Assembly: GCF_900120155.1 (NCBI RefSeq)
Contig: NZ_LT635549.1
Span: forward strand, 1,954,688-2,018,687
Reading direction: 5' to 3'
DNA: 64,000 nt
Source: Clostridium sp. Marseille-P3244
GTDB taxonomy: Bacteria; Bacillota; Clostridia; Lachnospirales; Lachnospiraceae
Shown: in pieces, positions 1 to 64,000 of the stretch
Layout of the letters: every line of letters starts with the position of its first letter
Numbering within the stretch: the first letter of the stretch is position 1
Position numbers and translations under genes: made by a program
The notes under the pieces: model-generated
The model's input: the letters and a program-made list of their open reading frames with translations, nothing else
What the model was told of the DNA's origin: nothing
The model's database searches: none

Positions 1-1064
1 GAAAAAAGAAAAAGAGTATACTGGATGTTCAGGAGATCAATGATTTCTTTTCGGATATGGAACTCACCACAGAACAGATGGAGAAAGTGTTTGACTACCT
101 GGAAGCAAACAATATCGATGTACTGCGCATCGGCGGTGATACGGACGATGACGCGGACGTGGATATCGATGATATCATATCCGATGAGGAAGAAGTGGAT
201 ATGGAGAACATCGATCTGTCAGTTCCGGAAGGGGTGAGCATTGAGGATCCGGTCCGCATGTATTTAAAAGAGATCGGAAAGGTCCCCCTTCTGAGCGCGG
301 AGCGTGAGATCGAACTGGCGAAAAGGATGGAAGACGGAGATGAAGACGCGAAGAAAGAACTGGCGGAAGCAAATCTTCGTCTGGTTGTCAGTATTGCAAA
401 GCGGTATGTTGGCAGAGGAATGCTGTTCCTTGATCTGATCCAGGAAGGAAACCTGGGACTGATCAAGGCTGTGGAGAAGTTTGATTATCATAAGGGTTAT
501 AAATTCAGCACATATGCCACATGGTGGATCCGTCAGGCGATCACAAGGGCGATCGCGGATCAGGCAAGGACTATCCGTATTCCCGTACACATGGTGGAGA
601 CAATCAACAAACTGATCCGTGTGTCGAGACAGCTTCTTCAGGAGCTGGGAAGGGAGCCTATGCCTGAAGAGATCGCGAAAGAACTGGACATGCCCGTAGA
701 GCGTGTGCGTGAGATCTTGAAAATATCCCAGGAACCGGTGTCTCTGGAGACTCCGATTGGTGAGGAAGAGGACAGCCATCTGGGAGATTTTATCCAGGAT
801 GACAACGTTCCCGTGCCGGCGGAAGCGGCAGCGCAGACTCTTCTTAAAGAGCAGCTGGATGAAGTGCTGGATACATTGACAGAGAGAGAACAGAAAGTGC
901 TGCGGCTGCGGTTTGGAATGAATGACGGACGGGCCCGCACGCTGGAGGAAGTAGGCAAAGAGTTTGATGTGACCAGAGAGCGTATCCGCCAGATCGAGGC
1001 CAAGGCTCTCCGCAAGCTTCGCCATCCCAGCAGAAGCCGGAAACTCCGGGATTATCTGGATTAA
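1..1064 (+). CDS. rpoD: RNA polymerase primary sigma factor RpoD (SigA), 5' end cut by window
   Basis: This is the housekeeping sigma-70 factor that directs RNA polymerase to -35/-10 promoters. The reading frame is open from base 3 (AAA AAG AAA AAG AGT ATA CTG GAT...), so the gene starts left of the window and the ATG at 57 is internal to region 1.1. Visible parts in order are region 1.1 with an acidic stretch, region 1.2 ([11 protein letters not shown]), region 2 ([14 protein letters not shown], the [18 protein letters not shown] segment and the [11 protein letters not shown] -10 recognition helix), region 3, and region 4 with the -35 helix ([20 protein letters not shown]) ending RKLRDYLD. 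It lies 17 bp before trmK, the common Firmicutes order. Confidence 0.97.
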
Positions 1065-1081
1065 TACGAGGAAGAAAACAT

Positions 1082-1804
1082 ATGGAACTGTCAAATAGAA
1101 TGAGTGCGGTGGCATCCCTTGTGACTGAAGGCTTAAGGCTGGCGGATATCGGGACAGATCACGGATATATTCCGATCAGCCTCGCAGAGAGCGGACAGAT
1201 CCCGGCAGCGATTGCCATGGATGTGAATAATGGACCGCTGTTAACAGCAGAGAAAAATATAAGAGTCCATGGCTTAGGACATCGGATCAGTACCCGGATC
1301 TCCGATGGGTTTTCCGCACTGAGGCCGGGAGAAGCAGACACGGCAGTGATCGCAGGCATGGGGGGTGCTTTGACGGTCCGGATATTGAGGGAAGGCATGA
1401 CAGTTGTGCGTTCCCTGAAGGAGTGTATCCTTCAGCCCCAGTCTGAGATCAGAATGGTAAGAGCCTTTCTATTGGAGGAAGGCTTTTTGTTTATCCGGGA
1501 AGTTATGGTGAAAGAGGACGGGAAATATTATGTGGTGATGAAAGTTAAGCCACCATCGGAGAAGGAAAATCACAGGAATGACGGCAGTAAGATCTGGGAT
1601 GAAACAGAACTAAAATATGGCAGGCTTCTTCTGGAAAACCGGGACCCTGTTCTGGAAGAGTATCTGAACAGGGAGAAGACTCTCTGTGAAAAGATCCTTA
1701 AGAGACTGGAAGGACAGAAGACAGGGCGGGTACTGGAGAGAAGGAGACAATTGGAACAGGAACTTGTATGGATCAGGAAGGGGATGGATCAGTATGCTGT
1801 GTAG
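1082..1804 (+). CDS. trmK: tRNA (adenine22-N1)-methyltransferase TrmK
   Basis: Predicted SAM-dependent enzyme that methylates N1 of A22 in tRNA. The 240-residue length fits the family. The N-terminal half is a class I methyltransferase domain with the SAM motif LADIGTDHGYIPISLAE near residues 20-37, then AMDVNNGPL and the AGMGG motif. The last 70 residues are charged and helical (RRQLEQELVWIRKGM), as in the C-terminal coiled-coil extension of TrmK. It follows rpoD closely and overlaps the next gene by 11 bp, so the three genes are probably co-transcribed. The ATG lies just after a GAGGAAG sequence. The assignment rests on motif recall, not on a search. Confidence 0.9.
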   Translation: MELSNRMSAVASLVTEGLRLADIGTDHGYIPISLAESGQIPAAIAMDVNNGPLLTAEKNIRVHGLGHRISTRISDGFSALRPGEADTAVIAGMGGALTVRILREGMTVVRSLKECILQPQSEIRMVRAFLLEEGFLFIREVMVKEDGKYYVVMKVKPPSEKENHRNDGSKIWDETELKYGRLLLENRDPVLEEYLNREKTLCEKILKRLEGQKTGRVLERRRQLEQELVWIRKGMDQYAV

Positions 1805-2576
1805 AGAGATCATTCAGGTGATCAAGGCTTCTTTTCCGGAAGAGGCAGCTATGGATTTTGACAATGTGGGTCTTCTTGCGGGCAGAGCAGGAAAAGAAGT
1901 AAAGAGAGTATATCTGGCGCTGGACGCGACGGACAGGATAATCGATGAAGCGGTAAACGAGGGAGCGGACATGCTGATCACACATCATCCGCTTATCTTT
2001 TCGCCGCTGAAGAGTGTGACAGATGAGGATTTTATCAGCAGAAGGGTTATGAAGCTGATCCGCAGCGATATCTCCTATTACGCCATGCACACGAACTATG
2101 ATGTGCTGAGGATGGCAGAGCTGTCAGAACAGGTGCTTGGTATCCGGGACACGGAAGTGCTGGATGCCACTATGGAAAGAGAAGGAAAAGAAGAAGGAAT
2201 CGGGAGAGTCGGTTTTCTGGAACATCCGATGACGCTGGAGGAATGCTGTGTATATGTGAAGCATAGACTGAACCTGGGAAGTCTTAAGGTATTCGGAGAT
2301 ATGCAGACAGAAGTATCACGGCTTGCCATATCGCCGGGCTCCGGGAGATCGGCGATCCCGGCAGCCGTCGCCAAAAAGGCGGATGTCCTTGTGACGGGGG
2401 ACATCGGACATCATGATGGACTGGACGCGGTGGAGCAGGGACTTTGTGTTATTGACGCGGGACATTATGGAACGGAATATATCTTTATCGATGATATGTG
2501 TCGGTTCTTAAAAGAAAAGCTTCCTGTGTTGGACGTGGTTTCGGCTCCGGTGGTCCATCCGTTCCAGGTTATGTAA
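1794..2576 (+). CDS. Nif3-like dinuclear metal center protein (YqfO/YbgI family)
   Basis: Member of the NIF3/DUF34 family, a widely conserved metal-binding protein whose cellular role is uncertain (GTP cyclohydrolase I type 2-like labels are common). I chose ATG 1794 (260 aa), which has an AGGAAGGGG ribosome site and overlaps the end of trmK; an upstream in-frame ATG at 1686 would only add out-of-family sequence. Metal ligands are visible in the N-terminal LITHHPLIFSPLKS motif and in the C-terminal GDIGHHDGLDA and DAGHYGTE motifs. At 260 residues it lacks the large central insertion seen in some Bacillus homologues. The neighbourhood rpoD-trmK-nif3 is conserved in Firmicutes. Confidence 0.88.
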   Translation: MLCREIIQVIKASFPEEAAMDFDNVGLLAGRAGKEVKRVYLALDATDRIIDEAVNEGADMLITHHPLIFSPLKSVTDEDFISRRVMKLIRSDISYYAMHTNYDVLRMAELSEQVLGIRDTEVLDATMEREGKEEGIGRVGFLEHPMTLEECCVYVKHRLNLGSLKVFGDMQTEVSRLAISPGSGRSAIPAAVAKKADVLVTGDIGHHDGLDAVEQGLCVIDAGHYGTEYIFIDDMCRFLKEKLPVLDVVSAPVVHPFQVM

Positions 2577-2634
2577 AAGCAGGACAGAGCAAGAGGGAAT
2601 GATCCAGGAGACCGGCAGTTAAGGAGGAAGAAAC

Positions 2635-4302
2635 GTGTCAGAAAAATGCAGGGTCCGTGTGGAGGGCAGGATAAGAGAGTATGAGAAGGGAACCCCTTAT
2701 CAGGTAATAGCGGAAGAATTTCAGCCTGATTACGAGCATCAGATCGTGCTTGTCTATGTGGGAGGATTTCATCTCCAGGAGCTGGGGAAAAAAGTGGAAA
2801 AGGACTGTGAGCTTAAGTTTGTCACGACAGCGGATGCTATCGGGCATGAAACTTATAAACGAAGCATGTGTTTTCTTCTTGTAAAGGCTGTTCATGATGT
2901 GGCCGGACACGACAAGATCGAACGGGTCCGGATCCATTTTTCTCTGGGAAAAGGCTATTACTGTACGGTAGAGGGGGATGTGACGCTTAATGAAGAATTT
3001 CTGGAAAAAGTTACCGCGCGTATGAAAAAACTGTCAGAGGACAGGATCACGATCGCCAAGCGCAGCGTCCATACGGACGACGCGGTAGAATTATTTCACA
3101 GACATGGAATGTATGATAAGGAGCGGCTTTTTGAATATCGCCGCGTCTCCAGGGTAAATATTTACAGTATCAATGAATTTGAGGATTATTATTATGGATA
3201 TATGGTGCCGGACGCGGGATATCTGAAATATTTTTCCCTGTACCTTTATGATGAAGGATTCGTGCTGCAGATGCCATCCAGAGAAAGACCGGAAGAGGTG
3301 CCAAAGCCGGATTTCCGTCCGAAGCTGTTCCAGGTGCTCAAAGAGTCTGTCCAGTGGGGAGATTGTCAGAATATTGAGACGGTGGGAGATCTTAATGACA
3401 GGATCACCAGGAATGATATGCGGGAAGTGGTCCTTGTCCAGGAGGCTTATCAGGAGAGAAAGATCGGGGAGATCGCAGGACAGATCTCAGACAGAAAGAA
3501 CGTGAAATTTGTCCTGATCGCCGGTCCGTCCTCATCAGGGAAGACAACGTTTTCACACCGGTTGTCTGTCCAGCTGAGGGTAAACGGACTGATCCCTCAT
3601 CCGATCGCGGTAGACAACTATTTTGTAGAAAGGGAAAACACGCCCAGGGATAAAGACGGCAATTATAATTTTGAATGCCTGGAGGCCATAGACATCAGGA
3701 AATTCAATGAAGATATGGAAGCACTCCTGCGCGGGGATGAAGTGTATCTCCCCGTATTTGACTTTAAGTCCGGAAAACGGAAATATGAGAATACCCCCAA
3801 AAAACTCGGTCCCCAGGATATCCTTGTCATTGAAGGGATACACTGCCTGAATCCGAAACTGACCGAGATGATGGATGATGACAGCAAATTCAAGATCTAT
3901 ATCAGCGCGCTGACCCAGATCAATATTGATGAGCACAACCGGATCCCGTCCACGGACGGACGACTGATCCGCCGTCTTGTCCGGGACGCACGCACGCGTG
4001 GGGCGTCTGCTACGAAAACGATCTCCATGTGGCCGTCGGTCAGGAGAGGAGAGGAAGAAAATATCTTTCCTTTCCAGGAACAGGCGGATGTGATGTTTAA
4101 TTCCTCTCTTCTCTATGAACTGGCCGTACTTAAACAATATGTGGAACCCCTGCTTTTCCGGGTCGACAAAAGATCGGAAGAATATCTGGAGGCAAAACGT
4201 CTGCTGAAATTCTTTGATTATTTTGTCGGAATCGGAAGCGAATTTGTGCCGACAAACTCGCTTTTGCGGGAGTTTATCGGCGGAGGCTGTTTTCAGGTAT
4301 AG
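2635..4302 (+). CDS. nucleoside kinase, ThrRS-like N-terminus plus uridine kinase domain
   Basis: A 555-residue fusion typical of Clostridia. Residues 1-220 resemble the TGS and second additional domains of threonyl-tRNA synthetase (EYEKGTPYQVIAEEF is TGS-like). The C-terminal 270 residues are a P-loop uridine/phosphoribulokinase-type domain with Walker A GPSSSGKTTFS near residue 298, a later VIEGIHCLNP segment and the SDPRI-like region ISALTQINIDEHNRIP. It probably phosphorylates a nucleoside such as uridine, but substrate is not established. The start is GTG at 2635, set by an AAGGAGG box at 2621-2627. Its 3' end overlaps the end of aroC on the other strand by 10 bp. Confidence 0.85.
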   Translation: MSEKCRVRVEGRIREYEKGTPYQVIAEEFQPDYEHQIVLVYVGGFHLQELGKKVEKDCELKFVTTADAIGHETYKRSMCFLLVKAVHDVAGHDKIERVRIHFSLGKGYYCTVEGDVTLNEEFLEKVTARMKKLSEDRITIAKRSVHTDDAVELFHRHGMYDKERLFEYRRVSRVNIYSINEFEDYYYGYMVPDAGYLKYFSLYLYDEGFVLQMPSRERPEEVPKPDFRPKLFQVLKESVQWGDCQNIETVGDLNDRITRNDMREVVLVQEAYQERKIGEIAGQISDRKNVKFVLIAGPSSSGKTTFSHRLSVQLRVNGLIPHPIAVDNYFVERENTPRDKDGNYNFECLEAIDIRKFNEDMEALLRGDEVYLPVFDFKSGKRKYENTPKKLGPQDILVIEGIHCLNPKLTEMMDDDSKFKIYISALTQINIDEHNRIPSTDGRLIRRLVRDARTRGASATKTISMWPSVRRGEEENIFPFQEQADVMFNSSLLYELAVLKQYVEPLLFRVDKRSEEYLEAKRLLKFFDYFVGIGSEFVPTNSLLREFIGGGCFQV

Positions 4303-5402
4303 ATCTTCTTGATGTTGTCCATCCGGGCCGACATATTCTGCAGGAGAAGATCCGCGATCGTCACTGCGATCATGGATTCTACTACCACCACAGCCCGGGG
4401 AACGATGACAGGGTCATGCCTTCCCAGGACCTGGATCTCGGCATTTTCACCGGAAGTATTAACTGTGTGCTGTGTCTTCGCGATGGAGGAGGTAGGTTTT
4501 ACGGCGGCTCTCAGGATCAGCGGGGAGCCGTCGCTCATTCCGCCCAGGGATCCGCCCGCATGGTTTGAGCTTTTACGGATGACCGGTCCGGAAGAGGTAT
4601 TTTCTGAGAAGAAAGGATCATTATTCTTGCTTCCCACGGACTTTGACGCCAGAAATCCATCACCGATCTCAACGCCTTTCACTGCTCCGATAGACATGAC
4701 AGCCTGTGCCAGGAGGGCATCCAGTTTATCAAATACAGGTTCGCCCAGACCGGCGGGAAGGCCTTCGGCGATGCATTCGATCACCCCTCCGCAGGAATCC
4801 CTGTCTGCCATAAGTGAGGCAATGTATTCCTGAGCCTGTCCGGCTGTCCGGTTGTCCGGCATATACAGGCTGTTCTCCTGAATTTCAGTATAATGATAAT
4901 CGGATTCTTCCACTATATAAGGTCCGATGGCTTTCGTGTATGCCCGGACAGTGATACCAAGCTCCTTAAGCAGGCTGGACGCCACGGCTCCGGCAGCCAC
5001 CCGGCCGATCGTCTCGCGTCCGGAAGAACGCCCTCCGCCACGATAATCACGGAATCCGTATTTTTCCGTGAATGGATAGTCCGCATGTCCCGGACGGTAA
5101 AGTGTGGCAATATTCCCGTAATCACGGGACCGCTGATCCTGATTTCGGACAAGAAGGGAGATAGGAGTGCCTGTAGTTATTCCTTCAAATATACCGGACA
5201 GGATCTCCACTGTGTCAGACTCATTTCTTTTTGTTGTATATTTACTTTGCCCGGGACGCCGTCTGTCGAGAAAAGCCTGGATTACACTTTCTGAGAGAGG
5301 CAGCCCCGCAGGACAGCCGTCGATCACCACTCCGATCCCCGGACCATGAGATTCCCCCCATGTGGTTATACGGAAGATTTTCCCAAACGTTGAACCGCTC
5401 AT
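4293..5402 (-). CDS. aroC: chorismate synthase AroC
   Basis: Converts 5-enolpyruvylshikimate-3-phosphate to chorismate with reduced FMN, the last common step of aromatic amino-acid synthesis. The 369-residue protein shows the family signatures TTWGESHGPGIG near the N-terminus, GGGRSSGRETIGRVAAGA in the middle, and HAGGSLGGMSDG plus VVVVESMIAVTIADL near the C-terminus. I chose the ATG at 5402 because it follows an AAGGGG box at a good distance; an upstream in-frame ATG at 5441 lies in the promoter -10. It is a lone gene here, converging on the nucleoside kinase. The pheA gene at 49.4 kb uses its product. Confidence 0.96.
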   Translation of the reverse strand: MSGSTFGKIFRITTWGESHGPGIGVVIDGCPAGLPLSESVIQAFLDRRRPGQSKYTTKRNESDTVEILSGIFEGITTGTPISLLVRNQDQRSRDYGNIATLYRPGHADYPFTEKYGFRDYRGGGRSSGRETIGRVAAGAVASSLLKELGITVRAYTKAIGPYIVEESDYHYTEIQENSLYMPDNRTAGQAQEYIASLMADRDSCGGVIECIAEGLPAGLGEPVFDKLDALLAQAVMSIGAVKGVEIGDGFLASKSVGSKNNDPFFSENTSSGPVIRKSSNHAGGSLGGMSDGSPLILRAAVKPTSSIAKTQHTVNTSGENAEIQVLGRHDPVIVPRAVVVVESMIAVTIADLLLQNMSARMDNIKKIYT

Positions 5403-5439
5403 TGATATTCCCCTTTCTGTCATTGTGAATATGAATCTC

Positions 5440-5469
5440 ATTATATAAGACTCTGCCCTCTTTTGACAA
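5440..5469 (-). promoter_or_regulatory. sigma-A promoter of aroC
   Basis: On the minus strand TTGTCA (5469-5464) is separated by 18 bp from a perfect TATAAT (5445-5440), about 40 bp before the aroC ATG. Seen by eye; no transcript data. Confidence 0.6.
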
Positions 5470-5614
5470 GAGCGGCGCTTATTATTTTATTTCCGGGTTC
5501 TCTGTTTTCTGCAACCAGAAGCATGTGGATGACGTCTAATATTAAGAGAGGGGACATTCATTAATATTTATTTAAAGATGGAAGAATTGTCTGTACTTTT
5601 TATTTTTTTCGTAA

Positions 5615-5643
5615 TATAATGGTCCCGAGACATTGAAAAGGAG
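5615..5643 (+). promoter_or_regulatory. -10 element and ribosome binding site before the L,D-transpeptidase
   Basis: A TATAAT at 5615-5620 follows an A/T-rich tract; the -35 is weak (CTGTAC at 5591-5596, 18 bp spacing). An AAGGAG box at 5638-5643 lies about 15 bp before the ATG at 5659, longer than usual. No better in-frame start exists. Confidence 0.4.
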
Positions 5644-5658
5644 AGAGATGGACATCTT

Positions 5659-7491
5659 ATGGGCAAAAAGAAGAGAAATAAAGCTGACTTACAGCAGGAA
5701 AATATAGAGTTTCTGGATGAAGAAACTTTTGAAGAAAATGTTCCGGAAGAAGACTTCGCCGAAGATGATCTTGAAAGTATTGAAGAGCCGGAGACGGAAC
5801 TGGAAGAACCAGATTCTGAAGTAGAGGAAGAGGGCGAAGACGATTTTGAAGATATTGAGCCGGCAGGTTCCGAAGAGGAAGAAGACTTCTGGGAAGAAAA
5901 TGATGATACAGAAGAAGCAGATGAAATAGAAGAAGCAGAAGCAGATGAAATAGAAGAAGCAGATGAAGATGAAATAGAAGAAGATGATGAGGATCAGGAC
6001 GCCTCAGAAGAAAATGGGATGAGGGAAGAAGATGATGAGGAAGAACCTGTGAAAAGGCGGCGGAGACGGAGGGGAAGAAGGGCAAAAAGGGAAAAGAAAA
6101 GCCTTGGGAAAAAGCCCTGGATTATCGCGGGCAGTATTGCAGGCGGTCTCCTTTTGATCTATCTTGGAATTTCCGCGTTCTTTATTGGACATTTTTATGT
6201 AAATACGACCATCAACGGTAAGGATTTTTCAGGAAAGACCGTAGAAGATGTAGAACAGTATATGAAGGAACAGGTGGCGGATTACGAACTTACCCTTCTG
6301 GAACTTAACAATGACAGAGATGTGATCAGCGGGTCAGATATATCTCTTACTTATGAAGAAAATTCAGATATACAAGACGCGCTGGATCGGCAGAATCCGC
6401 TTCTGTGGGTGACTTCATTTTTTTCTCGGTCCACGGCGGACGTGACTATTGAGGTGGATTATGACGAACAGGCGCTGGAAGAAAAGATACAGTCTATCCG
6501 GGCGGTCCAGCAGGAACAGACAGATCCGGTATCTGCACATCCGGAATTTGACGGAAATTCGTTTGTAGTAGAACCCGAAGTATATGGGACAGCTGTGGAT
6601 ATGGACAATCTGACAGACAAGATCAAGGAGTACATCACTGAGTTCAGGTCACAGCTGGACCTGCTTGAAGAACAATGCTATAAAATGCCCAAATATACAG
6701 CAGAATCACCGGAAGTACAGGAAGCCTGTGATGCTATGAATGAGTATTTAAAGGCCAGCATTACATATCCGATGACCGAGAATGTAGTGGTGGACAAAAC
6801 TCTTATATCTACGTGGCTGTCCTATGATGACAATATGCAGGTGACATTTAATGAAGATGCGGTCAGGGAGTGGATGAGGCAATTCGGAGCGACTTATGAC
6901 ACAGTTGGGACTACCAGGACGATCACGACCCCGTCCGGAAAGACGGCAGAGGTATCCGGCGGAACTTATGGCTGGTCCATCGATGAGGAGACAGAGACTC
7001 AGAATCTGATTGCAAGCATTAAAAATGGTGAAGTTGTGACAAGAGAGCCGGCCTACACTCAGACAGCGGCATCCCATTCCGCGCAGGACTGGGGCACCAC
7101 TTATATCGAGGTCGATCTTACAGATCAGTATATGTGGTATATCGTGGACGGCGCGGTGGCATTCCAGGCTTATGTAGTGACAGGCCTTCCCACGCCGGAC
7201 CGGGCGACGCCTGCAGGAGTGTATTCGATTCTTTATACGGAGAGAAACGCCATCCTGCGGGGAGAAAAAGATCCGGCGACAGGAAAGCCGATCTACGAGA
7301 CGCCGGTATCCTACTGGATGCCGTTTACCTGGCAGGGACACGGATTCCATGACGCCACATGGCAGCCTGGATTCGGCGGCTCTCTGTATCAGACGCTTGG
7401 TTCCCACGGCTGTGTGAATATGTCATACAGTGACGCCGGAACTCTGTTTAGCATGATCAGCGCCGGAACTCCGGTGGTGATCCACTACTGA
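5659..7491 (+). CDS. membrane-anchored L,D-transpeptidase with acidic cytoplasmic tail
   Basis: Predicted to cross-link peptidoglycan by forming L,D bonds. Residues 8-130 are extremely Asp/Glu-rich; then comes a basic cluster (KRRRRRRGRRAKREKK), one membrane segment near residues 153-177 (IIAGSIAGGLLLIYLGISAF), a long extracytoplasmic region resembling the peptidoglycan-binding domain found upstream of YkuD domains, and a C-terminal YkuD catalytic domain with GHGFHDATW and the SHGCVNM catalytic cysteine motif. The orientation is therefore tail inside, enzyme outside. The 610-residue length is usual for this clostridial type except for the very long acidic tail, part of which is encoded by a 24-bp tandem repeat. 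Confidence 0.9.
   Translation: MGKKKRNKADLQQENIEFLDEETFEENVPEEDFAEDDLESIEEPETELEEPDSEVEEEGEDDFEDIEPAGSEEEEDFWEENDDTEEADEIEEAEADEIEEADEDEIEEDDEDQDASEENGMREEDDEEEPVKRRRRRRGRRAKREKKSLGKKPWIIAGSIAGGLLLIYLGISAFFIGHFYVNTTINGKDFSGKTVEDVEQYMKEQVADYELTLLELNNDRDVISGSDISLTYEENSDIQDALDRQNPLLWVTSFFSRSTADVTIEVDYDEQALEEKIQSIRAVQQEQTDPVSAHPEFDGNSFVVEPEVYGTAVDMDNLTDKIKEYITEFRSQLDLLEEQCYKMPKYTAESPEVQEACDAMNEYLKASITYPMTENVVVDKTLISTWLSYDDNMQVTFNEDAVREWMRQFGATYDTVGTTRTITTPSGKTAEVSGGTYGWSIDEETETQNLIASIKNGEVVTREPAYTQTAASHSAQDWGTTYIEVDLTDQYMWYIVDGAVAFQAYVVTGLPTPDRATPAGVYSILYTERNAILRGEKDPATGKPIYETPVSYWMPFTWQGHGFHDATWQPGFGGSLYQTLGSHGCVNMSYSDAGTLFSMISAGTPVVIHY
5920..5991 (+). repeat. three-unit 24-bp tandem repeat inside the transpeptidase gene
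   Basis: Three units each begin GATGAAATAGAAGAAG and encode DEIEEAEA, DEIEEADE and DEIEEDDE. The repeat stays in frame and sits in the acidic tail. Such a tract can gain or lose units by slippage without breaking the frame. Confidence 0.85.
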
Positions 7492-7560
7492 GAAAAAGGC
7501 GGATATCGGACCATGGGTCCGGGAACGCGGATATGAAAAAATATACGAGGTTGCACATTT

Positions 7561-8682
7561 ATGTATGAACTGCTGAAGAAGGACGGCAGGGCCAAGCGAG
7601 GGCGGCTGCACACGGTCCATGGCACAATAGAAACGCCGGTCTTTATGAATGTGGGAACGGTGGCGGCAATCAAAGGAGCCGTATCTACGGATGATCTCAG
7701 AGCGATCGGGACACAGGTGGAACTTTCCAATACCTATCACCTTCATGTCAGACCGGGGGATGAGATTATCAGGAAGCTGGGCGGTCTTCACCGCTTTATG
7801 AACTGGGACAGGCCGATACTTACAGATTCAGGAGGATTCCAGGTCTTTTCTCTGGCATCACTGAGGAAGATAAAAGAGGAAGGGGTCCACTTCCATTCCC
7901 ATATTGACGGGCGGAAAATTTTCATGGGGCCCGAGGAAAGCATGCAGATCCAGTCCAATCTGGCTTCTACCATAGCGATGGCTTTTGACGAATGTCCGTC
8001 CAGCGTGGCAGATAAGAAGTATATCGAAAATTCTGTGGAAAGGACAACCCGCTGGCTGAAGCGGTGCAAAAGAGAGCTTGAGCGGCTCAATCAACTTCCG
8101 GGTACGATCAATCCTCACCAGATGCTTTTTGGTATCAATCAGGGTGGAATTTATGAGGATATTCGTGTATCCCATGCACAGCAGATCGCGGAGCTTGATC
8201 TGGACGGTTATGCGGTGGGCGGTCTGGCTGTAGGAGAGAGCCATGAGGAAATGTACCGTATTCTGGACGCGGTAGTTCCTCATCTTCCGGAAAAGAAACC
8301 GGTTTATCTGATGGGGGTAGGTACTCCTGCCAATATTCTGGAAGCGGTCGACAGAGGCGTGGACTTCTTTGACTGTGTTTATCCGTCGAGGAACGGAAGA
8401 CATGGACATGTATATACCAATCACGGGAAAATGAATCTTTTTAACGCGAAATATGAGCTGGATGACCGGCCCATCGAAGAGGGATGCGGCTGTCCTGCCT
8501 GCAAAAGCTACAGCCGGGCTTATATCCGGCACCTTCTGAAGGCAAAAGAGATGCTCGGAATGCGTCTCTGTGTGCTCCACAATCTGTATTTCTACAACAC
8601 AATGATGAAAGAGATACGGGAGGCCATCGAGGCGGGAGAATACGGACAGTATAAAACGAAGAAACTTGAAAATATGTCTTGA
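7561..8682 (+). CDS. tgt: tRNA-guanine transglycosylase Tgt
   Basis: Exchanges guanine 34 for a 7-deazaguanine base in GUN-anticodon tRNAs (queuosine pathway). The 373-residue protein has the catalytic segments LTDSGGFQVFSL, MAFDEC, GINQGG, GGLAVGE and FFDCVYPSRNGRHG, and the zinc site CGCPAC with a later C and LHNLYFY histidine. Bacterial preQ1-type enzymes usually read PTRNARNG where this one reads PSRNGRHG. No queC, queD, queE or queF is in the window. The ribosome site is weak (ACGAGG). It sits upstream of yajC, a common bacterial pairing. Confidence 0.95.
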   Translation: MYELLKKDGRAKRGRLHTVHGTIETPVFMNVGTVAAIKGAVSTDDLRAIGTQVELSNTYHLHVRPGDEIIRKLGGLHRFMNWDRPILTDSGGFQVFSLASLRKIKEEGVHFHSHIDGRKIFMGPEESMQIQSNLASTIAMAFDECPSSVADKKYIENSVERTTRWLKRCKRELERLNQLPGTINPHQMLFGINQGGIYEDIRVSHAQQIAELDLDGYAVGGLAVGESHEEMYRILDAVVPHLPEKKPVYLMGVGTPANILEAVDRGVDFFDCVYPSRNGRHGHVYTNHGKMNLFNAKYELDDRPIEEGCGCPACKSYSRAYIRHLLKAKEMLGMRLCVLHNLYFYNTMMKEIREAIEAGEYGQYKTKKLENMS

Positions 8683-8707
8683 AGAATATACCATTTTTGT
8701 GTATAGT
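8679..8707 (+). promoter_or_regulatory. sigma-A promoter of yajC
   Basis: TTGAAG (8679-8684), 17 bp, TATAGT (8702-8707), overlapping the stop codon of tgt. This suggests yajC has its own transcript besides read-through from tgt. Confidence 0.5.
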
Positions 8708-8748
8708 AATCTTATTGTCGGATACAAAGTTAGGAGGAAGATACAACA

Positions 8749-9024
8749 ATGGAAATGGCAAGTATACTGGTCATGTGGGCGCTGGTCCTTGGACTTCTGT
8801 ATTTTATGATCATGCGTCCTCAGAAAAAGGAGCAGAAGAGAGTCCAGGCGATGCTGGCATCCATGGAGGTGGGTGACACAGCATTGACGACAAGCGGATT
8901 TTACGGTGTGATCATCGATATTACGGATGATGATGTGATCGTTGAGTTTGGAAACAATAAAAACTGCCGTATACCGATGCAGAAAGCGGCGATCGCTCAG
9001 ATCGAGAAACCAAACGCAGAGTAA
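8749..9024 (+). CDS. yajC: preprotein translocase subunit YajC
   Basis: Small accessory subunit of the Sec translocon. It has 91 residues with a single N-terminal membrane helix (ILVMWALVLGLLYFMIM) followed by the family motif RPQKKEQKR and a small cytoplasmic beta domain with GDTALTTSGFYGVI. The start follows a strong TAGGAGGAAG box. secD and secF, which often follow, are not here; a hairpin and the leuB promoter come next. Confidence 0.93.
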   Translation: MEMASILVMWALVLGLLYFMIMRPQKKEQKRVQAMLASMEVGDTALTTSGFYGVIIDITDDDVIVEFGNNKNCRIPMQKAAIAQIEKPNAE

Positions 9025-9047
9025 GTCTATTTAGATGAGGAACAGAC

Positions 9048-9100
9048 AGGACCGGGAAATCTTCTGGCAGAATTGCCGGAAGTTTTATCCGGTCCTTTGT
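9048..9100 (+). terminator. long hairpin after yajC, probable terminator
   Basis: Outer arms AGGACCGG (9048-9055) and CCGGTCCT (9089-9096) enclose a second perfect stem CTTCTGGC (9061-9068)/GCCGGAAG (9075-9082). The trailing T run is short, so efficiency is uncertain. Confidence 0.5.
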
Positions 9101-9176
9101 ATACGGATGCTGGAAATCCGGGAAATCTTTTTGAAAAACAGGTTCCAGAGTGCCCTCTATTTTTTCTTCCAGACAC

Positions 9177-9205
9177 TTGAAAGACACCGGGAAATGCGGT
9201 ATGAT
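9177..9205 (+). promoter_or_regulatory. sigma-A promoter of the leuB operon
   Basis: TTGAAA (9177-9182), 17 bp, TATGAT (9200-9205), 41 bp before the leuB ATG. I see no T-box or leader peptide in the short leader, so any amino-acid control must act elsewhere. Confidence 0.6.
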
Positions 9206-9246
9206 TAACAGTAACATTTTATATCAAATTGGAAGGATGAACGATT

Positions 9247-10332
9247 ATGGACAGAAAGATCGGAGTGATAAAAGGGGATGGCATCGGCCCGGAGATCGTG
9301 GACGAGGCGATGAAAGTCCTCGGCAGGATCGCGGAAGTATACGGCCATACCTTTTCTTATACACAGCTGTTGATGGGCGGCGCGTCTATTGACGTAAATG
9401 GAGTTCCTCTGACAGATGAGACTCTGGCCGCGGCGAAGGCCAGCGACGCAGTGCTTATGGGTTCCATCGGGGGAGACGCGAAGACGTCTCCATGGTATCG
9501 GCTGGAGCCGTCAAAGCGTCCGGAAGCCGGGCTGCTGAGTCTGCGAAAGGGGCTGAATCTTTTCGCGAATTTAAGGCCGGCAGTGCTTTATGAGGAGCTG
9601 AAAGGAGCATGTCCTCTGAAGGAGGAGATCTCGGACCGGGGTTTTGATATGATGATTATGAGAGAACTGACCGGAGGTCTCTATTTTGGAAAACGGAGTA
9701 CAGAAAAAGTAGACGGGGTTCTTGTGGCCCGGGATGAACTTACATACAGTGAGGAAGAGATACGCAGGATTGCAAGGAAAGGGTTTGACGTTGCTATGAA
9801 ACGCCGAAAAAAAGTGACCAGCGTCGACAAGGCAAATGTGCTGGATTCTTCCAGACTCTGGAGAAAGATCGTGGAAGAAGTGGCAGCGGATTATCCGGAG
9901 GTCACTCTGGAGCATATGCTGGTGGATAACTGTGCCATGCAGCTGGTAAAGGACCCGTCCCAGTTTGATGTGATCCTGACAGAGAACATGTTCGGAGATA
10001 TTCTTTCGGATGAGGCCAGTATGGTGACCGGCTCTATCGGAATGCTGGCCAGCGCCAGCCTTAATGAGACAAAATTCGGTCTTTACGAGCCCAGCGGCGG
10101 CTCTGCCCCGGATATTGCCGGGAAGGGGATCGCCAATCCCATTGCCACGATTCTGTCAGCGGCCATGATGCTCAGGTATTCTTTCGACTTAGATCAGGAA
10201 GCGTCAGCTGTAGAACATGCGGTTACCCAGGTCCTGCAGGAAGGGTATCGGACAATAGATATCATGTCGGAGGGAAAGACTCTGATCGGGACGAGAGAAA
10301 TGGGAGACCGGATCTGTTCCCACATCAGATAA
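9247..10332 (+). CDS. leuB: 3-isopropylmalate dehydrogenase LeuB
   Basis: Oxidises and decarboxylates (2R,3S)-3-isopropylmalate with NAD in leucine synthesis. The 361-residue protein starts [21 protein letters not shown] and carries the substrate motif [16 protein letters not shown], the signature [20 protein letters not shown], the metal/cofactor region [13 protein letters not shown], and the NAD-specific loop [20 protein letters not shown]. It is first in a run leuB-ilvD-ilvB-serC-serA with short gaps and no visible terminator until 16.1 kb. leuA, leuC and leuD are not in the window. Confidence 0.96.
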
Positions 10333-10371
10333 ACATATTATAATCATAATTACGGAAAGGGAGGAATCATC

Positions 10372-12048
10372 ATGAGAAGTGATACAGTAACAAAAGGAGT
10401 TCAGCAGGCACCCCACCGCTCTCTTTTTAATGCGCTGGGTATGACCCGGGAGGAACTGGACCGTCCACTGATCGGTGTTGTCAGTTCTTATAATGAGATT
10501 GTTCCGGGACATATGAACCTGGATAAGATCACAGAAGCAGTAAAGATGGGAGTCGCCATGGCAGGGGGCACCCCGATCGTAGTACCGGCGATCGCCGTGT
10601 GTGACGGTATCGCCATGGGACACATTGGTATGAAATACTCTCTTGTAACAAGAGACCTGATCGCGGATTCCACAGAGGCACTGGCGATGGCGCATCAGTT
10701 TGACGGCCTTGTGATGATCCCCAACTGTGACAAGAATGTTCCCGGGCTTTTAATGGCGGCGGCGAGAGTCAATATTCCCACAATTTTCGTCAGTGGGGGA
10801 CCGATGCTGGCCGGGCATGTGCATGGCGGAAAAACAAGCCTTTCCAGTATGTTTGAGGCAGTAGGAGCTCATGCGGCGGGAAAGATCTCAGATGAGGACC
10901 TCTGTGAATATGAAAATAAAGCATGTCCTACCTGCGGTTCCTGCTCCGGCATGTATACGGCCAACAGTATGAACTGCCTGACAGAGGCGCTGGGCATGGG
11001 GCTTAGGGGGAACGGCACGATTCCGGCCGTATATTCCGCAAGACTCCAGCTGGCAAAACATGCCGGCATGCAGGTGATGGAACTGGTGAGAAAGAATATC
11101 CGCCCCAGGGATATTATGACAGAGGACGCGATCCTCAACGCGCTGACCGTGGATATGGCCCTGGGATGCTCCACAAACAGTATGCTTCATCTTCCGGCCA
11201 TCGCGCATGAGATCGGCATGGATTTCGAGATTGATTTTGCCAACAGTATCAGTGAGAAAACACCGAACCTCTGTCATCTGGCACCGGCGGGACATACTTA
11301 TATCGAGGATCTTAACGAGGCCGGCGGCGTATACGCTGTTATGAATGAACTGAACAAGAAAGGCCTTCTGCATACAGACTGTCTGACCGTTACAGGAAAA
11401 ACTATAGGAGAAAACATTGCGGGATGCGAGAACAAGAATCCGGAAGTGATCCGGCCCATCGATCATCCGTACAGTGAGACGGGCGGACTGGCGGTGCTGA
11501 AAGGAAATCTGGCCCCGGACGGGAGCGTGGTGAAGCGTTCCGCAGTCTGCGATGAAATGCTGGTACATGAGGGGCCGGCCAGAATCTTTGAAAGTGACGA
11601 GGAGGCTACGGAAGCGATTAAGAGCGGAAAGATCAACCCGGGAGACGTGATCGTGATCCGGTATGAAGGTCCGAAGGGAGGCCCCGGCATGAGAGAGATG
11701 CTCAATCCTACATCAGCGATCGCAGGATACGGATTGGGTTCAACAGTGGCTCTGATCACAGACGGACGCTTCAGCGGCGCTTCCAGAGGGGCATCTATCG
11801 GCCATGTTTCACCGGAAGCAGCGGTGGGCGGTCCCATCGCGCTTGTGGAAGAGGGAGATATCATTAAGATCAATATTCCGGAGCTGAGGCTGGATCTTGA
11901 TATATCCGACGAAGAGATGGCGGAAAGGAAAGCAAAATGGCAGCCCAGAGAGCCTAAGGTCAAGACCGGATATCTGGCCAGATATGCGTCCATGGTGACT
12001 TCGGGAAACAGAGGAGCCATCCTGGAGGTACCAAAAGAGAAGAAATGA
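10372..12048 (+). CDS. ilvD: dihydroxy-acid dehydratase IlvD
   Basis: Fe-S dehydratase making 2-keto acids for valine, isoleucine and leucine. The 558-residue length is standard. Cluster ligands are visible in [11 protein letters not shown] and in the [20 protein letters not shown] signature; other family blocks are [13 protein letters not shown] and, near the C-terminus, [11 protein letters not shown] with [19 protein letters not shown] ribosome site precedes the ATG. It lies 39 bp after leuB and 40 bp before ilvB. Confidence 0.97.
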
Positions 12049-12088
12049 CAGAGAAAGGGATTCTGCCATAAGACTAAAGGAGTGCAGT

Positions 12089-13765
12089 ATGCAGTTAAAT
12101 GGATCAGAGATAGTGATAGAATGTTTAAAGGAGCAGGGAGTGGACACCGTTTTCGGTTATCCCGGGGGAGCGATCCTGAATGTGTATGATGAACTGTACA
12201 AACACCGGGATGAAATACGCCACATCCTGACATCCCATGAGCAGGGCGCTGCCCATGCGGCAGACGGTTATGCCCGTGCGACAGGAAAAGTCGGAGTCTG
12301 TCTGGCTACCAGCGGACCGGGAGCTACGAATCTTGTGACCGGGATCGCCACGGCTTATATGGATTCTATACCGATAGTAGCAATCACCTGCAATGTGGGA
12401 GTCTCCCTTCTTGGAAAGGACAGCTTTCAGGAAATTGATATTACCGGGATTACCATGCCCATCACAAAATATAATTTTATCGTGAAAGATGTGACGAAAC
12501 TGGCAGCTACGATCCGCAAGGCCTTCCGAATCGCCAAATCAGGGAGACCCGGACCGGTGCTCATCGATATCCCGAAAGATGTTACCGCGGCTGTAACAGA
12601 ATACCGGCCGGAAGAGCTGGGGAAATATACGCCTGACATGTCACATATAAATGAAGAGGGAATTGCCCGGGCGGTTTCCATGCTGGAGAACTGTGAGAAA
12701 CCTTTTGTATTTGTGGGAGGAGGAGCGGTCCTGTCAGAGGCGGATCAGGAACTCAGAGAGTTCGTTGACAGGCTGGACGCTCCGGTGACAGATACTCTGA
12801 TGGGGAAAGGGGCTTTCCCCGGAACAGATCCCCGGTATACCGGCATGCTTGGCATGCACGGAACAAAAACTTCCAATTACGGAGTCAGCGAATGCGATCT
12901 TCTGGTGGTCCTGGGGGCCAGGTTCAGTGACCGTGTGACCGGAAACACAGAGACTTTTGCCAGAAATGCGAAGATCCTCCAGATCGATATTGATCCGGCA
13001 GAGATCAACAAAAATATTATTGTGACCGAGGAACTTATCGGGGATATGAGGGAAGTGCTTAAACTGCTCAATAAGCGCCTGGCACAGCAGAATCATTCGC
13101 AGTGGCTTGAGAAAATACAGTCTTATAAAGAAAAATATCCTTTAAAATATCACCCTGATGTTCTGACCGGACCGTTCATTGTGGAAGAAATCTATCGACA
13201 GACAAAAGGGAATGCCCTGATCGTGACAGAGGTCGGACAGCATCAGATGTGGGCGGCTCAGTATTATAAATATACAAAGCCGAGGACGCTTCTTACATCC
13301 GGCGGCCTGGGCACGATGGGATATGGTCTGGGAGCCGCTCTGGGAGCAAAGACAGGGTGTCCGGATAAAATCGTGGTCAACATAGCGGGAGACGGATGCT
13401 TCCGGATGAATATGAATGAGATCGCTACCGCGGTCAGACATCATATCCCGGTAATTCAGGTGGTAGTGAACAATCATGTTCTGGGTATGGTACGTCAGTG
13501 GCAGGATCTCTTCTATGATGAGAGATATTCAGCAACTGTCCTGCGGGATGCAGTGGATTTTGTAAAGCTTGCCCAGGCTATGGGTGCAGAGGGCATCCGG
13601 GCCGAGACTCAGAAGGAATTCCGGGAGGCGTTTGAACGGGCGCTTACTCTGGACGGACCGGTGCTGATTGACTGTCAGATCGACAGCGATGACAAGGTGT
13701 GGCCGATGGTAGCTCCAGGGGCGGCTATCAGCGAGGCCTTTGATGAGGAAGACATGGCAGAGTGA
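12089..13765 (+). CDS. ilvB: acetolactate synthase, catalytic (large) subunit
   Basis: ThDP enzyme condensing pyruvate (or pyruvate and 2-oxobutyrate) for branched-chain amino acids. The order is an N-terminal PYR domain with VFGYPGGAIL and the catalytic Glu in SHEQGAAHAADGYAR, a central FAD-binding-like domain, and a C-terminal PP domain with the ThDP motif GDGCFRMNMNEIATA...NN. The length of 558 is normal. No small regulatory subunit (ilvN/ilvH) and no ilvC follow, so feedback control by valine would depend on a subunit encoded elsewhere. A catabolic AlsS is less likely given the biosynthetic neighbours. Confidence 0.93.
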   Translation: MQLNGSEIVIECLKEQGVDTVFGYPGGAILNVYDELYKHRDEIRHILTSHEQGAAHAADGYARATGKVGVCLATSGPGATNLVTGIATAYMDSIPIVAITCNVGVSLLGKDSFQEIDITGITMPITKYNFIVKDVTKLAATIRKAFRIAKSGRPGPVLIDIPKDVTAAVTEYRPEELGKYTPDMSHINEEGIARAVSMLENCEKPFVFVGGGAVLSEADQELREFVDRLDAPVTDTLMGKGAFPGTDPRYTGMLGMHGTKTSNYGVSECDLLVVLGARFSDRVTGNTETFARNAKILQIDIDPAEINKNIIVTEELIGDMREVLKLLNKRLAQQNHSQWLEKIQSYKEKYPLKYHPDVLTGPFIVEEIYRQTKGNALIVTEVGQHQMWAAQYYKYTKPRTLLTSGGLGTMGYGLGAALGAKTGCPDKIVVNIAGDGCFRMNMNEIATAVRHHIPVIQVVVNNHVLGMVRQWQDLFYDERYSATVLRDAVDFVKLAQAMGAEGIRAETQKEFREAFERALTLDGPVLIDCQIDSDDKVWPMVAPGAAISEAFDEEDMAE

Positions 13766-13819
13766 TCATGCCTTAATAGAATATACAACCTATAAAAATA
13801 GTAGCAGGAGGTAAGGTAA

Positions 13820-14902
13820 ATGAGCAGGGTGTATAACTTTTCAGCCGGACCGGCGGTGCTGCCGGAAGAAGTCCTCAGGGAAGCGGCAGACGAGATGCTG
13901 GACTACCATGGCACGGGGATGTCTGTAATGGAGATGAGTCATCGATCCAAAGCATTTGAGGAGATCATCACTACAGCTGAGCAGGATCTGAGAGATCTGA
14001 TGAACATTCCGGACAATTATAAGGTGCTGTTCCTTCAGGGCGGTGCGTCTTTGCAGTTCGCCATGATCCCCATGAACCTGATGAAGAACAGGTCCGCGGA
14101 TTACATCATTACAGGGCAGTGGGCCAAGAAGGCCGCAAAAGAGGCAGAGAAATATGGAAAGGTAAACCGTATCGCTTCTTCGGAAGACAGGACGTTTTCT
14201 TATATTCCCGACTGTTCCGACCTTCCGATATCGGAAGATGCAGACTATGTCTATATCTGCGAGAACAATACGATCTACGGGACAAAGTTCAAGGAGCTCC
14301 CGAATACGAAAGGAAAAACTCTGGTGGCGGATGTGTCTTCTTGTTTTCTGTCTGAACCTGTGGATGTAACGAAATATGGTATCATCTACGGAGGTGTTCA
14401 GAAAAATATTGGTCCTGCAGGTGTTGTTATTGTGATCATCCGGGAGGACCTGATTACAGAGGATGTGCTGCCGGGAACACCTGCCATGCTTACATACAAG
14501 ACGCATGCGGACGCAAAATCTCTGTATAATACGCCCCCGGCATACGGGATCTATATCTGTGGAAAAGTTTTCAAATGGATCAAAGCGCAGGGCGGCCTTG
14601 CGGCGATGAAAGAAAAAAATGAAAAGAAGGCCAAAGTCCTCTATGATTTTCTGGATCAGAGCAGGCTGTTTAAAGGAACGGTGGAGAAAAAGGACCGCTC
14701 TCTGATGAATGTCCCGTTTGTTACAGGGGATGCGGAGCTGGACGCGAAGTTTGTCAAAGAGGCCAAAGCTGCCGGGCTTGAGAATCTGAAAGGGCACAGG
14801 ACAGTCGGCGGGATGCGGGCCAGCATTTATAATGCAATGCCATACGAAGGCGTAACAGCGCTTGTGGATTTTATGAAAAAATTTGAAGAGGAGAATCTGT
14901 GA
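13820..14902 (+). CDS. serC: phosphoserine aminotransferase SerC
   Basis: PLP enzyme converting 3-phosphohydroxypyruvate to phosphoserine with glutamate. The 360-residue protein begins with the family signature YNFSAGPAVLPEEVL, followed by GTGMSVMEMSHRS, LFLQGGASLQFAMIPMNL and the PLP-lysine region YGGVQKNIGPAG. The C-terminus has GHRTVGGMRASIYNAMP. It has a perfect AGGAGG box and ends 1 bp before serA, so the two serine genes are coupled. Confidence 0.97.
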   Translation: MSRVYNFSAGPAVLPEEVLREAADEMLDYHGTGMSVMEMSHRSKAFEEIITTAEQDLRDLMNIPDNYKVLFLQGGASLQFAMIPMNLMKNRSADYIITGQWAKKAAKEAEKYGKVNRIASSEDRTFSYIPDCSDLPISEDADYVYICENNTIYGTKFKELPNTKGKTLVADVSSCFLSEPVDVTKYGIIYGGVQKNIGPAGVVIVIIREDLITEDVLPGTPAMLTYKTHADAKSLYNTPPAYGIYICGKVFKWIKAQGGLAAMKEKNEKKAKVLYDFLDQSRLFKGTVEKKDRSLMNVPFVTGDAELDAKFVKEAKAAGLENLKGHRTVGGMRASIYNAMPYEGVTALVDFMKKFEEENL

Positions 14903-14903
14903 G

Positions 14904-16064
14904 ATGTACAAATACCATTGCCTGAACCCGATCTCTCCGATGGGGCTGGAACAACTGGATGAAAATTATGCGAATACAGAGAATATAGAAGAGGCAGACG
15001 CGATCTTGGTGCGCAGTGCCAAGATGCATGAGATGGAGTTTGGCAGGAACCTGAAAGTGATCGCCCGGGCCGGAGCCGGAGTGAATAATATCCCACTGGA
15101 CCGCTGCGCGGAGGAAGGGATCGTTGTGTTCAATACACCAGGAGCCAATGCCAACGGAGTAAAAGAGCTGGTGATCGCCGGCATGCTGCTGGCGGCCAGA
15201 GATATTATCGGCGGCATTAACTGGGTGCAGGAGTATGAAGAAGACGGCGACATCGCGAAGATCACGGAAAAGAAGAAGAAAGCTTTTGCCGGAACAGAGC
15301 TCCAGGGTAAGAAACTGGGTGTGATCGGACTGGGTGCCATCGGAGTTCTGGTGGCCAACGCGGCAGTTCATCTCGGAATGGAGGTCTATGGATACGATCC
15401 ATATGTTTCCGTGGATTCGGCCTGGAGACTTTCGCGCAGCATTCATCATGCTGCCACTGTTGATGAACTTTACAAAGAGTGTGATTATATTACGGTACAT
15501 GTACCCGCGCTCGACGATACCAAGGGAATGATCGACAAGAACGCCATCAGCCTCATGAAAAAGGGCGTGGTCATTCTGAATTTTGCAAGGGATGTCCTTG
15601 TGAACCAAGAGGATATTGTTGACGCTCTTGTATCCGAAAAAGTGCGCTGTTACGTGACAGATTTCCCGACCAAGGAGATCGTGGGCGTAAAAGGAGCTAT
15701 CGTGATCCCTCATCTGGGCGCGTCCACTGAAGAGTCAGAGGATAACTGCGCGAAAATGGCTGCCGCTGAGGTGAAAGATTTTCTGGAGAATGGTAATATT
15801 ACACATTCTGTCAATTTCCCTGATTGTAACATGGGGGAGAAGACAGAGGGGCCAAGAGTTACCATCCTGCATAAAAATATCCCCAATATGCTCAGACAGG
15901 TTACGGGAGTAATGGCCGAGAGAAATATCAATATTTCCCTGATGACAAATAAGAGCCGGAAAGAATATGCGTATACGATGATGGATGTGGACGCGGAAAT
16001 ACCTTCAGAGGTAGAGGAACAGCTGGCGGCTGTGGAAGGAGTGCTCAGGGTAAGAGTACTGTAG
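14904..16064 (+). CDS. serA: D-3-phosphoglycerate dehydrogenase SerA
   Basis: First enzyme of serine synthesis, oxidising 3-phosphoglycerate. I chose ATG 14904 (386 aa), directly after the serC stop, because the sequence from MYKYHCLNPISP matches the short clostridial type; ATG 14883 lies inside serC. It shows the substrate arginine region VIARAGAGVNNIPLD, Rossmann motif GLGAIGVLVANAAVHLGMEV, and the catalytic histidine in IPHLGASTEESEDN. The last 75 residues form an ACT domain (VTILHKNIPNMLRQVTGVM), suggesting allosteric control, probably by serine. Confidence 0.95.
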   Translation: MYKYHCLNPISPMGLEQLDENYANTENIEEADAILVRSAKMHEMEFGRNLKVIARAGAGVNNIPLDRCAEEGIVVFNTPGANANGVKELVIAGMLLAARDIIGGINWVQEYEEDGDIAKITEKKKKAFAGTELQGKKLGVIGLGAIGVLVANAAVHLGMEVYGYDPYVSVDSAWRLSRSIHHAATVDELYKECDYITVHVPALDDTKGMIDKNAISLMKKGVVILNFARDVLVNQEDIVDALVSEKVRCYVTDFPTKEIVGVKGAIVIPHLGASTEESEDNCAKMAAAEVKDFLENGNITHSVNFPDCNMGEKTEGPRVTILHKNIPNMLRQVTGVMAERNINISLMTNKSRKEYAYTMMDVDAEIPSEVEEQLAAVEGVLRVRVL

Positions 16065-16091
16065 AAGAATAGAAGAAACAGTGACATATGA

Positions 16092-16136
16092 AGAGCTGTA
16101 TCTGACCAGAACAGGGTGGATACAGCTCTTTGTATA
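16092..16136 (+). terminator. terminator of the leuB-serA operon
   Basis: Perfect 11-bp stem AGAGCTGTATC (16092-16102)/GATACAGCTCT (16119-16129) followed by a short T-rich tract, 28 bp after the serA stop. Confidence 0.65.
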
Positions 16137-16170
16137 TTGAGCAAGGCATAGCTGATGGAACAGGTTTTTG

Positions 16171-16199
16171 TTGACATTTTCTGTATTCTTGTATACAAT
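16171..16199 (+). promoter_or_regulatory. strong sigma-A promoter of the citrate-synthase-like operon
   Basis: Consensus TTGACA (16171-16176), 17 bp, TACAAT (16194-16199). Nearly the whole spacer and the -10 lie inside the inverted repeat listed next, so occupancy of the repeat should block RNA polymerase. Confidence 0.75.
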
Positions 16200-16219
16200 T
16201 ATACAAGAATACAGAAAAT
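16176..16219 (+). promoter_or_regulatory. 19-bp perfect inverted repeat, probable GntR operator
   Basis: ATTTTCTGTATTCTTGTAT (16176-16194) and its exact reverse complement at 16201-16219 flank a 6-base centre ACAATT. Within it TTGTATACAA (16189-16198) is itself a palindrome of the kind FadR-type GntR regulators bind. The encoded GntR protein two genes downstream is the obvious candidate, giving autoregulation. The binding assignment is inference; the repeat is seen directly. Confidence 0.7.
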
Positions 16220-16268
16220 GGGCGGTATATTGTACATGCCGGGCAATAAGCTGAGGAGGTAAAAACCA

Positions 16269-17657
16269 ATGGAAGACAGGAAAGTATTTTTTAACAGACA
16301 CACAAATCTTCTGGAACTGGAGGAGCATATGTTCCCTCTTGTTGATGTAGAGACACCCAATGTGTTCCGTAATCTTTTCCGATACGAAGAGATACCGAAG
16401 ATCGCCTTCAATGACAGGATTGTCCCGCACAATATGCCGGAAGAGATCTGGATGACAGATACGACATTCCGGGATGGACAGCAGTCGAGAGCGCCCTATA
16501 CGACGAAACAGATCGTAGATATCTATGAGTATCTTCACAGGCTGGGCGGACCGAAAGGAAAGATCCGGCAGAGTGAGTTTTTCCTTTACAGTAAAAAGGA
16601 CAGAGACGCTGTGTATCAGTGCCTTGAAAAAGGTTATGAGTTCCCTGAGATCACCAGCTGGATCCGGGCCAGTAAGAAGGACTTTGAGCTTGTAAAAGAA
16701 ATCGGACTAAAAGAGACAGGAATCCTGGTGAGCTGTTCTGACTATCATATTTTTTATAAGTTAAAAATGACCAGAAAACAGGCGCTGGATCATTATCTGT
16801 CAGTCATCCGGGAATGTATGGAAACAGGAGTGAGGCCCAGATGTCATCTGGAGGATATTACAAGGGCAGATATCTATGGTTTTGTGATTCCGTTCTGTGT
16901 AGAACTGATGAAGCTGATGGAAGAGTATCAGATCCCGGTGAAGATCCGTGTCTGCGATACAATGGGGTATGGCGTGAACTTTCCCGGAGCAGTGATCCCC
17001 AGATCGATCCCCGGAATCATCTACGGACTGATGGTCCATGCGGGTGTGCCGGGTGAATTGATTGAGTTCCACGGCCACAATGATTTCTACAAGGCGGTCA
17101 GTAATTCTACTACGGCCTGGCTGTACGGAGCGTGCGGGGTGAACTGCTCTCTGTTCGGGATTGGTGAAAGGACCGGCAACACCCCTCTTGAGGCCATGGT
17201 GTTTGAGTATGCCCAGCTGAGAGGCACACTGGATGGAATGGATACAACAGTGATCACAGAACTGGCTGAATATTATGAAAAAGAGATCGGATATAAGATC
17301 CCTCCCCAGACACCTTTTGTGGGAAAAAATTTCAATGTGACCAGAGCCGGTATCCATGCGGATGGGATGTTGAAGAATGAAGAAATCTATAATATTTTTG
17401 ATACGGATAAATTCCTGAACCGGCCGGCTCTCGTCTCAGTGTCCAATACATCCGGGACGGCAGGGATCGCCTACTGGATCAATACTTATTACAGACTGGA
17501 TAAAGACAGGCAGGTAGAGAAAAATTCTGAACTGGTACAGCGTTTAAAATCGTGGGTAGACAAAGAATATGAGGACGGGCGCGTTACAGTCTTGACAGAT
17601 GAGGAATTAGTTGACAAAATAGACAGTGTATGCAGGGAACTGCACATAACATTGTAA
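16269..17657 (+). CDS. HMGL/IPMS-family acyltransferase, probable Re-citrate synthase
   Basis: Member of the isopropylmalate/homocitrate/citramalate synthase family, which condense acetyl-CoA with a 2-oxo acid. The 462-residue TIM-barrel protein has the metal/substrate motif WMTDTTFRDGQQSR near residue 62, HLEDITRAD, RVCDTMGYG, the metal-binding EFHGHNDFY and GVNCSLFGIGERTGNTPLE. It lacks the C-terminal LeuA leucine-binding dimer domain. Similar long, LeuA-domain-free proteins are the Re-citrate synthases described in Clostridium kluyveri. The downstream icd gene and the absence of other leu genes support citrate formation for glutamate synthesis. The family is certain, the substrate is inferred. 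Confidence 0.7.
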   Translation: MEDRKVFFNRHTNLLELEEHMFPLVDVETPNVFRNLFRYEEIPKIAFNDRIVPHNMPEEIWMTDTTFRDGQQSRAPYTTKQIVDIYEYLHRLGGPKGKIRQSEFFLYSKKDRDAVYQCLEKGYEFPEITSWIRASKKDFELVKEIGLKETGILVSCSDYHIFYKLKMTRKQALDHYLSVIRECMETGVRPRCHLEDITRADIYGFVIPFCVELMKLMEEYQIPVKIRVCDTMGYGVNFPGAVIPRSIPGIIYGLMVHAGVPGELIEFHGHNDFYKAVSNSTTAWLYGACGVNCSLFGIGERTGNTPLEAMVFEYAQLRGTLDGMDTTVITELAEYYEKEIGYKIPPQTPFVGKNFNVTRAGIHADGMLKNEEIYNIFDTDKFLNRPALVSVSNTSGTAGIAYWINTYYRLDKDRQVEKNSELVQRLKSWVDKEYEDGRVTVLTDEELVDKIDSVCRELHITL

Positions 17658-17676
17658 CAGGGAGGATTTGACCCAA

Positions 17677-18333
17677 ATGGAAGAATATCAGGACCATTCT
17701 CTGGGGGGCCGTGTTTTCCAGACGATCCGTGAGGATATACTAAATGGAAAATATAAGGAAAACGAGGAACTGCGCGAGAATACCCTGGGGAAGGAGCTCG
17801 GAGTAAGCAGGACGCCGGTGAGAGAGGCATTGCGCCAGCTTGAGCTGGAGGGGCTTGTATCGATCATTCCCAACAGGGGGGCTTACGTGACAGGAATATC
17901 CCACAAGGATATCTGGGATATCTATAAGATCCGTTCCTTGCTGGAAGGGCTGTGTGCCCGGTGGGCGGCAGAACATATCAAGGAGGCCCAGCTGGAAGAA
18001 CTGGAAGAGACGATCTTTCTCTCGGAATATCAGATGAAGAAGGAGAGCGGATTTAATCTGGAGCAGGTGGCGTCTCTGGACACCCGGTTCCACGCAATCC
18101 TCTATGAGGCGTCAGACAGCCGTATTTTAAGCCATGTGCTGACGGATTTCCATAATTATGTCCAGGCGGCAAGAAAGTCCTCTATTGTTTCAGAGGACCG
18201 GGCCAGAAAATCCATCCGGGAACACCGGCAGATCCTTCGGGCCATCAGAGACCGGGATCCGGACATGGCGGAGCAGCTGGCTAATGAGCATATCATGCAT
18301 GTTATGGAGAATCTGAAGAAACAGGGATACTGA
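17677..18333 (+). CDS. GntR/FadR-family transcriptional regulator (FCD domain)
   Basis: Probable local regulator of the operon that contains it. The N-terminal winged helix-turn-helix is clear (ELRENTLGKELGVSRTPVREALRQLELEGLV), followed by an all-helical FCD ligand domain with the metal-type Asp and His in LDTRFHAILYEASDS. I chose ATG 17677 (218 aa), 10 bp after GGAGGA; the in-frame TTG at 17668 would leave no spacing. It lies 19 bp after the citrate-synthase-like gene and 53 bp before icd. The ligand may be a citrate-cycle acid, but nothing in the sequence proves this. Confidence 0.9.
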   Translation: MEEYQDHSLGGRVFQTIREDILNGKYKENEELRENTLGKELGVSRTPVREALRQLELEGLVSIIPNRGAYVTGISHKDIWDIYKIRSLLEGLCARWAAEHIKEAQLEELEETIFLSEYQMKKESGFNLEQVASLDTRFHAILYEASDSRILSHVLTDFHNYVQAARKSSIVSEDRARKSIREHRQILRAIRDRDPDMAEQLANEHIMHVMENLKKQGY

Positions 18334-18386
18334 CCGGACAGAGATCTGATCCGGGATAAAAACAGAAGTTCAGGAGGACACAGACA

Positions 18387-19583
18387 ATGGAAAAGATTAA
18401 GATGACAACCCCCCTTGTAGAGATGGATGGAGATGAGATGACAAGGATCCTCTGGCAGATGATCAAGGATGAACTGCTCATACCTTACATCGATCTCAAG
18501 ACAGAGTATTATGATCTTGGCCTGGAGCACAGGAATGAGACAGATGATCAGGTAACGGTAGATTCTGCCGAGGCGACCAAGAAGTATAAAGTTGCCGTAA
18601 AATGTGCGACGATCACTCCCAATGCGGCCCGTATGGAAGAATATGATCTGAAAGAAATGTGGAAGAGCCCCAATGCGACGATCCGTGCGATCCTTGACGG
18701 GACAGTATTCCGTACTCCCATCGTTGTGAAAGGGATCGAGCCGTGTGTAAAGAACTGGAAGAAACCCATCACGATCGCCAGACATGCTTACGGGGATGTG
18801 TACAAAGCATCTGAGATGAAGATACCCGGAGCCGGGAAGGTGGAACTGGTCTATACGGCCGAGGACGGTACTCAGACAAAAGAGCTGGTACATAATTTTG
18901 ACGGGCCGGGCATCGTACAGGGAATGCACAATGTGAACCGGTCTATTGAAAGTTTTGCCAGGAGTTGTTTTACCTACGCTCTTGATACGAAACAGGACCT
19001 TTGGTTTGCGACGAAGGACACGATCTCCAAAAAATATGATCATACGTTCAAGGACATCTTCCAGGAAATCTACGATGCGGAATTCGATGACAGGTTTAAG
19101 GAAGCAGGGATCGAGTATTTCTATACGCTGATCGACGATGCAGTAGCCCGTGTTATGAAATCTCAGGGAGGATATATCTGGGCCTGCAAAAATTATGATG
19201 GAGACGTGATGAGTGATATGGTGTCTTCTGCCTTTGGTTCTCTTGCCATGATGACATCTGTGCTGGTGTCTCCGGCAGGATACTATGAGTACGAGGCGGC
19301 TCACGGAACAGTGCAGCGTCACTATTATAAACATTTAAAAGGCGAGGAGACTTCTACCAACTCTGTGGCTACGATTTTCGCGTGGACCGGGGCTCTGAGA
19401 AAGCGGGGAGAACTGGACGGGAACAACGAGTTGACAGAGTTCGCTGACAGACTGGAAAAGGCAACTATAGACACGATAGAAGCAGGCGAGATGACGAAAG
19501 ACCTGGCCCTCATTACGACACTGGAGAATCCCACGGTACTCAACAGCCAGGAATTCATCAGAGCCATCGCAAAGAGGCTGTAA
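18387..19583 (+). CDS. icd: NADP-dependent isocitrate dehydrogenase (eukaryote-like subfamily)
   Basis: Converts isocitrate to 2-oxoglutarate. The 398-residue protein belongs to the homodimeric subfamily II shared with eukaryotes: [21 protein letters not shown] at the N-terminus, [29 protein letters not shown] for isocitrate binding, and [22 protein letters not shown] followed by [12 protein letters not shown]. With the upstream citrate-synthase-like gene it supplies two of the three steps from oxaloacetate to 2-oxoglutarate; aconitase is not in the window. The ribosome site is AGGAGGA. Confidence 0.94.
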
Positions 19584-19674
19584 TGCCGGCTTAGAGGGAA
19601 GACAGAAGTGTCTGCCGGCAACAGAAGCACTGGAGAAAAATAGAAAATGTTCCCGCAGAAGCGGAGATAAGCGA

Positions 19675-19732
19675 ATGTCCCGTGGATGTCAGGAGGCGCC
19701 TGAGGCGATTCTTCCTGAGATTCACGGGACAT
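19675..19732. terminator. long hairpin between convergent icd and tmcAL
   Basis: Arms ATGTCCCGTG (19675-19684) and CACGGGACAT (19723-19732) pair perfectly over 10 bp, with a second inner stem TCAGGA/TCCTGA. It lies between converging genes and could terminate both, but neither side has a good T run. Confidence 0.45.
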
Positions 19733-19740
19733 GTGTTATT

Positions 19741-21030
19741 CTATACTTTAAGGACAGGCTGCCTGTACTCATTGTGGAATGCTGTCTTAAATTTATCTGT
19801 CACCACCGACATATAGAGATTAGAGGCAAGGATGTCATTTCTGAGCATTTTCTGCCCGGCATCAGGAAGTTCACTGCTGTCAGAAAGACGGGCCAAAAGG
19901 GGGACGGATGTATTTTTGGCAATATGGGAGAGGAGTTTTTCCTGATTTTTCCCGGAACCAAGAAGACGCGCGTAAAAGTGGTATCCACCTTCCATATATT
20001 CCCGGACATCGTCCTTTTTCACTCCCAGCATAATATGAAGGAGTGCCCGGTTGATGCGCACCTGGGTGGTCTCCCGTGTTTTCAGCAGTTCACAGAACTG
20101 TTTGTAATTAAAGAAATTGTCAAGCTGACCGCTGATCCGGTTGGCCAGTTCTTCCGAGACATCTGCGTAGCGGAGCAGGCTTTCGGGATGTTTGTTGAGA
20201 AGTTTGTATTTCAGTATGATAGAAAAATCATTCTGATAAACAGGATACTGCACCCGGTGGTAGTCCTTGAGCATCTCCAGGCAGGAGGCCGGGACCTGGT
20301 CTTCCAGATCTCCCAGAAGATTAGAAAACGATGTGTTTTCAAAAGAACCGGCATATTGTTCTGTCTTAAGCGATGATCCGGAATAGGCAAGCAGAGAGCG
20401 GATGGCAGAGGCGGAACTGAAACCGTCTGATGTAAGAGACGTATCATGATAATGGGATCCGAGCCGCCGGATCGTATAGGGTTTGATCGGACTGTCCAGC
20501 TTTTTCAATGCTTTGAGATACTCGATCCCGAGGATGTTGTTGGGTTCATTCAGCAGATCTGCACAGGATGAGGTCTCCGGGTATTCTGACAGAGCTTTGT
20601 ATCTCGCGGCGGGAAAGGAACAGCCGTCTTTTAAGTATTTCCTGAGAAGGTGTGTGTATTCGGACGGTTCTTCACAGAGGATCCGGGCAATGAGTGACAT
20701 GGCCTCCAGATCATTGCTTTCGCTCCCAAAGCAAAGAGCATCTATCACATTGAGCCGGTCAAGCAGGGAAACCGCTCCCATGGCAAAAGATTCGGCGCTG
20801 CCAGAGGCATAGCATACGGGCAGCTCAAATACAGCGGACACGCCGCATTTGAGGGCCATTTCCGCGCGGAGGCGTTTCGGCATGAAAGCAGGGACTCCCC
20901 GCTGGACATAGTCTCCGCTCATGACAGCAATGACCGTATCAGCTCCGGTTACCCGTCTGGCCTCCCGGATGTGATGGAGATGACCATTGTGGAAAGGATT
21001 ATATTCTGTGATCAGGCCGACAATTTTCAT
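19741..21030 (-). CDS. tmcAL: tRNA(Met) cytidine acetate ligase TmcAL (YlbM)
   Basis: Forms N4-acetylcytidine at the wobble base of elongator tRNA(Met) from acetate and ATP, the Bacillus-type route. The 429-residue protein begins with the nucleotidyltransferase signature LITEYNPFHNGHLHHI, followed by VIAVMSGDYVQRG and VFELPVCYASGSAESFA; the C-terminal half is helical and less conserved. An AAGGAG box precedes the ATG. The gene diverges from mgtE, and pta-ackA, which make acetate, are the next operon over; that adjacency may be chance. Confidence 0.9.
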   Translation of the reverse strand: MKIVGLITEYNPFHNGHLHHIREARRVTGADTVIAVMSGDYVQRGVPAFMPKRLRAEMALKCGVSAVFELPVCYASGSAESFAMGAVSLLDRLNVIDALCFGSESNDLEAMSLIARILCEEPSEYTHLLRKYLKDGCSFPAARYKALSEYPETSSCADLLNEPNNILGIEYLKALKKLDSPIKPYTIRRLGSHYHDTSLTSDGFSSASAIRSLLAYSGSSLKTEQYAGSFENTSFSNLLGDLEDQVPASCLEMLKDYHRVQYPVYQNDFSIILKYKLLNKHPESLLRYADVSEELANRISGQLDNFFNYKQFCELLKTRETTQVRINRALLHIMLGVKKDDVREYMEGGYHFYARLLGSGKNQEKLLSHIAKNTSVPLLARLSDSSELPDAGQKMLRNDILASNLYMSVVTDKFKTAFHNEYRQPVLKV

Positions 21031-21162
21031 AAAGAATCTCCTTGTATATCGATTTCTACCATATTATACTATAAAAAGGCAGATTCTTATAGAAAAAATA
21101 TTTGGATATATGCAGGAAAAGTCTGTTATTTATTTGGATAAAAGCGCAGAGAAGGTGGATGT

Positions 21163-22515
21163 ATGGACAGGGAAAAGAAATTTGATGTTGAGCAGATGAC
21201 GGAGCTGCTGGACCGGCATGCTTTTAAGGAACTGAAAGAAGAACTGGAAGCCATGCATCCTGTCGATATCGTGGATGCTCTGGAAGAGCTTGACAAGAAA
21301 CAGCGGACGCTGATCTTCCGGCTTCTGGCCAAAGAAGAGGCAGCGGAAGTGTTCACGGATATGAACAGCGACATGCGCGCGGATCTGATCAATGCTCTGA
21401 CGGATTCTGAGCTGGAAGAAGTCATGGAAGAGATGTATGTGGACGATACGGTTGACGTTCTGGAAGAAATGCCGGCAAACGTTGTAGATCGTCTGCTCAT
21501 GGTGACAGATGAAGGAACACGCCGGCAGATCAACGCGCTTCTTCAGTATCCGGAGGACAGCGCCGGCAGTATCATGAATATAGAGTATATCAGCCTGCGC
21601 AAGGAGATGACGGTGGCGGACGCGATCTTGAAGATCCGTCAGGTGGGAATCAATAAGGAGACAATCTATACCTGCTATGTTACCGAGAAAAAGCGTCTCA
21701 TCGGGATGGTGGATGTGAAAGACCTTCTGACCGCGGGGGAATCCCGTCTGATCGGAGACATTATGGATGAGAACGTACTCTACGCCCGCACGCTGGATGA
21801 TCAGGAGTATGTGGCCAATATGATCAATAAATACGGGCTGGTGGCGATCCCGATCATCGATCACGAGAACTGTCTTGTAGGGATCGTAACCGTGGATGAC
21901 GCCATGCTTGTCCTTCAGGATGAGACGACAGAAGATATCAGCATCATGGCCGGTGTAAGCCCCAATGAGGATTCTTATTTTGAGACGTCTGTCCTGCAGC
22001 AGGTAAAGAACCGTACGCCGTGGCTGATGCTGCTGATGCTTTCGGCTACAGTGACCGGCGAGATCCTGGGGTATTATGAGAATGCCATGGCGGCCATGCC
22101 GGTTCTTATCACTTTTATCCCCATGCTTATGGGTACCGGCGGGAACTGCGGTTCTCAGAGCTCCACACTCATCATACGCGGGCTTGCGGTGGGTGAGATC
22201 GAATTTTCAGATATATTTAAAGTGGTGTTTAAAGAGATCCGGGTGGCCCTGCTTGTGGGCACGCTTCTGGCAGTTGTCAACGGGATCCGTATCTGCATTA
22301 TGTATGACAGAAACCTGATGCTGGCGGCGGCTCTTGGAGTTACGATGATCGCGGTCGTTACCATGGCCAAATGCATCGGGTGCATCCTTCCTCTGATCGC
22401 CAAAAAGGTCGGTCTTGACCCCGCGATCATGGCAGCGCCCCTGATCACGACGATACTGGATACATGCACGATTCTGGTGTATTTTAACATTGTGACCACA
22501 GTCTTTAGGCTTTGA
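21163..22515 (+). CDS. mgtE: magnesium transporter MgtE
   Basis: Mg2+ channel/transporter of the cytoplasmic membrane. The 450 residues divide into an N-terminal helical superhelix domain (1-130), two CBS domains (about 135-255; SAGSIMNIEYI and IPIIDHENCLVGIVTVDDA), a plug helix, and five C-terminal membrane segments beginning TPWLMLLMLSATVTGEIL. The pore signature PMLMGTGGNCGSQSS is present. Family members sense intracellular Mg2+ through the N and CBS domains. No M-box riboswitch is visible in the short leader. Confidence 0.95.
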   Translation: MDREKKFDVEQMTELLDRHAFKELKEELEAMHPVDIVDALEELDKKQRTLIFRLLAKEEAAEVFTDMNSDMRADLINALTDSELEEVMEEMYVDDTVDVLEEMPANVVDRLLMVTDEGTRRQINALLQYPEDSAGSIMNIEYISLRKEMTVADAILKIRQVGINKETIYTCYVTEKKRLIGMVDVKDLLTAGESRLIGDIMDENVLYARTLDDQEYVANMINKYGLVAIPIIDHENCLVGIVTVDDAMLVLQDETTEDISIMAGVSPNEDSYFETSVLQQVKNRTPWLMLLMLSATVTGEILGYYENAMAAMPVLITFIPMLMGTGGNCGSQSSTLIIRGLAVGEIEFSDIFKVVFKEIRVALLVGTLLAVVNGIRICIMYDRNLMLAAALGVTMIAVVTMAKCIGCILPLIAKKVGLDPAIMAAPLITTILDTCTILVYFNIVTTVFRL

Positions 22516-22589
22516 GAGTTTTTGGTATAATCCGATAAAGTAAATGGGAAAAAGCGGAAGATTGTACTTGAAAATGCACATGAATTTAC

Positions 22590-22618
22590 TTGTATACACA
22601 AAAAAATTGCTTTATAAT
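22590..22618 (+). promoter_or_regulatory. sigma-A promoter of pta
   Basis: TTGTAT (22590-22595), 17 bp, TATAAT (22613-22618). The -35 lies in CTTGTATACA, the same ten bases found in the inverted repeat before the citrate-synthase-like operon. Confidence 0.6.
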
Positions 22619-22657
22619 AGACACATGTGATTAAAAATGAAAGGTGGCTTTTAAATC

Positions 22658-23653
22658 ATGGGATTTATTGATGAAATCAAGGCAAGGGCTAAGGCTGACA
22701 AAAAGACGATCGTCCTTCCCGAGACAGAGGACGAAAGAACTTATAAAGCTGCGGAGGCGGTTTTAAAGGAAGGGATCGCGGATCTGATCCTTGTGGGGGA
22801 TCCGGCGGAGATCGATAAGAAGAAGGGTACATACGATATTTCCGGCGCAAAGATCGTAAATCCGGCAGATAATGAAAAGACAGAGGCGTATATCGCGAAA
22901 CTGGTCGAACTGAGACAGAAAAAGGGAATGACCGAAGACCAGGCGAGAGAGCTTTTGCTGAACAATTATCTGTATTATGGTGTTATGATGGTCAAGATGG
23001 GAGATGCTGACGGGATGGTGTCAGGAGCATGTCACTCAACAGCGGATACCCTCCGTCCTTCTCTCCAGATCCTAAAGACAAAACCGGGAACAAAACTTGT
23101 TTCGGCATTCTTCCTTATGGTTGTTCCGGACTGTGATATGGGAGCGAACGGAACGTTCATTTTCGCGGATTCAGGACTGGAACAGAATCCGGATTCCGAG
23201 AAGCTGGCGTACATCGCGATTTCCTCTGCAGAATCCTTCCAGGTACTGACCGGGAAAGAGCCGGTTGTGGCTATGCTTTCCCATTCTACAAAGGGAAGCG
23301 CGAAGCATCCGGATGTGGATAAGGTTGTGGAGGCGACCAGACTTGCCCATGAGTTCGCGCCGGACCTGAAGCTGGACGGAGAGCTTCAGCTGGATGCGGC
23401 AATCGTTCCCGAGGTGGGCGCGTCCAAAGCGCCGGGCAGTGAAGTGGCAGGACATGCCAATGTGCTCGTATTTCCGGACCTTGATGCAGGGAATATCGGA
23501 TATAAACTGGTACAGCGGCTCGGCAAGGCGGAGGCATACGGTCCGCTGACCCAGGGGATCGCGGCGCCGGTGAATGACCTGTCCCGCGGCTGCAGCGCGG
23601 AAGATATCGTAGGCGTTGTGGCGATCACGGCTGTACAGGCTCAGGCGATGTAG
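22658..23653 (+). CDS. pta: phosphate acetyltransferase Pta
   Basis: Interconverts acetyl-CoA and acetyl phosphate. The 331-residue protein is the short single-domain form (no DRTGG/CobB extension). It opens IDEIKARAKADKKTIVLPETEDERTYKAAE and has DGMVSGACHSTADTLRPSLQI, ADSGLEQNPDSEKLAYIAISSAE, MLSHSTKGSAKHPDVDKV and VFPDLDAGNIGYKLVQRLG. ackA follows after 99 bp, forming the standard acetate/ATP-yielding pair. Confidence 0.97.
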   Translation: MGFIDEIKARAKADKKTIVLPETEDERTYKAAEAVLKEGIADLILVGDPAEIDKKKGTYDISGAKIVNPADNEKTEAYIAKLVELRQKKGMTEDQARELLLNNYLYYGVMMVKMGDADGMVSGACHSTADTLRPSLQILKTKPGTKLVSAFFLMVVPDCDMGANGTFIFADSGLEQNPDSEKLAYIAISSAESFQVLTGKEPVVAMLSHSTKGSAKHPDVDKVVEATRLAHEFAPDLKLDGELQLDAAIVPEVGASKAPGSEVAGHANVLVFPDLDAGNIGYKLVQRLGKAEAYGPLTQGIAAPVNDLSRGCSAEDIVGVVAITAVQAQAM

Positions 23654-23752
23654 AGCTCTCCTCTGCAGATGGCGGGATCAGCGCCGGATAAAATTTTGTG
23701 GCATGGGAATAAATAGAAGTAATTGTTGGAGTAGATCATTGGAGGAAAGAAA

Positions 23753-24949
23753 ATGAACGTATTAGTAATCAACTGTGGGAGCTCTTCTCTGAAATTCCAG
23801 CTCATCAACGCGGAATCAGAGGAGGTACTGGCAAAAGGAATCTGCGAGAGGATCGGGATCGACGGCCGTCTGACCTATCAGCCGGAAGGCGGAGAAAAGG
23901 AAAAGTCAGATAAACCGATGCCCACACATACAGAGGCGATCCAGTTTGTAATAGAGGCACTGACCAATCCGGAGACAGGAGTGGTCAAAAGCCTGGAAGA
24001 GATCGGCGCGGTAGGACACCGTGTAGTCCACGGAGGAGAGAAATTTTCTTCATCTGTCGTTATCACAGAAGATGTGAAGAAGGCAGTGGCAGAGTGCAAT
24101 GAGCTGGCTCCGCTCCACAATCCGGCCAATCTGATCGGCATTGATGCCTGTGAAAAGCTGATGCCCGGTACTCCCATGGTTGCGGTGTTTGATACTGCTT
24201 TCCACCAGACAATGCCTGAGAAGGCATATATGTACGGACTTCCTTACGAGTATTATGAAAATTACAAAATAAGAAGGTATGGGTTCCACGGGACAAGCCA
24301 CAGCTTCGTATCTAAAAAGGCGGCCGAGGTTATGGGCAGACCTTATGGAGAACTTAAGACGATCGTCTGCCACCTGGGAAACGGATCCAGTGTATCAGCG
24401 GTTAAAAACGGAGAATCTGTTGATACCTCCATGGGCCTGACTCCTCTGGAAGGACTGGTAATGGGTACCCGTTCAGGAGATATTGATCCTGCGATCATGG
24501 AGTTTATCTCAGAGAAAGAAGGGCTGGACATTGCGGGTGTTATGAATGTGCTGAACAAGAAGTCCGGAGTGTTCGGACTGTCGGGCGGTCTCTCCAGCGA
24601 TTTCCGGGATCTGACAGACGCTATGAATGCCGGGGACAAGAAGGCGAAGATTGCGATGGATGTATTTTCCTACAGAGTCGCGAAATTTATCGGCGCTTAC
24701 GCGGCTGCCATGAATGGCGTGGATGATATCGTATTTACAGCCGGTATCGGTGAGAATGACGATTATGTAAGAGAGCAGGTGTGCAGTTACCTGGATTATC
24801 TCGGAGTTGACTTTGACGCGGATAAGAACAGAGGCTTAAGAGGAGAGACGGCAGAGCTTTCAAAGCCCGGATCAAAGGTGCGGGTGTTTGTGATCCCCAC
24901 CAACGAGGAACTGGCGATTGCCAGAGAGACGCTTGCTCTTGTAAAATAA
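23753..24949 (+). CDS. ackA: acetate kinase AckA
   Basis: Transfers phosphate from acetyl phosphate to ADP, giving ATP and acetate, the main energy-yielding end step of fermentation. The 398-residue ASKHA-fold protein has both PROSITE-type signatures: VLVINCGSSSLKFQLI at the start and RRYGFHGTSHSFVSKKAAEV in the middle. VCHLGNGSSVSAVKNGESVDTS and FTAGIGEN are also present. A GGAGGAAAG box precedes the ATG. Confidence 0.98.
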   Translation: MNVLVINCGSSSLKFQLINAESEEVLAKGICERIGIDGRLTYQPEGGEKEKSDKPMPTHTEAIQFVIEALTNPETGVVKSLEEIGAVGHRVVHGGEKFSSSVVITEDVKKAVAECNELAPLHNPANLIGIDACEKLMPGTPMVAVFDTAFHQTMPEKAYMYGLPYEYYENYKIRRYGFHGTSHSFVSKKAAEVMGRPYGELKTIVCHLGNGSSVSAVKNGESVDTSMGLTPLEGLVMGTRSGDIDPAIMEFISEKEGLDIAGVMNVLNKKSGVFGLSGGLSSDFRDLTDAMNAGDKKAKIAMDVFSYRVAKFIGAYAAAMNGVDDIVFTAGIGENDDYVREQVCSYLDYLGVDFDADKNRGLRGETAELSKPGSKVRVFVIPTNEELAIARETLALVK

Positions 24950-24989
24950 AAGATGAAATTTATGCGGCAAGACAGGTGTATTTTTGTTG

Positions 24990-25017
24990 TTGACAAACAG
25001 AATTTACATGATATAAT
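24990..25017 (+). promoter_or_regulatory. sigma-A promoter of yceD-rpmF
   Basis: Consensus TTGACA (24990-24995), 16 bp, TATAAT (25012-25017), 28 bp before the yceD start. Confidence 0.7.
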
Positions 25018-25045
25018 GATTTAGGTATGAATAGGGGCAATAAGT

Positions 25046-25573
25046 ATGTTGATCAACCTATCAGACACTTTATCAGACCAGCATAGGACAGTGGAAGAGA
25101 CTGTACCGCTTACTATGGATGTGATCCGGCTGAAATCCGGAGAATATCCTGTTGTCAGTAGCGGGCCGGTCCATGTACGGGCAGAACATATCAGAGGAAA
25201 AGAGCTGCTTATCCATGCGGATGCAAGACTTGTGGCTGTGATTCCCTGTGACAGATGCCTGGAAGATGTCAGATATGAGTTTGTACTGGACAGTACAAAA
25301 CATGTGGACGTGGGTCTCTCCGACGCAGAACTGACAGAAGAGCTGGATGAATCAAATTTTATCGACGGATATGATCTTGACGTGGACAAATTACTCTACA
25401 ATGAGATTTTGTCAGGATGGCCGGAGAAAGTGCTCTGCCGGGAAGACTGCAAAGGTCTGTGCAGGGTATGCGGCCGGAATTTGAATACAGGGTCCTGTGA
25501 CTGTGAAGAGCCGGGGCTCGATCCCAGAATGTCAGTTGTCCGTGATCTATTTCAGAAGTTTAAGGAGGTGTAA
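25046..25573 (+). CDS. yceD: DUF177 protein (YceD family)
   Basis: YceD proteins are found beside rpmF and are linked to ribosomal RNA or large-subunit metabolism; the exact role is not settled. The 175-residue protein carries the family pattern CDRCLEDV near residue 70, an acidic middle, and a C-terminal cysteine cluster LCREDCKGLCRVCGRNLNTGSCDC that looks like a zinc site. It ends with LDPRMSVVRDLF, as usual for the family. rpmF starts 3 bp after its stop. Confidence 0.88.
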   Translation: MLINLSDTLSDQHRTVEETVPLTMDVIRLKSGEYPVVSSGPVHVRAEHIRGKELLIHADARLVAVIPCDRCLEDVRYEFVLDSTKHVDVGLSDAELTEELDESNFIDGYDLDVDKLLYNEILSGWPEKVLCREDCKGLCRVCGRNLNTGSCDCEEPGLDPRMSVVRDLFQKFKEV

Positions 25574-25576
25574 CCT

Positions 25577-25756
25577 ATGTCAATCTGTCCAAAGAATAAA
25601 TCTTCAAAAGCAAGAAGAGACAAGAGAAGAGCAAACTGGAAGATGAGCGCTCCAAACCTTGTAAAATGCAGCAAGTGCGGGGAACTCATGATGCCTCATC
25701 GCGTATGCAAGGCGTGCGGTGCGTATAATAAGCGCGAGATCATTTCCGTAGACTGA
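25577..25756 (+). CDS. rpmF: 50S ribosomal protein L32
   Basis: Translated here directly: 59 residues beginning MSICPKNKSSKARRDKRRAN and ending REIISVD. It contains the zinc-ribbon pairs CSKCG and CKACG (four cysteines), so it is the zinc-containing form. The start follows AAGGAGG at the end of yceD. A strong terminator lies 42 bp downstream. Confidence 0.95.
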   Translation: MSICPKNKSSKARRDKRRANWKMSAPNLVKCSKCGELMMPHRVCKACGAYNKREIISVD

Positions 25757-25798
25757 GCCGTAAGCGAAAAAGCACTGCTTGAGGCAGTGGGGTGAATA

Positions 25799-25832
25799 AG
25801 ACGCAAAAACTTTGTGTTTTGCGTCTTTTTTT
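25799..25832 (+). terminator. strong rho-independent terminator after rpmF
   Basis: Perfect 10-bp stem AGACGCAAAA (25799-25808)/TTTTGCGTCT (25817-25826) with loop ACTTTGTG, followed by six T. Confidence 0.9.
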
Positions 25833-25833
25833 A

Positions 25834-25862
25834 TTGATTTTTAGAATGTTTTCCAGTAGAAT
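25834..25862 (+). promoter_or_regulatory. sigma-A promoter of plsX-acpP
   Basis: TTGATT (25834-25839), 17 bp, TAGAAT (25857-25862), immediately after the rpmF terminator and 28 bp before the plsX ATG. Confidence 0.6.
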
Positions 25863-25890
25863 GTATGAAGTAGTGTTAGGAGGAAGAAAC

Positions 25891-26922
25891 ATGTCTGATA
25901 TGACAAGGGTCGCCCTGGACGCGATGGGCGGGGATAACGCGCCGGCTGAGATTATCAGGGGTGCCGTGGAGGCAGTGGCCCAAAGAAAGGATATCCAGGT
26001 CCTGCTCACAGGCCGGGAGGATGTGATACAGAAGGAACTTGCTCAGTATACGTATCCGACGGACCAGATCAGGATCGTCAATGCGGCAGAGATCATCGAA
26101 ACAGCGGAGCCTCCGGTGAAAGCGATCAGGGGAAAGAAGGATTCTTCCATTGTCGTAGCTCTGAAGCTGGTAAAGAACGGGGAGGCAGACGCTTTTGTTT
26201 CTGCCGGAAGTACAGGTGCTGTCCTTGTCGGGGGACAGGTGCTCGTGGGCAGGATCAAAGGTGTGGAGAGACCCCCTCTGGCGCCTCTTTTGCCTACATT
26301 AAAAGGTGTGTCCCTGCTGATCGACTGCGGAGCCAATGTGGATGCCCGGCCGTCTCATCTGGTGCAGTTTGCCAAGATGGGGTCCATTTATATGGAGAGC
26401 GTGCTTGGGAAGAAGAATCCTACTGTGGGTATTGTCAATATCGGGGCAGAAGAAGAAAAAGGCAATGCCCTTGTGAAAGAGACATTTCCGCTTCTGAAGG
26501 CCTGCAGCGATATCAATTTTGTGGGAAGTGTGGAAGCAAGAGAGATTCCTTACGGCAATGTGGATGTCATTGTATGTGAGGCTTTTGTGGGAAATGTGAT
26601 CCTCAAACTCTACGAGGGCGTGGGAGGCGCTCTGGTGAAAAAGATCAAGAACGGCATGATGGCAAGTCTTCGCAGCAAGATTGGCGCCCTTCTTGTGAAA
26701 CCCGCGCTGAAAGCGACTCTGAAAGATTTTGATTCCAGTGAGTATGGCGGCGCGCCCATGCTGGGATTAAAAGGGCTTGTGGTTAAGACACATGGAAGTT
26801 CGACTTCCAAAGAGGTATGTAACTCGATCATCCAGTGCGTCACATTTAAAGAACAGCAGATAAATGAAAAAATAAAAGCAGCCATTTTGGAGACGCAGGA
26901 AGAAAAATCAGAGAATGAGTAA
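25891..26922 (+). CDS. plsX: phosphate acyltransferase PlsX
   Basis: Makes acyl-phosphate from acyl-ACP for phospholipid synthesis, feeding PlsY (present at 38.5 kb). The start is ATG 25891 after TAGGAGGAAG, giving 343 residues from MSDMTRVALDAMGGDNAP; an upstream in-frame ATG at 25792 lies in the rpmF terminator and is not credible. Family motifs include the SAGSTGAVLVGG block, LIDCGANVDARPSHL, and the C-terminal SSEYGGAPMLGLKG. acpP follows 18 bp later. Confidence 0.95.
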   Translation: MSDMTRVALDAMGGDNAPAEIIRGAVEAVAQRKDIQVLLTGREDVIQKELAQYTYPTDQIRIVNAAEIIETAEPPVKAIRGKKDSSIVVALKLVKNGEADAFVSAGSTGAVLVGGQVLVGRIKGVERPPLAPLLPTLKGVSLLIDCGANVDARPSHLVQFAKMGSIYMESVLGKKNPTVGIVNIGAEEEKGNALVKETFPLLKACSDINFVGSVEAREIPYGNVDVIVCEAFVGNVILKLYEGVGGALVKKIKNGMMASLRSKIGALLVKPALKATLKDFDSSEYGGAPMLGLKGLVVKTHGSSTSKEVCNSIIQCVTFKEQQINEKIKAAILETQEEKSENE

Positions 26923-26940
26923 AGTCAGGAGGATTTGATT

Positions 26941-27171
26941 ATGGAATTTGAAAAACTTCAGGAGATTGTGGCGGATGTGCTCAACGTACAGAAAGATGAG
27001 ATCAAACCGGAGACTACTTTTGTAGATGATCTGGGCGCGGATTCTCTTGATATCTTCCAGATCATCATGGGAATCGAAGAAGAGTTTGACATTGAGATCG
27101 ACAATGATGAAGCAGAGAAAATAGTAACGGTCCAGGATGCAGTCGACCAGATCAAAAAAGCAGTGGAATAG
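26941..27171 (+). CDS. acpP: acyl carrier protein
   Basis: Carries growing acyl chains on 4'-phosphopantetheine. It has 76 acidic residues with the attachment serine in DDLGADSLDIFQIIMGIEEEF. The ATG at 26941 follows CAGGAGGA; the in-frame TTG at 26935 is too close to that box. It lies between plsX and a terminator. Confidence 0.95.
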   Translation: MEFEKLQEIVADVLNVQKDEIKPETTFVDDLGADSLDIFQIIMGIEEEFDIEIDNDEAEKIVTVQDAVDQIKKAVE

Positions 27172-27182
27172 ATGATAACGAT

Positions 27183-27212
27183 GAAAAAGCCCCTGTGGGC
27201 TTTTTCATTTTA
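27183..27212 (+). terminator. rho-independent terminator after acpP
   Basis: Stem GAAAAAGCCC (27183-27192)/GGGCTTTTTC (27197-27206) with loop CTGT, then ATTTT. It starts 12 bp after the acpP stop. Confidence 0.85.
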
Positions 27213-27279
27213 CATGAGGAAAAATACTGCCGAAAAAGAAATGACGGGGAAAGCCGCCGAAAGAAAGTGGAAGAAGGAT

Positions 27280-27969
27280 ATGAAAGACAAATTAAAAGAG
27301 CTGGAGCAGAAACTGGGATATACATTCCGGGATTTTTCTCTTCTGAGACAGGCCATGATGCACAGTTCCTACACAAATGAGAATCATCTGCCAAAGTACC
27401 GGAGCAATGAACGGCTGGAGTTCCTGGGGGACGCGGTACTGGAACTGGTTTCCAGCGAGTTTCTTTACCGGGGATCCGAAACGATGCCGGAGGGAGAGCT
27501 GACCAGGACGAGAGCCAGTATGGTCTGTGAATCTTCCCTGGCAATGTGCGCAAGGGATATCAGTCTGGGGGACTATCTGCTTCTGGGAAAGGGAGAGGAC
27601 GCCACAGGGGGAAGGCTTAGGGATTCCATTACCTCTGATGCCATGGAAGCGCTGATCGGAGCGGTGTATCTGGATGGTGGTTTTACTAATGCAAAAGAAT
27701 TTATTTACAGATTTGTTCTCACGGATCTGGAGGACAAGAAACTCTTTTATGATAGTAAAACTATCCTTCAGGAAATGGTGCAGGCGGAGAAGGCCGGAGA
27801 GATCGCCTATCGTGTCGTAAAAACAGAAGGACCGGACCACAGCAAGAGCTTTTACGTAGAAGTCCTGATCGGAGACTGCGTATATGGAGAAGGAAAGGGG
27901 CGGACGAAAAAAGCCGCAGAACAGCAGGCCGCGTATCACGCCATACTGGATCTCAGAAGACAAAAGTAA
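27280..27969 (+). CDS. rnc: ribonuclease III
   Basis: Cleaves double-stranded RNA in rRNA and mRNA processing. I chose ATG 27280 (229 aa, MKDKLKELEQKLGYTF), which has GGAAGAAGG just upstream; the longer frame to 27172 would place the start in the acpP terminator. The catalytic domain has the signature NERLEFLGDAVLELV and the second acidic block SDAMEALIGAVYLDGG; the C-terminal 75 residues are a dsRNA-binding domain (DSKTILQEMVQ...GRTKKAAEQQAAYHAI). It is followed by smc, a common Firmicutes order. Confidence 0.95.
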   Translation: MKDKLKELEQKLGYTFRDFSLLRQAMMHSSYTNENHLPKYRSNERLEFLGDAVLELVSSEFLYRGSETMPEGELTRTRASMVCESSLAMCARDISLGDYLLLGKGEDATGGRLRDSITSDAMEALIGAVYLDGGFTNAKEFIYRFVLTDLEDKKLFYDSKTILQEMVQAEKAGEIAYRVVKTEGPDHSKSFYVEVLIGDCVYGEGKGRTKKAAEQQAAYHAILDLRRQK

Positions 27970-27981
27970 AGCAGGTGTTTT

Positions 27982-30900
27982 ATGTATTTAAAGAACATAG
28001 AAGTGCAGGGATTTAAATCCTTTGCCAACAAGATAAAATTTGATTTCCACAACGGGATCACTGCGATCGTCGGACCCAATGGAAGCGGAAAGAGCAATGT
28101 GGCTGACGCGGTACGATGGGTGCTGGGGGAACAGAGAGTGAAACAGCTCAGAGGCGGGAGCATGCAGGATGTTATTTTTTCCGGTACCGAGAACCGGAAG
28201 CCTTTAAGCTACGCTGCCGTGGCGATCACGCTGGATAATTCGGATCATCAGCTTCCTGTAGACTACGAAGAGGTGACGGTGACCCGGAAGCTGTACCGGT
28301 CAGGAGAAAGTGAGTATCTGATCAACGGGGCATCCTGCCGTCTCAAAGACATTAATGAGATGTTTTATGACACGGGGATTGGCAAAGAGGGCTATTCTAT
28401 CATTGGACAGGGACAGATCGAAAGAATCCTCAGCGGAAAACCGGAAGAGCGCCGGGAGCTTTTTGATGAGGCGGCCGGCATCGTGAAGTTTAAGCGGAGA
28501 AAAACGTTGTCGCTGAGAAAGCTGGAGGAAGAGAGACTGAACCTGACCCGGGTCAACGATATTTTACAGGAACTGGAAAAGCAGCTTGGGCCTCTGGAAA
28601 AGCAGGCCGATACAGCGAGACAATATTTAAAAAAGAAAGAAGAATTAAAGACATACGATATCAACATGTTTCTGCTTGAAGAAGAGCGCCTGCGGGAACG
28701 GGTGAAAGAAGTGGAGGAAAAATATGAGGTTGCCTCCGCGGAGATGGAAGAATCGAATGTCCGGTATGAAAGGATGAAGACGGAATATGAGGCCGTCGAG
28801 GAAGAAGTCGAAGAGATAGAGCTGGCCATTGAGACAGCAAGGAACCAGCTCAATGAGACCAGCCTGCTGAAGCAGCAGCTGGAAGGCCAGATCAATGTTT
28901 TAAAGGAACAGATCAACACGGCCCGGATGAACGATGAACATTACGGTAACCGTGCGAATACGATTCATGCCGAGATCGAAAGCCGCCAGAGTCAGCGCTC
29001 TGCCTTTGAAAGGGAAAAAGAAGAGATCAGTTTAAAGCTCAGGGAAGCTTCACTTCAGGATGCCAGAGCGAAAGAGTGTCTGGTGGATGTGCAGTCGCAG
29101 ATCGCGGAGTATACTACAGAGATCGAAGAACGGAAACAGGAGATCATGGAGATCCTGGGAAACCGTGCTTCTACAAAGGCCAAGATCCAGCATTACGACA
29201 CCACAAAGGAGCAGATTGCTGCCAGAAAGTCTGTTCTGGACCGTGGTATCCTGGAAATCACATCCCTTTCGGAACAGCTCGGCAAGCAGCTGGAACAATA
29301 CGAGAGGGAGCTTAAGGAAATCCAGAAAGAACTTCAGGGCTACAATGAAACGATCGCGGAAAATGAGAAGAAAATAGAAAGTCTGCAGAAGGAACTGAAT
29401 GAGAAACAGGAGAAGCTGCGTCTTGGTCAGACAGCTTATCACAGAGAATCTTCCCGTCTGGAGTCTTTGAAGAATATCACAGAGCGCTATGACGGATATG
29501 GAAACAGTATCCGCAGAGTCATGGCCAATAAAGATAAGGAAAAAGGTCTGATCGGTGTCGTGGCGGACATCATCAAAGTAGACAAAGAATATGAGATCGC
29601 CGTTGAGACTGCCCTGGGAGGCAGTATCCAGAATATTGTCACTGACAATGAGGACACGGCGAAGAGAATGATCCAGTTCCTGAAAAAAAACAAATTCGGG
29701 CGCGCTACATTCCTTCCTCTTACCAGCATGCATAAAGGCGGGGGAATCCGTACACCGGAAGCACTTGAGGAATCGGGAGTGATCGGACTGGCAAATTCAC
29801 TGGTCCATGTGGAAAAGAGATTTGAGAGTCTGGCAGATCAGCTTCTTGGCCGTACGATTGTGGTCCGCTCCATTGACGACGGAATCGCGATCGCGCGAAA
29901 GTACCGGCAGTCCCTCAGGCTTGTAACCCTGGAGGGAGAACTGATCAGCCCGGGCGGCTCCATGACCGGAGGCGCATTTAAGAATTCCAGCAACCTTCTG
30001 AGCAGGCGCAGAGAGATCGAAGAGTTTGAGAAGACTGTGGCAATGCTCAAAAAAGATATGGAAGCGCTGGAGCAGGATGTGAGCAGAGTGAAGAACTCCC
30101 GGGCAGCCTGCTACAATACGATAGACGATATACAGAAAGAACTCAGGAAGGCTTCTGTTGTAGAAAATACGGCACGGATGAATGTGGAGCAGACCCGTGT
30201 CCGCCTGGAGGAGGCAGGCCAGCGGTCTTACAGCTACCAGAATGAAAAAAAGGAACTGGACAGACAGCTTGGAGAAATCCAGGAAAATGAAGAGTCTATC
30301 CAGATGGAGCTTGAGACTTCAGAGAATCTGGAGGAAAAGTTAAACGAACAGATCGAAGAGCTGCAGAAAGCGCTGGAACAGCAGAAAGCGGCAGAGATGA
30401 CGCAGCAGAAACAGTCTGAGGAGGCGCATCTTGCTCTGGCCGGTCTGGAACAGCAGAATGTATTTATCCTGGAAAATATTTCACGTATCGGCGAGGAAAC
30501 AGAGAAATTCCGGGCAGAGCTCCGGGAACTTGACGCAAACAAGGACAATACTTCAGAAGAGATCCGTCAGAAAGAAGAAAAGATCCAGGATCTCAGACAG
30601 ACGATCGAGGATTCCAAGGATCTGTTTACCGAGATCGGCAGGGAGATTGAGGCTCAGACGCAAAAAAAAGAAGAATTAAATCAGAAACACAGGGATTTCC
30701 TCAGACAGAGAGAAGAGCTTTCCAAACATATTTCGGCTCTCGACAAGGAGTGTTTCCGGCTGAACAGCCAAAAGGAATCTTACGAGGCGGCGTCTGAGAA
30801 ACAAATGAATTATATGTGGGAAGAGTATGAGATCACATACAACCATGCCATGGAGCTCCGCAATGAGAATCTGACAGACCTGTCCTACATGAAGCGGCAG

Positions 30901-31542
30901 ATCCAGACGTTGAAAAGTGACATAAAGAATCTGGGTTCCGTCAATGTAAACGCGATCGAAGATTATAAAAATATATCTGAGAGATATGAGTTCCTGAAAG
31001 GACAGCATGATGATCTGGTAGAGGCGGAAGCCGCTTTGATCCGCATCATAGATGAGCTTGATACTGCCATGAGAAAGCAGTTTACCGAGCAGTTCGCAAA
31101 AATATCCGAAGAGTTCAATACAGTATTCCGGCAGCTGTTCGGAGGAGGGAAAGGGACATTGGAACTGATGGAAGATGAGGATGTCCTTGAAGCGGGAATC
31201 CGTATCATCGCGCAGCCACCCGGTAAAAAGCTGCAGAATATGATGCAGCTGTCCGGTGGGGAAAAAGCGTTGACGGCCATTTCACTTCTGTTTGCCATTC
31301 AGAATCTGAAGCCGTCCCCGTTCTGCCTTCTGGACGAGATCGAGGCAGCACTGGATGACAATAATGTGACCCGGTTCGCCCGGTATCTGCATAAGCTGAC
31401 AAAAAGCACCCAGTTCATCGTTATTACACACAGAAGAGGTACTATGGCGTCAGCAGACCGTCTGTACGGGATCACGATGCAGGAGAAAGGAGTATCCACT
31501 CTTGTGTCAGTGGATCTCCTGGAAGATGAACTGGATAAGTAG
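27982..31542 (+). CDS. smc: chromosome segregation/condensin ATPase SMC
   Basis: DNA-organising ATPase of the condensin complex. The 1186-residue protein has the N-terminal Walker A GPNGSGKSNVADAVRWVLGEQ, a long coiled coil (about 170-500), a hinge domain (about 515-650; GLIGVVADIIKVDKEYEIA and GGSMTGGAFKNSSN), a second coiled coil, and a C-terminal head with the signature LSGGEKALTAISLLFA and Walker B FCLLDEIEAALDDNN. scpA and scpB are not in the window. It starts 12 bp after rnc. Confidence 0.98.
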   Translation: MYLKNIEVQGFKSFANKIKFDFHNGITAIVGPNGSGKSNVADAVRWVLGEQRVKQLRGGSMQDVIFSGTENRKPLSYAAVAITLDNSDHQLPVDYEEVTVTRKLYRSGESEYLINGASCRLKDINEMFYDTGIGKEGYSIIGQGQIERILSGKPEERRELFDEAAGIVKFKRRKTLSLRKLEEERLNLTRVNDILQELEKQLGPLEKQADTARQYLKKKEELKTYDINMFLLEEERLRERVKEVEEKYEVASAEMEESNVRYERMKTEYEAVEEEVEEIELAIETARNQLNETSLLKQQLEGQINVLKEQINTARMNDEHYGNRANTIHAEIESRQSQRSAFEREKEEISLKLREASLQDARAKECLVDVQSQIAEYTTEIEERKQEIMEILGNRASTKAKIQHYDTTKEQIAARKSVLDRGILEITSLSEQLGKQLEQYERELKEIQKELQGYNETIAENEKKIESLQKELNEKQEKLRLGQTAYHRESSRLESLKNITERYDGYGNSIRRVMANKDKEKGLIGVVADIIKVDKEYEIAVETALGGSIQNIVTDNEDTAKRMIQFLKKNKFGRATFLPLTSMHKGGGIRTPEALEESGVIGLANSLVHVEKRFESLADQLLGRTIVVRSIDDGIAIARKYRQSLRLVTLEGELISPGGSMTGGAFKNSSNLLSRRREIEEFEKTVAMLKKDMEALEQDVSRVKNSRAACYNTIDDIQKELRKASVVENTARMNVEQTRVRLEEAGQRSYSYQNEKKELDRQLGEIQENEESIQMELETSENLEEKLNEQIEELQKALEQQKAAEMTQQKQSEEAHLALAGLEQQNVFILENISRIGEETEKFRAELRELDANKDNTSEEIRQKEEKIQDLRQTIEDSKDLFTEIGREIEAQTQKKEELNQKHRDFLRQREELSKHISALDKECFRLNSQKESYEAASEKQMNYMWEEYEITYNHAMELRNENLTDLSYMKRQIQTLKSDIKNLGSVNVNAIEDYKNISERYEFLKGQHDDLVEAEAALIRIIDELDTAMRKQFTEQFAKISEEFNTVFRQLFGGGKGTLELMEDEDVLEAGIRIIAQPPGKKLQNMMQLSGGEKALTAISLLFAIQNLKPSPFCLLDEIEAALDDNNVTRFARYLHKLTKSTQFIVITHRRGTMASADRLYGITMQEKGVSTLVSVDLLEDELDK

Positions 31543-31626
31543 CTGCTCAGCGCGGGACCGCATTCCGGATGAAGCGGCATGTAAACTGACAGCATGGAAA
31601 CTGAGGAAAGGCAGGGATTTCGATCA

Positions 31627-32562
31627 ATGGGAGAGAATCAGGGATTTTTTAGACGTCTTGTCTCGGGACTGACAAAGACAAGAGATAATATCGTGTCCGG
31701 AATGGACAGTATTTTCCATGGATTTTCCAGGATAGATGATGAGTTTTATGAAGAGCTGGAGGAGACGCTCATCATGGGCGATCTTGGAGTCCGGGCCACA
31801 GAGAATATCCTGGACGAACTGAAGGAGAAGGTGAAAGAACGGCATATAAAGGAACCGTCAGAGTGCAGACAGATCCTGATCGACAGCATTAAGAGCCAGA
31901 TGGATGTAGGGGAGACTGCTTATGAGTTTGAGAACAGGACTTCTGTGGTGTTTGTCATCGGCGTCAACGGAGTAGGAAAGACTACCACCATCGGGAAGCT
32001 GGCCGGCAAGCTGAAGAGTCAGGGGAAAAAAGTGATCCTGGCAGCCGCGGATACCTTCCGGGCGGCAGCCGGTGAACAGCTGAAGGAATGGGCGGACCGG
32101 GCAGGCGTAGATATGATCGGAGGTCAGGAGGGCGCGGATCCGGCATCGGTGGTTTTTGACGCAGTATCTGCGGCCAAAGCACGAAAGGCGGATGTCCTTT
32201 TGTGCGACACCGCGGGCAGACTCCATAACAAGAAAAATCTGATGGAAGAATTAAAGAAGATCAATCGGGTCATCGAGCGGGAATATCCCGAAGCGTTCAA
32301 AGAGACGCTGGTAGTACTCGACGCGGCGACCGGACAGAACGCGCTGGCACAGGCAAGGGAGTTCAATGAAGTGGCAGACATTACCGGGGTGATCCTGACA
32401 AAGATGGACGGGACCGCGAAAGGCGGGATTGCCGTCGCGATTCAGGCGGAACTGGGGATTCCGGTGAAGTATATCGGCGTCGGAGAGACCATTGACGATC
32501 TGCAGAAATTTGACTCAGATGAATTTGTAAACGCGTTGTTCTATCAGGAGGAAGAAAGATGA
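31627..32562 (+). CDS. ftsY: signal recognition particle receptor FtsY
   Basis: GTPase receptor that docks SRP-ribosome complexes at the membrane. I chose ATG 31627 (311 aa), about nine bases after AGGCAGGG; ATG 31594 has no ribosome site. It has the short N-terminal amphipathic segment of Gram-positive FtsY, then the NG domain: VFVIGVNGVGKTTTIGKLAGKL, AADTFRAAAGEQL, LLCDTAGRLHNKKNLMEEL, TKMDGTAKGG and the closing YIGVGETIDDLQKFD. Its last four bases overlap the start of the next gene. Confidence 0.95.
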   Translation: MGENQGFFRRLVSGLTKTRDNIVSGMDSIFHGFSRIDDEFYEELEETLIMGDLGVRATENILDELKEKVKERHIKEPSECRQILIDSIKSQMDVGETAYEFENRTSVVFVIGVNGVGKTTTIGKLAGKLKSQGKKVILAAADTFRAAAGEQLKEWADRAGVDMIGGQEGADPASVVFDAVSAAKARKADVLLCDTAGRLHNKKNLMEELKKINRVIEREYPEAFKETLVVLDAATGQNALAQAREFNEVADITGVILTKMDGTAKGGIAVAIQAELGIPVKYIGVGETIDDLQKFDSDEFVNALFYQEEER

Positions 32563-33773
32563 TGACATTAGAGAAGTTTGAGGAAGCCAGCGAGCTGGTA
32601 AAGAAAGTGACGAATCCCACAAAGCTTATATACAGCGACTACCTGAGCGGAATGAGCGGCGGTAAAGTTTATCTGAAACCTGAGAATATGCAGCATACGG
32701 GAGCATATAAGATACGCGGAGCCTATTATAAGATCAGCACTCTTTCAGAGGAAGAGCGAAAACGCGGACTGATCACTGCGTCAGCGGGTAATCATGCCCA
32801 GGGGGTTGCCTTCGCGGCGAAGCAGTTTGGCTGCAGGGCCGTGATCGTCATGCCTACAGTTACTCCGCTGATCAAAGTCAACCGGACAAAGAGTTACGGG
32901 GCAGAAGTGATCCTCTACGGAGACGTGTATGATGACTCATACGCATATGCCTGTGAGCTGGCGGAGAAAGAGGGATACACGTTCGTACATCCTTTCAATG
33001 ATATCGATGTAGCTACAGGCCAGGGCACCATCGCCATGGAGATCGTGCAGGAGCTGCCCACGGTGGACTATATCCTTGTCCCTGTGGGTGGAGGCGGCCT
33101 GCTCTCAGGAGTGGCCACTCTGGCCAAGATGCTGAATCCGAAGATCAAGGTGATCGGAGTAGAACCCGCAGAGGCGGCAAGCATGACAGCAGCTCTTAAG
33201 GCCGGGGAAGTGGTGGAGCTGGAGAGTGCCAATACGATCGCAGACGGGACAGCGGTGAAGGCAGTAGGTGAAAAAATCCTTCCCTATGTCCGGGAGAATG
33301 TCGATGACATGCTTCTGGTAGAAGATGACGAACTGATCGGCGCTTTCCTTGATATGGTGGAAAATCACAAGATGATCGTGGAGAATTCCGGACTTCTTTC
33401 TGTGGCGGCTCTGAAACAGATGGACTGCAGAGGGAAAAAGGTGGTCTGTATCCTGAGCGGCGGCAACATGGATGTGATCACAATGTCTTCTATCGTACAG
33501 CATGGTCTGATCCAGAGAGACCGTATCTTCTCTGTATCTGTGCTCCTTCCCGACAAGCCCGGAGAGCTGGTCCAGGTGGCCAAGACCATCGCGGATGAGC
33601 AGGGAAATGTCATTAAACTGGAGCACAATCAGTTTGTCAGCACAAACCGCAATGCCGCGGTGGAACTGAGGATCACGATGGAGGCATTCGGTACAGAACA
33701 TAAAAACAGGATCCTGGATGCGCTGGAGCGGAAAGGGTTCCGGCCGAAACTGATCAGCGCGAAGTTGTATTAA
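32559..33773 (+). CDS. ilvA: threonine ammonia-lyase with C-terminal ACT domain
   Basis: PLP enzyme that deaminates threonine to 2-oxobutyrate, the entry to isoleucine. The 404-residue protein has the PLP lysine in GAYKIRGAYYK, SAGNHAQGVAFAAKQFGC, and the phosphate loop VPVGGGGLLSG. The last 80 residues (FSVSVLLPDKPGELVQVAKTI) form an ACT domain, as in the shorter clostridial enzymes. It could serve biosynthesis or threonine fermentation; ACT and the ilv genes elsewhere in the window lean to biosynthesis. The gene overlaps ftsY by 4 bp. Confidence 0.9.
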   Translation: MMTLEKFEEASELVKKVTNPTKLIYSDYLSGMSGGKVYLKPENMQHTGAYKIRGAYYKISTLSEEERKRGLITASAGNHAQGVAFAAKQFGCRAVIVMPTVTPLIKVNRTKSYGAEVILYGDVYDDSYAYACELAEKEGYTFVHPFNDIDVATGQGTIAMEIVQELPTVDYILVPVGGGGLLSGVATLAKMLNPKIKVIGVEPAEAASMTAALKAGEVVELESANTIADGTAVKAVGEKILPYVRENVDDMLLVEDDELIGAFLDMVENHKMIVENSGLLSVAALKQMDCRGKKVVCILSGGNMDVITMSSIVQHGLIQRDRIFSVSVLLPDKPGELVQVAKTIADEQGNVIKLEHNQFVSTNRNAAVELRITMEAFGTEHKNRILDALERKGFRPKLISAKLY

Positions 33774-33792
33774 TTGAGCCGAAATTGCATCG

Positions 33793-33851
33793 GGGACGTA
33801 GTCATTTTCAAAATGACTACGTCCCAAACCGGAAATGACTATGTCCCAAAC
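33793..33851. repeat. REP-like palindrome with a third partial copy
   Basis: GGGACGTAGTCATTTT (33793-33808) and its exact complement AAAATGACTACGTCCC (33810-33825) form a 16-bp perfect inverted repeat with one central base. A direct copy of AAATGACTACGTCCCAAAC with one change follows at 33833-33851. There is no T run, so it is unlike a terminator. The form suggests a dispersed REP-type element. Confidence 0.7.
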
Positions 33852-33888
33852 AGGACCAGACAGGACGACAGAAGGAAAGGAGCTGCAC

Positions 33889-34383
33889 ATGGCGAGGCGA
33901 ATTCCGAAACCGGGAGAAATTTACAGACATTTCAAAGGGAAAAGTTATAAGATCCTCTATATCGCTACTTGTACGGAAACCGGGGAAGATATGGTGATCT
34001 TTGAATCTGTGGAAGGAGAGCATCGGGTTTACGCAAGTGAGCTGGACGCGTTTCTGACGCCTCTTGATCCCCGCAGATATCCCCAGGAGGAGCAGAAATA
34101 CCGCTTCGAACTGTGCCGGGATTTGAAAGATAACAGCGGGCTCCGGCTGAAGCATTATGGGAATACAACGGAAATGATTCTGGAATTCCTTGATCTGGAC
34201 AGCAATGAAGAGCGGATAAAATTTCTTCAGAGCCATCAGTCTGAGATTGACGCACGTTTTCTGACCGCCGCGGCGGAGAGCATGGAATTTGCCGAAACCG
34301 GTGAGAGCGTGGAGGAAAGGTATGCGTCGTTTATCAGATTCCTGAAAATGAAGATGAAATACGAAAGCCGGAGGCAGAATTAA
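33889..34383 (+). CDS. DUF1653 domain protein
   Basis: Protein of unknown function. The N-terminal 70 residues match the DUF1653 pattern (PKPGEIYRHFKGKSYKILYIATCTETGEDMVIFES then YASELDAFLTPLD). The rest (to residue 164) is charged and helical with no motif I recognise. I chose ATG 33889 after AAAGGAGCTG; the longer frame would start inside the palindrome copy. It stands alone between ilvA and prs and its stop codon lies in the loop of a terminator. Confidence 0.8.
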   Translation: MARRIPKPGEIYRHFKGKSYKILYIATCTETGEDMVIFESVEGEHRVYASELDAFLTPLDPRRYPQEEQKYRFELCRDLKDNSGLRLKHYGNTTEMILEFLDLDSNEERIKFLQSHQSEIDARFLTAAAESMEFAETGESVEERYASFIRFLKMKMKYESRRQN

Positions 34384-34402
34384 ATCTGCCTCCGTATCTT
34401 TT
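34370..34402 (+). terminator. terminator of the DUF1653 gene
   Basis: Stem GGAGGCAGA (34370-34378)/TCTGCCTCC (34385-34393), loop ATTAAA containing the stop codon, then GTATCTTTTTC. It may also slow convergent transcription from prs. Confidence 0.7.
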
Positions 34403-34403
34403 T

Positions 34404-35585
34404 CTATATTTTTTCTCCGCGGGCCCTTTTTTCCAGCAGAGCATGGATCTTGTCCGTCGGATTGAGGACGGATCCGATGGTGATGTCATGATTCAGGGAA
34501 TCGATGATCAACGCCAGGAATTTGCTCATGTCAGCCAATACAAAATAAGGTTTTTCGTATAGCTCCGGCGGAAGATATGTAAGGTTTGTGGTGATCACCT
34601 TGTTGATGTAACCTTTGTTATAGTATTCATCAAATTTTTCAAAGCCGTCCGTGAACAGGCCAAATGTAGTACACACGAAGACCCGGCCGGCTTTCCGGTC
34701 TTTCAGCTGTTTTGCCACATCCAGCATACTGCCACCGGAAGAGATCATGTCATCGACGATGATCACATCTTTCCCGGACACATCATCTCCCAGAAATTCA
34801 TGAGCGACGATGGGATTTTTCCCGTTTATAATAGTAGAATAGTCACGGCGCTTATAGAACATACCCATGTCCACGCCGAGAACATTGGAGAAATAGACGG
34901 CACGGTGCATGGCCCCTTCATCCGGGCTGATGATCATCAGATGTTCTTTGTCAGGAACAAGATCCGGGACAGCGCGGAAGAGCGCCTTCATAAACTGATA
35001 AGGCGGATTGAAGCTGTCAAATCCGCTCAGTGGGATAGCGTTCTGCACACGGGGATCATGGGCGTCAAAGGTGACAATGTTGGTGACTCCCATATTGGTC
35101 AGTTCCTCCAGGGCGAGGGCGCAGTCCAGAGACTCTCTCTTGGTCCGTTTGTGCTGGCGGCTTTCGTAGAGAAACGGCATGATCACATTGATGCGGCGGG
35201 CTTTGCCGGTGGCCGCGGAGATGATCCGCTTCAGATCCTGGTAATGATCATCCGGCGACATATGGTTCAAATGTCCGTTTACCGTGTATGTAAGGCTGTA
35301 GTTGCAGACATCTGTCATGATAAAGAGGTCGGTTCCCCGGATCGTTTCCCGGAGGACACCTTTTGCCTCTCCCGTTCCGAAACGGGGACAGCAGCAGTCC
35401 ACGAGATAATTGTTCGATTTGTAATTGACATACAGGGATGATTCAGAGGCTTCATTGATCGTGTTTTCCCGGAAGGAGACAATATAATCATTGACTTTTT
35501 TCCCCAGCGCCCGGCAGCTCTCCATTGCTACGATTTTCAGGGGAGCGGCAGGCAGAGTTCTTTCTAAGAGTTCGATATTGGACAT
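34404..35585 (-). CDS. prs: ribose-phosphate pyrophosphokinase, long clostridial form
   Basis: Makes PRPP from ribose 5-phosphate and ATP for nucleotide, histidine and tryptophan synthesis. The PRPP loop DVIIVDDMISSGGSMLDVA, the flexible-loop KRR (YKRRDYS) and the ATP region PFLYESRQHKRTKRE are clear. At 393 residues it is about 75 longer than the usual enzyme; the extra material lies in the N-terminal half (residues 35-90) and near the C-terminus. The canonical histidine motif reads DAHDPRVQNAIP. PRPP synthetase is certain by motif; possible regulatory differences are inference. Confidence 0.88.
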   Translation of the reverse strand: MSNIELLERTLPAAPLKIVAMESCRALGKKVNDYIVSFRENTINEASESSLYVNYKSNNYLVDCCCPRFGTGEAKGVLRETIRGTDLFIMTDVCNYSLTYTVNGHLNHMSPDDHYQDLKRIISAATGKARRINVIMPFLYESRQHKRTKRESLDCALALEELTNMGVTNIVTFDAHDPRVQNAIPLSGFDSFNPPYQFMKALFRAVPDLVPDKEHLMIISPDEGAMHRAVYFSNVLGVDMGMFYKRRDYSTIINGKNPIVAHEFLGDDVSGKDVIIVDDMISSGGSMLDVAKQLKDRKAGRVFVCTTFGLFTDGFEKFDEYYNKGYINKVITTNLTYLPPELYEKPYFVLADMSKFLALIIDSLNHDITIGSVLNPTDKIHALLEKRARGEKI

Positions 35586-35627
35586 GGTTTTCTCCTGTTG
35601 GTGAATTTATTCTGATTTTACATCTCT

Positions 35628-35656
35628 TTTATAACACCTTTCCCGGGGAAATTCAA
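35628..35656 (-). promoter_or_regulatory. sigma-A promoter of prs
   Basis: Minus strand: TTGAAT (35656-35651), 17 bp, TATAAA (35633-35628), 42 bp before the prs ATG, which has a CAGGAG box. Confidence 0.65.
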
Positions 35657-35764
35657 GACGTTTTCAGCGTGGATGCTTTGCGGGAGACGGGAATTATGTT
35701 ATACTTGATAAGTGTCCGGGAAAGAACGGGCAGAAGAACAGGACGAGGAGCTTTTGGCAGACGG

Positions 35765-37096
35765 ATGGGAAAGCGTCAACATACAACAAAGACACATAAA
35801 CATATCGTGCAGACAGTGGAACAGGGAAGTATCGCGGAAGAGATGGGGATCGAGCCCGGTGATGTGCTGCTGTCAGTCAATGGGAATGAAATCGAGGATA
35901 TTTTTGACTACCAGTATTATGTGGAGGACGAGGAGATCCTTCTTCTCATAGAAAAGCCCGACGGCGAACAGTGGGAGCTGGAAATCGGGAAAGATGCGGA
36001 TGAACAGCTGGGCATCGGATTCGGGGAAGGTCTGATGGATGAGTACCGATCCTGCTGTAACAGGTGTATCTTCTGCTTCATTGACCAGATGCCGCCGGGA
36101 ATGCGGGATACGCTTTATTTTAAAGATGATGACTCCCGTCTGTCTTTTCTTCAGGGAAACTATGTTACGCTGACCAATATGACGGACCATGATGTAGAAC
36201 GGATCATAAAGTACCGTCTGGAGCCGATTAATATTTCGTTCCATACAACCAACCCGGAGCTTCGGTGCCGGATGCTGCACAACCGGTTTGCGGGGGACGC
36301 GCTGAAAAAGGTGGACGCGTTCTATCAGGGCGGGATCGAGATGAACGGACAGATTGTACTGTGCAGGGGGATCAATGATAAAGACGAGCTGGAACGTTCC
36401 ATCCGGGATCTGACCAGATATATCCCTCTTTTGAAAAGTGTGTCGGTTGTCCCTGTGGGGCTTACCAGATTCCGGGACGGCCTCTGTCCGCTGGAACCGT
36501 TTACCCGGGAGGACGCCAGGGAGGTGCTCGCGGTTATCCACAGATGGCAGGAGAAACTGTTTGAGGAATATGGGATGCATTTTATCCACGCAGGAGATGA
36601 ATGGTACCTTCTGGCCGGGCAGGAAGTCCCGGAAGAAAGACGATATGACGGATATCTCCAGCTGGAGAACGGAGTGGGGATGCTGCGCCTTCTGATGGAT
36701 GAATTTGAAGAGGGTTACCGGTCTCTTACAGGAGACAAAAGAGAGGAAGAACTGTCCATTGCCACCGGAAAGCTGGCGTACCCTTATATCCGGAAGATGG
36801 CAGCCAGGATGGAGGAAAGATTTCCCGGGATACGGATCCATGTGTATGCCATTGAAAACCGGTTTTTCGGGGAACGGATCACAGTGGCCGGCCTGATCAC
36901 CGGACAGGATCTCACCGGACAGCTGAAAGGAAAGAATTTGGGGAAACGGCTTCTGATCCCGTGCAGTATGCTCCGGGCGGACGAAGATGTGTTTCTGGAT
37001 GATTACACGGTGGAACAGGCAGCAGAAGCTTTACAAGTTCCTGTCGATATTGTAAAATCAAGCGGACAGGATCTGATCGACGCAATTTTAAATTAA
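35765..37096 (+). CDS. DUF512 protein: PDZ domain plus radical-SAM-like Fe-S domain
   Basis: Conserved clostridial protein of unknown function. I chose ATG 35765 (443 aa, MGKRQHTTKTHKHIVQTVE), though the GAGGAG box is 14 bp away. Residues 12-75 look like a PDZ domain (GSIAEEMGIEPGDVLLSVNG), followed by a cysteine motif CCNRCIFCFIDQMPPGMRD that fits an Fe-S cluster in a radical-SAM-like barrel, then the DUF512 C-terminal domain (ATGKLAYPYI, VYAIENRFFGERITVAGLITGQD). It lies 21 bp before der, a conserved linkage that suggests a link to ribosome assembly, but this is inference. Confidence 0.87.
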   Translation: MGKRQHTTKTHKHIVQTVEQGSIAEEMGIEPGDVLLSVNGNEIEDIFDYQYYVEDEEILLLIEKPDGEQWELEIGKDADEQLGIGFGEGLMDEYRSCCNRCIFCFIDQMPPGMRDTLYFKDDDSRLSFLQGNYVTLTNMTDHDVERIIKYRLEPINISFHTTNPELRCRMLHNRFAGDALKKVDAFYQGGIEMNGQIVLCRGINDKDELERSIRDLTRYIPLLKSVSVVPVGLTRFRDGLCPLEPFTREDAREVLAVIHRWQEKLFEEYGMHFIHAGDEWYLLAGQEVPEERRYDGYLQLENGVGMLRLLMDEFEEGYRSLTGDKREEELSIATGKLAYPYIRKMAARMEERFPGIRIHVYAIENRFFGERITVAGLITGQDLTGQLKGKNLGKRLLIPCSMLRADEDVFLDDYTVEQAAEALQVPVDIVKSSGQDLIDAILN

Positions 37097-37117
37097 GATA
37101 GAAAGGCTGAATAAGAG

Positions 37118-38446
37118 ATGAGCAAACCGGCAGTTGCCATTGTAGGACGTCCCAACGTGGGAAAGTCAACATTGTTCAATGCACTGGCAGGAGAAAAGAT
37201 ATCTATAGTAAAAGACACCCCGGGGGTGACCAGGGACCGGATCTATGCAGACGTGACATGGCTGGACAAAGAGTTTACGATGATCGACACCGGCGGCATC
37301 GAGCCGGACAGTAAGGATGTGATCCTTTCCCAGATGAGAGAACAGGCGCAGATCGCGATTGAGACGGCGGATGTGATCCTGTTTATGACCGATGTAAGAC
37401 AGGGGCTGGTGGACGCTGATTCTAAAGTGGCGGACATGCTCCGGCGTTCCGGAAAACCGGTCGTCCTGGTAGTGAATAAAGTAGACAACTTTGACAAATA
37501 TATGGCGGATGTGTACGAATTCTACAATCTTGGGATCGGAGATCCCATCCCCATATCGGCCGCATCCAGGCTCGGACTGGGAGACATGCTGGAAGTCATC
37601 GCAGAGCATTTTCCACAGGCGGACGCCGGGGAGGAAGAGGATGACCGGCCTCGGATCGCCATTGTAGGAAAGCCCAATGTCGGAAAATCTTCTATTATCA
37701 ACCGTCTTCTGGGAGAAAACCGGGTGATCGTCTCTGATGTGGCAGGGACAACAAGGGATGCCATTGATACAGAGATCGTCCATAACGGAAAGGAATATAT
37801 CTTCATTGACACAGCCGGGCTTCGGAGAAAGAGCAGGATCAAGGAAGAGCTGGAACGGTACAGCATTATACGGACTGTGACCGCGGTTGAGCGTTCGGAC
37901 GTGGTGCTGATGGTCATCGATGCCACAGAGGGCGTGACAGAGCAGGACGCCAAGATCGCCGGCATTGCCCACGAGAGGGGAAAAGGCGTGATCATCGTGG
38001 TGAATAAGTGGGATGCCATTGAAAAGAACGACAGGACCATGCGGGAGTATGAGGGCAACATCCGGCAGGTACTGTCCTATATGCCCTATGCGGAGATCAT
38101 GTATGTGTCCGCCCGGACAGGGCAGAGACTGAATAAACTGTACGATATGATCGATATGGTGATCGAGAACCAGACCCTGCGCGTGGCCACCGGTGTTTTG
38201 AACGAGATCATGACGGAGGCCGTCGCGCTTCAGCAGCCGCCGTCGGACAAAGGAAAACGTTTGAAACTGTACTACATCACTCAGGTTTCCGTAAAGCCTC
38301 CTACTTTTGTCATTTTTGTAAATGACAAAGAGCTGATGCATTTCTCCTACACAAGATATCTTGAGAATAAGATCAGAGAGGCATTCGGGTTTCGGGGGAC
38401 ATCATTGAAGTTTTTTATAAGGGAGAGAAAGGAAAAGGAGCAGTAA
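37118..38446 (+). CDS. der: ribosome biogenesis GTPase Der (EngA)
   Basis: Double-GTPase needed for maturation of the 50S subunit. The first G domain has GRPNVGKSTLFNAL, TPGVTRDRIY, DTGGIE and NKVD; the second (from about residue 178) has GKPNVGKSSIINRLL, DVAGTTRDAID, DTAGLRRKSR and NKWD. The C-terminal KH-like domain closes the protein (FSYTRYLENKIREAFGFRGTSLKFFIR). The length of 442 is standard. plsY starts 4 bp after the stop. Confidence 0.98.
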   Translation: MSKPAVAIVGRPNVGKSTLFNALAGEKISIVKDTPGVTRDRIYADVTWLDKEFTMIDTGGIEPDSKDVILSQMREQAQIAIETADVILFMTDVRQGLVDADSKVADMLRRSGKPVVLVVNKVDNFDKYMADVYEFYNLGIGDPIPISAASRLGLGDMLEVIAEHFPQADAGEEEDDRPRIAIVGKPNVGKSSIINRLLGENRVIVSDVAGTTRDAIDTEIVHNGKEYIFIDTAGLRRKSRIKEELERYSIIRTVTAVERSDVVLMVIDATEGVTEQDAKIAGIAHERGKGVIIVVNKWDAIEKNDRTMREYEGNIRQVLSYMPYAEIMYVSARTGQRLNKLYDMIDMVIENQTLRVATGVLNEIMTEAVALQQPPSDKGKRLKLYYITQVSVKPPTFVIFVNDKELMHFSYTRYLENKIREAFGFRGTSLKFFIRERKEKEQ

Positions 38447-38450
38447 AGGT

Positions 38451-39104
38451 ATGGAACGGTTGATCTGTCTTGCGGTCGGGTATGTGTGCGGGCTTCTGCA
38501 GACGGGGTATCTGGTCGGGAAAATGAGCCATGTGGATATCAGAAAGAAGGGAAGCGGCAACGCGGGCACTACAAACGCGCTGCGGGTCCTGGGCTGGAAG
38601 GCCGGCATCATGACATTTGCGGGGGATGTGCTGAAATGTGTGGCGGCGTTCCTGATCACGTATTTCATGTACCGCGGGAGCGATTATTTTCCGCTTCTTG
38701 CTATGTATGCAGGGGCGGGGGTCACCCTGGGGCACAATTTTCCGTTCTATATGAGTTTCAAAGGAGGAAAGGGGATCGCAGTGATGGCGGGCCTGGTAGT
38801 TCTCAACAGTTTCTGGCATCTTCCCGGGAGCCTGCTGATGATCCTGGTCACACTGGCATTTTTCCTGGTTCCGGTGGTGATCACAAGATACATATCTGTC
38901 GGTTCCCTGTCGGCCTATACAGTATTTCTGATCGAAATGATCCTGATGGGACAGATGGGCTGGCTGGATATGGAGGCGCCCAGGTGTTATGAGCTCTATG
39001 TGGTGCTTTTCCTGCTGACGGCTCTTGCGTGGTACCGTCACCGGGCAAATATCGGGCGGCTGATCAGTGGAACGGAAAACAAATTCGGGTCTAAGAAACA
39101 GTAA
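38451..39104 (+). CDS. plsY: acyl-phosphate glycerol-3-phosphate acyltransferase PlsY
   Basis: Membrane enzyme that acylates glycerol 3-phosphate using the acyl-phosphate made by PlsX. The 217-residue protein has about five hydrophobic segments and the three family motifs: KKGSGNAGTTNALRVLG, GHNFPFYMSFKGGKGIA, and the C-terminal RHRANIGRLISGTENKFG. It lies between der and gpsA, which makes its substrate glycerol 3-phosphate. Confidence 0.95.
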   Translation: MERLICLAVGYVCGLLQTGYLVGKMSHVDIRKKGSGNAGTTNALRVLGWKAGIMTFAGDVLKCVAAFLITYFMYRGSDYFPLLAMYAGAGVTLGHNFPFYMSFKGGKGIAVMAGLVVLNSFWHLPGSLLMILVTLAFFLVPVVITRYISVGSLSAYTVFLIEMILMGQMGWLDMEAPRCYELYVVLFLLTALAWYRHRANIGRLISGTENKFGSKKQ

Positions 39105-39118
39105 AGGAGTAGCAGATT

Positions 39119-40132
39119 ATGGCAAATGTAGGTGTGTTTGGCGCCGGAAGCTGGGGCACGGCGCTCTCTGTCCTTCTCCATGATAACGGGCATCACGTGG
39201 AAGTCTGGTCCATTGACGGAGAAGAAGTGAAGATGCTCAATGAAAAGAAAGAACATGTGCTGAAACTGCCGGGAGTGAAGCTGCCGGACGACATGAAGGC
39301 CACAACGGATATGGAGTCCGTGATCGCGGGGAAGGATTTCCTGGTACTGGCAGTACCGTCTACGTTTACCCGGGAGACGGCACGGAAGATGAATCCATAT
39401 GTGAAAGAGGGACAGATCATCGTAGATGTGGCAAAAGGGATCGAAGAGGCCACCCTTATGACCCTCTCACAGCAGATCGAACAGGAAATCCCGCAGGCGG
39501 ATGTGGCAGTCCTTTCAGGGCCCAGCCATGCGGAGGAAGTGGGGCGCAGGCTGCCTACAACCTGCGTGATCGGGGCCAGAACAAAGAAGACGGCGGAATA
39601 TCTGCAGTCGATGTTTATCAGCAGGGTGTTCCGCGTGTACACCAGTCCGGATATCCTGGGGATGGAACTGGGCGGCTCTCTGAAAAATGTTATTGCCCTT
39701 GCGGCAGGTATCGCTGACGGTCTGGGGTATGGGGATAATACAAAGGCTGCCCTTATCACAAGGGGGATCGCGGAGATCGCCCGCCTGGGTGTTAAGATGG
39801 GCGGAAAGATCGAGAGCTTTACGGGACTGACAGGGATCGGAGATCTGATCGTTACCTGTGCCAGTGTCCACAGCCGGAACCGCAAGGCAGGATATCTGAT
39901 CGGACAGGGCCGGACCATGCAGGAGGCCATGGATGAGGTGAAAATGGTGGTAGAAGGCGTCTATTCCGCAAAAGCGGCGGCGCGGCTGGCGCGGAAGTAT
40001 GATGTTTCCATGCCTATTGTGGACGAGGTCAACGCAGTGCTGTTCGACGGGAAATCTCCGGCAGAGGCTGTGGATGATCTGATGCAGAGAGAATCCCGGA
40101 GCGAGAGCCTGGCTCTGAAATGGGAGAACTGA
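39119..40132 (+). CDS. gpsA: NAD(P)-dependent glycerol-3-phosphate dehydrogenase GpsA
   Basis: Reduces dihydroxyacetone phosphate to sn-glycerol 3-phosphate for lipid synthesis. The 337-residue protein has the N-terminal Rossmann motif VFGAGSWGTALSVLLHDNGH, LSGPSHAEEV, the signature GGSLKNVIALAAGIADGLGYGDNTKAALITRG, and TGLTGIGDLIVTC. A terminator-like hairpin starts 13 bp after its stop. Confidence 0.97.
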   Translation: MANVGVFGAGSWGTALSVLLHDNGHHVEVWSIDGEEVKMLNEKKEHVLKLPGVKLPDDMKATTDMESVIAGKDFLVLAVPSTFTRETARKMNPYVKEGQIIVDVAKGIEEATLMTLSQQIEQEIPQADVAVLSGPSHAEEVGRRLPTTCVIGARTKKTAEYLQSMFISRVFRVYTSPDILGMELGGSLKNVIALAAGIADGLGYGDNTKAALITRGIAEIARLGVKMGGKIESFTGLTGIGDLIVTCASVHSRNRKAGYLIGQGRTMQEAMDEVKMVVEGVYSAKAAARLARKYDVSMPIVDEVNAVLFDGKSPAEAVDDLMQRESRSESLALKWEN

Positions 40133-40143
40133 AAAAAAGAGTG

Positions 40144-40172
40144 TCATACCCCCTTTGGTATCTGCATACACT
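40144..40172 (+). promoter_or_regulatory. candidate sigma-E promoter of spoIVA
   Basis: TCATACC (40144-40150), 14 bp, CATACACT (40165-40172) resembles the mother-cell sigma-E consensus (KMATATT, 14-15 bp, CATACAHT). Its predicted start, near 40179, lies between the two arms of the hairpin. spoIVA is a sigma-E gene in Bacillus subtilis. Confidence 0.5.
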
Positions 40173-40199
40173 GTATCAGCAGAACAAGGGGGTATTTTT
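40146..40199 (+). terminator. gpsA terminator whose 3' arm contains the spoIVA ribosome site
   Basis: Arms ATACCCCCTT (40146-40155) and AAGGGGGTAT (40186-40195) pair perfectly and are followed by TTTT; a minor inner stem TCTGC/GCAGA also forms. The 3' arm is the only Shine-Dalgarno sequence for spoIVA. Confidence 0.75.
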
Positions 40200-41672
40200 A
40201 TGGATTCATTTCAGGTATACAGAGATATGAAAGCACGAACGAACGGGGAGATCTATATCGGGGTAGTCGGTCCGGTGCGGACAGGCAAGTCAACATTTAT
40301 CAAGCGCTTTATGGATCTCCTGGTCCTGCCCAACATGACAGATGAACATGCAAGAGAACGGACACAGGATGAGCTTCCCCAGTCTGCGTCGGGGACGACG
40401 ATCATGACAACAGAGCCGAAATTTGTGCCGAAGGAGGCGGCCTTAGTTCACCTTTCTGATGATGTGGAAGTAAAGATCCGGCTGATCGACTGTGTGGGCT
40501 ATATGGTGGAGGGCGCTTCCGGGCATACGGAGAATGACGCAGAACGGCAGGTGAAGACCCCCTGGTTTGAGTATGAGATCCCGTTTACCAGAGCGGCGGC
40601 CATCGGTACCCAGAAAGTGATCCATGACCATGCCACCATCGGGTTTGTCGTGACAACAGACGGAAGCGTGACAGATCTGCCCCGGGAAAACTATGTGGCG
40701 GCTGAGGAAAAGACAGTGAAAGAGCTGCAGTCCATCGGAAAACCGTTCCTGATCCTGCTGAACTGCCAGAAGCCGTATACAGAGGAGGCAAAAAAGATGA
40801 AGGAGGAGCTGGAACAGAAATACAAAGCCTCGGTTATTCTCGTAAACTGTGAGCAGATGAAGACCGAGGATATCCATGAGATCATGCGGCAGATCCTCTA
40901 CGAATTTCCCATTACAGAAGTGGAATTCTATGTACCCAAATGGGTGGAGATGCTCTCCCGGGATCACCGGATCAAACAGGACCTTCTGGACAATGTCCGG
41001 TCAGTGATGGAGGATCTGGACGACGTAAGGAGCATCGTGTCCCGTGATATCGGCACAGAAAGCCCGTACATAGACAGTATTTCCGTAGACCGGATCGACA
41101 TGGACTCGGGACGGGTGGCCATACGGATCGGATTTGAGCAGAAATACTACTATGAAGTACTCAGCGAGCTGACCGGGGCTGATATCAGAGGAGAATATGA
41201 GCTGATATCAACCATGAAGGAACTTGCGTCCATGCGGGAAGAATTCAGCAGGATCCGGGACGCATTTACAGATGTGAAGATGAAAGGATACGGCGTGGTG
41301 ACACCGTCCAAGGAGGATATCCGGCTGGAGGAACCGGTGATCATCAAGCAGGGCAGCAAGTACGGGGTGAAGATCCGCTCCGAGGCTCCTTCCATCCACA
41401 TGATCCGGGCCAACATAGAGACAGAGATCGCGCCCATTGTGGGCAGTGAAAAGCAGGCGGAGGACCTGGCGGAATATATTAAGAAGGAGAGCAGCACTTC
41501 GGAGGGTGTCTGGGGAACCAACATTTTCGGGAAGACGGTGGAAGAGCTGGTTATGGACGGTATGAGGAATAAGATTTCCATGATCAACGACGAAAGCCAG
41601 GTAAAACTTCAGGATTCCATGCAGAAGATCGTAAACGACTCAAACGGCGGTCTCGTCTGCATTATCATCTGA
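40200..41672 (+). CDS. spoIVA: stage IV sporulation protein A, SpoIVA
   Basis: ATP-hydrolysing protein that polymerises on the forespore to form the base of the spore coat. The 490-residue length matches the family. Start ATG 40200 is fixed by AAGGGGG at 40186-40192. The N-terminal NTPase domain has Walker A GVVGPVRTGKSTFIKRFMDLLVLP and later TDGSVTDLPRENY and LLNCQKPY; the C-terminal region ends GGLVCIII, close to the conserved hydrophobic tail that contacts SpoVM-bearing membrane. Its presence shows the host is a spore former or recently descends from one. Confidence 0.96.
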   Translation: MDSFQVYRDMKARTNGEIYIGVVGPVRTGKSTFIKRFMDLLVLPNMTDEHARERTQDELPQSASGTTIMTTEPKFVPKEAALVHLSDDVEVKIRLIDCVGYMVEGASGHTENDAERQVKTPWFEYEIPFTRAAAIGTQKVIHDHATIGFVVTTDGSVTDLPRENYVAAEEKTVKELQSIGKPFLILLNCQKPYTEEAKKMKEELEQKYKASVILVNCEQMKTEDIHEIMRQILYEFPITEVEFYVPKWVEMLSRDHRIKQDLLDNVRSVMEDLDDVRSIVSRDIGTESPYIDSISVDRIDMDSGRVAIRIGFEQKYYYEVLSELTGADIRGEYELISTMKELASMREEFSRIRDAFTDVKMKGYGVVTPSKEDIRLEEPVIIKQGSKYGVKIRSEAPSIHMIRANIETEIAPIVGSEKQAEDLAEYIKKESSTSEGVWGTNIFGKTVEELVMDGMRNKISMINDESQVKLQDSMQKIVNDSNGGLVCIII

Positions 41673-41705
41673 ACCGGTCTGGACGTAACAGAGAAAACAG
41701 AGACG

Positions 41706-41738
41706 CGGCGGGATCTGATCCCGCCGTACTTTTTTTAT
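41706..41738 (+). terminator. terminator of spoIVA
   Basis: Stem CGGCGGGATC (41706-41715)/GATCCCGCCG (41717-41726) followed by TACTTTTTTTATTTT. Confidence 0.85.
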
Positions 41739-41744
41739 TTTCCC

Positions 41745-41773
41745 TCGACTTATAAAGGAGGGGATAGTATAAT
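41745..41773 (+). promoter_or_regulatory. sigma-A promoter of the punA operon
   Basis: TCGACT (41745-41750), 17 bp, perfect TATAAT (41768-41773), 41 bp before the punA ATG. Confidence 0.5.
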
Positions 41774-41813
41774 AAAACAGAATATTGAATTGTAAGAAAG
41801 AAGGGAAAAGCAG

Positions 41814-42656
41814 ATGAGCAGACCGTATGAAAAACTGGAGAAATGTTATGAATACTACAGATCTGTGACGGATTTTGCCCCGGTGACAGGGCTGATCCTT
41901 GGATCCGGTCTGGGAGGATACGCCCGCAACATGCGGGTCATCAAAGAGATCCCGTACAGCGATATTCCAGGATTCCCTGTATCCACAGTCCAGGGACATG
42001 AAGGGAAATTCCTGCTGGGATATATTGGAGACGTTCCGGCGGTTGTCATGAAGGGCCGGGTACATTATTATGAAGGTTATCCGATGGAGGAGGTAGTTCT
42101 TCCTGTCCGTCTGATGAAACGGATGGGGATCCGGACTCTCTTTGTGACAAATGCTTCCGGCGGCATGAACCGTCAGTTTCAGGTGGGAGATTTTATGCTG
42201 ATCACGGATCAGATCTCGAGTTTCGTGCCATCGCCTTTGATCGGGGAAAATGTATCGGAGCTGGGAGAGCGTTTCCCGGACATGACACATATCTATGATC
42301 CGGAACTGGCGGATGTAATCCGGAAGACGGCGGAGCAGGAAAAAATCCCGCTGAAGGAAGGGGTATACCTGCAGACTTCGGGTCCCAATTTCGAAAGTCC
42401 GGCTGAGATCCGGATGTACGCGGCTCTGGGGGCGGACGCTGTGGGGATGAGCACAGCCTGCGAGGCGATCGCGGCCCGCCATGCGGGGGTACGCGTATGC
42501 GGGATCTCCTGTATCTCCAATATGGCCAGCGGGATGTCCGACCAGGAACTGAGTCACCTGGATGTGCAGAATGTAGCGGACAGGCGGGCAGGAGAATTCG
42601 AGCGGCTGGTCACAAAGAGCATCCAGAAAATAGGACTATGGGAGAAAAGACAATGA
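41814..42656 (+). CDS. punA: purine-nucleoside phosphorylase (trimeric PNP)
   Basis: Splits purine nucleosides with phosphate. The 280-residue protein is of the trimeric family: phosphate/ribose motifs GLILGSGLGGY, KGRVHYYEGYP and TNASGGMNRQF, base-binding Glu in SGPNFESPAEIRM, VGMSTACEAIAARHAG, and the Asn in ISNMASG, typical of enzymes acting on guanosine and inosine. It is first in an operon with an amidohydrolase that overlaps its stop codon, consistent with purine salvage. Confidence 0.93.
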   Translation: MSRPYEKLEKCYEYYRSVTDFAPVTGLILGSGLGGYARNMRVIKEIPYSDIPGFPVSTVQGHEGKFLLGYIGDVPAVVMKGRVHYYEGYPMEEVVLPVRLMKRMGIRTLFVTNASGGMNRQFQVGDFMLITDQISSFVPSPLIGENVSELGERFPDMTHIYDPELADVIRKTAEQEKIPLKEGVYLQTSGPNFESPAEIRMYAALGADAVGMSTACEAIAARHAGVRVCGISCISNMASGMSDQELSHLDVQNVADRRAGEFERLVTKSIQKIGLWEKRQ

Positions 42657-43936
42657 AAACAAGGATCTATAACGCAAGAATACTGACGATGGAGCCCGGA
42701 CGTCCGGTATTTCAGGGAGAAGTACAGATAGTGGACGGCCGGATCACCTGTGTGGGAACTCCTGACAGCGAGAAGACAGACAGCTGGGACGAGGAGATTG
42801 ACGCAGAAGGCAATCTGATCATGCCCGGATTCAAGGATGCCCACACCCATTCTCCCATGACGTTTCTGCGCTCGTACGCAGATGACATGAAACTTCAGGA
42901 ATGGCTGTTTGAGAAAGTATTTCCCGCAGAGGCGGAGCTGACCGGGGAAGATATCTACTGGCTGACCAAGCTGGCGGTGATGGAATATCTGACCAGCGGC
43001 ATCACTTCTGTGTTTGACATGTATAAGAGGAAAGACAGCAGCGCCAGGGCAGTGGAGGAGACCGGCTTCCGGATGGTATTCTGCGGGGATATCAATGATT
43101 ACGGCGGGACTCTGGAAGAGATGGAGAGGGATTACCTGGATTATAATAAAGACGGGAACAGCCGGCTTTCTTACCAGATCGGTTTCCATGCGGAGTACAC
43201 CACCAGTCGGGAGCTGATGGAGGGGATCGCCGCTCTCTCTGAAAAATATAAGGCTCCGGTATACGTCCACTGTTCCGAGACAAAAAAGGAAGTGGAAGAG
43301 TGCCGCGGCCGTTCGGGGATGAGCCCGGTGGCCTATATGGATTCGCTCGGACTGTTCCGCCATGGCGGCGGACTGTTCCACGGCGTACACATGGATGAGT
43401 CAGATTTTGACCTGATCAGAAAACGAGGTCTTTATGTGGTGACGAATCCGGCGTCCAATCTGAAACTGGCAAGCGGGATCGCCCCGGTAAAACGATATCT
43501 GGACATGGGGATCCCGGTGGCTGTGGGCACAGACGGACCGGCCAGCAATAACTGTCTGGACATGTTCCGGGAGATGTTCCTTGTCACAGGACTGCAGAAA
43601 GTCCTGCGGGATGATCCCGAGGCCGTGCCGGCAATGGATGTGCTGCGGATGGCCGTCCCCACAGGAGCCCATGCCATGGGGCTTGCAGACTGCGATATCC
43701 TGGCGGAGGGGAAGCGGGCAGATCTGATCATGATCGATCTGATGCAGCCCAATATGCGGCCGCTCCACAGCATCGAAAAGAATCTCGTGTACAGCGGGAG
43801 CAAACAGAATGTGAAGATGACCATGGTGGACGGGAGAGTACTGTATCGGGACGGGATCTTTTATATCGGAGGGGAGCCGGGGGAGATCTATGAGAACGCG
43901 GAAAGAATCGCAGACAGGATCCTGGGGGACAGCTGA
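42653..43936 (+). CDS. amidohydrolase, MtaD/SsnA-like deaminase family
   Basis: Metal-dependent hydrolase, likely a purine or S-adenosylhomocysteine/methylthioadenosine deaminase. Start ATG 42653 has GGAG 9 bp upstream and overlaps punA by 4 bp, giving 427 residues. Metal and active-site motifs: FKDAHTHSPMTFLR, YVHCSETKKE, GVHMDES and GTDGPASNN, in the order usual for the TrzN/AtzA/MtaD group; the C-terminal composite domain has LAEGKRADLIMIDL. The operon context favours a purine substrate. Which one cannot be read from sequence alone. Confidence 0.8.
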   Translation: MKTRIYNARILTMEPGRPVFQGEVQIVDGRITCVGTPDSEKTDSWDEEIDAEGNLIMPGFKDAHTHSPMTFLRSYADDMKLQEWLFEKVFPAEAELTGEDIYWLTKLAVMEYLTSGITSVFDMYKRKDSSARAVEETGFRMVFCGDINDYGGTLEEMERDYLDYNKDGNSRLSYQIGFHAEYTTSRELMEGIAALSEKYKAPVYVHCSETKKEVEECRGRSGMSPVAYMDSLGLFRHGGGLFHGVHMDESDFDLIRKRGLYVVTNPASNLKLASGIAPVKRYLDMGIPVAVGTDGPASNNCLDMFREMFLVTGLQKVLRDDPEAVPAMDVLRMAVPTGAHAMGLADCDILAEGKRADLIMIDLMQPNMRPLHSIEKNLVYSGSKQNVKMTMVDGRVLYRDGIFYIGGEPGEIYENAERIADRILGDS

Positions 43937-43985
43937 TCTTAGAAACTGAAAACAGAAAACGGGGGAAACGAAAGGGGTACACAAG

Positions 43986-44450
43986 ATGAAAGCAGCAATA
44001 TTTACGATCGATACTGGAATATACAGAGCAAAAGCACAGAGTGCCGCGGCGTTCTCGCTGAAACGGATGCTGGAACAGGCAGGCTTTGAGGTGAAGGCGG
44101 CGGGAGTGCTCCCACAGGAAAAAGAAGTAGTCTCCTCGGTCATGCGGCAGCTGTCGGATTCCGGGGCAGTGGAGCTGATCCTGACCACCGGGGCGGCCGG
44201 ATGCCGGCCGGATGACTGCGCGCCAGACGCGGCCGCCAGTGTGGCAGATGTGCTGATCCCGGGGATCCCGGAAGCGCTTAGGGCGTACAATCTGAGATAC
44301 TCAAAGAAGGCCATGCTGGACCGGCTGACCGCGGGGATCCGGAAAAATACTCTGATCATCAATCTGCCGGAAAGCGCGAAGACGGCAAAGGAGGATATGG
44401 AATATATCCTTTCGGAGGCGGTACAGGTTCTGGAGGGGCTTCAGTCATGA
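43986..44450 (+). CDS. molybdopterin-binding-fold protein (MoaB/MogA-like)
   Basis: A 154-residue protein with the MPT-binding fold. The motif LILTTGAAGCRPDDCAPDAA corresponds to the family LTTGGTGLSPRDVTPEA, with two small-residue changes (GGT to GAA) and Pro-Asp-Asp in place of Pro-Arg-Asp. No moa, moe or mob gene is in the window, so a classical molybdenum-cofactor role is uncertain; it might serve a molybdenum-containing purine hydroxylase encoded elsewhere, which would fit the purine operon, but that is speculation. It overlaps the next gene by 4 bp. Confidence 0.65.
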   Translation: MKAAIFTIDTGIYRAKAQSAAAFSLKRMLEQAGFEVKAAGVLPQEKEVVSSVMRQLSDSGAVELILTTGAAGCRPDDCAPDAAASVADVLIPGIPEALRAYNLRYSKKAMLDRLTAGIRKNTLIINLPESAKTAKEDMEYILSEAVQVLEGLQS

Positions 44451-45163
44451 TGAAAGTGACCTATCTCGAGCACAGTGGATTCCTTGTGGAGCTGGAGGAC
44501 AGCTGTCTGCTGTTTGATTATTACAGGGGGGAACTGCCCGGACTGGATCCGGACAAAAAGATGCTTGTTTTTGTCAGCCACGCCCACTATGACCACTATA
44601 ACAGGAAAATATTTGACATGTTCGGCGGACGGCCTGATGTACGGTTTATCATATCATCTGATATATATCCGGCAGGCCTTCCTGACCGGGAAGACATTAT
44701 TTCCGTGGGGCCCGGAGAAGAGTATCCGGTCCTGGATGCTTCTGTGCGGACGCTGCGTTCCAATGACGAAGGCGTGGCATTTGTGGTACACTGCGAAGGA
44801 AAAACCATCTATCACGCGGGAGATCTGAACTGGTGGCACTGGAAGGGAGAACCGGAAGCGTTTAATGTTATGATGCGGCGTTCCTATCAGTCCCAGATCA
44901 ACAAGCTCCAGAATGAAAAGATTGATGTCGCCTTTGTGCCGGTAGATCCCCGTCTGGGAGAGCAGTACTTCTGGGGTCTGGACTGTTTTATGAAACGGGT
45001 ATGGAGCAGATGGGTATTTCCCATGCATTTCTGGGGGAATTATGAAATCTTTGACCGCCTGGCGCTTGAGAAATCTACGGAAGAATACAGGGACAGGATT
45101 GTAAAGATTGAAAGAGCGGGACAGACATTTGTCCTGCAGGAACCGGAAAGAAAAGGAGAGTAA
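44447..45163 (+). CDS. metallo-beta-lactamase-fold hydrolase (YtkL/UlaG-like)
   Basis: A 238-residue predicted metal-dependent hydrolase. The metal motif [10 protein letters not shown] and later [11 protein letters not shown] are of the MBL fold, and [13 protein letters not shown] at the N-terminus is typical of the UlaG-like branch. The conserved HxHxDH order is intact. Substrate unknown. It is translationally coupled to the MoaB-like gene (ATGA overlap) and ends 1 bp before rnhA. Confidence 0.8.
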
Positions 45164-45164
45164 C

Positions 45165-45653
45165 ATGCTGGTCAGAATATATACAGACGGCGCGGCCCGC
45201 GGGAATCCGGACGGCCCCGGAGGATATGGGACTGTTCTTGAATACGTGGATACAAAGGGGGAGCTTCATGTAAAGGAGATCTCTCAGGGGTATGTCAGGA
45301 CCACCAATAACCGGATGGAACTGATGGCTGTGATCGCGGGACTGGAGGCTCTGAACCGTCCGTGTACAGTGGAGGTGTATTCAGATTCCCAGTATGTAGT
45401 AAACGCGTTTAATCAGCACTGGGTAGACGGATGGCTGAAGAAAGGATGGAAACGGGGGAAAAATGAGCCGGTCAAGAACGTGGATCTCTGGAAACGCCTT
45501 CTGAAGGCAAAGGAACCCCACGAGACCAGTTTCCACTGGGTCAGAGGCCATAACGGACATCCTCAGAATGAACGGTGTGATGAACTGGCCACGTCAGCGG
45601 CAGATGGAGAAAACCTTATTGAAGACAAAGGGCTTATAAAACTGGACTGGTAA
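45165..45653 (+). CDS. rnhA: ribonuclease HI
   Basis: Cuts the RNA strand of RNA-DNA hybrids. Start ATG 45165 follows AAAAGGAGAG and gives 162 residues, near the usual 155. The catalytic acids are in [12 protein letters not shown] (Asp), [10 protein letters not shown] (Glu), VYSDSQYVV (Asp) and NERCDELA (Asp); the basic handle [14 protein letters not shown] and WVRGHNGH are also present. Confidence 0.95.
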
Positions 45654-45694
45654 GAAAAAGGATTTCTGGCTATTTTAAACCAAACCATATTTGA

Positions 45695-45700
45695 TATACT
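45695..45700 (+). promoter_or_regulatory. -10 element before the pyridoxamine kinase
   Basis: TATACT at 45695-45700 in an A/T-rich gap after rnhA; the -35 (TTTTAA at 45673) is poor. This suggests a separate transcript for the kinase. Confidence 0.3.
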
Positions 45701-45735
45701 CTTTTGTAAGAATTACAGAAGAGAGGGATATCATT

Positions 45736-46587
45736 ATGAAACGGATCGTAACACTGCAGGATATATCCTGCGTAGGATGCTGCTCTATCACGGTGGCGCT
45801 GCCCGTAATATCCGCCATGGGCGTGGAGTGCGGGATCCTTCCCACAGCCGTATTATCCAATCATACAATGTTCCGGCAGTTTACCTGCGTGGATCTGTCT
45901 GATCAGATCGGACCGATCTCGGACGCATGGGAACAGCAGGAAATTTCATTTGACGGAATCTACACCGGCTATCTGGCCTCGAAAGAACAGTGCGGCCAGA
46001 TTATAAAGTTTTTCGAACGCTTTGGAGGGGACGGCGTATTGACCGTAGTCGATCCGGCAATGGCGGATGACGGCAGGCTTTATCCGGCATTTGACGATAC
46101 GTTCCCGGCGGCCATGGCCGAAGTCTGCAGGAAAGCGGACGTGATCCTGCCCAATATTACAGAGGCGTCACTTCTTACCGGGATGCCCTACCGGACCACA
46201 TACGACCACTCCTATATCCGGGAGCTTCTGGAAAGACTTCTGGAACTGGGATGCGGTACGGCGGTCCTGACCGGTGTCAGCTATGAGCCGGACCGGCTGG
46301 GCGTGGCATATCTTGACCGCAGCGGAAAGGGATTTTCTTATTTTACAAAATACTGCGAACAGTCCTATCACGGGACAGGAGATATCTTTGCGTCCACTGT
46401 GACGGGCGCGCTGATGAGAGGGCTTGATCTGGGGGATGCACTGTCTTTGGCCGCGGATTATGTCGTGGCCTGTATCGAGGGAACGGCAGCCGCCGGGGAG
46501 GCCAGATGGTACGGGGCAGAGTTTGAGCCTCAGATCCCCTGGCTGTGCAGGACGCTTGACAGATACCTGGATCAAAAGAAACAGTAG
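45736..46587 (+). CDS. pyridoxamine/pyridoxal kinase (PdxK/PdxY family)
   Basis: Ribokinase-fold enzyme phosphorylating vitamin B6 forms in salvage. Start ATG 45736 gives 283 residues beginning VTLQDISCVGCCSITVALPVI. Other marks are PTAVLSNHT, the substrate segment DPAMADDGRLYPAF, LPNITEASLLTG, and the anion-hole/base motif YHGTGDIFASTVTGAL. PLP supplied by it would serve SerC and IlvA, but there is no operon link. RNase P RNA follows. Confidence 0.88.
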   Translation: MKRIVTLQDISCVGCCSITVALPVISAMGVECGILPTAVLSNHTMFRQFTCVDLSDQIGPISDAWEQQEISFDGIYTGYLASKEQCGQIIKFFERFGGDGVLTVVDPAMADDGRLYPAFDDTFPAAMAEVCRKADVILPNITEASLLTGMPYRTTYDHSYIRELLERLLELGCGTAVLTGVSYEPDRLGVAYLDRSGKGFSYFTKYCEQSYHGTGDIFASTVTGALMRGLDLGDALSLAADYVVACIEGTAAAGEARWYGAEFEPQIPWLCRTLDRYLDQKKQ

Positions 46588-46607
46588 CAATTTTTATTTT
46601 GATATAG

Positions 46608-46613
46608 TATAAT
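46608..46613 (+). promoter_or_regulatory. -10 element of the RNase P RNA promoter
   Basis: TATAAT at 46608-46613; the -35 (TAGCAA at 46585-46590, 17 bp away) is weak. The predicted start about 7 bp on matches the 5' strand of helix P1. Confidence 0.5.
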
Positions 46614-46620
46614 CAAATAC

Positions 46621-47016
46621 TGTGTTAAGTAAGACAGACGATCGCGGCTGCAAGTGCCGAAAGGCCGCAGACGAGGAAAGTCCGGGCTTCACAGGGCAGG
46701 ATGCCGGATAACGTCCGGTGGAGGTGACTCCAAGGCCAGTGCAACAGAAATAAACCGCCGGGGCAGGCTCTGAAAGTGGAGAAGAGATGCTCTACTTTCA
46801 GAACCTGCCCCGGTAAGGGTGGAAAGGCAGTGTAAGAGACTACCGCCTCGCTGGTAACAGAGAGGGCACATGTAAACCCCATCCGAAGCAAGACCGGACA
46901 GAAGCAATGTGGCTGCCCGCCACGCTTCAGGTTGGTCGCTTGAGCGCAGCGGTGACGCTGCGTCTAGACAGATGATCGTCCACGACATAACCCGGCTTAT
47001 CGTCTTGCTTAACACA
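46621..47016 (+). ncRNA. rnpB: RNase P RNA
   Basis: Catalytic RNA that trims the 5' ends of tRNA precursors. Recognised by the universally conserved blocks GAGGAAAGTCCGGGC near 46673, CAGTGCAACAGAAA near 46738, GGGTGGAAAGGC near 46817 and the closing ATAACCCGGCTTATCG near 46988. The 5' end TGTGTTAAGTAAGAC pairs with CTTGCTTAACACA at the 3' end to form helix P1, which fixes the limits within a few bases. Length is about 396 nt. A T run (47017-47022) follows directly. Confidence 0.95.
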
Positions 47017-47029
47017 TTTTTTATATCTT

Positions 47030-47473
47030 TTAATCGTGTCTGTGATATTTTTCTTCGCAGTACTTGCATCTGTAGATCTGATTTTCCTCATCGGTGAGTA
47101 CAAAGACATGGTCCAGCCCCTGCTCGATGGAAGTGATGCATCTCGGATTCTTGCACCGGATCACATTGCGGATCTCTTTTGGCAGCGTGAGCTGTTTCTT
47201 ATCTACGATCTCCTCATTTTCAATAATATTAACGGTGATATTGTGGTCAATGAACCCAAGAATGTCCAGATCCATAAAATCGATCGGGCACTCGATCTTC
47301 ATGATATCTTTTCGTCCCATCTTGCTGCTCCTGGCGTTTTTGATGATGGCCACACAGCAGTCCAGCTTGTCCAGATGAAGATAGCGGTAGATCTCCATAC
47401 TTTTTCCGGCTTCAATGTGATCCAGTACAAAACCTTCCGAAATACGTCCGACATTGAGTGTATTTTTTACCAT
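47030..47473 (-). CDS. pyrI: aspartate carbamoyltransferase regulatory chain PyrI
   Basis: Allosteric subunit of aspartate transcarbamylase, binding nucleotides and joining catalytic trimers. The 147-residue protein has the N-terminal nucleotide domain (VGRISEGFVLDHIEAGKSMEIYRYL, then SKMGRKDIMKIE) and the C-terminal zinc domain with CKNPRC and CKYC, the four zinc ligands. It follows pyrB by 80 bp with its own AAAGGG ribosome site. It converges on rnpB. Confidence 0.96.
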   Translation of the reverse strand: MVKNTLNVGRISEGFVLDHIEAGKSMEIYRYLHLDKLDCCVAIIKNARSSKMGRKDIMKIECPIDFMDLDILGFIDHNITVNIIENEEIVDKKQLTLPKEIRNVIRCKNPRCITSIEQGLDHVFVLTDEENQIYRCKYCEEKYHRHD

Positions 47474-47553
47474 ATTGTTTTCCCTTTCTTTGCAGAATAA
47501 AATCGTTCTGTTCCGTTCCCTGTCTGTGGATGTGACACAGTGATGTCTGTCCG

Positions 47554-48474
47554 TCAGTCTACATGAATGTCGAGCAGCGTCAGGATCAGAGCCATGCGTA
47601 CATAGACACCGTACTGTACCTGGCGAAAATATGCCGCCCGGGGATCATCGTCGACTTCGACAGCGATCTCATTGACCCGGGGAAGCGGATGAAGAACATA
47701 CATATCCTCAGGCGCCAGTTTCATTTTTGCTTTGTCCAGGATGTAGAAATCCTTCATGCGCACATAGTCTTCTTCATTGAAGAACCTTTCCTTCTGGACC
47801 CGGGTCATATAGAGGATGTCCAGTGACGGCATTGCTTCTTCCAGGCGGACGACTTCTTTATATGGAATATTGTTCCGGTCCAGAACGTCTTCCCGGATAT
47901 ATCCCGGAAGTCTCAGCTCCTCCGGAGAGATCAGGATAAAGCGGATTCCCTCATACCGTACCAGCGCATTGATCAGAGAATGAACAGTACGTCCGAATTT
48001 CAGGTCGCCGCACAGCCCGATCGTCAGGTTATTAAGACGTCCTTTCACATTCCGGATGGTCAGCAGGTCTGTCAGTGTCTGAGTGGGGTGCTGGTGTCCT
48101 CCGTCCCCGGCATTGATCACGGGAATGGAAGAGTGCTGGCAAGCCACCATGGGAGCTCCTTCTTTCGGATGCCTCATGGCGCAGATGTCCGCGTAACAGG
48201 AGATGGTGCGGATCGTATCAGACACACTCTCTCCCTTTGCCGCGGAGCTGGAATCTGCGGAAGAAAATCCCATGACGCTTCCCCCGAGGTTCAGCATGGC
48301 GGCCTCGTGACTCAGACGGGTCCGGGTACTGGGTTCATAGAAGAGGGTCGCCAGTTTCTTTCCTGTACATGCGTGCGAGTATTTTTTCGGATCCGATTCA
48401 ATATCCTGGGCAAGATCCAGAAGTTTGTCCAGCTCTTCCACAGAAAAGTCCAGCGGGCTCATTAAATGTCTCAT
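47554..48474 (-). CDS. pyrB: aspartate carbamoyltransferase catalytic chain PyrB
   Basis: Joins carbamoyl phosphate and aspartate in pyrimidine synthesis. Start ATG 48474 follows AAGGAGG and gives 306 residues ([19 protein letters not shown]). The carbamoyl-phosphate motif [15 protein letters not shown], the 80s-loop SSSAAKGES, the aspartate region [12 protein letters not shown] and the C-terminal [10 protein letters not shown] are intact. With PyrI it should form the E. coli-type regulated holoenzyme. Other pyr genes are not in the window. Confidence 0.97.
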
Positions 48475-48490
48475 AAATAACCTCCTTGCA

Positions 48491-48506
48491 GGATGCCTGC
48501 GCATCC
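48491..48506 (-). other. hairpin next to the pyrB ribosome site
   Basis: GGATGC (48491-48496)/GCATCC (48501-48506) with a 4-base loop ends four bases from the AAGGAGG box of pyrB on the minus strand. It might influence translation; no attenuator with a T run is visible. Confidence 0.35.
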
Positions 48507-48590
48507 AGTAAATTTATCATTGTACCTGTATATGTAACTGTTGTTTTCAAAAGCCGGTGTTTTTCAGATCTTCTGATCCGGGAAACTCCG

Positions 48591-49127
48591 TCACCGGTAC
48601 CGGAGCAGTTCTTCCACCGGTTTCCGCCCGGGGGCCTCAGGGCTGATGTCGGGGTATCCCACAGCGATGAGGGCAGCAAGCTCCTGATCCTTTGGAAGCT
48701 CCAGTAATGCTGAGATCCCATCCTCATCAAACACTCCCATGATCACAGTGCCCAGACCTGCCTCCCATGCGGAAAGGCAGAAGCTCTGACAGGCGATCCC
48801 GGCATCAAACATCTGCCAGCGATCTCCTTTTTTGGTCGTAAAAGATCCGTCCCGCTCATAACCGCATCTGCCTTTTATAAAAGTGACGGCGACAAGAACG
48901 GGCGCCTGACGGATAATATTTGAATTAAACTCCGGGGTGAATTTATCCGCGATCTCTGCAAGAAGAGAAGAATCTTCGATCGCAGTATAGCGGGTGATCT
49001 GAGTGTTTTTCCAGGAAGGGGAATAAGAAGCTGATGAAACCACTGATTCGATCTTTAAGTGATCTACAGGGTCCGTTTTAAACTTACGGATACTCCTGCG
49101 GGTCTTCATGCATTCCGTAACGTTCAT
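48591..49127 (-). CDS. nitroreductase-family FMN protein
   Basis: Probable FMN-dependent oxidoreductase of unknown substrate. The 178-residue protein opens with the family signature KTRRSIRKFKTDPV and has SPSWKNTQITRY and an FMN-phosphate-type region DAGIACQSFCLSAWEAGLGT, then VGYPDISPEAPGRKPVEELL. It has a GGGAGG ribosome site and its own promoter; an inverted CCGGTG/CACCGG pair around its stop may terminate it ahead of pyrB. Confidence 0.85.
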   Translation of the reverse strand: MNVTECMKTRRSIRKFKTDPVDHLKIESVVSSASYSPSWKNTQITRYTAIEDSSLLAEIADKFTPEFNSNIIRQAPVLVAVTFIKGRCGYERDGSFTTKKGDRWQMFDAGIACQSFCLSAWEAGLGTVIMGVFDEDGISALLELPKDQELAALIAVGYPDISPEAPGRKPVEELLRYR

Positions 49128-49155
49128 TTTAGTACCTCCCTAAATTCTCCACCTA

Positions 49156-49184
49156 ATCATATACTAAAATGTTTTGATTTTCAA
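49156..49184 (-). promoter_or_regulatory. sigma-A promoter of the nitroreductase
   Basis: Minus strand: TTGAAA (49184-49179), 17 bp, TATGAT (49161-49156), 29 bp before the ATG. Confidence 0.6.
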
Positions 49185-49374
49185 CTCTAATCTGTCCGGC
49201 CGGCAGTGATTTTTCCACATGGACTGCAACGAATTTAAATCCAGAAGTAGATTTTGACGGGAAAATGTAATATACTAACTGAGTGTATGTGAACGTATAA
49301 GCCGCGCGGAGAGCTGGCGCGAAGTACAAGACCAAAAAGATGCGATACGCAGATAAGGGAAAGGGAGAATTTCA

Positions 49375-50505
49375 ATGGCGGCATTGGATGAACTGAGAGA
49401 CAGACTGGACAGGATAGATGACCAGATGGCGGCACTTTACCAGGAGAGAATGGAAGTCTGCAAAGAGGTCGGAGAATACAAGGTAAAGACAGGACGGAAG
49501 GTATTTGACCGGCAGAGGGAGAAGGAAAAGCTGGCGGACGTGGCTTCTAAAATCACCGGAGATTTCAACAAAAAAGGCATACAGGAGCTGTATCAGCAGC
49601 TTATGTCCTTGAGCCGGAAACTGCAGTACCAGCAGCTTGTGGAGGCAGGAGCTCTGGGAAGGCTTCCGTTTATCCGTATCGATGATCTGGACAAGAAGAA
49701 TGCCAGAGTTGTTTTCCAGGGAACGGAAGGAGCATACAGTCAGGCCGCTATGCAGCAGTTTTTCGGGAAAGAAGTAAAATCCTTCCATGTCCGGACTTTT
49801 CGGGAAGCCATGGAGGCTATCGAAGAAGGAGCCGCGGATTACGCGGTGCTTCCTATTGAAAATTCCACCGCGGGTCCTGTCATTGAGATGTATGATCTGC
49901 TGGATGAGTTTGAGAATTACATTGTGGCAGAGACGATTCTTCCTGTTGTACATACGCTTTCCGGACTGCCCGGAGCGTCGTTGTCTGATATCCGGAGAGT
50001 ATACTCCAAGACGGAAGCGCTTATGCAGACGACAACATTTCTTGACGAACATCCGGGATGGGAGAGAATGAGTGTAGTCAACACGGCAGTTGCGGCACAG
50101 AAGGTGCTCAAAGATCAGGATATGGCTCAGGCGGCTGTCTGCAGTTCCTATGCGGCGGAAGTATATGGGCTTACCGTCCTTGTGGATGACATCAATGATG
50201 ACGATGACAATTCGACCCGGTTTATCGTGGTGACAAACCAGAAAATCTTCCTCGGGAACGCGTCGAAGATCAGTATCCGGTTCGAGCTGCCCCATCAAAG
50301 CGGATCTTTGTACGGGATCCTGTCACATTTTATCTATAATGACCTGAACATGACAAAGATCGAGTCCCGTCCGATCAAGGGCAGACCTTGGGAATACCGT
50401 TTTTTTGTGGATTTTGAGGGAAATCTTGAAGACGCGGCAGTGAAGAATGCCATCCGGGGACTGCGGGAAGAGTGTAAGAATCTGAAGATTCTGGGGAATT
50501 ATTAA
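49375..50505 (+). CDS. pheA: bifunctional chorismate mutase/prephenate dehydratase PheA
   Basis: Two steps of phenylalanine synthesis in one 376-residue protein. Residues 1-85 are an AroQ chorismate mutase (LDELRDRLDRIDDQMAALYQERM, VFDRQREKEKL). Residues about 105-285 are prephenate dehydratase (VFQGTEGAYSQAAMQQFFG, LPIENSTAGPVIEMYDLL, STRFIVV). The C-terminal ACT domain has the phenylalanine-binding ESRPIKGRPWEY, so feedback inhibition is expected. The leader (about 100 bp) shows no clear T-box or attenuator. Confidence 0.95.
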   Translation: MAALDELRDRLDRIDDQMAALYQERMEVCKEVGEYKVKTGRKVFDRQREKEKLADVASKITGDFNKKGIQELYQQLMSLSRKLQYQQLVEAGALGRLPFIRIDDLDKKNARVVFQGTEGAYSQAAMQQFFGKEVKSFHVRTFREAMEAIEEGAADYAVLPIENSTAGPVIEMYDLLDEFENYIVAETILPVVHTLSGLPGASLSDIRRVYSKTEALMQTTTFLDEHPGWERMSVVNTAVAAQKVLKDQDMAQAAVCSSYAAEVYGLTVLVDDINDDDDNSTRFIVVTNQKIFLGNASKISIRFELPHQSGSLYGILSHFIYNDLNMTKIESRPIKGRPWEYRFFVDFEGNLEDAAVKNAIRGLREECKNLKILGNY

Positions 50506-50588
50506 AATTCCGAAAACCCGGGAAGGTTCTGTGTAAGAGATACGCACAGACAAAGAGGCGGGAGAAGAAAAAGGAGAAGAACAGAGAC

Positions 50589-51881
50589 ATGCGTACCAAT
50601 GAGCTGATGTTATATAAAAATATGGATTACGGAAATATACTGGAAGATATGACCTTCCTTATGGAGAACCATGGAAGCGTCCGGTATGATAAAGAAGAAT
50701 TGAGAAGCCGGCTTTTTATCTGTGTCAATGAACTGCTGGAACTTTCGGTAAGCCATGGATTCTACGGGAATCTTTGGCATACGTATCTGACTTTCCTTCT
50801 GGTAAATGACGAAAACGCCTACAGCACTTCCTGTGAGATCGTTGGAGAAGTGGATGGGAGTATCAATGAGATTGCCCTTCATGATTTCGGGGTATTCAAA
50901 GAGCTGTTTGATTATGACTTTTCTATTCTTGAAAAGGATCTTCAGGCAGGCTGCATCGGTGTGCTTCTGACTTATGAAAATACATCCGGCAGCGGAAAAG
51001 TATTCAACCGCCGGATCCGTGACAGGATCTGTACTCTGGCCGTTTCTCTTAAGAGCGCGGCAGACGCGGAGGATTTCAAGGGGAAAATGACCCAGTTCTA
51101 CCGGGAATTCGGTGTGGGAAAACTGGGACTTCACAAAGCCTTTCGGGTCGAACATCCGAAGGGACAGAAGATGGAGATCGTTCCCATTACGAATATCGCC
51201 CATGTACATCTGGATGATCTGGTGGGATATGAGATCGCGAAGAAGAAACTGATCGAGAATACAGAAGCTTTTGTGAGGGGCAGAAAAGCGAACAACTGCC
51301 TTCTGTTCGGGGACGCGGGGACAGGAAAGTCTTCCTCCATCAAAGCAATCCTGAACCAGTATTATGATCAGGGACTCCGGATGATCGAAATCTACAAGCA
51401 TCAGTTCCAGGATCTGAATGATGTGATCGCCCAGATCAAGAACAGGAATTATAAATTTATCATCTATATGGATGATCTGTCTTTTGAAGAATTTGAAATC
51501 GAATACAAATATCTGAAGGCTGTCATCGAGGGCGGGCTTGAGCGCAGGCCGGAAAATGTACTGATCTATGCCACCTCCAACCGCCGTCATCTGATCCGTG
51601 AGACGTTTAAGGACAAGGCGGACCGGGATGAAGAACTGCACACCAATGATACGGTCCAGGAGAAACTTTCCCTTGTCGCAAGGTTCGGCGTGACCATCTA
51701 CTTCGGATCTCCCGACAAGAAAGAATTTCAGGAGATCGTGCGGGTTCTGGCCCGCAGGGGCGGAGTGGACATGCCGGAAGAAGAACTGCTTCTGGAGGCG
51801 AACAAGTGGGAGCTCTCCCACGGAGGTCTGTCAGGCAGAACAGCGCAGCAGTTTGTGGACTATCTTCTGGGAAAAGAATGA
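50589..51881 (+). CDS. DUF815 AAA+ ATPase
   Basis: Cytoplasmic ATPase of unknown function. The first 220 residues form an uncharacterised helical domain; the AAA domain follows with Walker A LLFGDAGTGKSSSIKAIL near residue 240, Walker B KFIIYMDDLSFE, sensor region YATSNRRHLI and a C-terminal lid (LSGRTAQQFVDYLLG). DUF815 genes are widespread in bacteria. AAGGAGAAG precedes the ATG. It ends 13 bp from the convergent rqcH gene. Confidence 0.88.
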   Translation: MRTNELMLYKNMDYGNILEDMTFLMENHGSVRYDKEELRSRLFICVNELLELSVSHGFYGNLWHTYLTFLLVNDENAYSTSCEIVGEVDGSINEIALHDFGVFKELFDYDFSILEKDLQAGCIGVLLTYENTSGSGKVFNRRIRDRICTLAVSLKSAADAEDFKGKMTQFYREFGVGKLGLHKAFRVEHPKGQKMEIVPITNIAHVHLDDLVGYEIAKKKLIENTEAFVRGRKANNCLLFGDAGTGKSSSIKAILNQYYDQGLRMIEIYKHQFQDLNDVIAQIKNRNYKFIIYMDDLSFEEFEIEYKYLKAVIEGGLERRPENVLIYATSNRRHLIRETFKDKADRDEELHTNDTVQEKLSLVARFGVTIYFGSPDKKEFQEIVRVLARRGGVDMPEEELLLEANKWELSHGGLSGRTAQQFVDYLLGKE

Positions 51882-51894
51882 TCAGAACGCGGGA

Positions 51895-53631
51895 TCAGAG
51901 AACTTCCTGTATGCCGCTGATATCGCTGTCGATCACCATGGAGTAATTCGTATAATATACGACGAAGCCGGGCTTTGCCCCTCTGGGTTTCTTGACCTGC
52001 TTTTTCTCCACATAATCGATCTCCACTTTGCTGCTTCCCCGCATACTGGAATAATAGGCTGCCAGGCGGGCAGCCTCTTCAAAGGTGGAATCCGGAAGCT
52101 CTTCCCCGTTGGTCTTTACGATCACGTGGGAACCGGGAGCCTGTTTGGCGTGGAACCACCAGTCATTGCCGACGGCGAAACTGAAGGTGAGCTCATCATT
52201 CTGGAGATTATTTTTCCCCACGTACATATGGTATCCGTCACGGGAGATATAGTGCAGAGGGGTATTCTTGATCTTGATTTTTTTGCGGGCCGCTTTCTGC
52301 TTCATATATCCGGCATTTACAAGTTCTTCTTTAATGCCGGCAAGATCATCTTCGCCACGGGCGATGTCAAGAGATGTCTGTACGGATTCCAGATAGTCGA
52401 TTTCTTCCTTGGTTTCTACACAGAGTCTGGACAGGGCCTCAAAGGTGCGCTTTTGCTTATTGTATTTGGCAAAATATCTCTGGGCATTCTCCCGGGCAGT
52501 CTTTGTCGGATCCAGAGGAATGGTCACAGGTCTGTCTGTATAATAATTTACGGCACGGAGTTCTTTTGCCCCCTCGGCCGTGTTGTAGCCGTACGTATTG
52601 ATCAGTTCTCCATAGACTTTGTACTTCTCCCGGCCTTCGGTATCCTTCAGCTGACGGATCTGAAGGTCGTATTTTTTTCTGCTGCGTTCCAGCGCGGTCT
52701 GAACGATATGGCGCAGATCGGCAGATTTCTGACGAATGCGGGTGATCGTGCTGCGGGAGGCATAATAGTTACGGATGACTTCCGATATCGAGTCCATTTC
52801 CTTTCTGGTATAGGTGGAGAAATGGGTCATCGGCAGAGCGGCAAACTCTTTCGGCTCACGCCCGTCATAATAAATAGCAGGCGAGAAGTTCCCATCCTTT
52901 ACCGCAGAAAGATAAATCTGGAACTGGGTATACAGATGAAAAAGGATATCTTCCGAGTATTCCTGCGCCGGAACGGAAGGATCCAGTCCCGCCAGATGGC
53001 AGATCTCCTCAGCCGTTACAGGGCTGATCCCGGTGAAACTGGTGTAGACCGCTTTGGCCAGCGGCATGGGCTTCCCAGTGAGCAGATCCGGGAATTCCTC
53101 CCGGGAGACTGTCAGAGGATCCGCCTTGTGCATGGTGTCCGGAATAAAATATTCCCGTCCGGGCAGGACCTCCCGCACGGAGCTGACATGGGCGGAGACG
53201 TGCTTGATGCTGTCAATGATCTTCCCGTCTTCTGAGCAGAAGATGATATTGCTGTGTTTTCCCATGATCTCCGCGATCAGATCTTTGCGGGAGAGATCCC
53301 CCATTTCATTCAGGTGTTCAACTGTAATGACGATGATCCTCTCCAGCCCGGGCTGGCGGATATCCACGATCCGTCCGTTGTTGATATGTTTGCGCAGCAG
53401 CATGCAGAAATTGGGCGCCGCGGTCGGACCGGGCCTGTTCGTATCTGTCAGGCAGATCAGAGGAAGCGACGCGTTGGCCGAGATCAGGAGGCGCTTCTGA
53501 CCCGCGGGAGATTTTAAGGTGAGCAAAAGCTCCTCGTTTTCGGGCTGAGCGATCTTTGCGATACGTCCGTTTATCAGTTCTTTTTTTAATTCGTGGACAA
53601 GGGATGCCACGACGATTCCATCAAATGCCAT
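51895..53631 (-). CDS. rqcH: NFACT-family protein RqcH (ribosome quality control)
   Basis: Binds stalled 50S subunits and adds alanine tails to blocked nascent chains; older annotations call it fibronectin-binding protein. Start ATG 53631 follows GGAGAAA, giving 578 residues from MAFDGIVVASLVHELK. The NFACT-N domain has LLRKHINNGRIVDIRQPGLERII and AEIMGKHSNIIF; a helical middle and coiled coil follow; the C-terminal NFACT-R domain has ISRDGYHMYVGKNNLQNDEL, WWFHAKQAPGSHVIV and KKPRGAKPGFV. The longer frame upstream runs through promoter sequence. Confidence 0.93.
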   Translation of the reverse strand: MAFDGIVVASLVHELKKELINGRIAKIAQPENEELLLTLKSPAGQKRLLISANASLPLICLTDTNRPGPTAAPNFCMLLRKHINNGRIVDIRQPGLERIIVITVEHLNEMGDLSRKDLIAEIMGKHSNIIFCSEDGKIIDSIKHVSAHVSSVREVLPGREYFIPDTMHKADPLTVSREEFPDLLTGKPMPLAKAVYTSFTGISPVTAEEICHLAGLDPSVPAQEYSEDILFHLYTQFQIYLSAVKDGNFSPAIYYDGREPKEFAALPMTHFSTYTRKEMDSISEVIRNYYASRSTITRIRQKSADLRHIVQTALERSRKKYDLQIRQLKDTEGREKYKVYGELINTYGYNTAEGAKELRAVNYYTDRPVTIPLDPTKTARENAQRYFAKYNKQKRTFEALSRLCVETKEEIDYLESVQTSLDIARGEDDLAGIKEELVNAGYMKQKAARKKIKIKNTPLHYISRDGYHMYVGKNNLQNDELTFSFAVGNDWWFHAKQAPGSHVIVKTNGEELPDSTFEEAARLAAYYSSMRGSSKVEIDYVEKKQVKKPRGAKPGFVVYYTNYSMVIDSDISGIQEVL

Positions 53632-53697
53632 AACTATTTCTCCGTTTTTGTTTCTGTTATAGAGTATAACACAACTGTTACAGGAGAAAAAGAGCTG

Positions 53698-53727
53698 TTG
53701 ACCATTTGTGCGGCCAGGAGGTATAAT
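53698..53727 (+). promoter_or_regulatory. sigma-A promoter of yicC-gmk-rpoZ
   Basis: TTGACC (53698-53703), 18 bp, perfect TATAAT (53722-53727), 61 bp before the yicC ATG. Confidence 0.65.
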
Positions 53728-53788
53728 ACAGAATGTATTCTGGACAGTTATGTATATAGATAAGTAGAATGACAGAGGATGATAAAAT

Positions 53789-54667
53789 ATGATAAAGAGC
53801 ATGACAGGTTTCGGCAGGTGCGAGGTACAGAAAAATGAGAGGAAATTTACAGTCGAGATAAAGAGTGTGAACCATCGCTATCTGGATGTAAACATCCGAA
53901 TGCCGAAAAAACTGAATTTCTTTGAGACTTCGATCCGGTCGCTTTTAAAATCCTACGCGGCCAGGGGAAAGGTGGATATCTTTATTACTTATGAGGATCT
54001 TTCTCAGTCACAGGTCTCTGTGAAATACAATCGGGCTCTGGCGGCGGAATATCTGGGGTATTTAAGACAGATGGAAGAAGAGTTCGGCCTGGAAAATGAC
54101 GTCCGTGTTTCCATACTCTCCCGCTTCCCTGAAATATTTACCATGGAAGAACAGAGCGAGGACGAGGAGGAACTCTGGAATGGACTGAAAGAAGCGCTTG
54201 AAGGAGCTTTTGTCCAGTTTGTAGAGACGAGAAAAGCTGAAGGAGAGAACCTGAAGCAGGATATTCTTGCCAAGCTGGATTATCTGGGCGGGCAGGTCTC
54301 ATTTATAGAAGAGCGTTCTCCGCAGATTGTCGCGGAATACCGGGCCAGGCTGGAAGAGAAGATGAAAGAGTTCCTTGCTGACACACAGATCGAGGAAGGC
54401 CGGATCGCGGCAGAAGTGATCCTTTTCGCAGATAAAATCTGTACAGACGAAGAAGTCGTCCGTCTGAAGAGTCATATCCAGCATATGAAAAATACCCTGG
54501 AGGAAGAAGAGGGAATCGGCAGAAAGCTTGATTTTATCGCTCAGGAGATGAACCGGGAGGCCAACACGATCCTGTCCAAAGCAAATGATATTGAAGTGTC
54601 CGACTGCGCGATCAGTCTGAAGACAGAGATCGAGAAGATCAGGGAGCAGATCCAGAATATCGAATAA
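53789..54667 (+). CDS. yicC: YicC/YloC-family endoribonuclease
   Basis: Conserved protein of the YicC family, members of which have endoribonuclease activity. The 292-residue sequence opens with the typical IKSMTGFGRCEVQ...EIKSVNHRYLDVNIRMPK and ends with EMNREANTILSKANDIEVSDCAISLKTEIEKIREQIQNIE, both hallmarks. It is 13 bp upstream of gmk; the small remA gene that sits between them in Bacillus is absent. Confidence 0.93.
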   Translation: MIKSMTGFGRCEVQKNERKFTVEIKSVNHRYLDVNIRMPKKLNFFETSIRSLLKSYAARGKVDIFITYEDLSQSQVSVKYNRALAAEYLGYLRQMEEEFGLENDVRVSILSRFPEIFTMEEQSEDEEELWNGLKEALEGAFVQFVETRKAEGENLKQDILAKLDYLGGQVSFIEERSPQIVAEYRARLEEKMKEFLADTQIEEGRIAAEVILFADKICTDEEVVRLKSHIQHMKNTLEEEEGIGRKLDFIAQEMNREANTILSKANDIEVSDCAISLKTEIEKIREQIQNIE

Positions 54668-54680
54668 AAGGAAGAGAGTT

Positions 54681-55304
54681 ATGGAAAGAAAAGGAATTTT
54701 AACGGTCGTCTCCGGTTTTTCCGGATCGGGCAAGGGAACATTGATGAAAAAGCTTCTGGGAAAATATCCGGATACATATGCGCTTTCTGTTTCCGCTACG
54801 ACAAGAGCCCCCAGAGACGGAGAACAGCATGGAAGAGAATACTTTTTCATCACAAAAGATGAATTTGAAAAAATGATTGCCAAAGGCGAACTGATAGAGT
54901 ATGCTAGATACGTGGAAAATTACTACGGGACGCCGAAAAGATATGTCGAGGAACAGCTGGCAGAAGGAAAAGACGTGATCCTGGAGATCGAGATCCAGGG
55001 CGCGCTGAAAGTCAGAGGGACATTTCCGGATACGCTGCTTCTGTTTGTCACGCCGCCCAGTGCAAAAGAGCTGAGAAAACGGCTGGTGGGCAGGGGGACG
55101 GAGACCATGGAGGTGATCCGATCCAGGATAGCCCGCGCGTGCGAAGAGGCAGAAGGAATGGACCGTTACGACTATCTGATCATTAACGATGATCTGGATA
55201 CCTGTGTGGAGGAAATGCACGCAATTATCCAGGGAGAACACCACAGAAGCTTCCGTAATGAAGCATTTGTAAAGATAATTAAAGAAGATTTGAGAAAATT
55301 GTGA
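54681..55304 (+). CDS. gmk: guanylate kinase
   Basis: Phosphorylates GMP to GDP. The 207-residue protein has the P-loop VVSGFSGSGKGTLMKKLL (usually GPSGxGKGT; here Phe replaces Pro), the GMP motif SVSATTRAPRDGEQHGREYFF, and ILEIEIQGALKVR. It lies between yicC and rpoZ, the standard Firmicutes order. Confidence 0.96.
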   Translation: MERKGILTVVSGFSGSGKGTLMKKLLGKYPDTYALSVSATTRAPRDGEQHGREYFFITKDEFEKMIAKGELIEYARYVENYYGTPKRYVEEQLAEGKDVILEIEIQGALKVRGTFPDTLLLFVTPPSAKELRKRLVGRGTETMEVIRSRIARACEEAEGMDRYDYLIINDDLDTCVEEMHAIIQGEHHRSFRNEAFVKIIKEDLRKL

Positions 55305-55368
55305 CACTGCAAAGTGCGTCCTGTGCCGGGAACAACCCGGCAGAGGAAAGAAAGGAGAAGAGAAAAAT

Positions 55369-55611
55369 ATGCTGCATCCATCATACACAGATCTGATGAA
55401 AGTAGTAAACAAAGATGTCGAGGAAGGAGAGACTAAGATTGTCAACAGCCGGTATTCCATCGTGATGGCCACATCCAAGCGGGCAAGGCAGATCATAGCG
55501 GGCGATATTCCTCTTGTTGACGCGAAAGAGGGGGAGAAGCCGTTGTCTATTGCCATTGAAGAGCTGAATGAAGGCAAATTAAAGATCATGGCGGAGAACG
55601 CGGGAGAGTAG
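55369..55611 (+). CDS. rpoZ: RNA polymerase omega subunit
   Basis: Small subunit that stabilises beta-prime. It has 80 residues beginning MLHPSYTDLMKVVN and the conserved core NSRYSIVMATSKRARQI, then KPLSIAIEELNEGKL. An AAAGGAGAAGAG box precedes the ATG. A terminator follows within 10 bp. Confidence 0.94.
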   Translation: MLHPSYTDLMKVVNKDVEEGETKIVNSRYSIVMATSKRARQIIAGDIPLVDAKEGEKPLSIAIEELNEGKLKIMAENAGE

Positions 55612-55620
55612 AAAAGACAG

Positions 55621-55651
55621 GGCAGATGCACATGTGGTATCTGCCTTTTTT
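55621..55651 (+). terminator. terminator after rpoZ
   Basis: Stem GGCAGAT (55621-55627)/ATCTGCC (55639-55645) then six T. The rimO ribosome site GGAGGAG begins just after the T run, so rimO either depends on read-through or on a promoter I cannot see. Confidence 0.75.
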
Positions 55652-55662
55652 GGAGGAGTGAT

Positions 55663-56985
55663 ATGAAGATACTGTTTATCTCTCTTGGATGCGATAAAAA
55701 CCTTGTGGATACCGAATTTATGCTGGGTCTGCTGGCATCCAGAGGATATGAGATGACAGATGACGAGGCGGAGGCCGACATCATCGTGATCAATACCTGC
55801 TGCTTTATTCATGACGCCAAGGAAGAGAGCATCCGGAACATTCTGGATATGGCAGAATATAAAAAACAGGGGAAGGTGAAAGCTATCATCGTGACAGGCT
55901 GCCTGGCGGAGCGGTACAGGCAGGAGATCCTGGATGAGATTCCGGAGGTGGATGAAGTGCTGGGCACGACGGCCTATGACCGGATTCTGGACGCGGTGGA
56001 CCGGGCGCTTGACGGACAACATTCCGTTATACTCTCTGATATCAATGCCCTTCCTCTGCCGGAGACGAAACGGCTGGTGACCACAGGCGGCCACTTCGCC
56101 TATCTGAAGATCGCGGAGGGATGCGATAAGCACTGCACTTACTGTATCATACCGAAAATCCGGGGGAATTTCCGCAGCGTGCCCATGGAACGTTTAATAA
56201 AAGAGGCGAAAGCGCTGGCAGAACAGGGGGTCCGGGAGCTGATCCTTGTGGCTCAGGAGACAACGCTCTACGGAATGGACCTGTACGGAGAAAAATCACT
56301 GCACAAACTTCTAAGAGAGCTTTGCCGCATCAGCGGATTTAACTGGATCCGCATCCTTTACTGTTATCCGGAGGAAATCACAGATGATCTGATCCGGGTG
56401 ATGAAAGAAGAACCGAAGATCTGCCATTATCTGGACCTTCCGATCCAGCATGCCAACGATCAGATCCTGAAGCGGATGGGGAGGAGAACCTCCAAACAGG
56501 AACTGGTGGATATTATCGAAAAACTGCGGCGCGAGATTCCCGATATCTGTCTGCGTACCACGCTGATCACCGGATTTCCCGGAGAGACGGACGAGCAGCA
56601 TGAGGAGCTGATGGAATTTGTAGATGAGATGGAATTTGACCGGCTGGGCGTGTTTACGTATTCTCCCGAGGAAGGGACCCCTGCGGCCGGGATGCCGGAC
56701 CAGATCGATGAACAGGTGAAAGAGGAACGCCAGGCCAGGCTGATGGAACTTCAGCAGGAGATTGCCTTTGAAAATGCCGGGGAAATGACAGGCAGGGAAG
56801 TACTGGTGATGATCGAAGGAAAGGTGGCGGATGAGAATGTTTACGTGGGGAGAACTTACCGGGATGCTCCAAACGTGGACGGACTGATTTTTATCAATAC
56901 GGATGAGGAACTGTTGTCCGGCGACTTTGCGAAAGTGAAAGTAACCGGGGCTGTAGATTATGATCTGATAGGAGAATTGATATGA
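55663..56985 (+). CDS. rimO: ribosomal protein S12 methylthiotransferase RimO
   Basis: Radical-SAM enzyme adding a methylthio group to an aspartate of S12. The 440-residue protein has the N-terminal UPF0004 domain with cluster cysteines (SLGCDKNLVDTE, INTCCFI, VTGCLAERY), the radical-SAM motif CDKHCTYCIIP, and a C-terminal TRAM domain. SLGCDKN distinguishes RimO from MiaB. It overlaps pgsA by 4 bp. Confidence 0.95.
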   Translation: MKILFISLGCDKNLVDTEFMLGLLASRGYEMTDDEAEADIIVINTCCFIHDAKEESIRNILDMAEYKKQGKVKAIIVTGCLAERYRQEILDEIPEVDEVLGTTAYDRILDAVDRALDGQHSVILSDINALPLPETKRLVTTGGHFAYLKIAEGCDKHCTYCIIPKIRGNFRSVPMERLIKEAKALAEQGVRELILVAQETTLYGMDLYGEKSLHKLLRELCRISGFNWIRILYCYPEEITDDLIRVMKEEPKICHYLDLPIQHANDQILKRMGRRTSKQELVDIIEKLRREIPDICLRTTLITGFPGETDEQHEELMEFVDEMEFDRLGVFTYSPEEGTPAAGMPDQIDEQVKEERQARLMELQQEIAFENAGEMTGREVLVMIEGKVADENVYVGRTYRDAPNVDGLIFINTDEELLSGDFAKVKVTGAVDYDLIGELI

Positions 56986-57524
56986 ACTTACCAAACAAAC
57001 TGACTGTATTAAGAGTAATCCTGGTGCCGTTCTTTGTGTTTTTCATGCTTACGGATGTGGGCGGCGCCGCCAACAAATGGATCGCGCTGGGGCTTTTTAT
57101 TATTGCCAGCCTGACGGATATGCTGGACGGAAAGATCGCCAGAAAGTATAACCTGGTGACTAATTTCGGGAAATTTATGGATCCGCTGGCAGATAAGCTT
57201 CTTGTCTGCTCTGCCATGATCTGTCTGATCCCCGCCGGGAAACTGGACGCGGTCATTGTTATTGTTATTATCGCAAGAGAGTTTATCATCAGCGGATTCC
57301 GGCTTGTGGCTTCTGATAATGGGATCGTTATCGCGGCCAGTTACTGGGGCAAATTCAAGACGGTATTCCAGATGCTGATGATTATCGTGCTCATCGCGGA
57401 CTTTGGCGGTGTGTTTGATCTGGTGGGAACGGTTCTGATCTGGATTGCCACGGCGCTGACAGTTATTTCCCTGATCGATTATGTCTGGAAGAACCGTCAG
57501 GTACTTACCCAGGGCGGGATGTAG
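56982..57524 (+). CDS. pgsA: phosphatidylglycerophosphate synthase PgsA
   Basis: Membrane enzyme joining CDP-diacylglycerol and glycerol 3-phosphate. The 180-residue protein has the CDP-alcohol phosphotransferase motif DMLDGKIARKYN followed by GKFMDPLADKLL, with all acidic residues in place, and about five hydrophobic segments. rimO-pgsA-cinA is a common Firmicutes order. Confidence 0.95.
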   Translation: MNLPNKLTVLRVILVPFFVFFMLTDVGGAANKWIALGLFIIASLTDMLDGKIARKYNLVTNFGKFMDPLADKLLVCSAMICLIPAGKLDAVIVIVIIAREFIISGFRLVASDNGIVIAASYWGKFKTVFQMLMIIVLIADFGGVFDLVGTVLIWIATALTVISLIDYVWKNRQVLTQGGM

Positions 57525-57605
57525 AATGCCGGTACAGTGACGGAAGAACGAAAAGCCAAGTGGCAGAGATGAATAGAAATTGAAAAAACCGGGAGGAGTC
57601 AAGAG

Positions 57606-58178
57606 ATGGATCTTGGGTGGAGACTGGCAGAGCGGGTATCCGAAGAAAAAAGCCTGGAAGAGACAGTGGTGGAGCTCCTGGCAAAGAACAGGCTGTCCGT
57701 GACGACCGCAGAATCATGTACCGGAGGTCTGATCGCCGGAACGATCGTCAACGTGGCAGGGGCTTCTGATGTGCTGAATGAAGGGTATGTGACCTACTCC
57801 AATGAAGCAAAAGAGCGGCTTGTAGGGGTCAGACACGAGACCCTTGAAAGATTCGGGGCGGTCAGCGAAGAGACTGCCAGGGAGATGGCGGAAGGAGCCG
57901 CCCGAAGAGCAGGGGCAGACGCTGCCCTGAGCGCCACCGGGATCGCAGGACCCGGAGGCGGAACAGAAGAAAAACCGGTGGGTCTGGTGTATATTGGCTG
58001 CTGTCTGAAGGGAAAGACCATGGTAAAAAAATGTCATTTTGCCGGAAACCGGTCGGAAAACCGGCTGGATACAGTCCGGGCGGCGCTTACCATGCTCAAA
58101 GAGGCGATACAGGACATGTGTCCTTCAGGCAAAGATCCGGTGCAGGCTGAAAAGACAGGAAAGGCCGGAAAAGATTGA
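57606..58178 (+). CDS. pncC: CinA C-terminal domain protein, nicotinamide-nucleotide amidohydrolase
   Basis: Stand-alone CinA-C domain, known in other bacteria to deamidate NMN. The 190 residues contain TTAESCTGGLIAGTIVNVAGAS with the catalytic serine region, GYVTYSNEAKERLVGV, and ATGIAGPGGGTEEKPVGLVYIG. The COG1058 domain of full-length CinA is missing, as in E. coli PncC. Roughly 20 residues precede the domain and a lysine-rich tail follows. The start has GGGAGGAG upstream. Confidence 0.9.
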   Translation: MDLGWRLAERVSEEKSLEETVVELLAKNRLSVTTAESCTGGLIAGTIVNVAGASDVLNEGYVTYSNEAKERLVGVRHETLERFGAVSEETAREMAEGAARRAGADAALSATGIAGPGGGTEEKPVGLVYIGCCLKGKTMVKKCHFAGNRSENRLDTVRAALTMLKEAIQDMCPSGKDPVQAEKTGKAGKD

Positions 58179-58217
58179 GAAAAAACAGACAAACTCATGA
58201 TTGACGAATATTGTAAA

Positions 58218-58347
58218 TTGTGCGAAAATAGCTTATATATGGTGTGGATGAGGCTGTGTGCGGCAGGTGGCGCGCGGCTGGCCCGCGCAGACAGTTCGGT
58301 GGAGAAATAACAAAAGCACGGGACTGTCGATTTTTGTGCGAAAATAG
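58218..58347 (+). repeat. 14-bp direct repeat in the leader of the NifU-like/GGGtGRT pair
   Basis: TTGTGCGAAAATAG occurs exactly at 58218-58231 and again at 58334-58347. Both copies are in the 219-bp gap; TATAAG at 58358-58363 lies 18 bp after the second TTGTGC and could be a -10. The copies may be regulator sites. Confidence 0.5.
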
Positions 58348-58397
58348 TCCTATACCGTATAAGGAAGAAAATCATACATATTGAAAGGAGTTTTAAC

Positions 58398-59090
58398 ATG
58401 ATTTATTCACATGAAGTAGAAATGATGTGCCCGGTAGCACAGGGCGCAAATCACGGACCAGCTCCAATCCCGGAAGAGGCGAAATGGGTACAGGCAAAGG
58501 AGATCAAGGATATTTCCGGTCTGACACACGGCGTAGGCTGGTGTGCACCTCAGCAGGGAACCTGCAAACTGACCCTGAATGTGAAAGACGGTATCATTCA
58601 GGAGGCGCTGGTAGAGACAATCGGATGTTCAGGCATGACACATTCTGCAGCTATGGCATCTGAGATCCTTCCGGGAAAGACTATTTTAGAGGCACTGAAC
58701 ACAGACCTTGTCTGTGATGCGATCAATACAGCAATGAGAGAACTGTTCCTTCAGATCGTATACGGAAGAACACAGAGCGCGTTTTCTGAGGACGGGCTTC
58801 CGATCGGAGCAGGACTGGAAGACCTTGGAAAAGGACTTCGTTCTCAGGTTGGTACAATGTACGGTACATTGGCGAAAGGTCCCCGTTACCTTGAGATGGC
58901 AGAGGGCTATGTAACAGGTATTGCTCTGGATGAGAACAATGAGATCATCGGATATCAGTTCGTAAGCCTTGGGAAATTTACGGACTTCATCAAAGCTGGC
59001 GATACACCGAACGATGCCTGGGAGAAGGCAAAAGGACAGTATGGCCGTGTGGACGATGCAGTGAAGATCATTGACCCGCGTAAAGAGTAG
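58398..59090 (+). CDS. NifU/IscU-like iron-sulfur scaffold-type protein
   Basis: A 230-residue protein whose central part resembles the IscU/NifU-N scaffold: GTCKLTLNVKDGIIQEALVETIGCSGMTHSAAMASEILPGK, with cysteines in the two first scaffold positions, then CDAINTAM. It has a distinct C-terminal extension (GYVTGIALDENNEIIGYQFVSLG) not found in IscU. It precedes the GGGtGRT gene, a pairing I recall as common in Clostridia. Whether it builds clusters is unproven. GAAAGGAG precedes the ATG. Confidence 0.75.
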   Translation: MIYSHEVEMMCPVAQGANHGPAPIPEEAKWVQAKEIKDISGLTHGVGWCAPQQGTCKLTLNVKDGIIQEALVETIGCSGMTHSAAMASEILPGKTILEALNTDLVCDAINTAMRELFLQIVYGRTQSAFSEDGLPIGAGLEDLGKGLRSQVGTMYGTLAKGPRYLEMAEGYVTGIALDENNEIIGYQFVSLGKFTDFIKAGDTPNDAWEKAKGQYGRVDDAVKIIDPRKE

Positions 59091-59156
59091 GCGCGGCAGT
59101 TAGATTGTTCTTAATCGAAAATCTCAGGAAAGGTAAATAATCAGGAGGATATATAA

Positions 59157-60167
59157 ATGGCTTTATTTGAATCTTATGAAAGAAGAATTGATAAAATCAA
59201 TGAAGTTTTAAACAGCTACGGCATCGCTTCCCTGGAAGAGGCTGAAAAGATTACAAAGGATGCCGGACTGGACGTTTATAATCAGATCAAGGGGATCCAG
59301 CCGATCTGTTTTGAGAACGCATGCTGGGCATATATTACAGGCGCTGCGATCGCCATCAAGAAAGGCTGTACAAGAGCTGCAGACGCTGCCGCTGCTATCG
59401 GAGAAGGCCTGCAGGCATTCTGTATCCCGGGATCTGTGGCTGATCAGCGTAAAGTAGGACTTGGCCATGGAAATCTCGGAAAGATGCTTCTCGAGGAGTC
59501 GACAGACTGTTTCTGTTTCCTGGCCGGACATGAGTCCTTCGCAGCGGCAGAGGGCGCGATCGGGATTGCGGAGAAGGCAAACAAGGTCCGCAAGAAACCT
59601 CTTCGTGTTATCCTCAACGGACTTGGAAAAGACGCTGCAAAGATCATTTCCAGGATCAATGGATTTACATATGTACAGACAGAGTATGACTACTATACCG
59701 GGGAACTGAAAGAAGTTTCCAGGACAGCTTATTCTGACGGACTTCGTTCAAAAGTAAACTGCTATGGCGCGAATGATGTCCGCGAGGGTGTTGCGATTAT
59801 GTGGAAAGAAGGCGTGGATGTTTCTATTACAGGTAATTCTACGAACCCGACCCGTTTCCAGCATCCGGTTGCAGGCACATATAAGAAAGAGTGCGTAGAG
59901 GCAGGGAAGAAATATTTCTCTGTTGCGTCAGGCGGTGGTACAGGACGTACCCTTCATCCGGACAATATGGCGGCAGGACCGGCTTCTTACGGTATGACAG
60001 ATACAATGGGACGTATGCATTCTGACGCACAGTTTGCAGGATCCTCATCTGTACCGGCTCATGTTGAGATGATGGGTCTGATCGGTGCAGGAAATAACCC
60101 GATGGTGGGTATGACTGTTGCAGTGGCAGTTGCCATTGAGGAAGCTGCTAAGGCTGGCAAGTTCTAA
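59157..60167 (+). CDS. GGGtGRT protein, function unknown
   Basis: A 336-residue protein named for its motif, here ASGGGTGRTLHPDNMAAGP. Other conserved-looking segments are GIQPICFENACWAYITGAA, VGLGHGNLGKML, CFLAGHESFAAAEGAIG and NSTNPTRFQHPVAGTYK. It has no signal peptide and no membrane helix and looks like a soluble enzyme rich in small residues. The partner is the scaffold-like gene 66 bp upstream, suggesting Fe-S or metal dependence. A terminator follows, then the mobile element. Confidence 0.8.
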   Translation: MALFESYERRIDKINEVLNSYGIASLEEAEKITKDAGLDVYNQIKGIQPICFENACWAYITGAAIAIKKGCTRAADAAAAIGEGLQAFCIPGSVADQRKVGLGHGNLGKMLLEESTDCFCFLAGHESFAAAEGAIGIAEKANKVRKKPLRVILNGLGKDAAKIISRINGFTYVQTEYDYYTGELKEVSRTAYSDGLRSKVNCYGANDVREGVAIMWKEGVDVSITGNSTNPTRFQHPVAGTYKKECVEAGKKYFSVASGGGTGRTLHPDNMAAGPASYGMTDTMGRMHSDAQFAGSSSVPAHVEMMGLIGAGNNPMVGMTVAVAVAIEEAAKAGKF

Positions 60168-60183
60168 AAAATCCAGTAAAATC

Positions 60184-60228
60184 AAGGGTTTCCGTTGATG
60201 CAAAAAGTCAGCGGGAGCCCTTAATTTT
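60184..60228 (+). terminator. terminator of the GGGtGRT operon
   Basis: AAGGG (60184-60188) and TCCGTTGA (60191-60198) pair with TCAGCGGG (60208-60215) and CCCTT (60218-60222), with two GU pairs, then AATTTT. Confidence 0.7.
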
Positions 60229-60234
60229 GCCACG

Positions 60235-60279
60235 TAGCACACAGATAGCACACAAGTAGCACACAAGCGGTAGCACACA
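60235..60279. repeat. four TAGCACACA direct repeats at the element end
   Basis: TAGCACACA starts at 60235, 60246, 60257 and 60271 (spacing 11, 11 and 14). Phased short repeats beside an integrase gene and an element boundary look like arm-type integrase or excisionase sites. The core attachment site is expected within about 60168-60235, but attR is outside the window, so it cannot be fixed. Confidence 0.65.
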
Positions 60280-60290
60280 AATTTTCACAT

Positions 60291-60321
60291 ATAAAAAGGA
60301 TACGGAATTAAGCCGCATCCT
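60291..60321 (-). terminator. terminator of the leftward integrase/HTH operon
   Basis: On the minus strand AGGATGCGG (60321-60313)/CCGTATCCT (60305-60297), loop CTTAATT, is followed by TTTTTAT. It lies directly after the stop of the last HTH gene. Confidence 0.75.
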
Positions 60322-60651
60322 CTAGTGTTTGCCTGTTGTATATATGTAGTCTATATAGTCATATACTGATTGTTTATGTTTATCATTAATTTTTTCTATC
60401 TTTTCTATACATTCCTCAGTATCATTATCCACTACAAATAAATGAAAATTCAATACATTACATATCTTTGCAATCGTAGATAGTTTGATATCCTTTCTTT
60501 CCCCATATAAAATTGATTGTAAATTCCTATATGATATGTCGCACTGAATTGCCATTTCTGTCATGTCCCAGTGCCTTTTTTCCATTTCTTTTATAATAAG
60601 ACATCTTAGATTTTCAAGGAATGATGACCCTTTTATATCTTCCATTTTCAA
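60322..60651 (-). CDS. small HTH (XRE-like) protein of the mobile element, copy B
   Basis: A 109-residue predicted DNA-binding protein. Residues 18-68 fit an XRE-type helix-turn-helix (EKRHWDMTEMAIQCDISYRNLQSILYGERKDI then STIAKICNVL). It is clearly related to the next upstream gene (shared HW, ISY, G, DI, ST and KIC positions) but has a longer C-terminus. It is the last gene of the leftward operon, 9 bp after copy A. Function unknown; excision control or gene regulation are possible. Confidence 0.7.
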   Translation of the reverse strand: MKMEDIKGSSFLENLRCLIIKEMEKRHWDMTEMAIQCDISYRNLQSILYGERKDIKLSTIAKICNVLNFHLFVVDNDTEECIEKIEKINDKHKQSVYDYIDYIYTTGKH

Positions 60652-60660
60652 CCTCTCCTT

Positions 60661-60954
60661 TTATTCTTTGAGCAATTTAAATTTCATTTTTCCGTTTGTG
60701 AGATTAAACTTTCTCATTTCTCTTTCCAATAATTCATTATCATCAATGTCAAATATATCAGCATAAGAGATATGAGCGTTCTCGCAGATTTTAATAAAAG
60801 TAGAAAAGTTAATATCGTTTACATTTCCGTTTACAATATTGCACATCCCATGGTAAGAAATATGGCACATAGTTGACAATTGAGCTATACTCCAGTGATT
60901 TTCGTCCATTTTACTTATAAGTTCACTACTTAGTCTTGACAAATATTTTTTCAT
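60661..60954 (-). CDS. small HTH (XRE-like) protein of the mobile element, copy A
   Basis: A 97-residue protein with the same HTH layout as copy B (ENHWSIAQLSTMCHISYHGMCNIVNGNVNDI then STFIKICENA). The C-terminus is basic (KFNLTNGKMKFKLLKE). It lies 22 bp after the integrase stop and 9 bp before copy B, so both were likely made by tandem duplication. A/T-rich codon use differs from the host genes to the left. Confidence 0.7.
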   Translation of the reverse strand: MKKYLSRLSSELISKMDENHWSIAQLSTMCHISYHGMCNIVNGNVNDINFSTFIKICENAHISYADIFDIDDNELLEREMRKFNLTNGKMKFKLLKE

Positions 60955-60976
60955 GGCTTATGTATTTCCCCTCTCG

Positions 60977-62179
60977 TTACTCCGAAATCTTCCGGATTTC
61001 TGCCTTTAATTGCTCAACGGTTCTATGGGTATATACGTTTTCGGTTATGTCTGATATAGCGTGTCCCACGATGAGCTTCAAGACATATTCATCCATGTTG
61101 CAGGCTTTAGCCTTTGTTATAAATGTGTGTCTGGTTTCATGCGGGCGGTGGTTCATATTCAAGCATTTCATAACCTTTTCAAATCGTTTACGGTATTTAT
61201 CATATGTCATGTGCGTGCCCTGCTGCCCGTTCGGATCATTAAACAGATACTCAGATTGTAAGCCGGTTGCCTCCTGTAAACGGTTTTTTATTAACGGCTT
61301 TATTAATGGATGAATTGGCACAATCCGGTTTTTTCCGGCATCAGTTTTTAATCCGCCTTTCATTGTCTCAGCTTCCAGATCAATATTTTCCACTTTTAAA
61401 ATAGACAACTCCTGTGGTCTCCATCCGCTGTATATTCCGATCAGCACCATATCAGAAAATGGAATAGTGTCTTTAACCGTCCATAATTGCTCGATTTCTT
61501 CAGATGAAAATGGAACAACTTCTTTTGTCCGCTGATGCTTTATCGGATTCCCATTAGCGAACATTACTGAAGCATAGTCCTTATCCACAATGTCGTGTGC
61601 TACAGCATATTTATACATCATATTAAATAAACTTTTAATTCTGCTTTTCGTACTGTCTCCGACGTCTGCATTCAAGATTGTACCCTCTAAATGGGAGACT
61701 CTTATATCTTTCATACGCATATCATAGAGACCGTTACAATAAGCGTATGCAGCCGTAATTGTTCTGATGCTGGACGGATTCGACAGAGTGGGAAAGTAGC
61801 CCTCACTCCATTTGTCGTATACTTCAGAAAAAGTGATACTGTCAGCTTTAATATCGTAAGGATTCTCATTATAATCGGCCAGAGCGATCATGGCTTCCTC
61901 TCGAGTAGAGTAATAGCCTATAGTAAAGCGAATCTGCTTACTTTTTCCTGTAACGGTATCTAATACCCATTTATCAGTTTTAACCGCTCTATAAGGCTTA
62001 GAACGCTTGCCAGAGAGCTTGTAGACAGTACCAAAGCCATTAGGTAATTTTGTGGGTTTCCCATTTCTTATACGCGGTTTAGTACTTGTGGGGCTATTCA
62101 TAGGATAACCGCAATGAGGGCAGGCGGCTGCTTTGTCAGATACATCATGTTGACATTCAGGACATTTTAATAACGACAT
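60977..62179 (-). CDS. int: tyrosine-type site-specific integrase with N-terminal zinc ribbon
   Basis: Recombinase that inserts the element in the chromosome. The 400 residues begin with a zinc ribbon (CPECQHDVSDKAAACPHCG), then a DNA-binding arm domain with FTIGYYSTREEAMIALADYN, a SAM-like core-binding domain, and the catalytic domain carrying Arg (GIYSGWRPQELS), Lys (GLKTDAGKNR), His-x-x-Arg (HETRHTF), His (VGHAISD) and Tyr (ENVYTHRT). All catalytic positions are intact, so it should be active. It starts right after the repressor gene and points at the repeats at 60235. Confidence 0.93.
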   Translation of the reverse strand: MSLLKCPECQHDVSDKAAACPHCGYPMNSPTSTKPRIRNGKPTKLPNGFGTVYKLSGKRSKPYRAVKTDKWVLDTVTGKSKQIRFTIGYYSTREEAMIALADYNENPYDIKADSITFSEVYDKWSEGYFPTLSNPSSIRTITAAYAYCNGLYDMRMKDIRVSHLEGTILNADVGDSTKSRIKSLFNMMYKYAVAHDIVDKDYASVMFANGNPIKHQRTKEVVPFSSEEIEQLWTVKDTIPFSDMVLIGIYSGWRPQELSILKVENIDLEAETMKGGLKTDAGKNRIVPIHPLIKPLIKNRLQEATGLQSEYLFNDPNGQQGTHMTYDKYRKRFEKVMKCLNMNHRPHETRHTFITKAKACNMDEYVLKLIVGHAISDITENVYTHRTVEQLKAEIRKISE

Positions 62180-62836
62180 TTAATCACTTCCTTTTTTGTA
62201 TTCTTTCTTCCATTCGTCAAGTTGTTTTTGAATACAGTGTAGTGCATGAGATTCTAATATAGATACAGGAACGTGTATTGTACCATACGCAGGAGAGCCG
62301 AGAACTTCGTAATTCAGCTTTTTACCTATTGTAACTGTCTTTTCTCCATTTGTTAGCATGATGCTTTCTCCTGGTTCTTCTGATTCTACATAGGTCTGAA
62401 GATGCTGGTCAAAATGTACGGGAGTATCGTAATCGTTATCTAAATATAGTGATAAGTTACTTAAAAAGCTACCATATATAGCGTAATCTCTCATGATAAA
62501 GTTGATGAGATCTACTATATAACCACTTCTTTTTAAAATTTTTAGAGTTTGGATAGCATTATCATCTAATCCAGTTTTTTCGCTTATGTATGAATCTTCA
62601 ATACGTCTACAATTTGAACGACCAAGTAAATAATCTATGCTTACATTGTAAAGATTTGCTAATTTGCTTGCATATTCAAGAGTAGGATAATTATGTCCTT
62701 GTTCATAATTTTGATATGTCTTTAGCACACATCCTATTTTTTCTGATACTTGTGTCTGGTTATATCCAGATTCTTTTCGCAGTTCAACTATTCTGTTTTT
62801 TTTATACCAAATAGGAATATCTATTACTTTTCTCAT
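62180..62836 (-). CDS. XRE-family repressor of the mobile element
   Basis: A 218-residue protein with an N-terminal HTH (RIVELRKESGYNQTQVSEKIGCVLKTYQNYEQGHNYPTLEYASKLANLYNVSIDYLLGRS) followed by an uncharacterised C-terminal domain without the Ser-Lys protease signature of LexA/cI. It probably keeps the element quiet by binding the palindrome in the divergent region. The integrase begins at its stop codon, so repressor and integrase share a transcript. Confidence 0.85.
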   Translation of the reverse strand: MRKVIDIPIWYKKNRIVELRKESGYNQTQVSEKIGCVLKTYQNYEQGHNYPTLEYASKLANLYNVSIDYLLGRSNCRRIEDSYISEKTGLDDNAIQTLKILKRSGYIVDLINFIMRDYAIYGSFLSNLSLYLDNDYDTPVHFDQHLQTYVESEEPGESIMLTNGEKTVTIGKKLNYEVLGSPAYGTIHVPVSILESHALHCIQKQLDEWKKEYKKGSD

Positions 62837-62894
62837 TGATTCAAACCTCTTTTTACGTTTAATTTAGGAATATGAATTCCTTATTGATACTGCT

Positions 62895-62923
62895 ATTATA
62901 AGATTACAACGAACGTTCGTCAA
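62895..62923 (-). promoter_or_regulatory. leftward promoter of the repressor-integrase operon
   Basis: Minus strand: TTGACG (62923-62918), 17 bp, perfect TATAAT (62900-62895). Confidence 0.7.
62909..62920. promoter_or_regulatory. ACGAACGTTCGT palindrome, probable repressor operator
   Basis: A perfect 12-bp palindrome lying across the -35 and spacer of the leftward promoter, in the gap between the repressor and the rightward early genes. A weaker inverted pair AGGAAT/ATTCCT lies near 62870. Confidence 0.6.
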
Positions 62924-62960
62924 GTAATAACTATTGATATTATTATTTTGGAGGTATGGC

Positions 62961-63146
62961 ATGAAGAATCTTGATATAAGAAACTATGCAAAAGAACGCG
63001 GGGTCAATCTGTGGGAAGTATCAGAACAATTAGGATATGCACATGAAACAGCTTTTTCAAGAGTATTAAGGCATGAACTCCCAGAGGATAAAAAAGCAGA
63101 AATCAAAGCAATAATTGACGAACTGGCAACAGAAGCAGGACGGTGA
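62961..63146 (+). CDS. small early protein of the mobile element
   Basis: A 61-residue protein starting at ATG 62961 after TTGGAGG. It has a pattern seen in small element-encoded proteins (DIRNYAKERGVNLWEVSEQLGYAHETAFSRVLRHELPEDKKAEIKAIIDELA), possibly a helix-turn-helix. It is the first rightward gene, placed where phages keep cro-like regulators. Confidence 0.65.
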   Translation: MKNLDIRNYAKERGVNLWEVSEQLGYAHETAFSRVLRHELPEDKKAEIKAIIDELATEAGR

Positions 63147-63151
63147 TTTAT

Positions 63152-63376
63152 ATGTCAGATATTACATTTGACTGCGCGAATGTTCCGGTATCAGTAGCGG
63201 CGCAGGCTCTAAAAATGGATAGTCAGACTGTTCGGCTGCTGCTTCAACAGGGCGTTGTTTCATGGGGGTGTGCATACAAAAGGACACCAAAAAGCCAGCA
63301 TTATTCTTATCTGATCTATCCTAAAAAATTCTATGAGGAAACAGGCTTTGTTTACAAAGGGGGTGCGGAATCATGA
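63152..63376 (+). CDS. small HTH/excisionase-like protein
   Basis: A 74-residue protein with VPVSVAAQALKMDSQTVRLLLQQGVVSWGCAYKR, which looks like the MerR/excisionase winged helix (DNA-binding domain HTH_17 type), followed by YLIYPKKFYEETG. I chose ATG 63152; a GTG at 63143 overlapping the previous stop is an alternative. Small basic proteins of this kind often act as excisionases; this is inference. Confidence 0.65.
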   Translation: MSDITFDCANVPVSVAAQALKMDSQTVRLLLQQGVVSWGCAYKRTPKSQHYSYLIYPKKFYEETGFVYKGGAES

Positions 63377-63567
63377 CGATAAAGGCAAATAGGATACTGC
63401 TAGAGAGACAGGCATCTATAGAGGTAGAATGCATCCATTGGAAAACAATGCAGACAGATTATAGTTATGATCTCGATTTCTACAGATTTTGTGACTGGAA
63501 AATAAATTCTTTAAATGAAGAAGCAGAGCAGATACGTTATGTGTTAGAAACGGGGTACTGTGAATGA
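63373..63567 (+). CDS. small hypothetical protein of the mobile element
   Basis: A 64-residue protein of unknown function, overlapping both neighbours by 4 bp, which supports it being translated. It is rich in aromatic residues (YSYDLDFYRFCDWKINSL) and shows no motif I recognise. Confidence 0.55.
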   Translation: MTIKANRILLERQASIEVECIHWKTMQTDYSYDLDFYRFCDWKINSLNEEAEQIRYVLETGYCE

Positions 63568-64000
63568 CTGACAATGAAATTTTTGAGAATAACCTGCAGT
63601 TTTTTGATGTAAAGAACCGTTACGAGAATAAAGCGCAATGCAGGTGTCCGGCGCATGATGATAAACACGCTTCTTTAACTGTCACAAAGGGGAGAAAATG
63701 TACATTGTTTTACTGTCATGCGGGTTGTAAGGTAGATGCAGTTTTACGGGCAGCAGGACTTATGAAGAAAGATACGTTTTATGATGCGGCACCGAGAAGC
63801 CCGAACTGGCGAGCCTATGTGGAGGGGAGAGAGAAACGCCGGATTGAAGCAGTTTACCACTACTATTCTATTAACGGTGCATATGCTTTTACCAAGATTA
63901 GGCTTGAGGGCAAAAAAATTTTATATGGTAAGTTGGAAAACGGGCGTTTTACTTATGGTATCGGCAGGACAGGAAGGAAGAGCTATAAAGCTATCTATGG
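63564..64000 (+). CDS. CHC2-type primase of the mobile element, cut by right edge
   Basis: Frame open from ATG 63564 to the window end (145 codons). My translation shows a zinc finger of the DnaG/phage primase type: CRCPAHDDKHASLTVTKG then LFYCHAGC. This domain normally precedes a TOPRIM primase and often a helicase in phages and ICEs. It marks the start of a replication module lying beyond the window. Confidence 0.8.
   Translation, partial: MTDNEIFENNLQFFDVKNRYENKAQCRCPAHDDKHASLTVTKGRKCTLFYCHAGCKVDAVLRAAGLMKKDTFYDAAPRSPNWRAYVEGREKRRIEAVYHYYSINGAYAFTKIRLEGKKILYGKLENGRFTYGIGRTGRKSYKAIY

Follow-up and report, generated by a model that had tools for sequence, protein, structure and literature searches.

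The gap between gpsA and spoIVA in a genome of the genus Mediterraneibacter (Lachnospiraceae) probably holds a read-through insulator, i.e., an intrinsic terminator for upstream transcription, whose 3' arm is the Shine-Dalgarno sequence (SD) of spoIVA and whose 5' arm lies in the spacer of a sigma-E-type promoter. Its anatomy, the covariation of its arms, its dependence on the orientation of the neighbouring gene, and the coupling of a U-tract to the hairpin come from sequence comparison; the start site, the termination and masking as such, and the advantage that growing cells would have from being free of SpoIVA are what we infer. It is proposed that in growing cells RNA reading through from gpsA would carry both arms and fold. 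Much of this RNA would end in the U-tract that immediately precedes the ATG; RNA passing the U-tract would have its SD buried in the hairpin. In the sporulating mother cell, sigma-E polymerase would start between the arms and produce RNA lacking the 5' arm, which would form no hairpin, would not be terminated, and would leave the SD open.

The window, i.e., the whole analysed stretch of 64,000 nucleotides, carries the gene order der, plsY, gpsA, spoIVA, and purine-nucleoside phosphorylase; the features of the gpsA-spoIVA region are collected in Table 1, with NCBIfam and Pfam used for gene naming only. The arms ATACCCCCTT and AAGGGGGTAT form 10 Watson-Crick pairs, and the only SD of spoIVA, as read from the sequence, is held in the 3' arm. 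Inside the 10 pairs lies the GC-rich stem CCCCCTT/AAGGGGG, followed by TATTTTT. As in intrinsic (Rho-independent) terminators generally, a GC-rich stem is thus followed by a U-tract after a coding gene; unlike in these, the 3' arm is the SD of the next gene and the stem-loop contains the promoter of that gene. The U-tract is short (5 T) and the outer arms are 30 nt apart, therefore termination may be modest. The sigma-E consensus has a -35 element near KMATATT, a spacing of 14-15 nt, and the -10 element CATACANT. The promoter of the window (TCATACC, a 14-nt spacer, and CATACACT) agrees with it, the -35 element matching only in part, and is of the sigma-E type as judged by motif.

Table 1. Features of the gpsA-spoIVA region, in window coordinates.
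Feature	Position	Strand	Basis
gpsA (glycerol-3-phosphate dehydrogenase; co-directional housekeeping gene upstream)	39119..40132	+	ORF; NCBIfam NF000941 430.9 bits, cut-off 423
-35-like element TCATACC of the sigma-E-type promoter	40144..40150	+	sequence; aligned block common to genera
5' arm ATACCCCCTT, overlapping the -35 end and the promoter spacer	40146..40155	+	pairs with 40186-40195 in the predicted fold; arms covary among genera
-10-like element CATACACT, between the outer arms	40165..40172	+	sequence; CATA-type -10 with and without hairpin; profile score 18.4
Predicted sporulation transcription start	40178..40181	+	inferred from promoter position, ~7 nt past the -10
3' arm AAGGGGGTAT, contains the spoIVA SD (40186-40192)	40186..40195	+	sequence; predicted fold; modelled SD accessibility
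U-tract TTTTT, between SD and ATG	40195..40199	+	T-rich spacer coupled to hairpin among genera
spoIVA (stage IV sporulation protein A), ATG at 40200	40200..41672	+	TIGR02836 639.6 bits, cut-off 459.9

An earlier note on this DNA had placed the promoter, the arms, and the sole SD as in Table 1, which direct reading of the sequence bears out base for base, and had claimed that read-through RNA would fold while a sporulation transcript without the 5' arm would leave the SD free. Folding models agree with the latter. Read-through RNA (40134-40215) is predicted to form the hairpin, with an inner extension, at -23.5 kcal/mol (z -2.6; 4 of 200 shuffles fold as well or better), whereas RNA from the predicted start (40179) does not form it (-3.1 kcal/mol, z +0.6). 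By the model, the SD is unpaired with a probability of 0.05 when the RNA comes from read-through and of 0.78 when it starts at the sigma-E promoter. The comparison of accessibility was made for 118 of the 155 loci of the cross-genus set described below, 113 of them with known orientation; among the 92 co-directional hairpin loci, the median probability is 0.13 for read-through and 0.57 for the predicted sigma-E RNA, with a gain above 0.3 in only 67 of the 92. Of 183 loci examined, 148 combine pairing at -12 with a CATA motif, and in 147 of these the start predicted from the motif falls downstream of the 5' arm. Simple terminator scans and a sigma-70 scan did not detect the element; the terminator scans consider only loops of 3-8 nt and so pass over it. 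An Rfam search of positions 38000-42000 gave no match at the hairpin, and its single hit below threshold lies elsewhere, at 38106-38243. Programs that search for terminators under short-loop rules can overlook sites of this kind and thereby treat gpsA and spoIVA as a single transcript.

For comparison among relatives, 249 loci were reduced to 183 distinct spoIVA upstreams. The cross-genus set comprises 155 genera with one genome each, i.e., 95 of the 103 matching genomes (own included) and 60 new genera from among the matches listed, where at least 256 of 396 genomes matched. A locus was taken to have the hairpin where the duplex between the SD region and the upstream segment reaches -14 kcal/mol or lower. 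Conservation in related genomes, named in the earlier note as a check, was found: all 54 distinct upstream sequences of the genus pair at this threshold, each with four or more T in the SD-ATG spacer, and so do 106 of the 129 genus representatives whose upstream gene is co-directional. Outside Lachnospiraceae, the threshold is reached by 4 of 34 distinct upstream sequences.

A hairpin of this kind is expected only where transcription can arrive from upstream, and the dependence on the orientation of the upstream gene is therefore a prediction that holds. Orientation was taken from a codon model, and 25 loci were re-judged by eye from their ORFs with the duplex energies in view, which gave 129 co-directional and 18 divergent loci and 8 without a clear upstream gene among the 155 genera. 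None of the 18 divergent loci has the hairpin, against the 106 of 129 co-directional ones (Fisher 3.7e-12). Pairing at -12 is found in 112/129 co-directional and 3/18 divergent loci, and pairing at -10 in 120/129 and 6/18, respectively; by the pairing-probability measure, 5 of the 18 divergent loci reach 0.6. Nine loci changed class by eye and the changes favour the reading proposed here; for this reason, the raw model calls are given beside the corrected ones, namely 106/130 co-directional against 1/15 divergent loci at -14 (Fisher 1.1e-8) and 112/130 against 4/15 at -12. Three loci (L073, L296, and L332) were moved from co-directional to divergent and one (L192) from unknown to divergent, all without hairpin. 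L293, divergent by the model and with a hairpin (-20.8), was set to unknown, its nearest gene being 844 nt away, as was L244, called co-directional and also with a hairpin; L087, L211, and L230 were moved from unknown to co-directional.

Divergent neighbours lie 96-269 nt away. Among distance-matched co-directional loci (96-270 nt), the hairpin is found in 31/49 against 0/18 (Fisher 9.9e-7), so distance alone does not explain the effect of orientation. The genera are related and the p-values are thus not fully independent; counting each homology group of upstream genes once, a partial remedy, gives 66/84 co-directional and 0/15 divergent. In loci with at least 1000 nt of upstream sequence, the counts are 62/74 and 0/13. 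The largest group of co-directional neighbours is gpsA (26), followed by ABC ATPase (8), and the others include, by Pfam, [FeFe] hydrogenase, BioY, FolD, lactonase, and isocitrate/isopropylmalate dehydrogenase. The divergent neighbours (Pfam) include LysR, cation efflux, shikimate dehydrogenase, dehydroquinase, alanine dehydrogenase, and ABC ATPase. One exception is L138, outside the 155-genus set, which has an XdhC-like gene divergent upstream and yet a strong hairpin; in L134 and L136, also outside the set and with similar hairpins, the upstream gene probably points away as well, the XdhC-like identity having been checked in L138 only.

Between SD and ATG, T makes up on average a fraction of 0.72 of the spacer in the 106 hairpin loci and of 0.48 in 22 co-directional loci without hairpin; for 14 divergent loci the value is 0.32, and for 235 control genes 0.24. 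The spacer was undefined in 4 of the 18 divergent and 1 of the 23 co-directional no-hairpin loci. A U-tract enriched together with the hairpin has no obvious use for masking, and termination therefore looks selected; it is the better-evidenced half of the proposed reading. This makes it very improbable that masking of the SD is the sole function and the T-rich spacer incidental, although the modelled difference in SD exposure between the two RNAs is what masking would give. A separate upstream terminator is present in 10 of the 23 co-directional loci lacking the hairpin and in 9 of the 106 having it. The excess is partly due to lack of room; where at least 90 nt are available, the counts are 10/19 and 7/38 (Fisher 0.013). 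The substitute was found in only 10 of the 23 loci, out of 129, that lack the hairpin at -14.

The same data can be read to mean that the element is the terminator of the upstream operon only, the overlap with the SD saving space in a short intergenic region and masking having no physiological role. We regard this as unlikely, but as an explanation to be taken seriously. It accounts for the strong coupling of the U-tract to the hairpin, for separate terminators being commoner where the hairpin is missing, and for the hairpin becoming rarer with intergenic distance: pairing at -12 is found in 22/22 loci less than 60 nt behind a co-directional gene, 36/37 at 60-80 nt, 26/30 at 80-110 nt, 19/25 at 110-150 nt, and 9/15 at 150 nt or more. 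However, these last 9 loci still pair with the SD despite having 150 nt or more of room, and 13 of the 106 hairpin loci keep SD pairing without a usable U-tract. These 13 loci hint at a role of masking in its own right without proving it: 1 of them has another terminator, and the rest could be decaying. In addition, the SD of sigG in the genus pairs, more weakly, with an arm lying over the sigG promoter, and there is no U-tract. Because the 3' arm is the SD, masking comes with the hairpin and may be a built-in consequence of termination. The reading of the earlier note, a terminator that may also mask the SD, is supported by the relatives in most respects: both halves fit the anatomy, the terminator gains from the U-tract coupling and from the separate terminators where the hairpin is missing, and masking follows from the geometry.

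Across genera, the complementarity is kept while the arm sequences change and the promoter persists. The stems differ among upstreams (e.g., CCCCCTT/AAGGGGG, CCTCCTGCATATA/TATATGCAGGAGG, ATACCCCATTCCC/GGGAATGGGGTAT, and CCCCTTCCTTTTCTGGC/GCCAGAAAAGGAAGGGG), and in the 106 hairpin loci the own 5' arm pairs better than 95% of the arms of other genera in 60 cases and better than 80% in 89, with a median gain over them of 7.1 kcal/mol. Stem oppositions were counted in a Watson-Crick-only alignment because the pairing program favours G.U; G.T exceeds A.C (58 against 26, p 6e-4), as expected for RNA pairing on this strand. An inverted repeat flanking the -10 element might be a DNA operator for a spoIVA regulator, with no RNA structure involved. 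This was set aside as hardly credible, since complementarity rather than arm sequence is kept, G.T exceeds A.C, half of the repeat is the SD, and divergent loci keep the promoter but not the pairing. Just as little can be said for the view that the arms pair through common descent, or by chance between a G-rich SD and a C-rich spacer: within the genus the arms do resemble one another closely and 32 of the 235 control genes reach -14 kcal/mol by the identical measure, but the median duplex of the 183 upstreams is -21.3 kcal/mol (z below -3 in 72%) against -13.0 with 5' segments swapped between loci and -8.8 with shuffled ones, and across genera there are compensatory change and orientation dependence.

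The promoter itself is common to all locus classes. The -10 element could be aligned in 83 of the 106 hairpin loci, 15 of the 18 divergent, and 11 of the 23 co-directional no-hairpin loci, and all three classes share a CATA-type -10 that is followed by TAACAG and preceded, ~14 nt upstream, by an ATAA or TCTAA block. In these aligned loci, pyrimidines make up a fraction of 0.70, 0.48, and 0.64 of the promoter spacer, respectively. A profile trained on 113 spoIVA promoters of other genera, with the spacer excluded, was applied to 864 kb (29%) of the own genome, where 655 of 758 genes have an SD. After the own spoIVA promoter, the five next hits are spoIIIAA, a spoIIM-like gene (31.1 bits on a 150-aa piece, under the curated cut-off), a ribosome hibernation factor, spoIIP, and yqfC (73.5 bits against a cut-off of 77.8). 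In B. subtilis, spoIIIA, spoIIM, and spoIIP are sigma-E genes. Six genes score at least 14, against one in the reverse-complement control; weaker scores are barely above the control (8 against 5 at 13, 19 against 11 at 12). The gene of the ribosome hibernation factor (C3:1782043, minus strand) is a good match to the spoIVA-type promoter, with a score of 15.4.

The scan of 864 kb revealed no second sigma-E-type gene built in this way. Three genes combine pairing at -14 or lower with a CATA motif at -48 to -26, and spoIVA alone among these has a run of at least four T. The threshold is reached by 8 of the 203 co-directional genes with a gap of 40-200 nt in the scanned part. Within the same part, four other genes with matching promoters do not pair at -14 (-4.0 to -13.1), so sigma-E-type genes in general are not insulated in this way; two of them, the spoIIM-like gene (C3:1881226, plus strand) and yqfC (C3:2235301, minus strand), lie 56-60 nt behind co-directional genes and have duplexes of only -4.6 and -4.0. 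Six genes pair at -20 or lower; besides spoIVA, these are three transposase genes, which have T-rich spacers, and two genes whose spacers are not T-rich. The transposase genes (C3:1591713, minus; 2409500, plus; 2412494, minus; L340 and L378) have SD hairpins of -24 to -30 kcal/mol. Two near-identical HTH_Tnp_1 transposases and one of the Mutator family are concerned, two checked by Pfam and the third nearly identical to one of these.

Transposases are the classic users of read-through protection, in which, as in IS10, IS50, and IS200, the transposase SD is caught in a hairpin only when the RNA enters from outside. There, a mobile element is shielded from many neighbours, whereas spoIVA is a chromosomal developmental gene. 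The principle proposed here, of a start inside the hairpin, is already known from phage T4 gene e and from B. subtilis sigG. In the lysozyme gene e of T4, as well as in soc, 49, and I-TevI, the early transcripts are longer and fold so that a hairpin encloses the translation start, and late promoters just upstream of the ribosome site give RNA without the 5' part that is well translated (PMC3014915). Similarly, the long upstream RNA of spoIVA can pair the 5' arm with the SD. However, gene e is a phage gene and, as far as the excerpt of PMC3014915 goes, its block is translational and no terminator is described, while at spoIVA the hairpin comes with a U-tract and a sporulation sigma factor would act as the switch. 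For sigG (spoIIIG) of B. subtilis, a sporulation gene like spoIVA, a large hairpin that cannot form in RNA from PsigG was proposed to block translation of spoIIG read-through RNA (PMC5942855). The upstream operon is there itself a sporulation operon, the promoter is active in the forespore, and the hairpin is not described as a terminator in the excerpt of that source (PMC5942855); at spoIVA, different genera have different neighbours, and the presence of the hairpin goes with the direction in which these point. Searches of the open-licence literature gave no title or opening of an abstract that points to the arrangement at spoIVA, which is weak evidence of absence, and the word spoIVA is absent from PMC7438776. 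What is new is the fusion with a U-tract terminator and the use of a sporulation-promoter spacer as the 5' arm, as well as the wide occurrence of the element within the family and its link to the orientation of the neighbouring gene.

In this arrangement, three parts usually drawn in a row, i.e., a terminator, the promoter of the next gene, and its ribosome site, are merged into ~60 bases. The relatives provide a natural experiment, as the promoter is constant and the hairpin is present or absent depending on whether the neighbour can read in. A wider interpretation, which we put forward tentatively, is a developmental firewall kept across the family: the spoIVA promoter of Lachnospiraceae would be held inside a combined terminator and SD mask, and upon rearrangement this lock would be rebuilt behind a new co-directional gene or discarded next to a divergent one. 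If so, vegetative leak of a coat scaffold would be costly enough to be counter-selected across most of the family, and spoIVA would differ from the four other genes of the same genome with sigma-E-like promoters. Leaky SpoIVA would then presumably be harmful to growing cells, which the arrangement makes testable. Searches for further insulated developmental genes can also build on the rule that the 5' arm lies in the promoter spacer.

Several minor observations accompany these results. The start region 40173-40185 (TATCAGCAGAAC) shows strong conservation within the genus even though its position is past the -10 element and before the SD, and the hairpin alone does not explain this. One locus, L143, diverges from its relatives just upstream of the SD, with no reason found. 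In the own genome, an ABC-F type ATPase-like gene, so named by eye (C3:2037753, plus strand), located 102 nt past a co-directional gene, has a T-rich spacer and leader-SD pairing of -17.4 kcal/mol. In sigG of the genus (L386-L396, with L391 being C3:1798419 of the own genome), AGAATCATTCTAA pairs with the SD region TTAGGAGGATTCT in a duplex of -9 to -17 kcal/mol. This arm overlaps, by eye, a sigma-F/G-like -10 element, is weaker than that of spoIVA, lacks a U-tract, and is perhaps the counterpart of the read-through hairpin of B. subtilis sigG.
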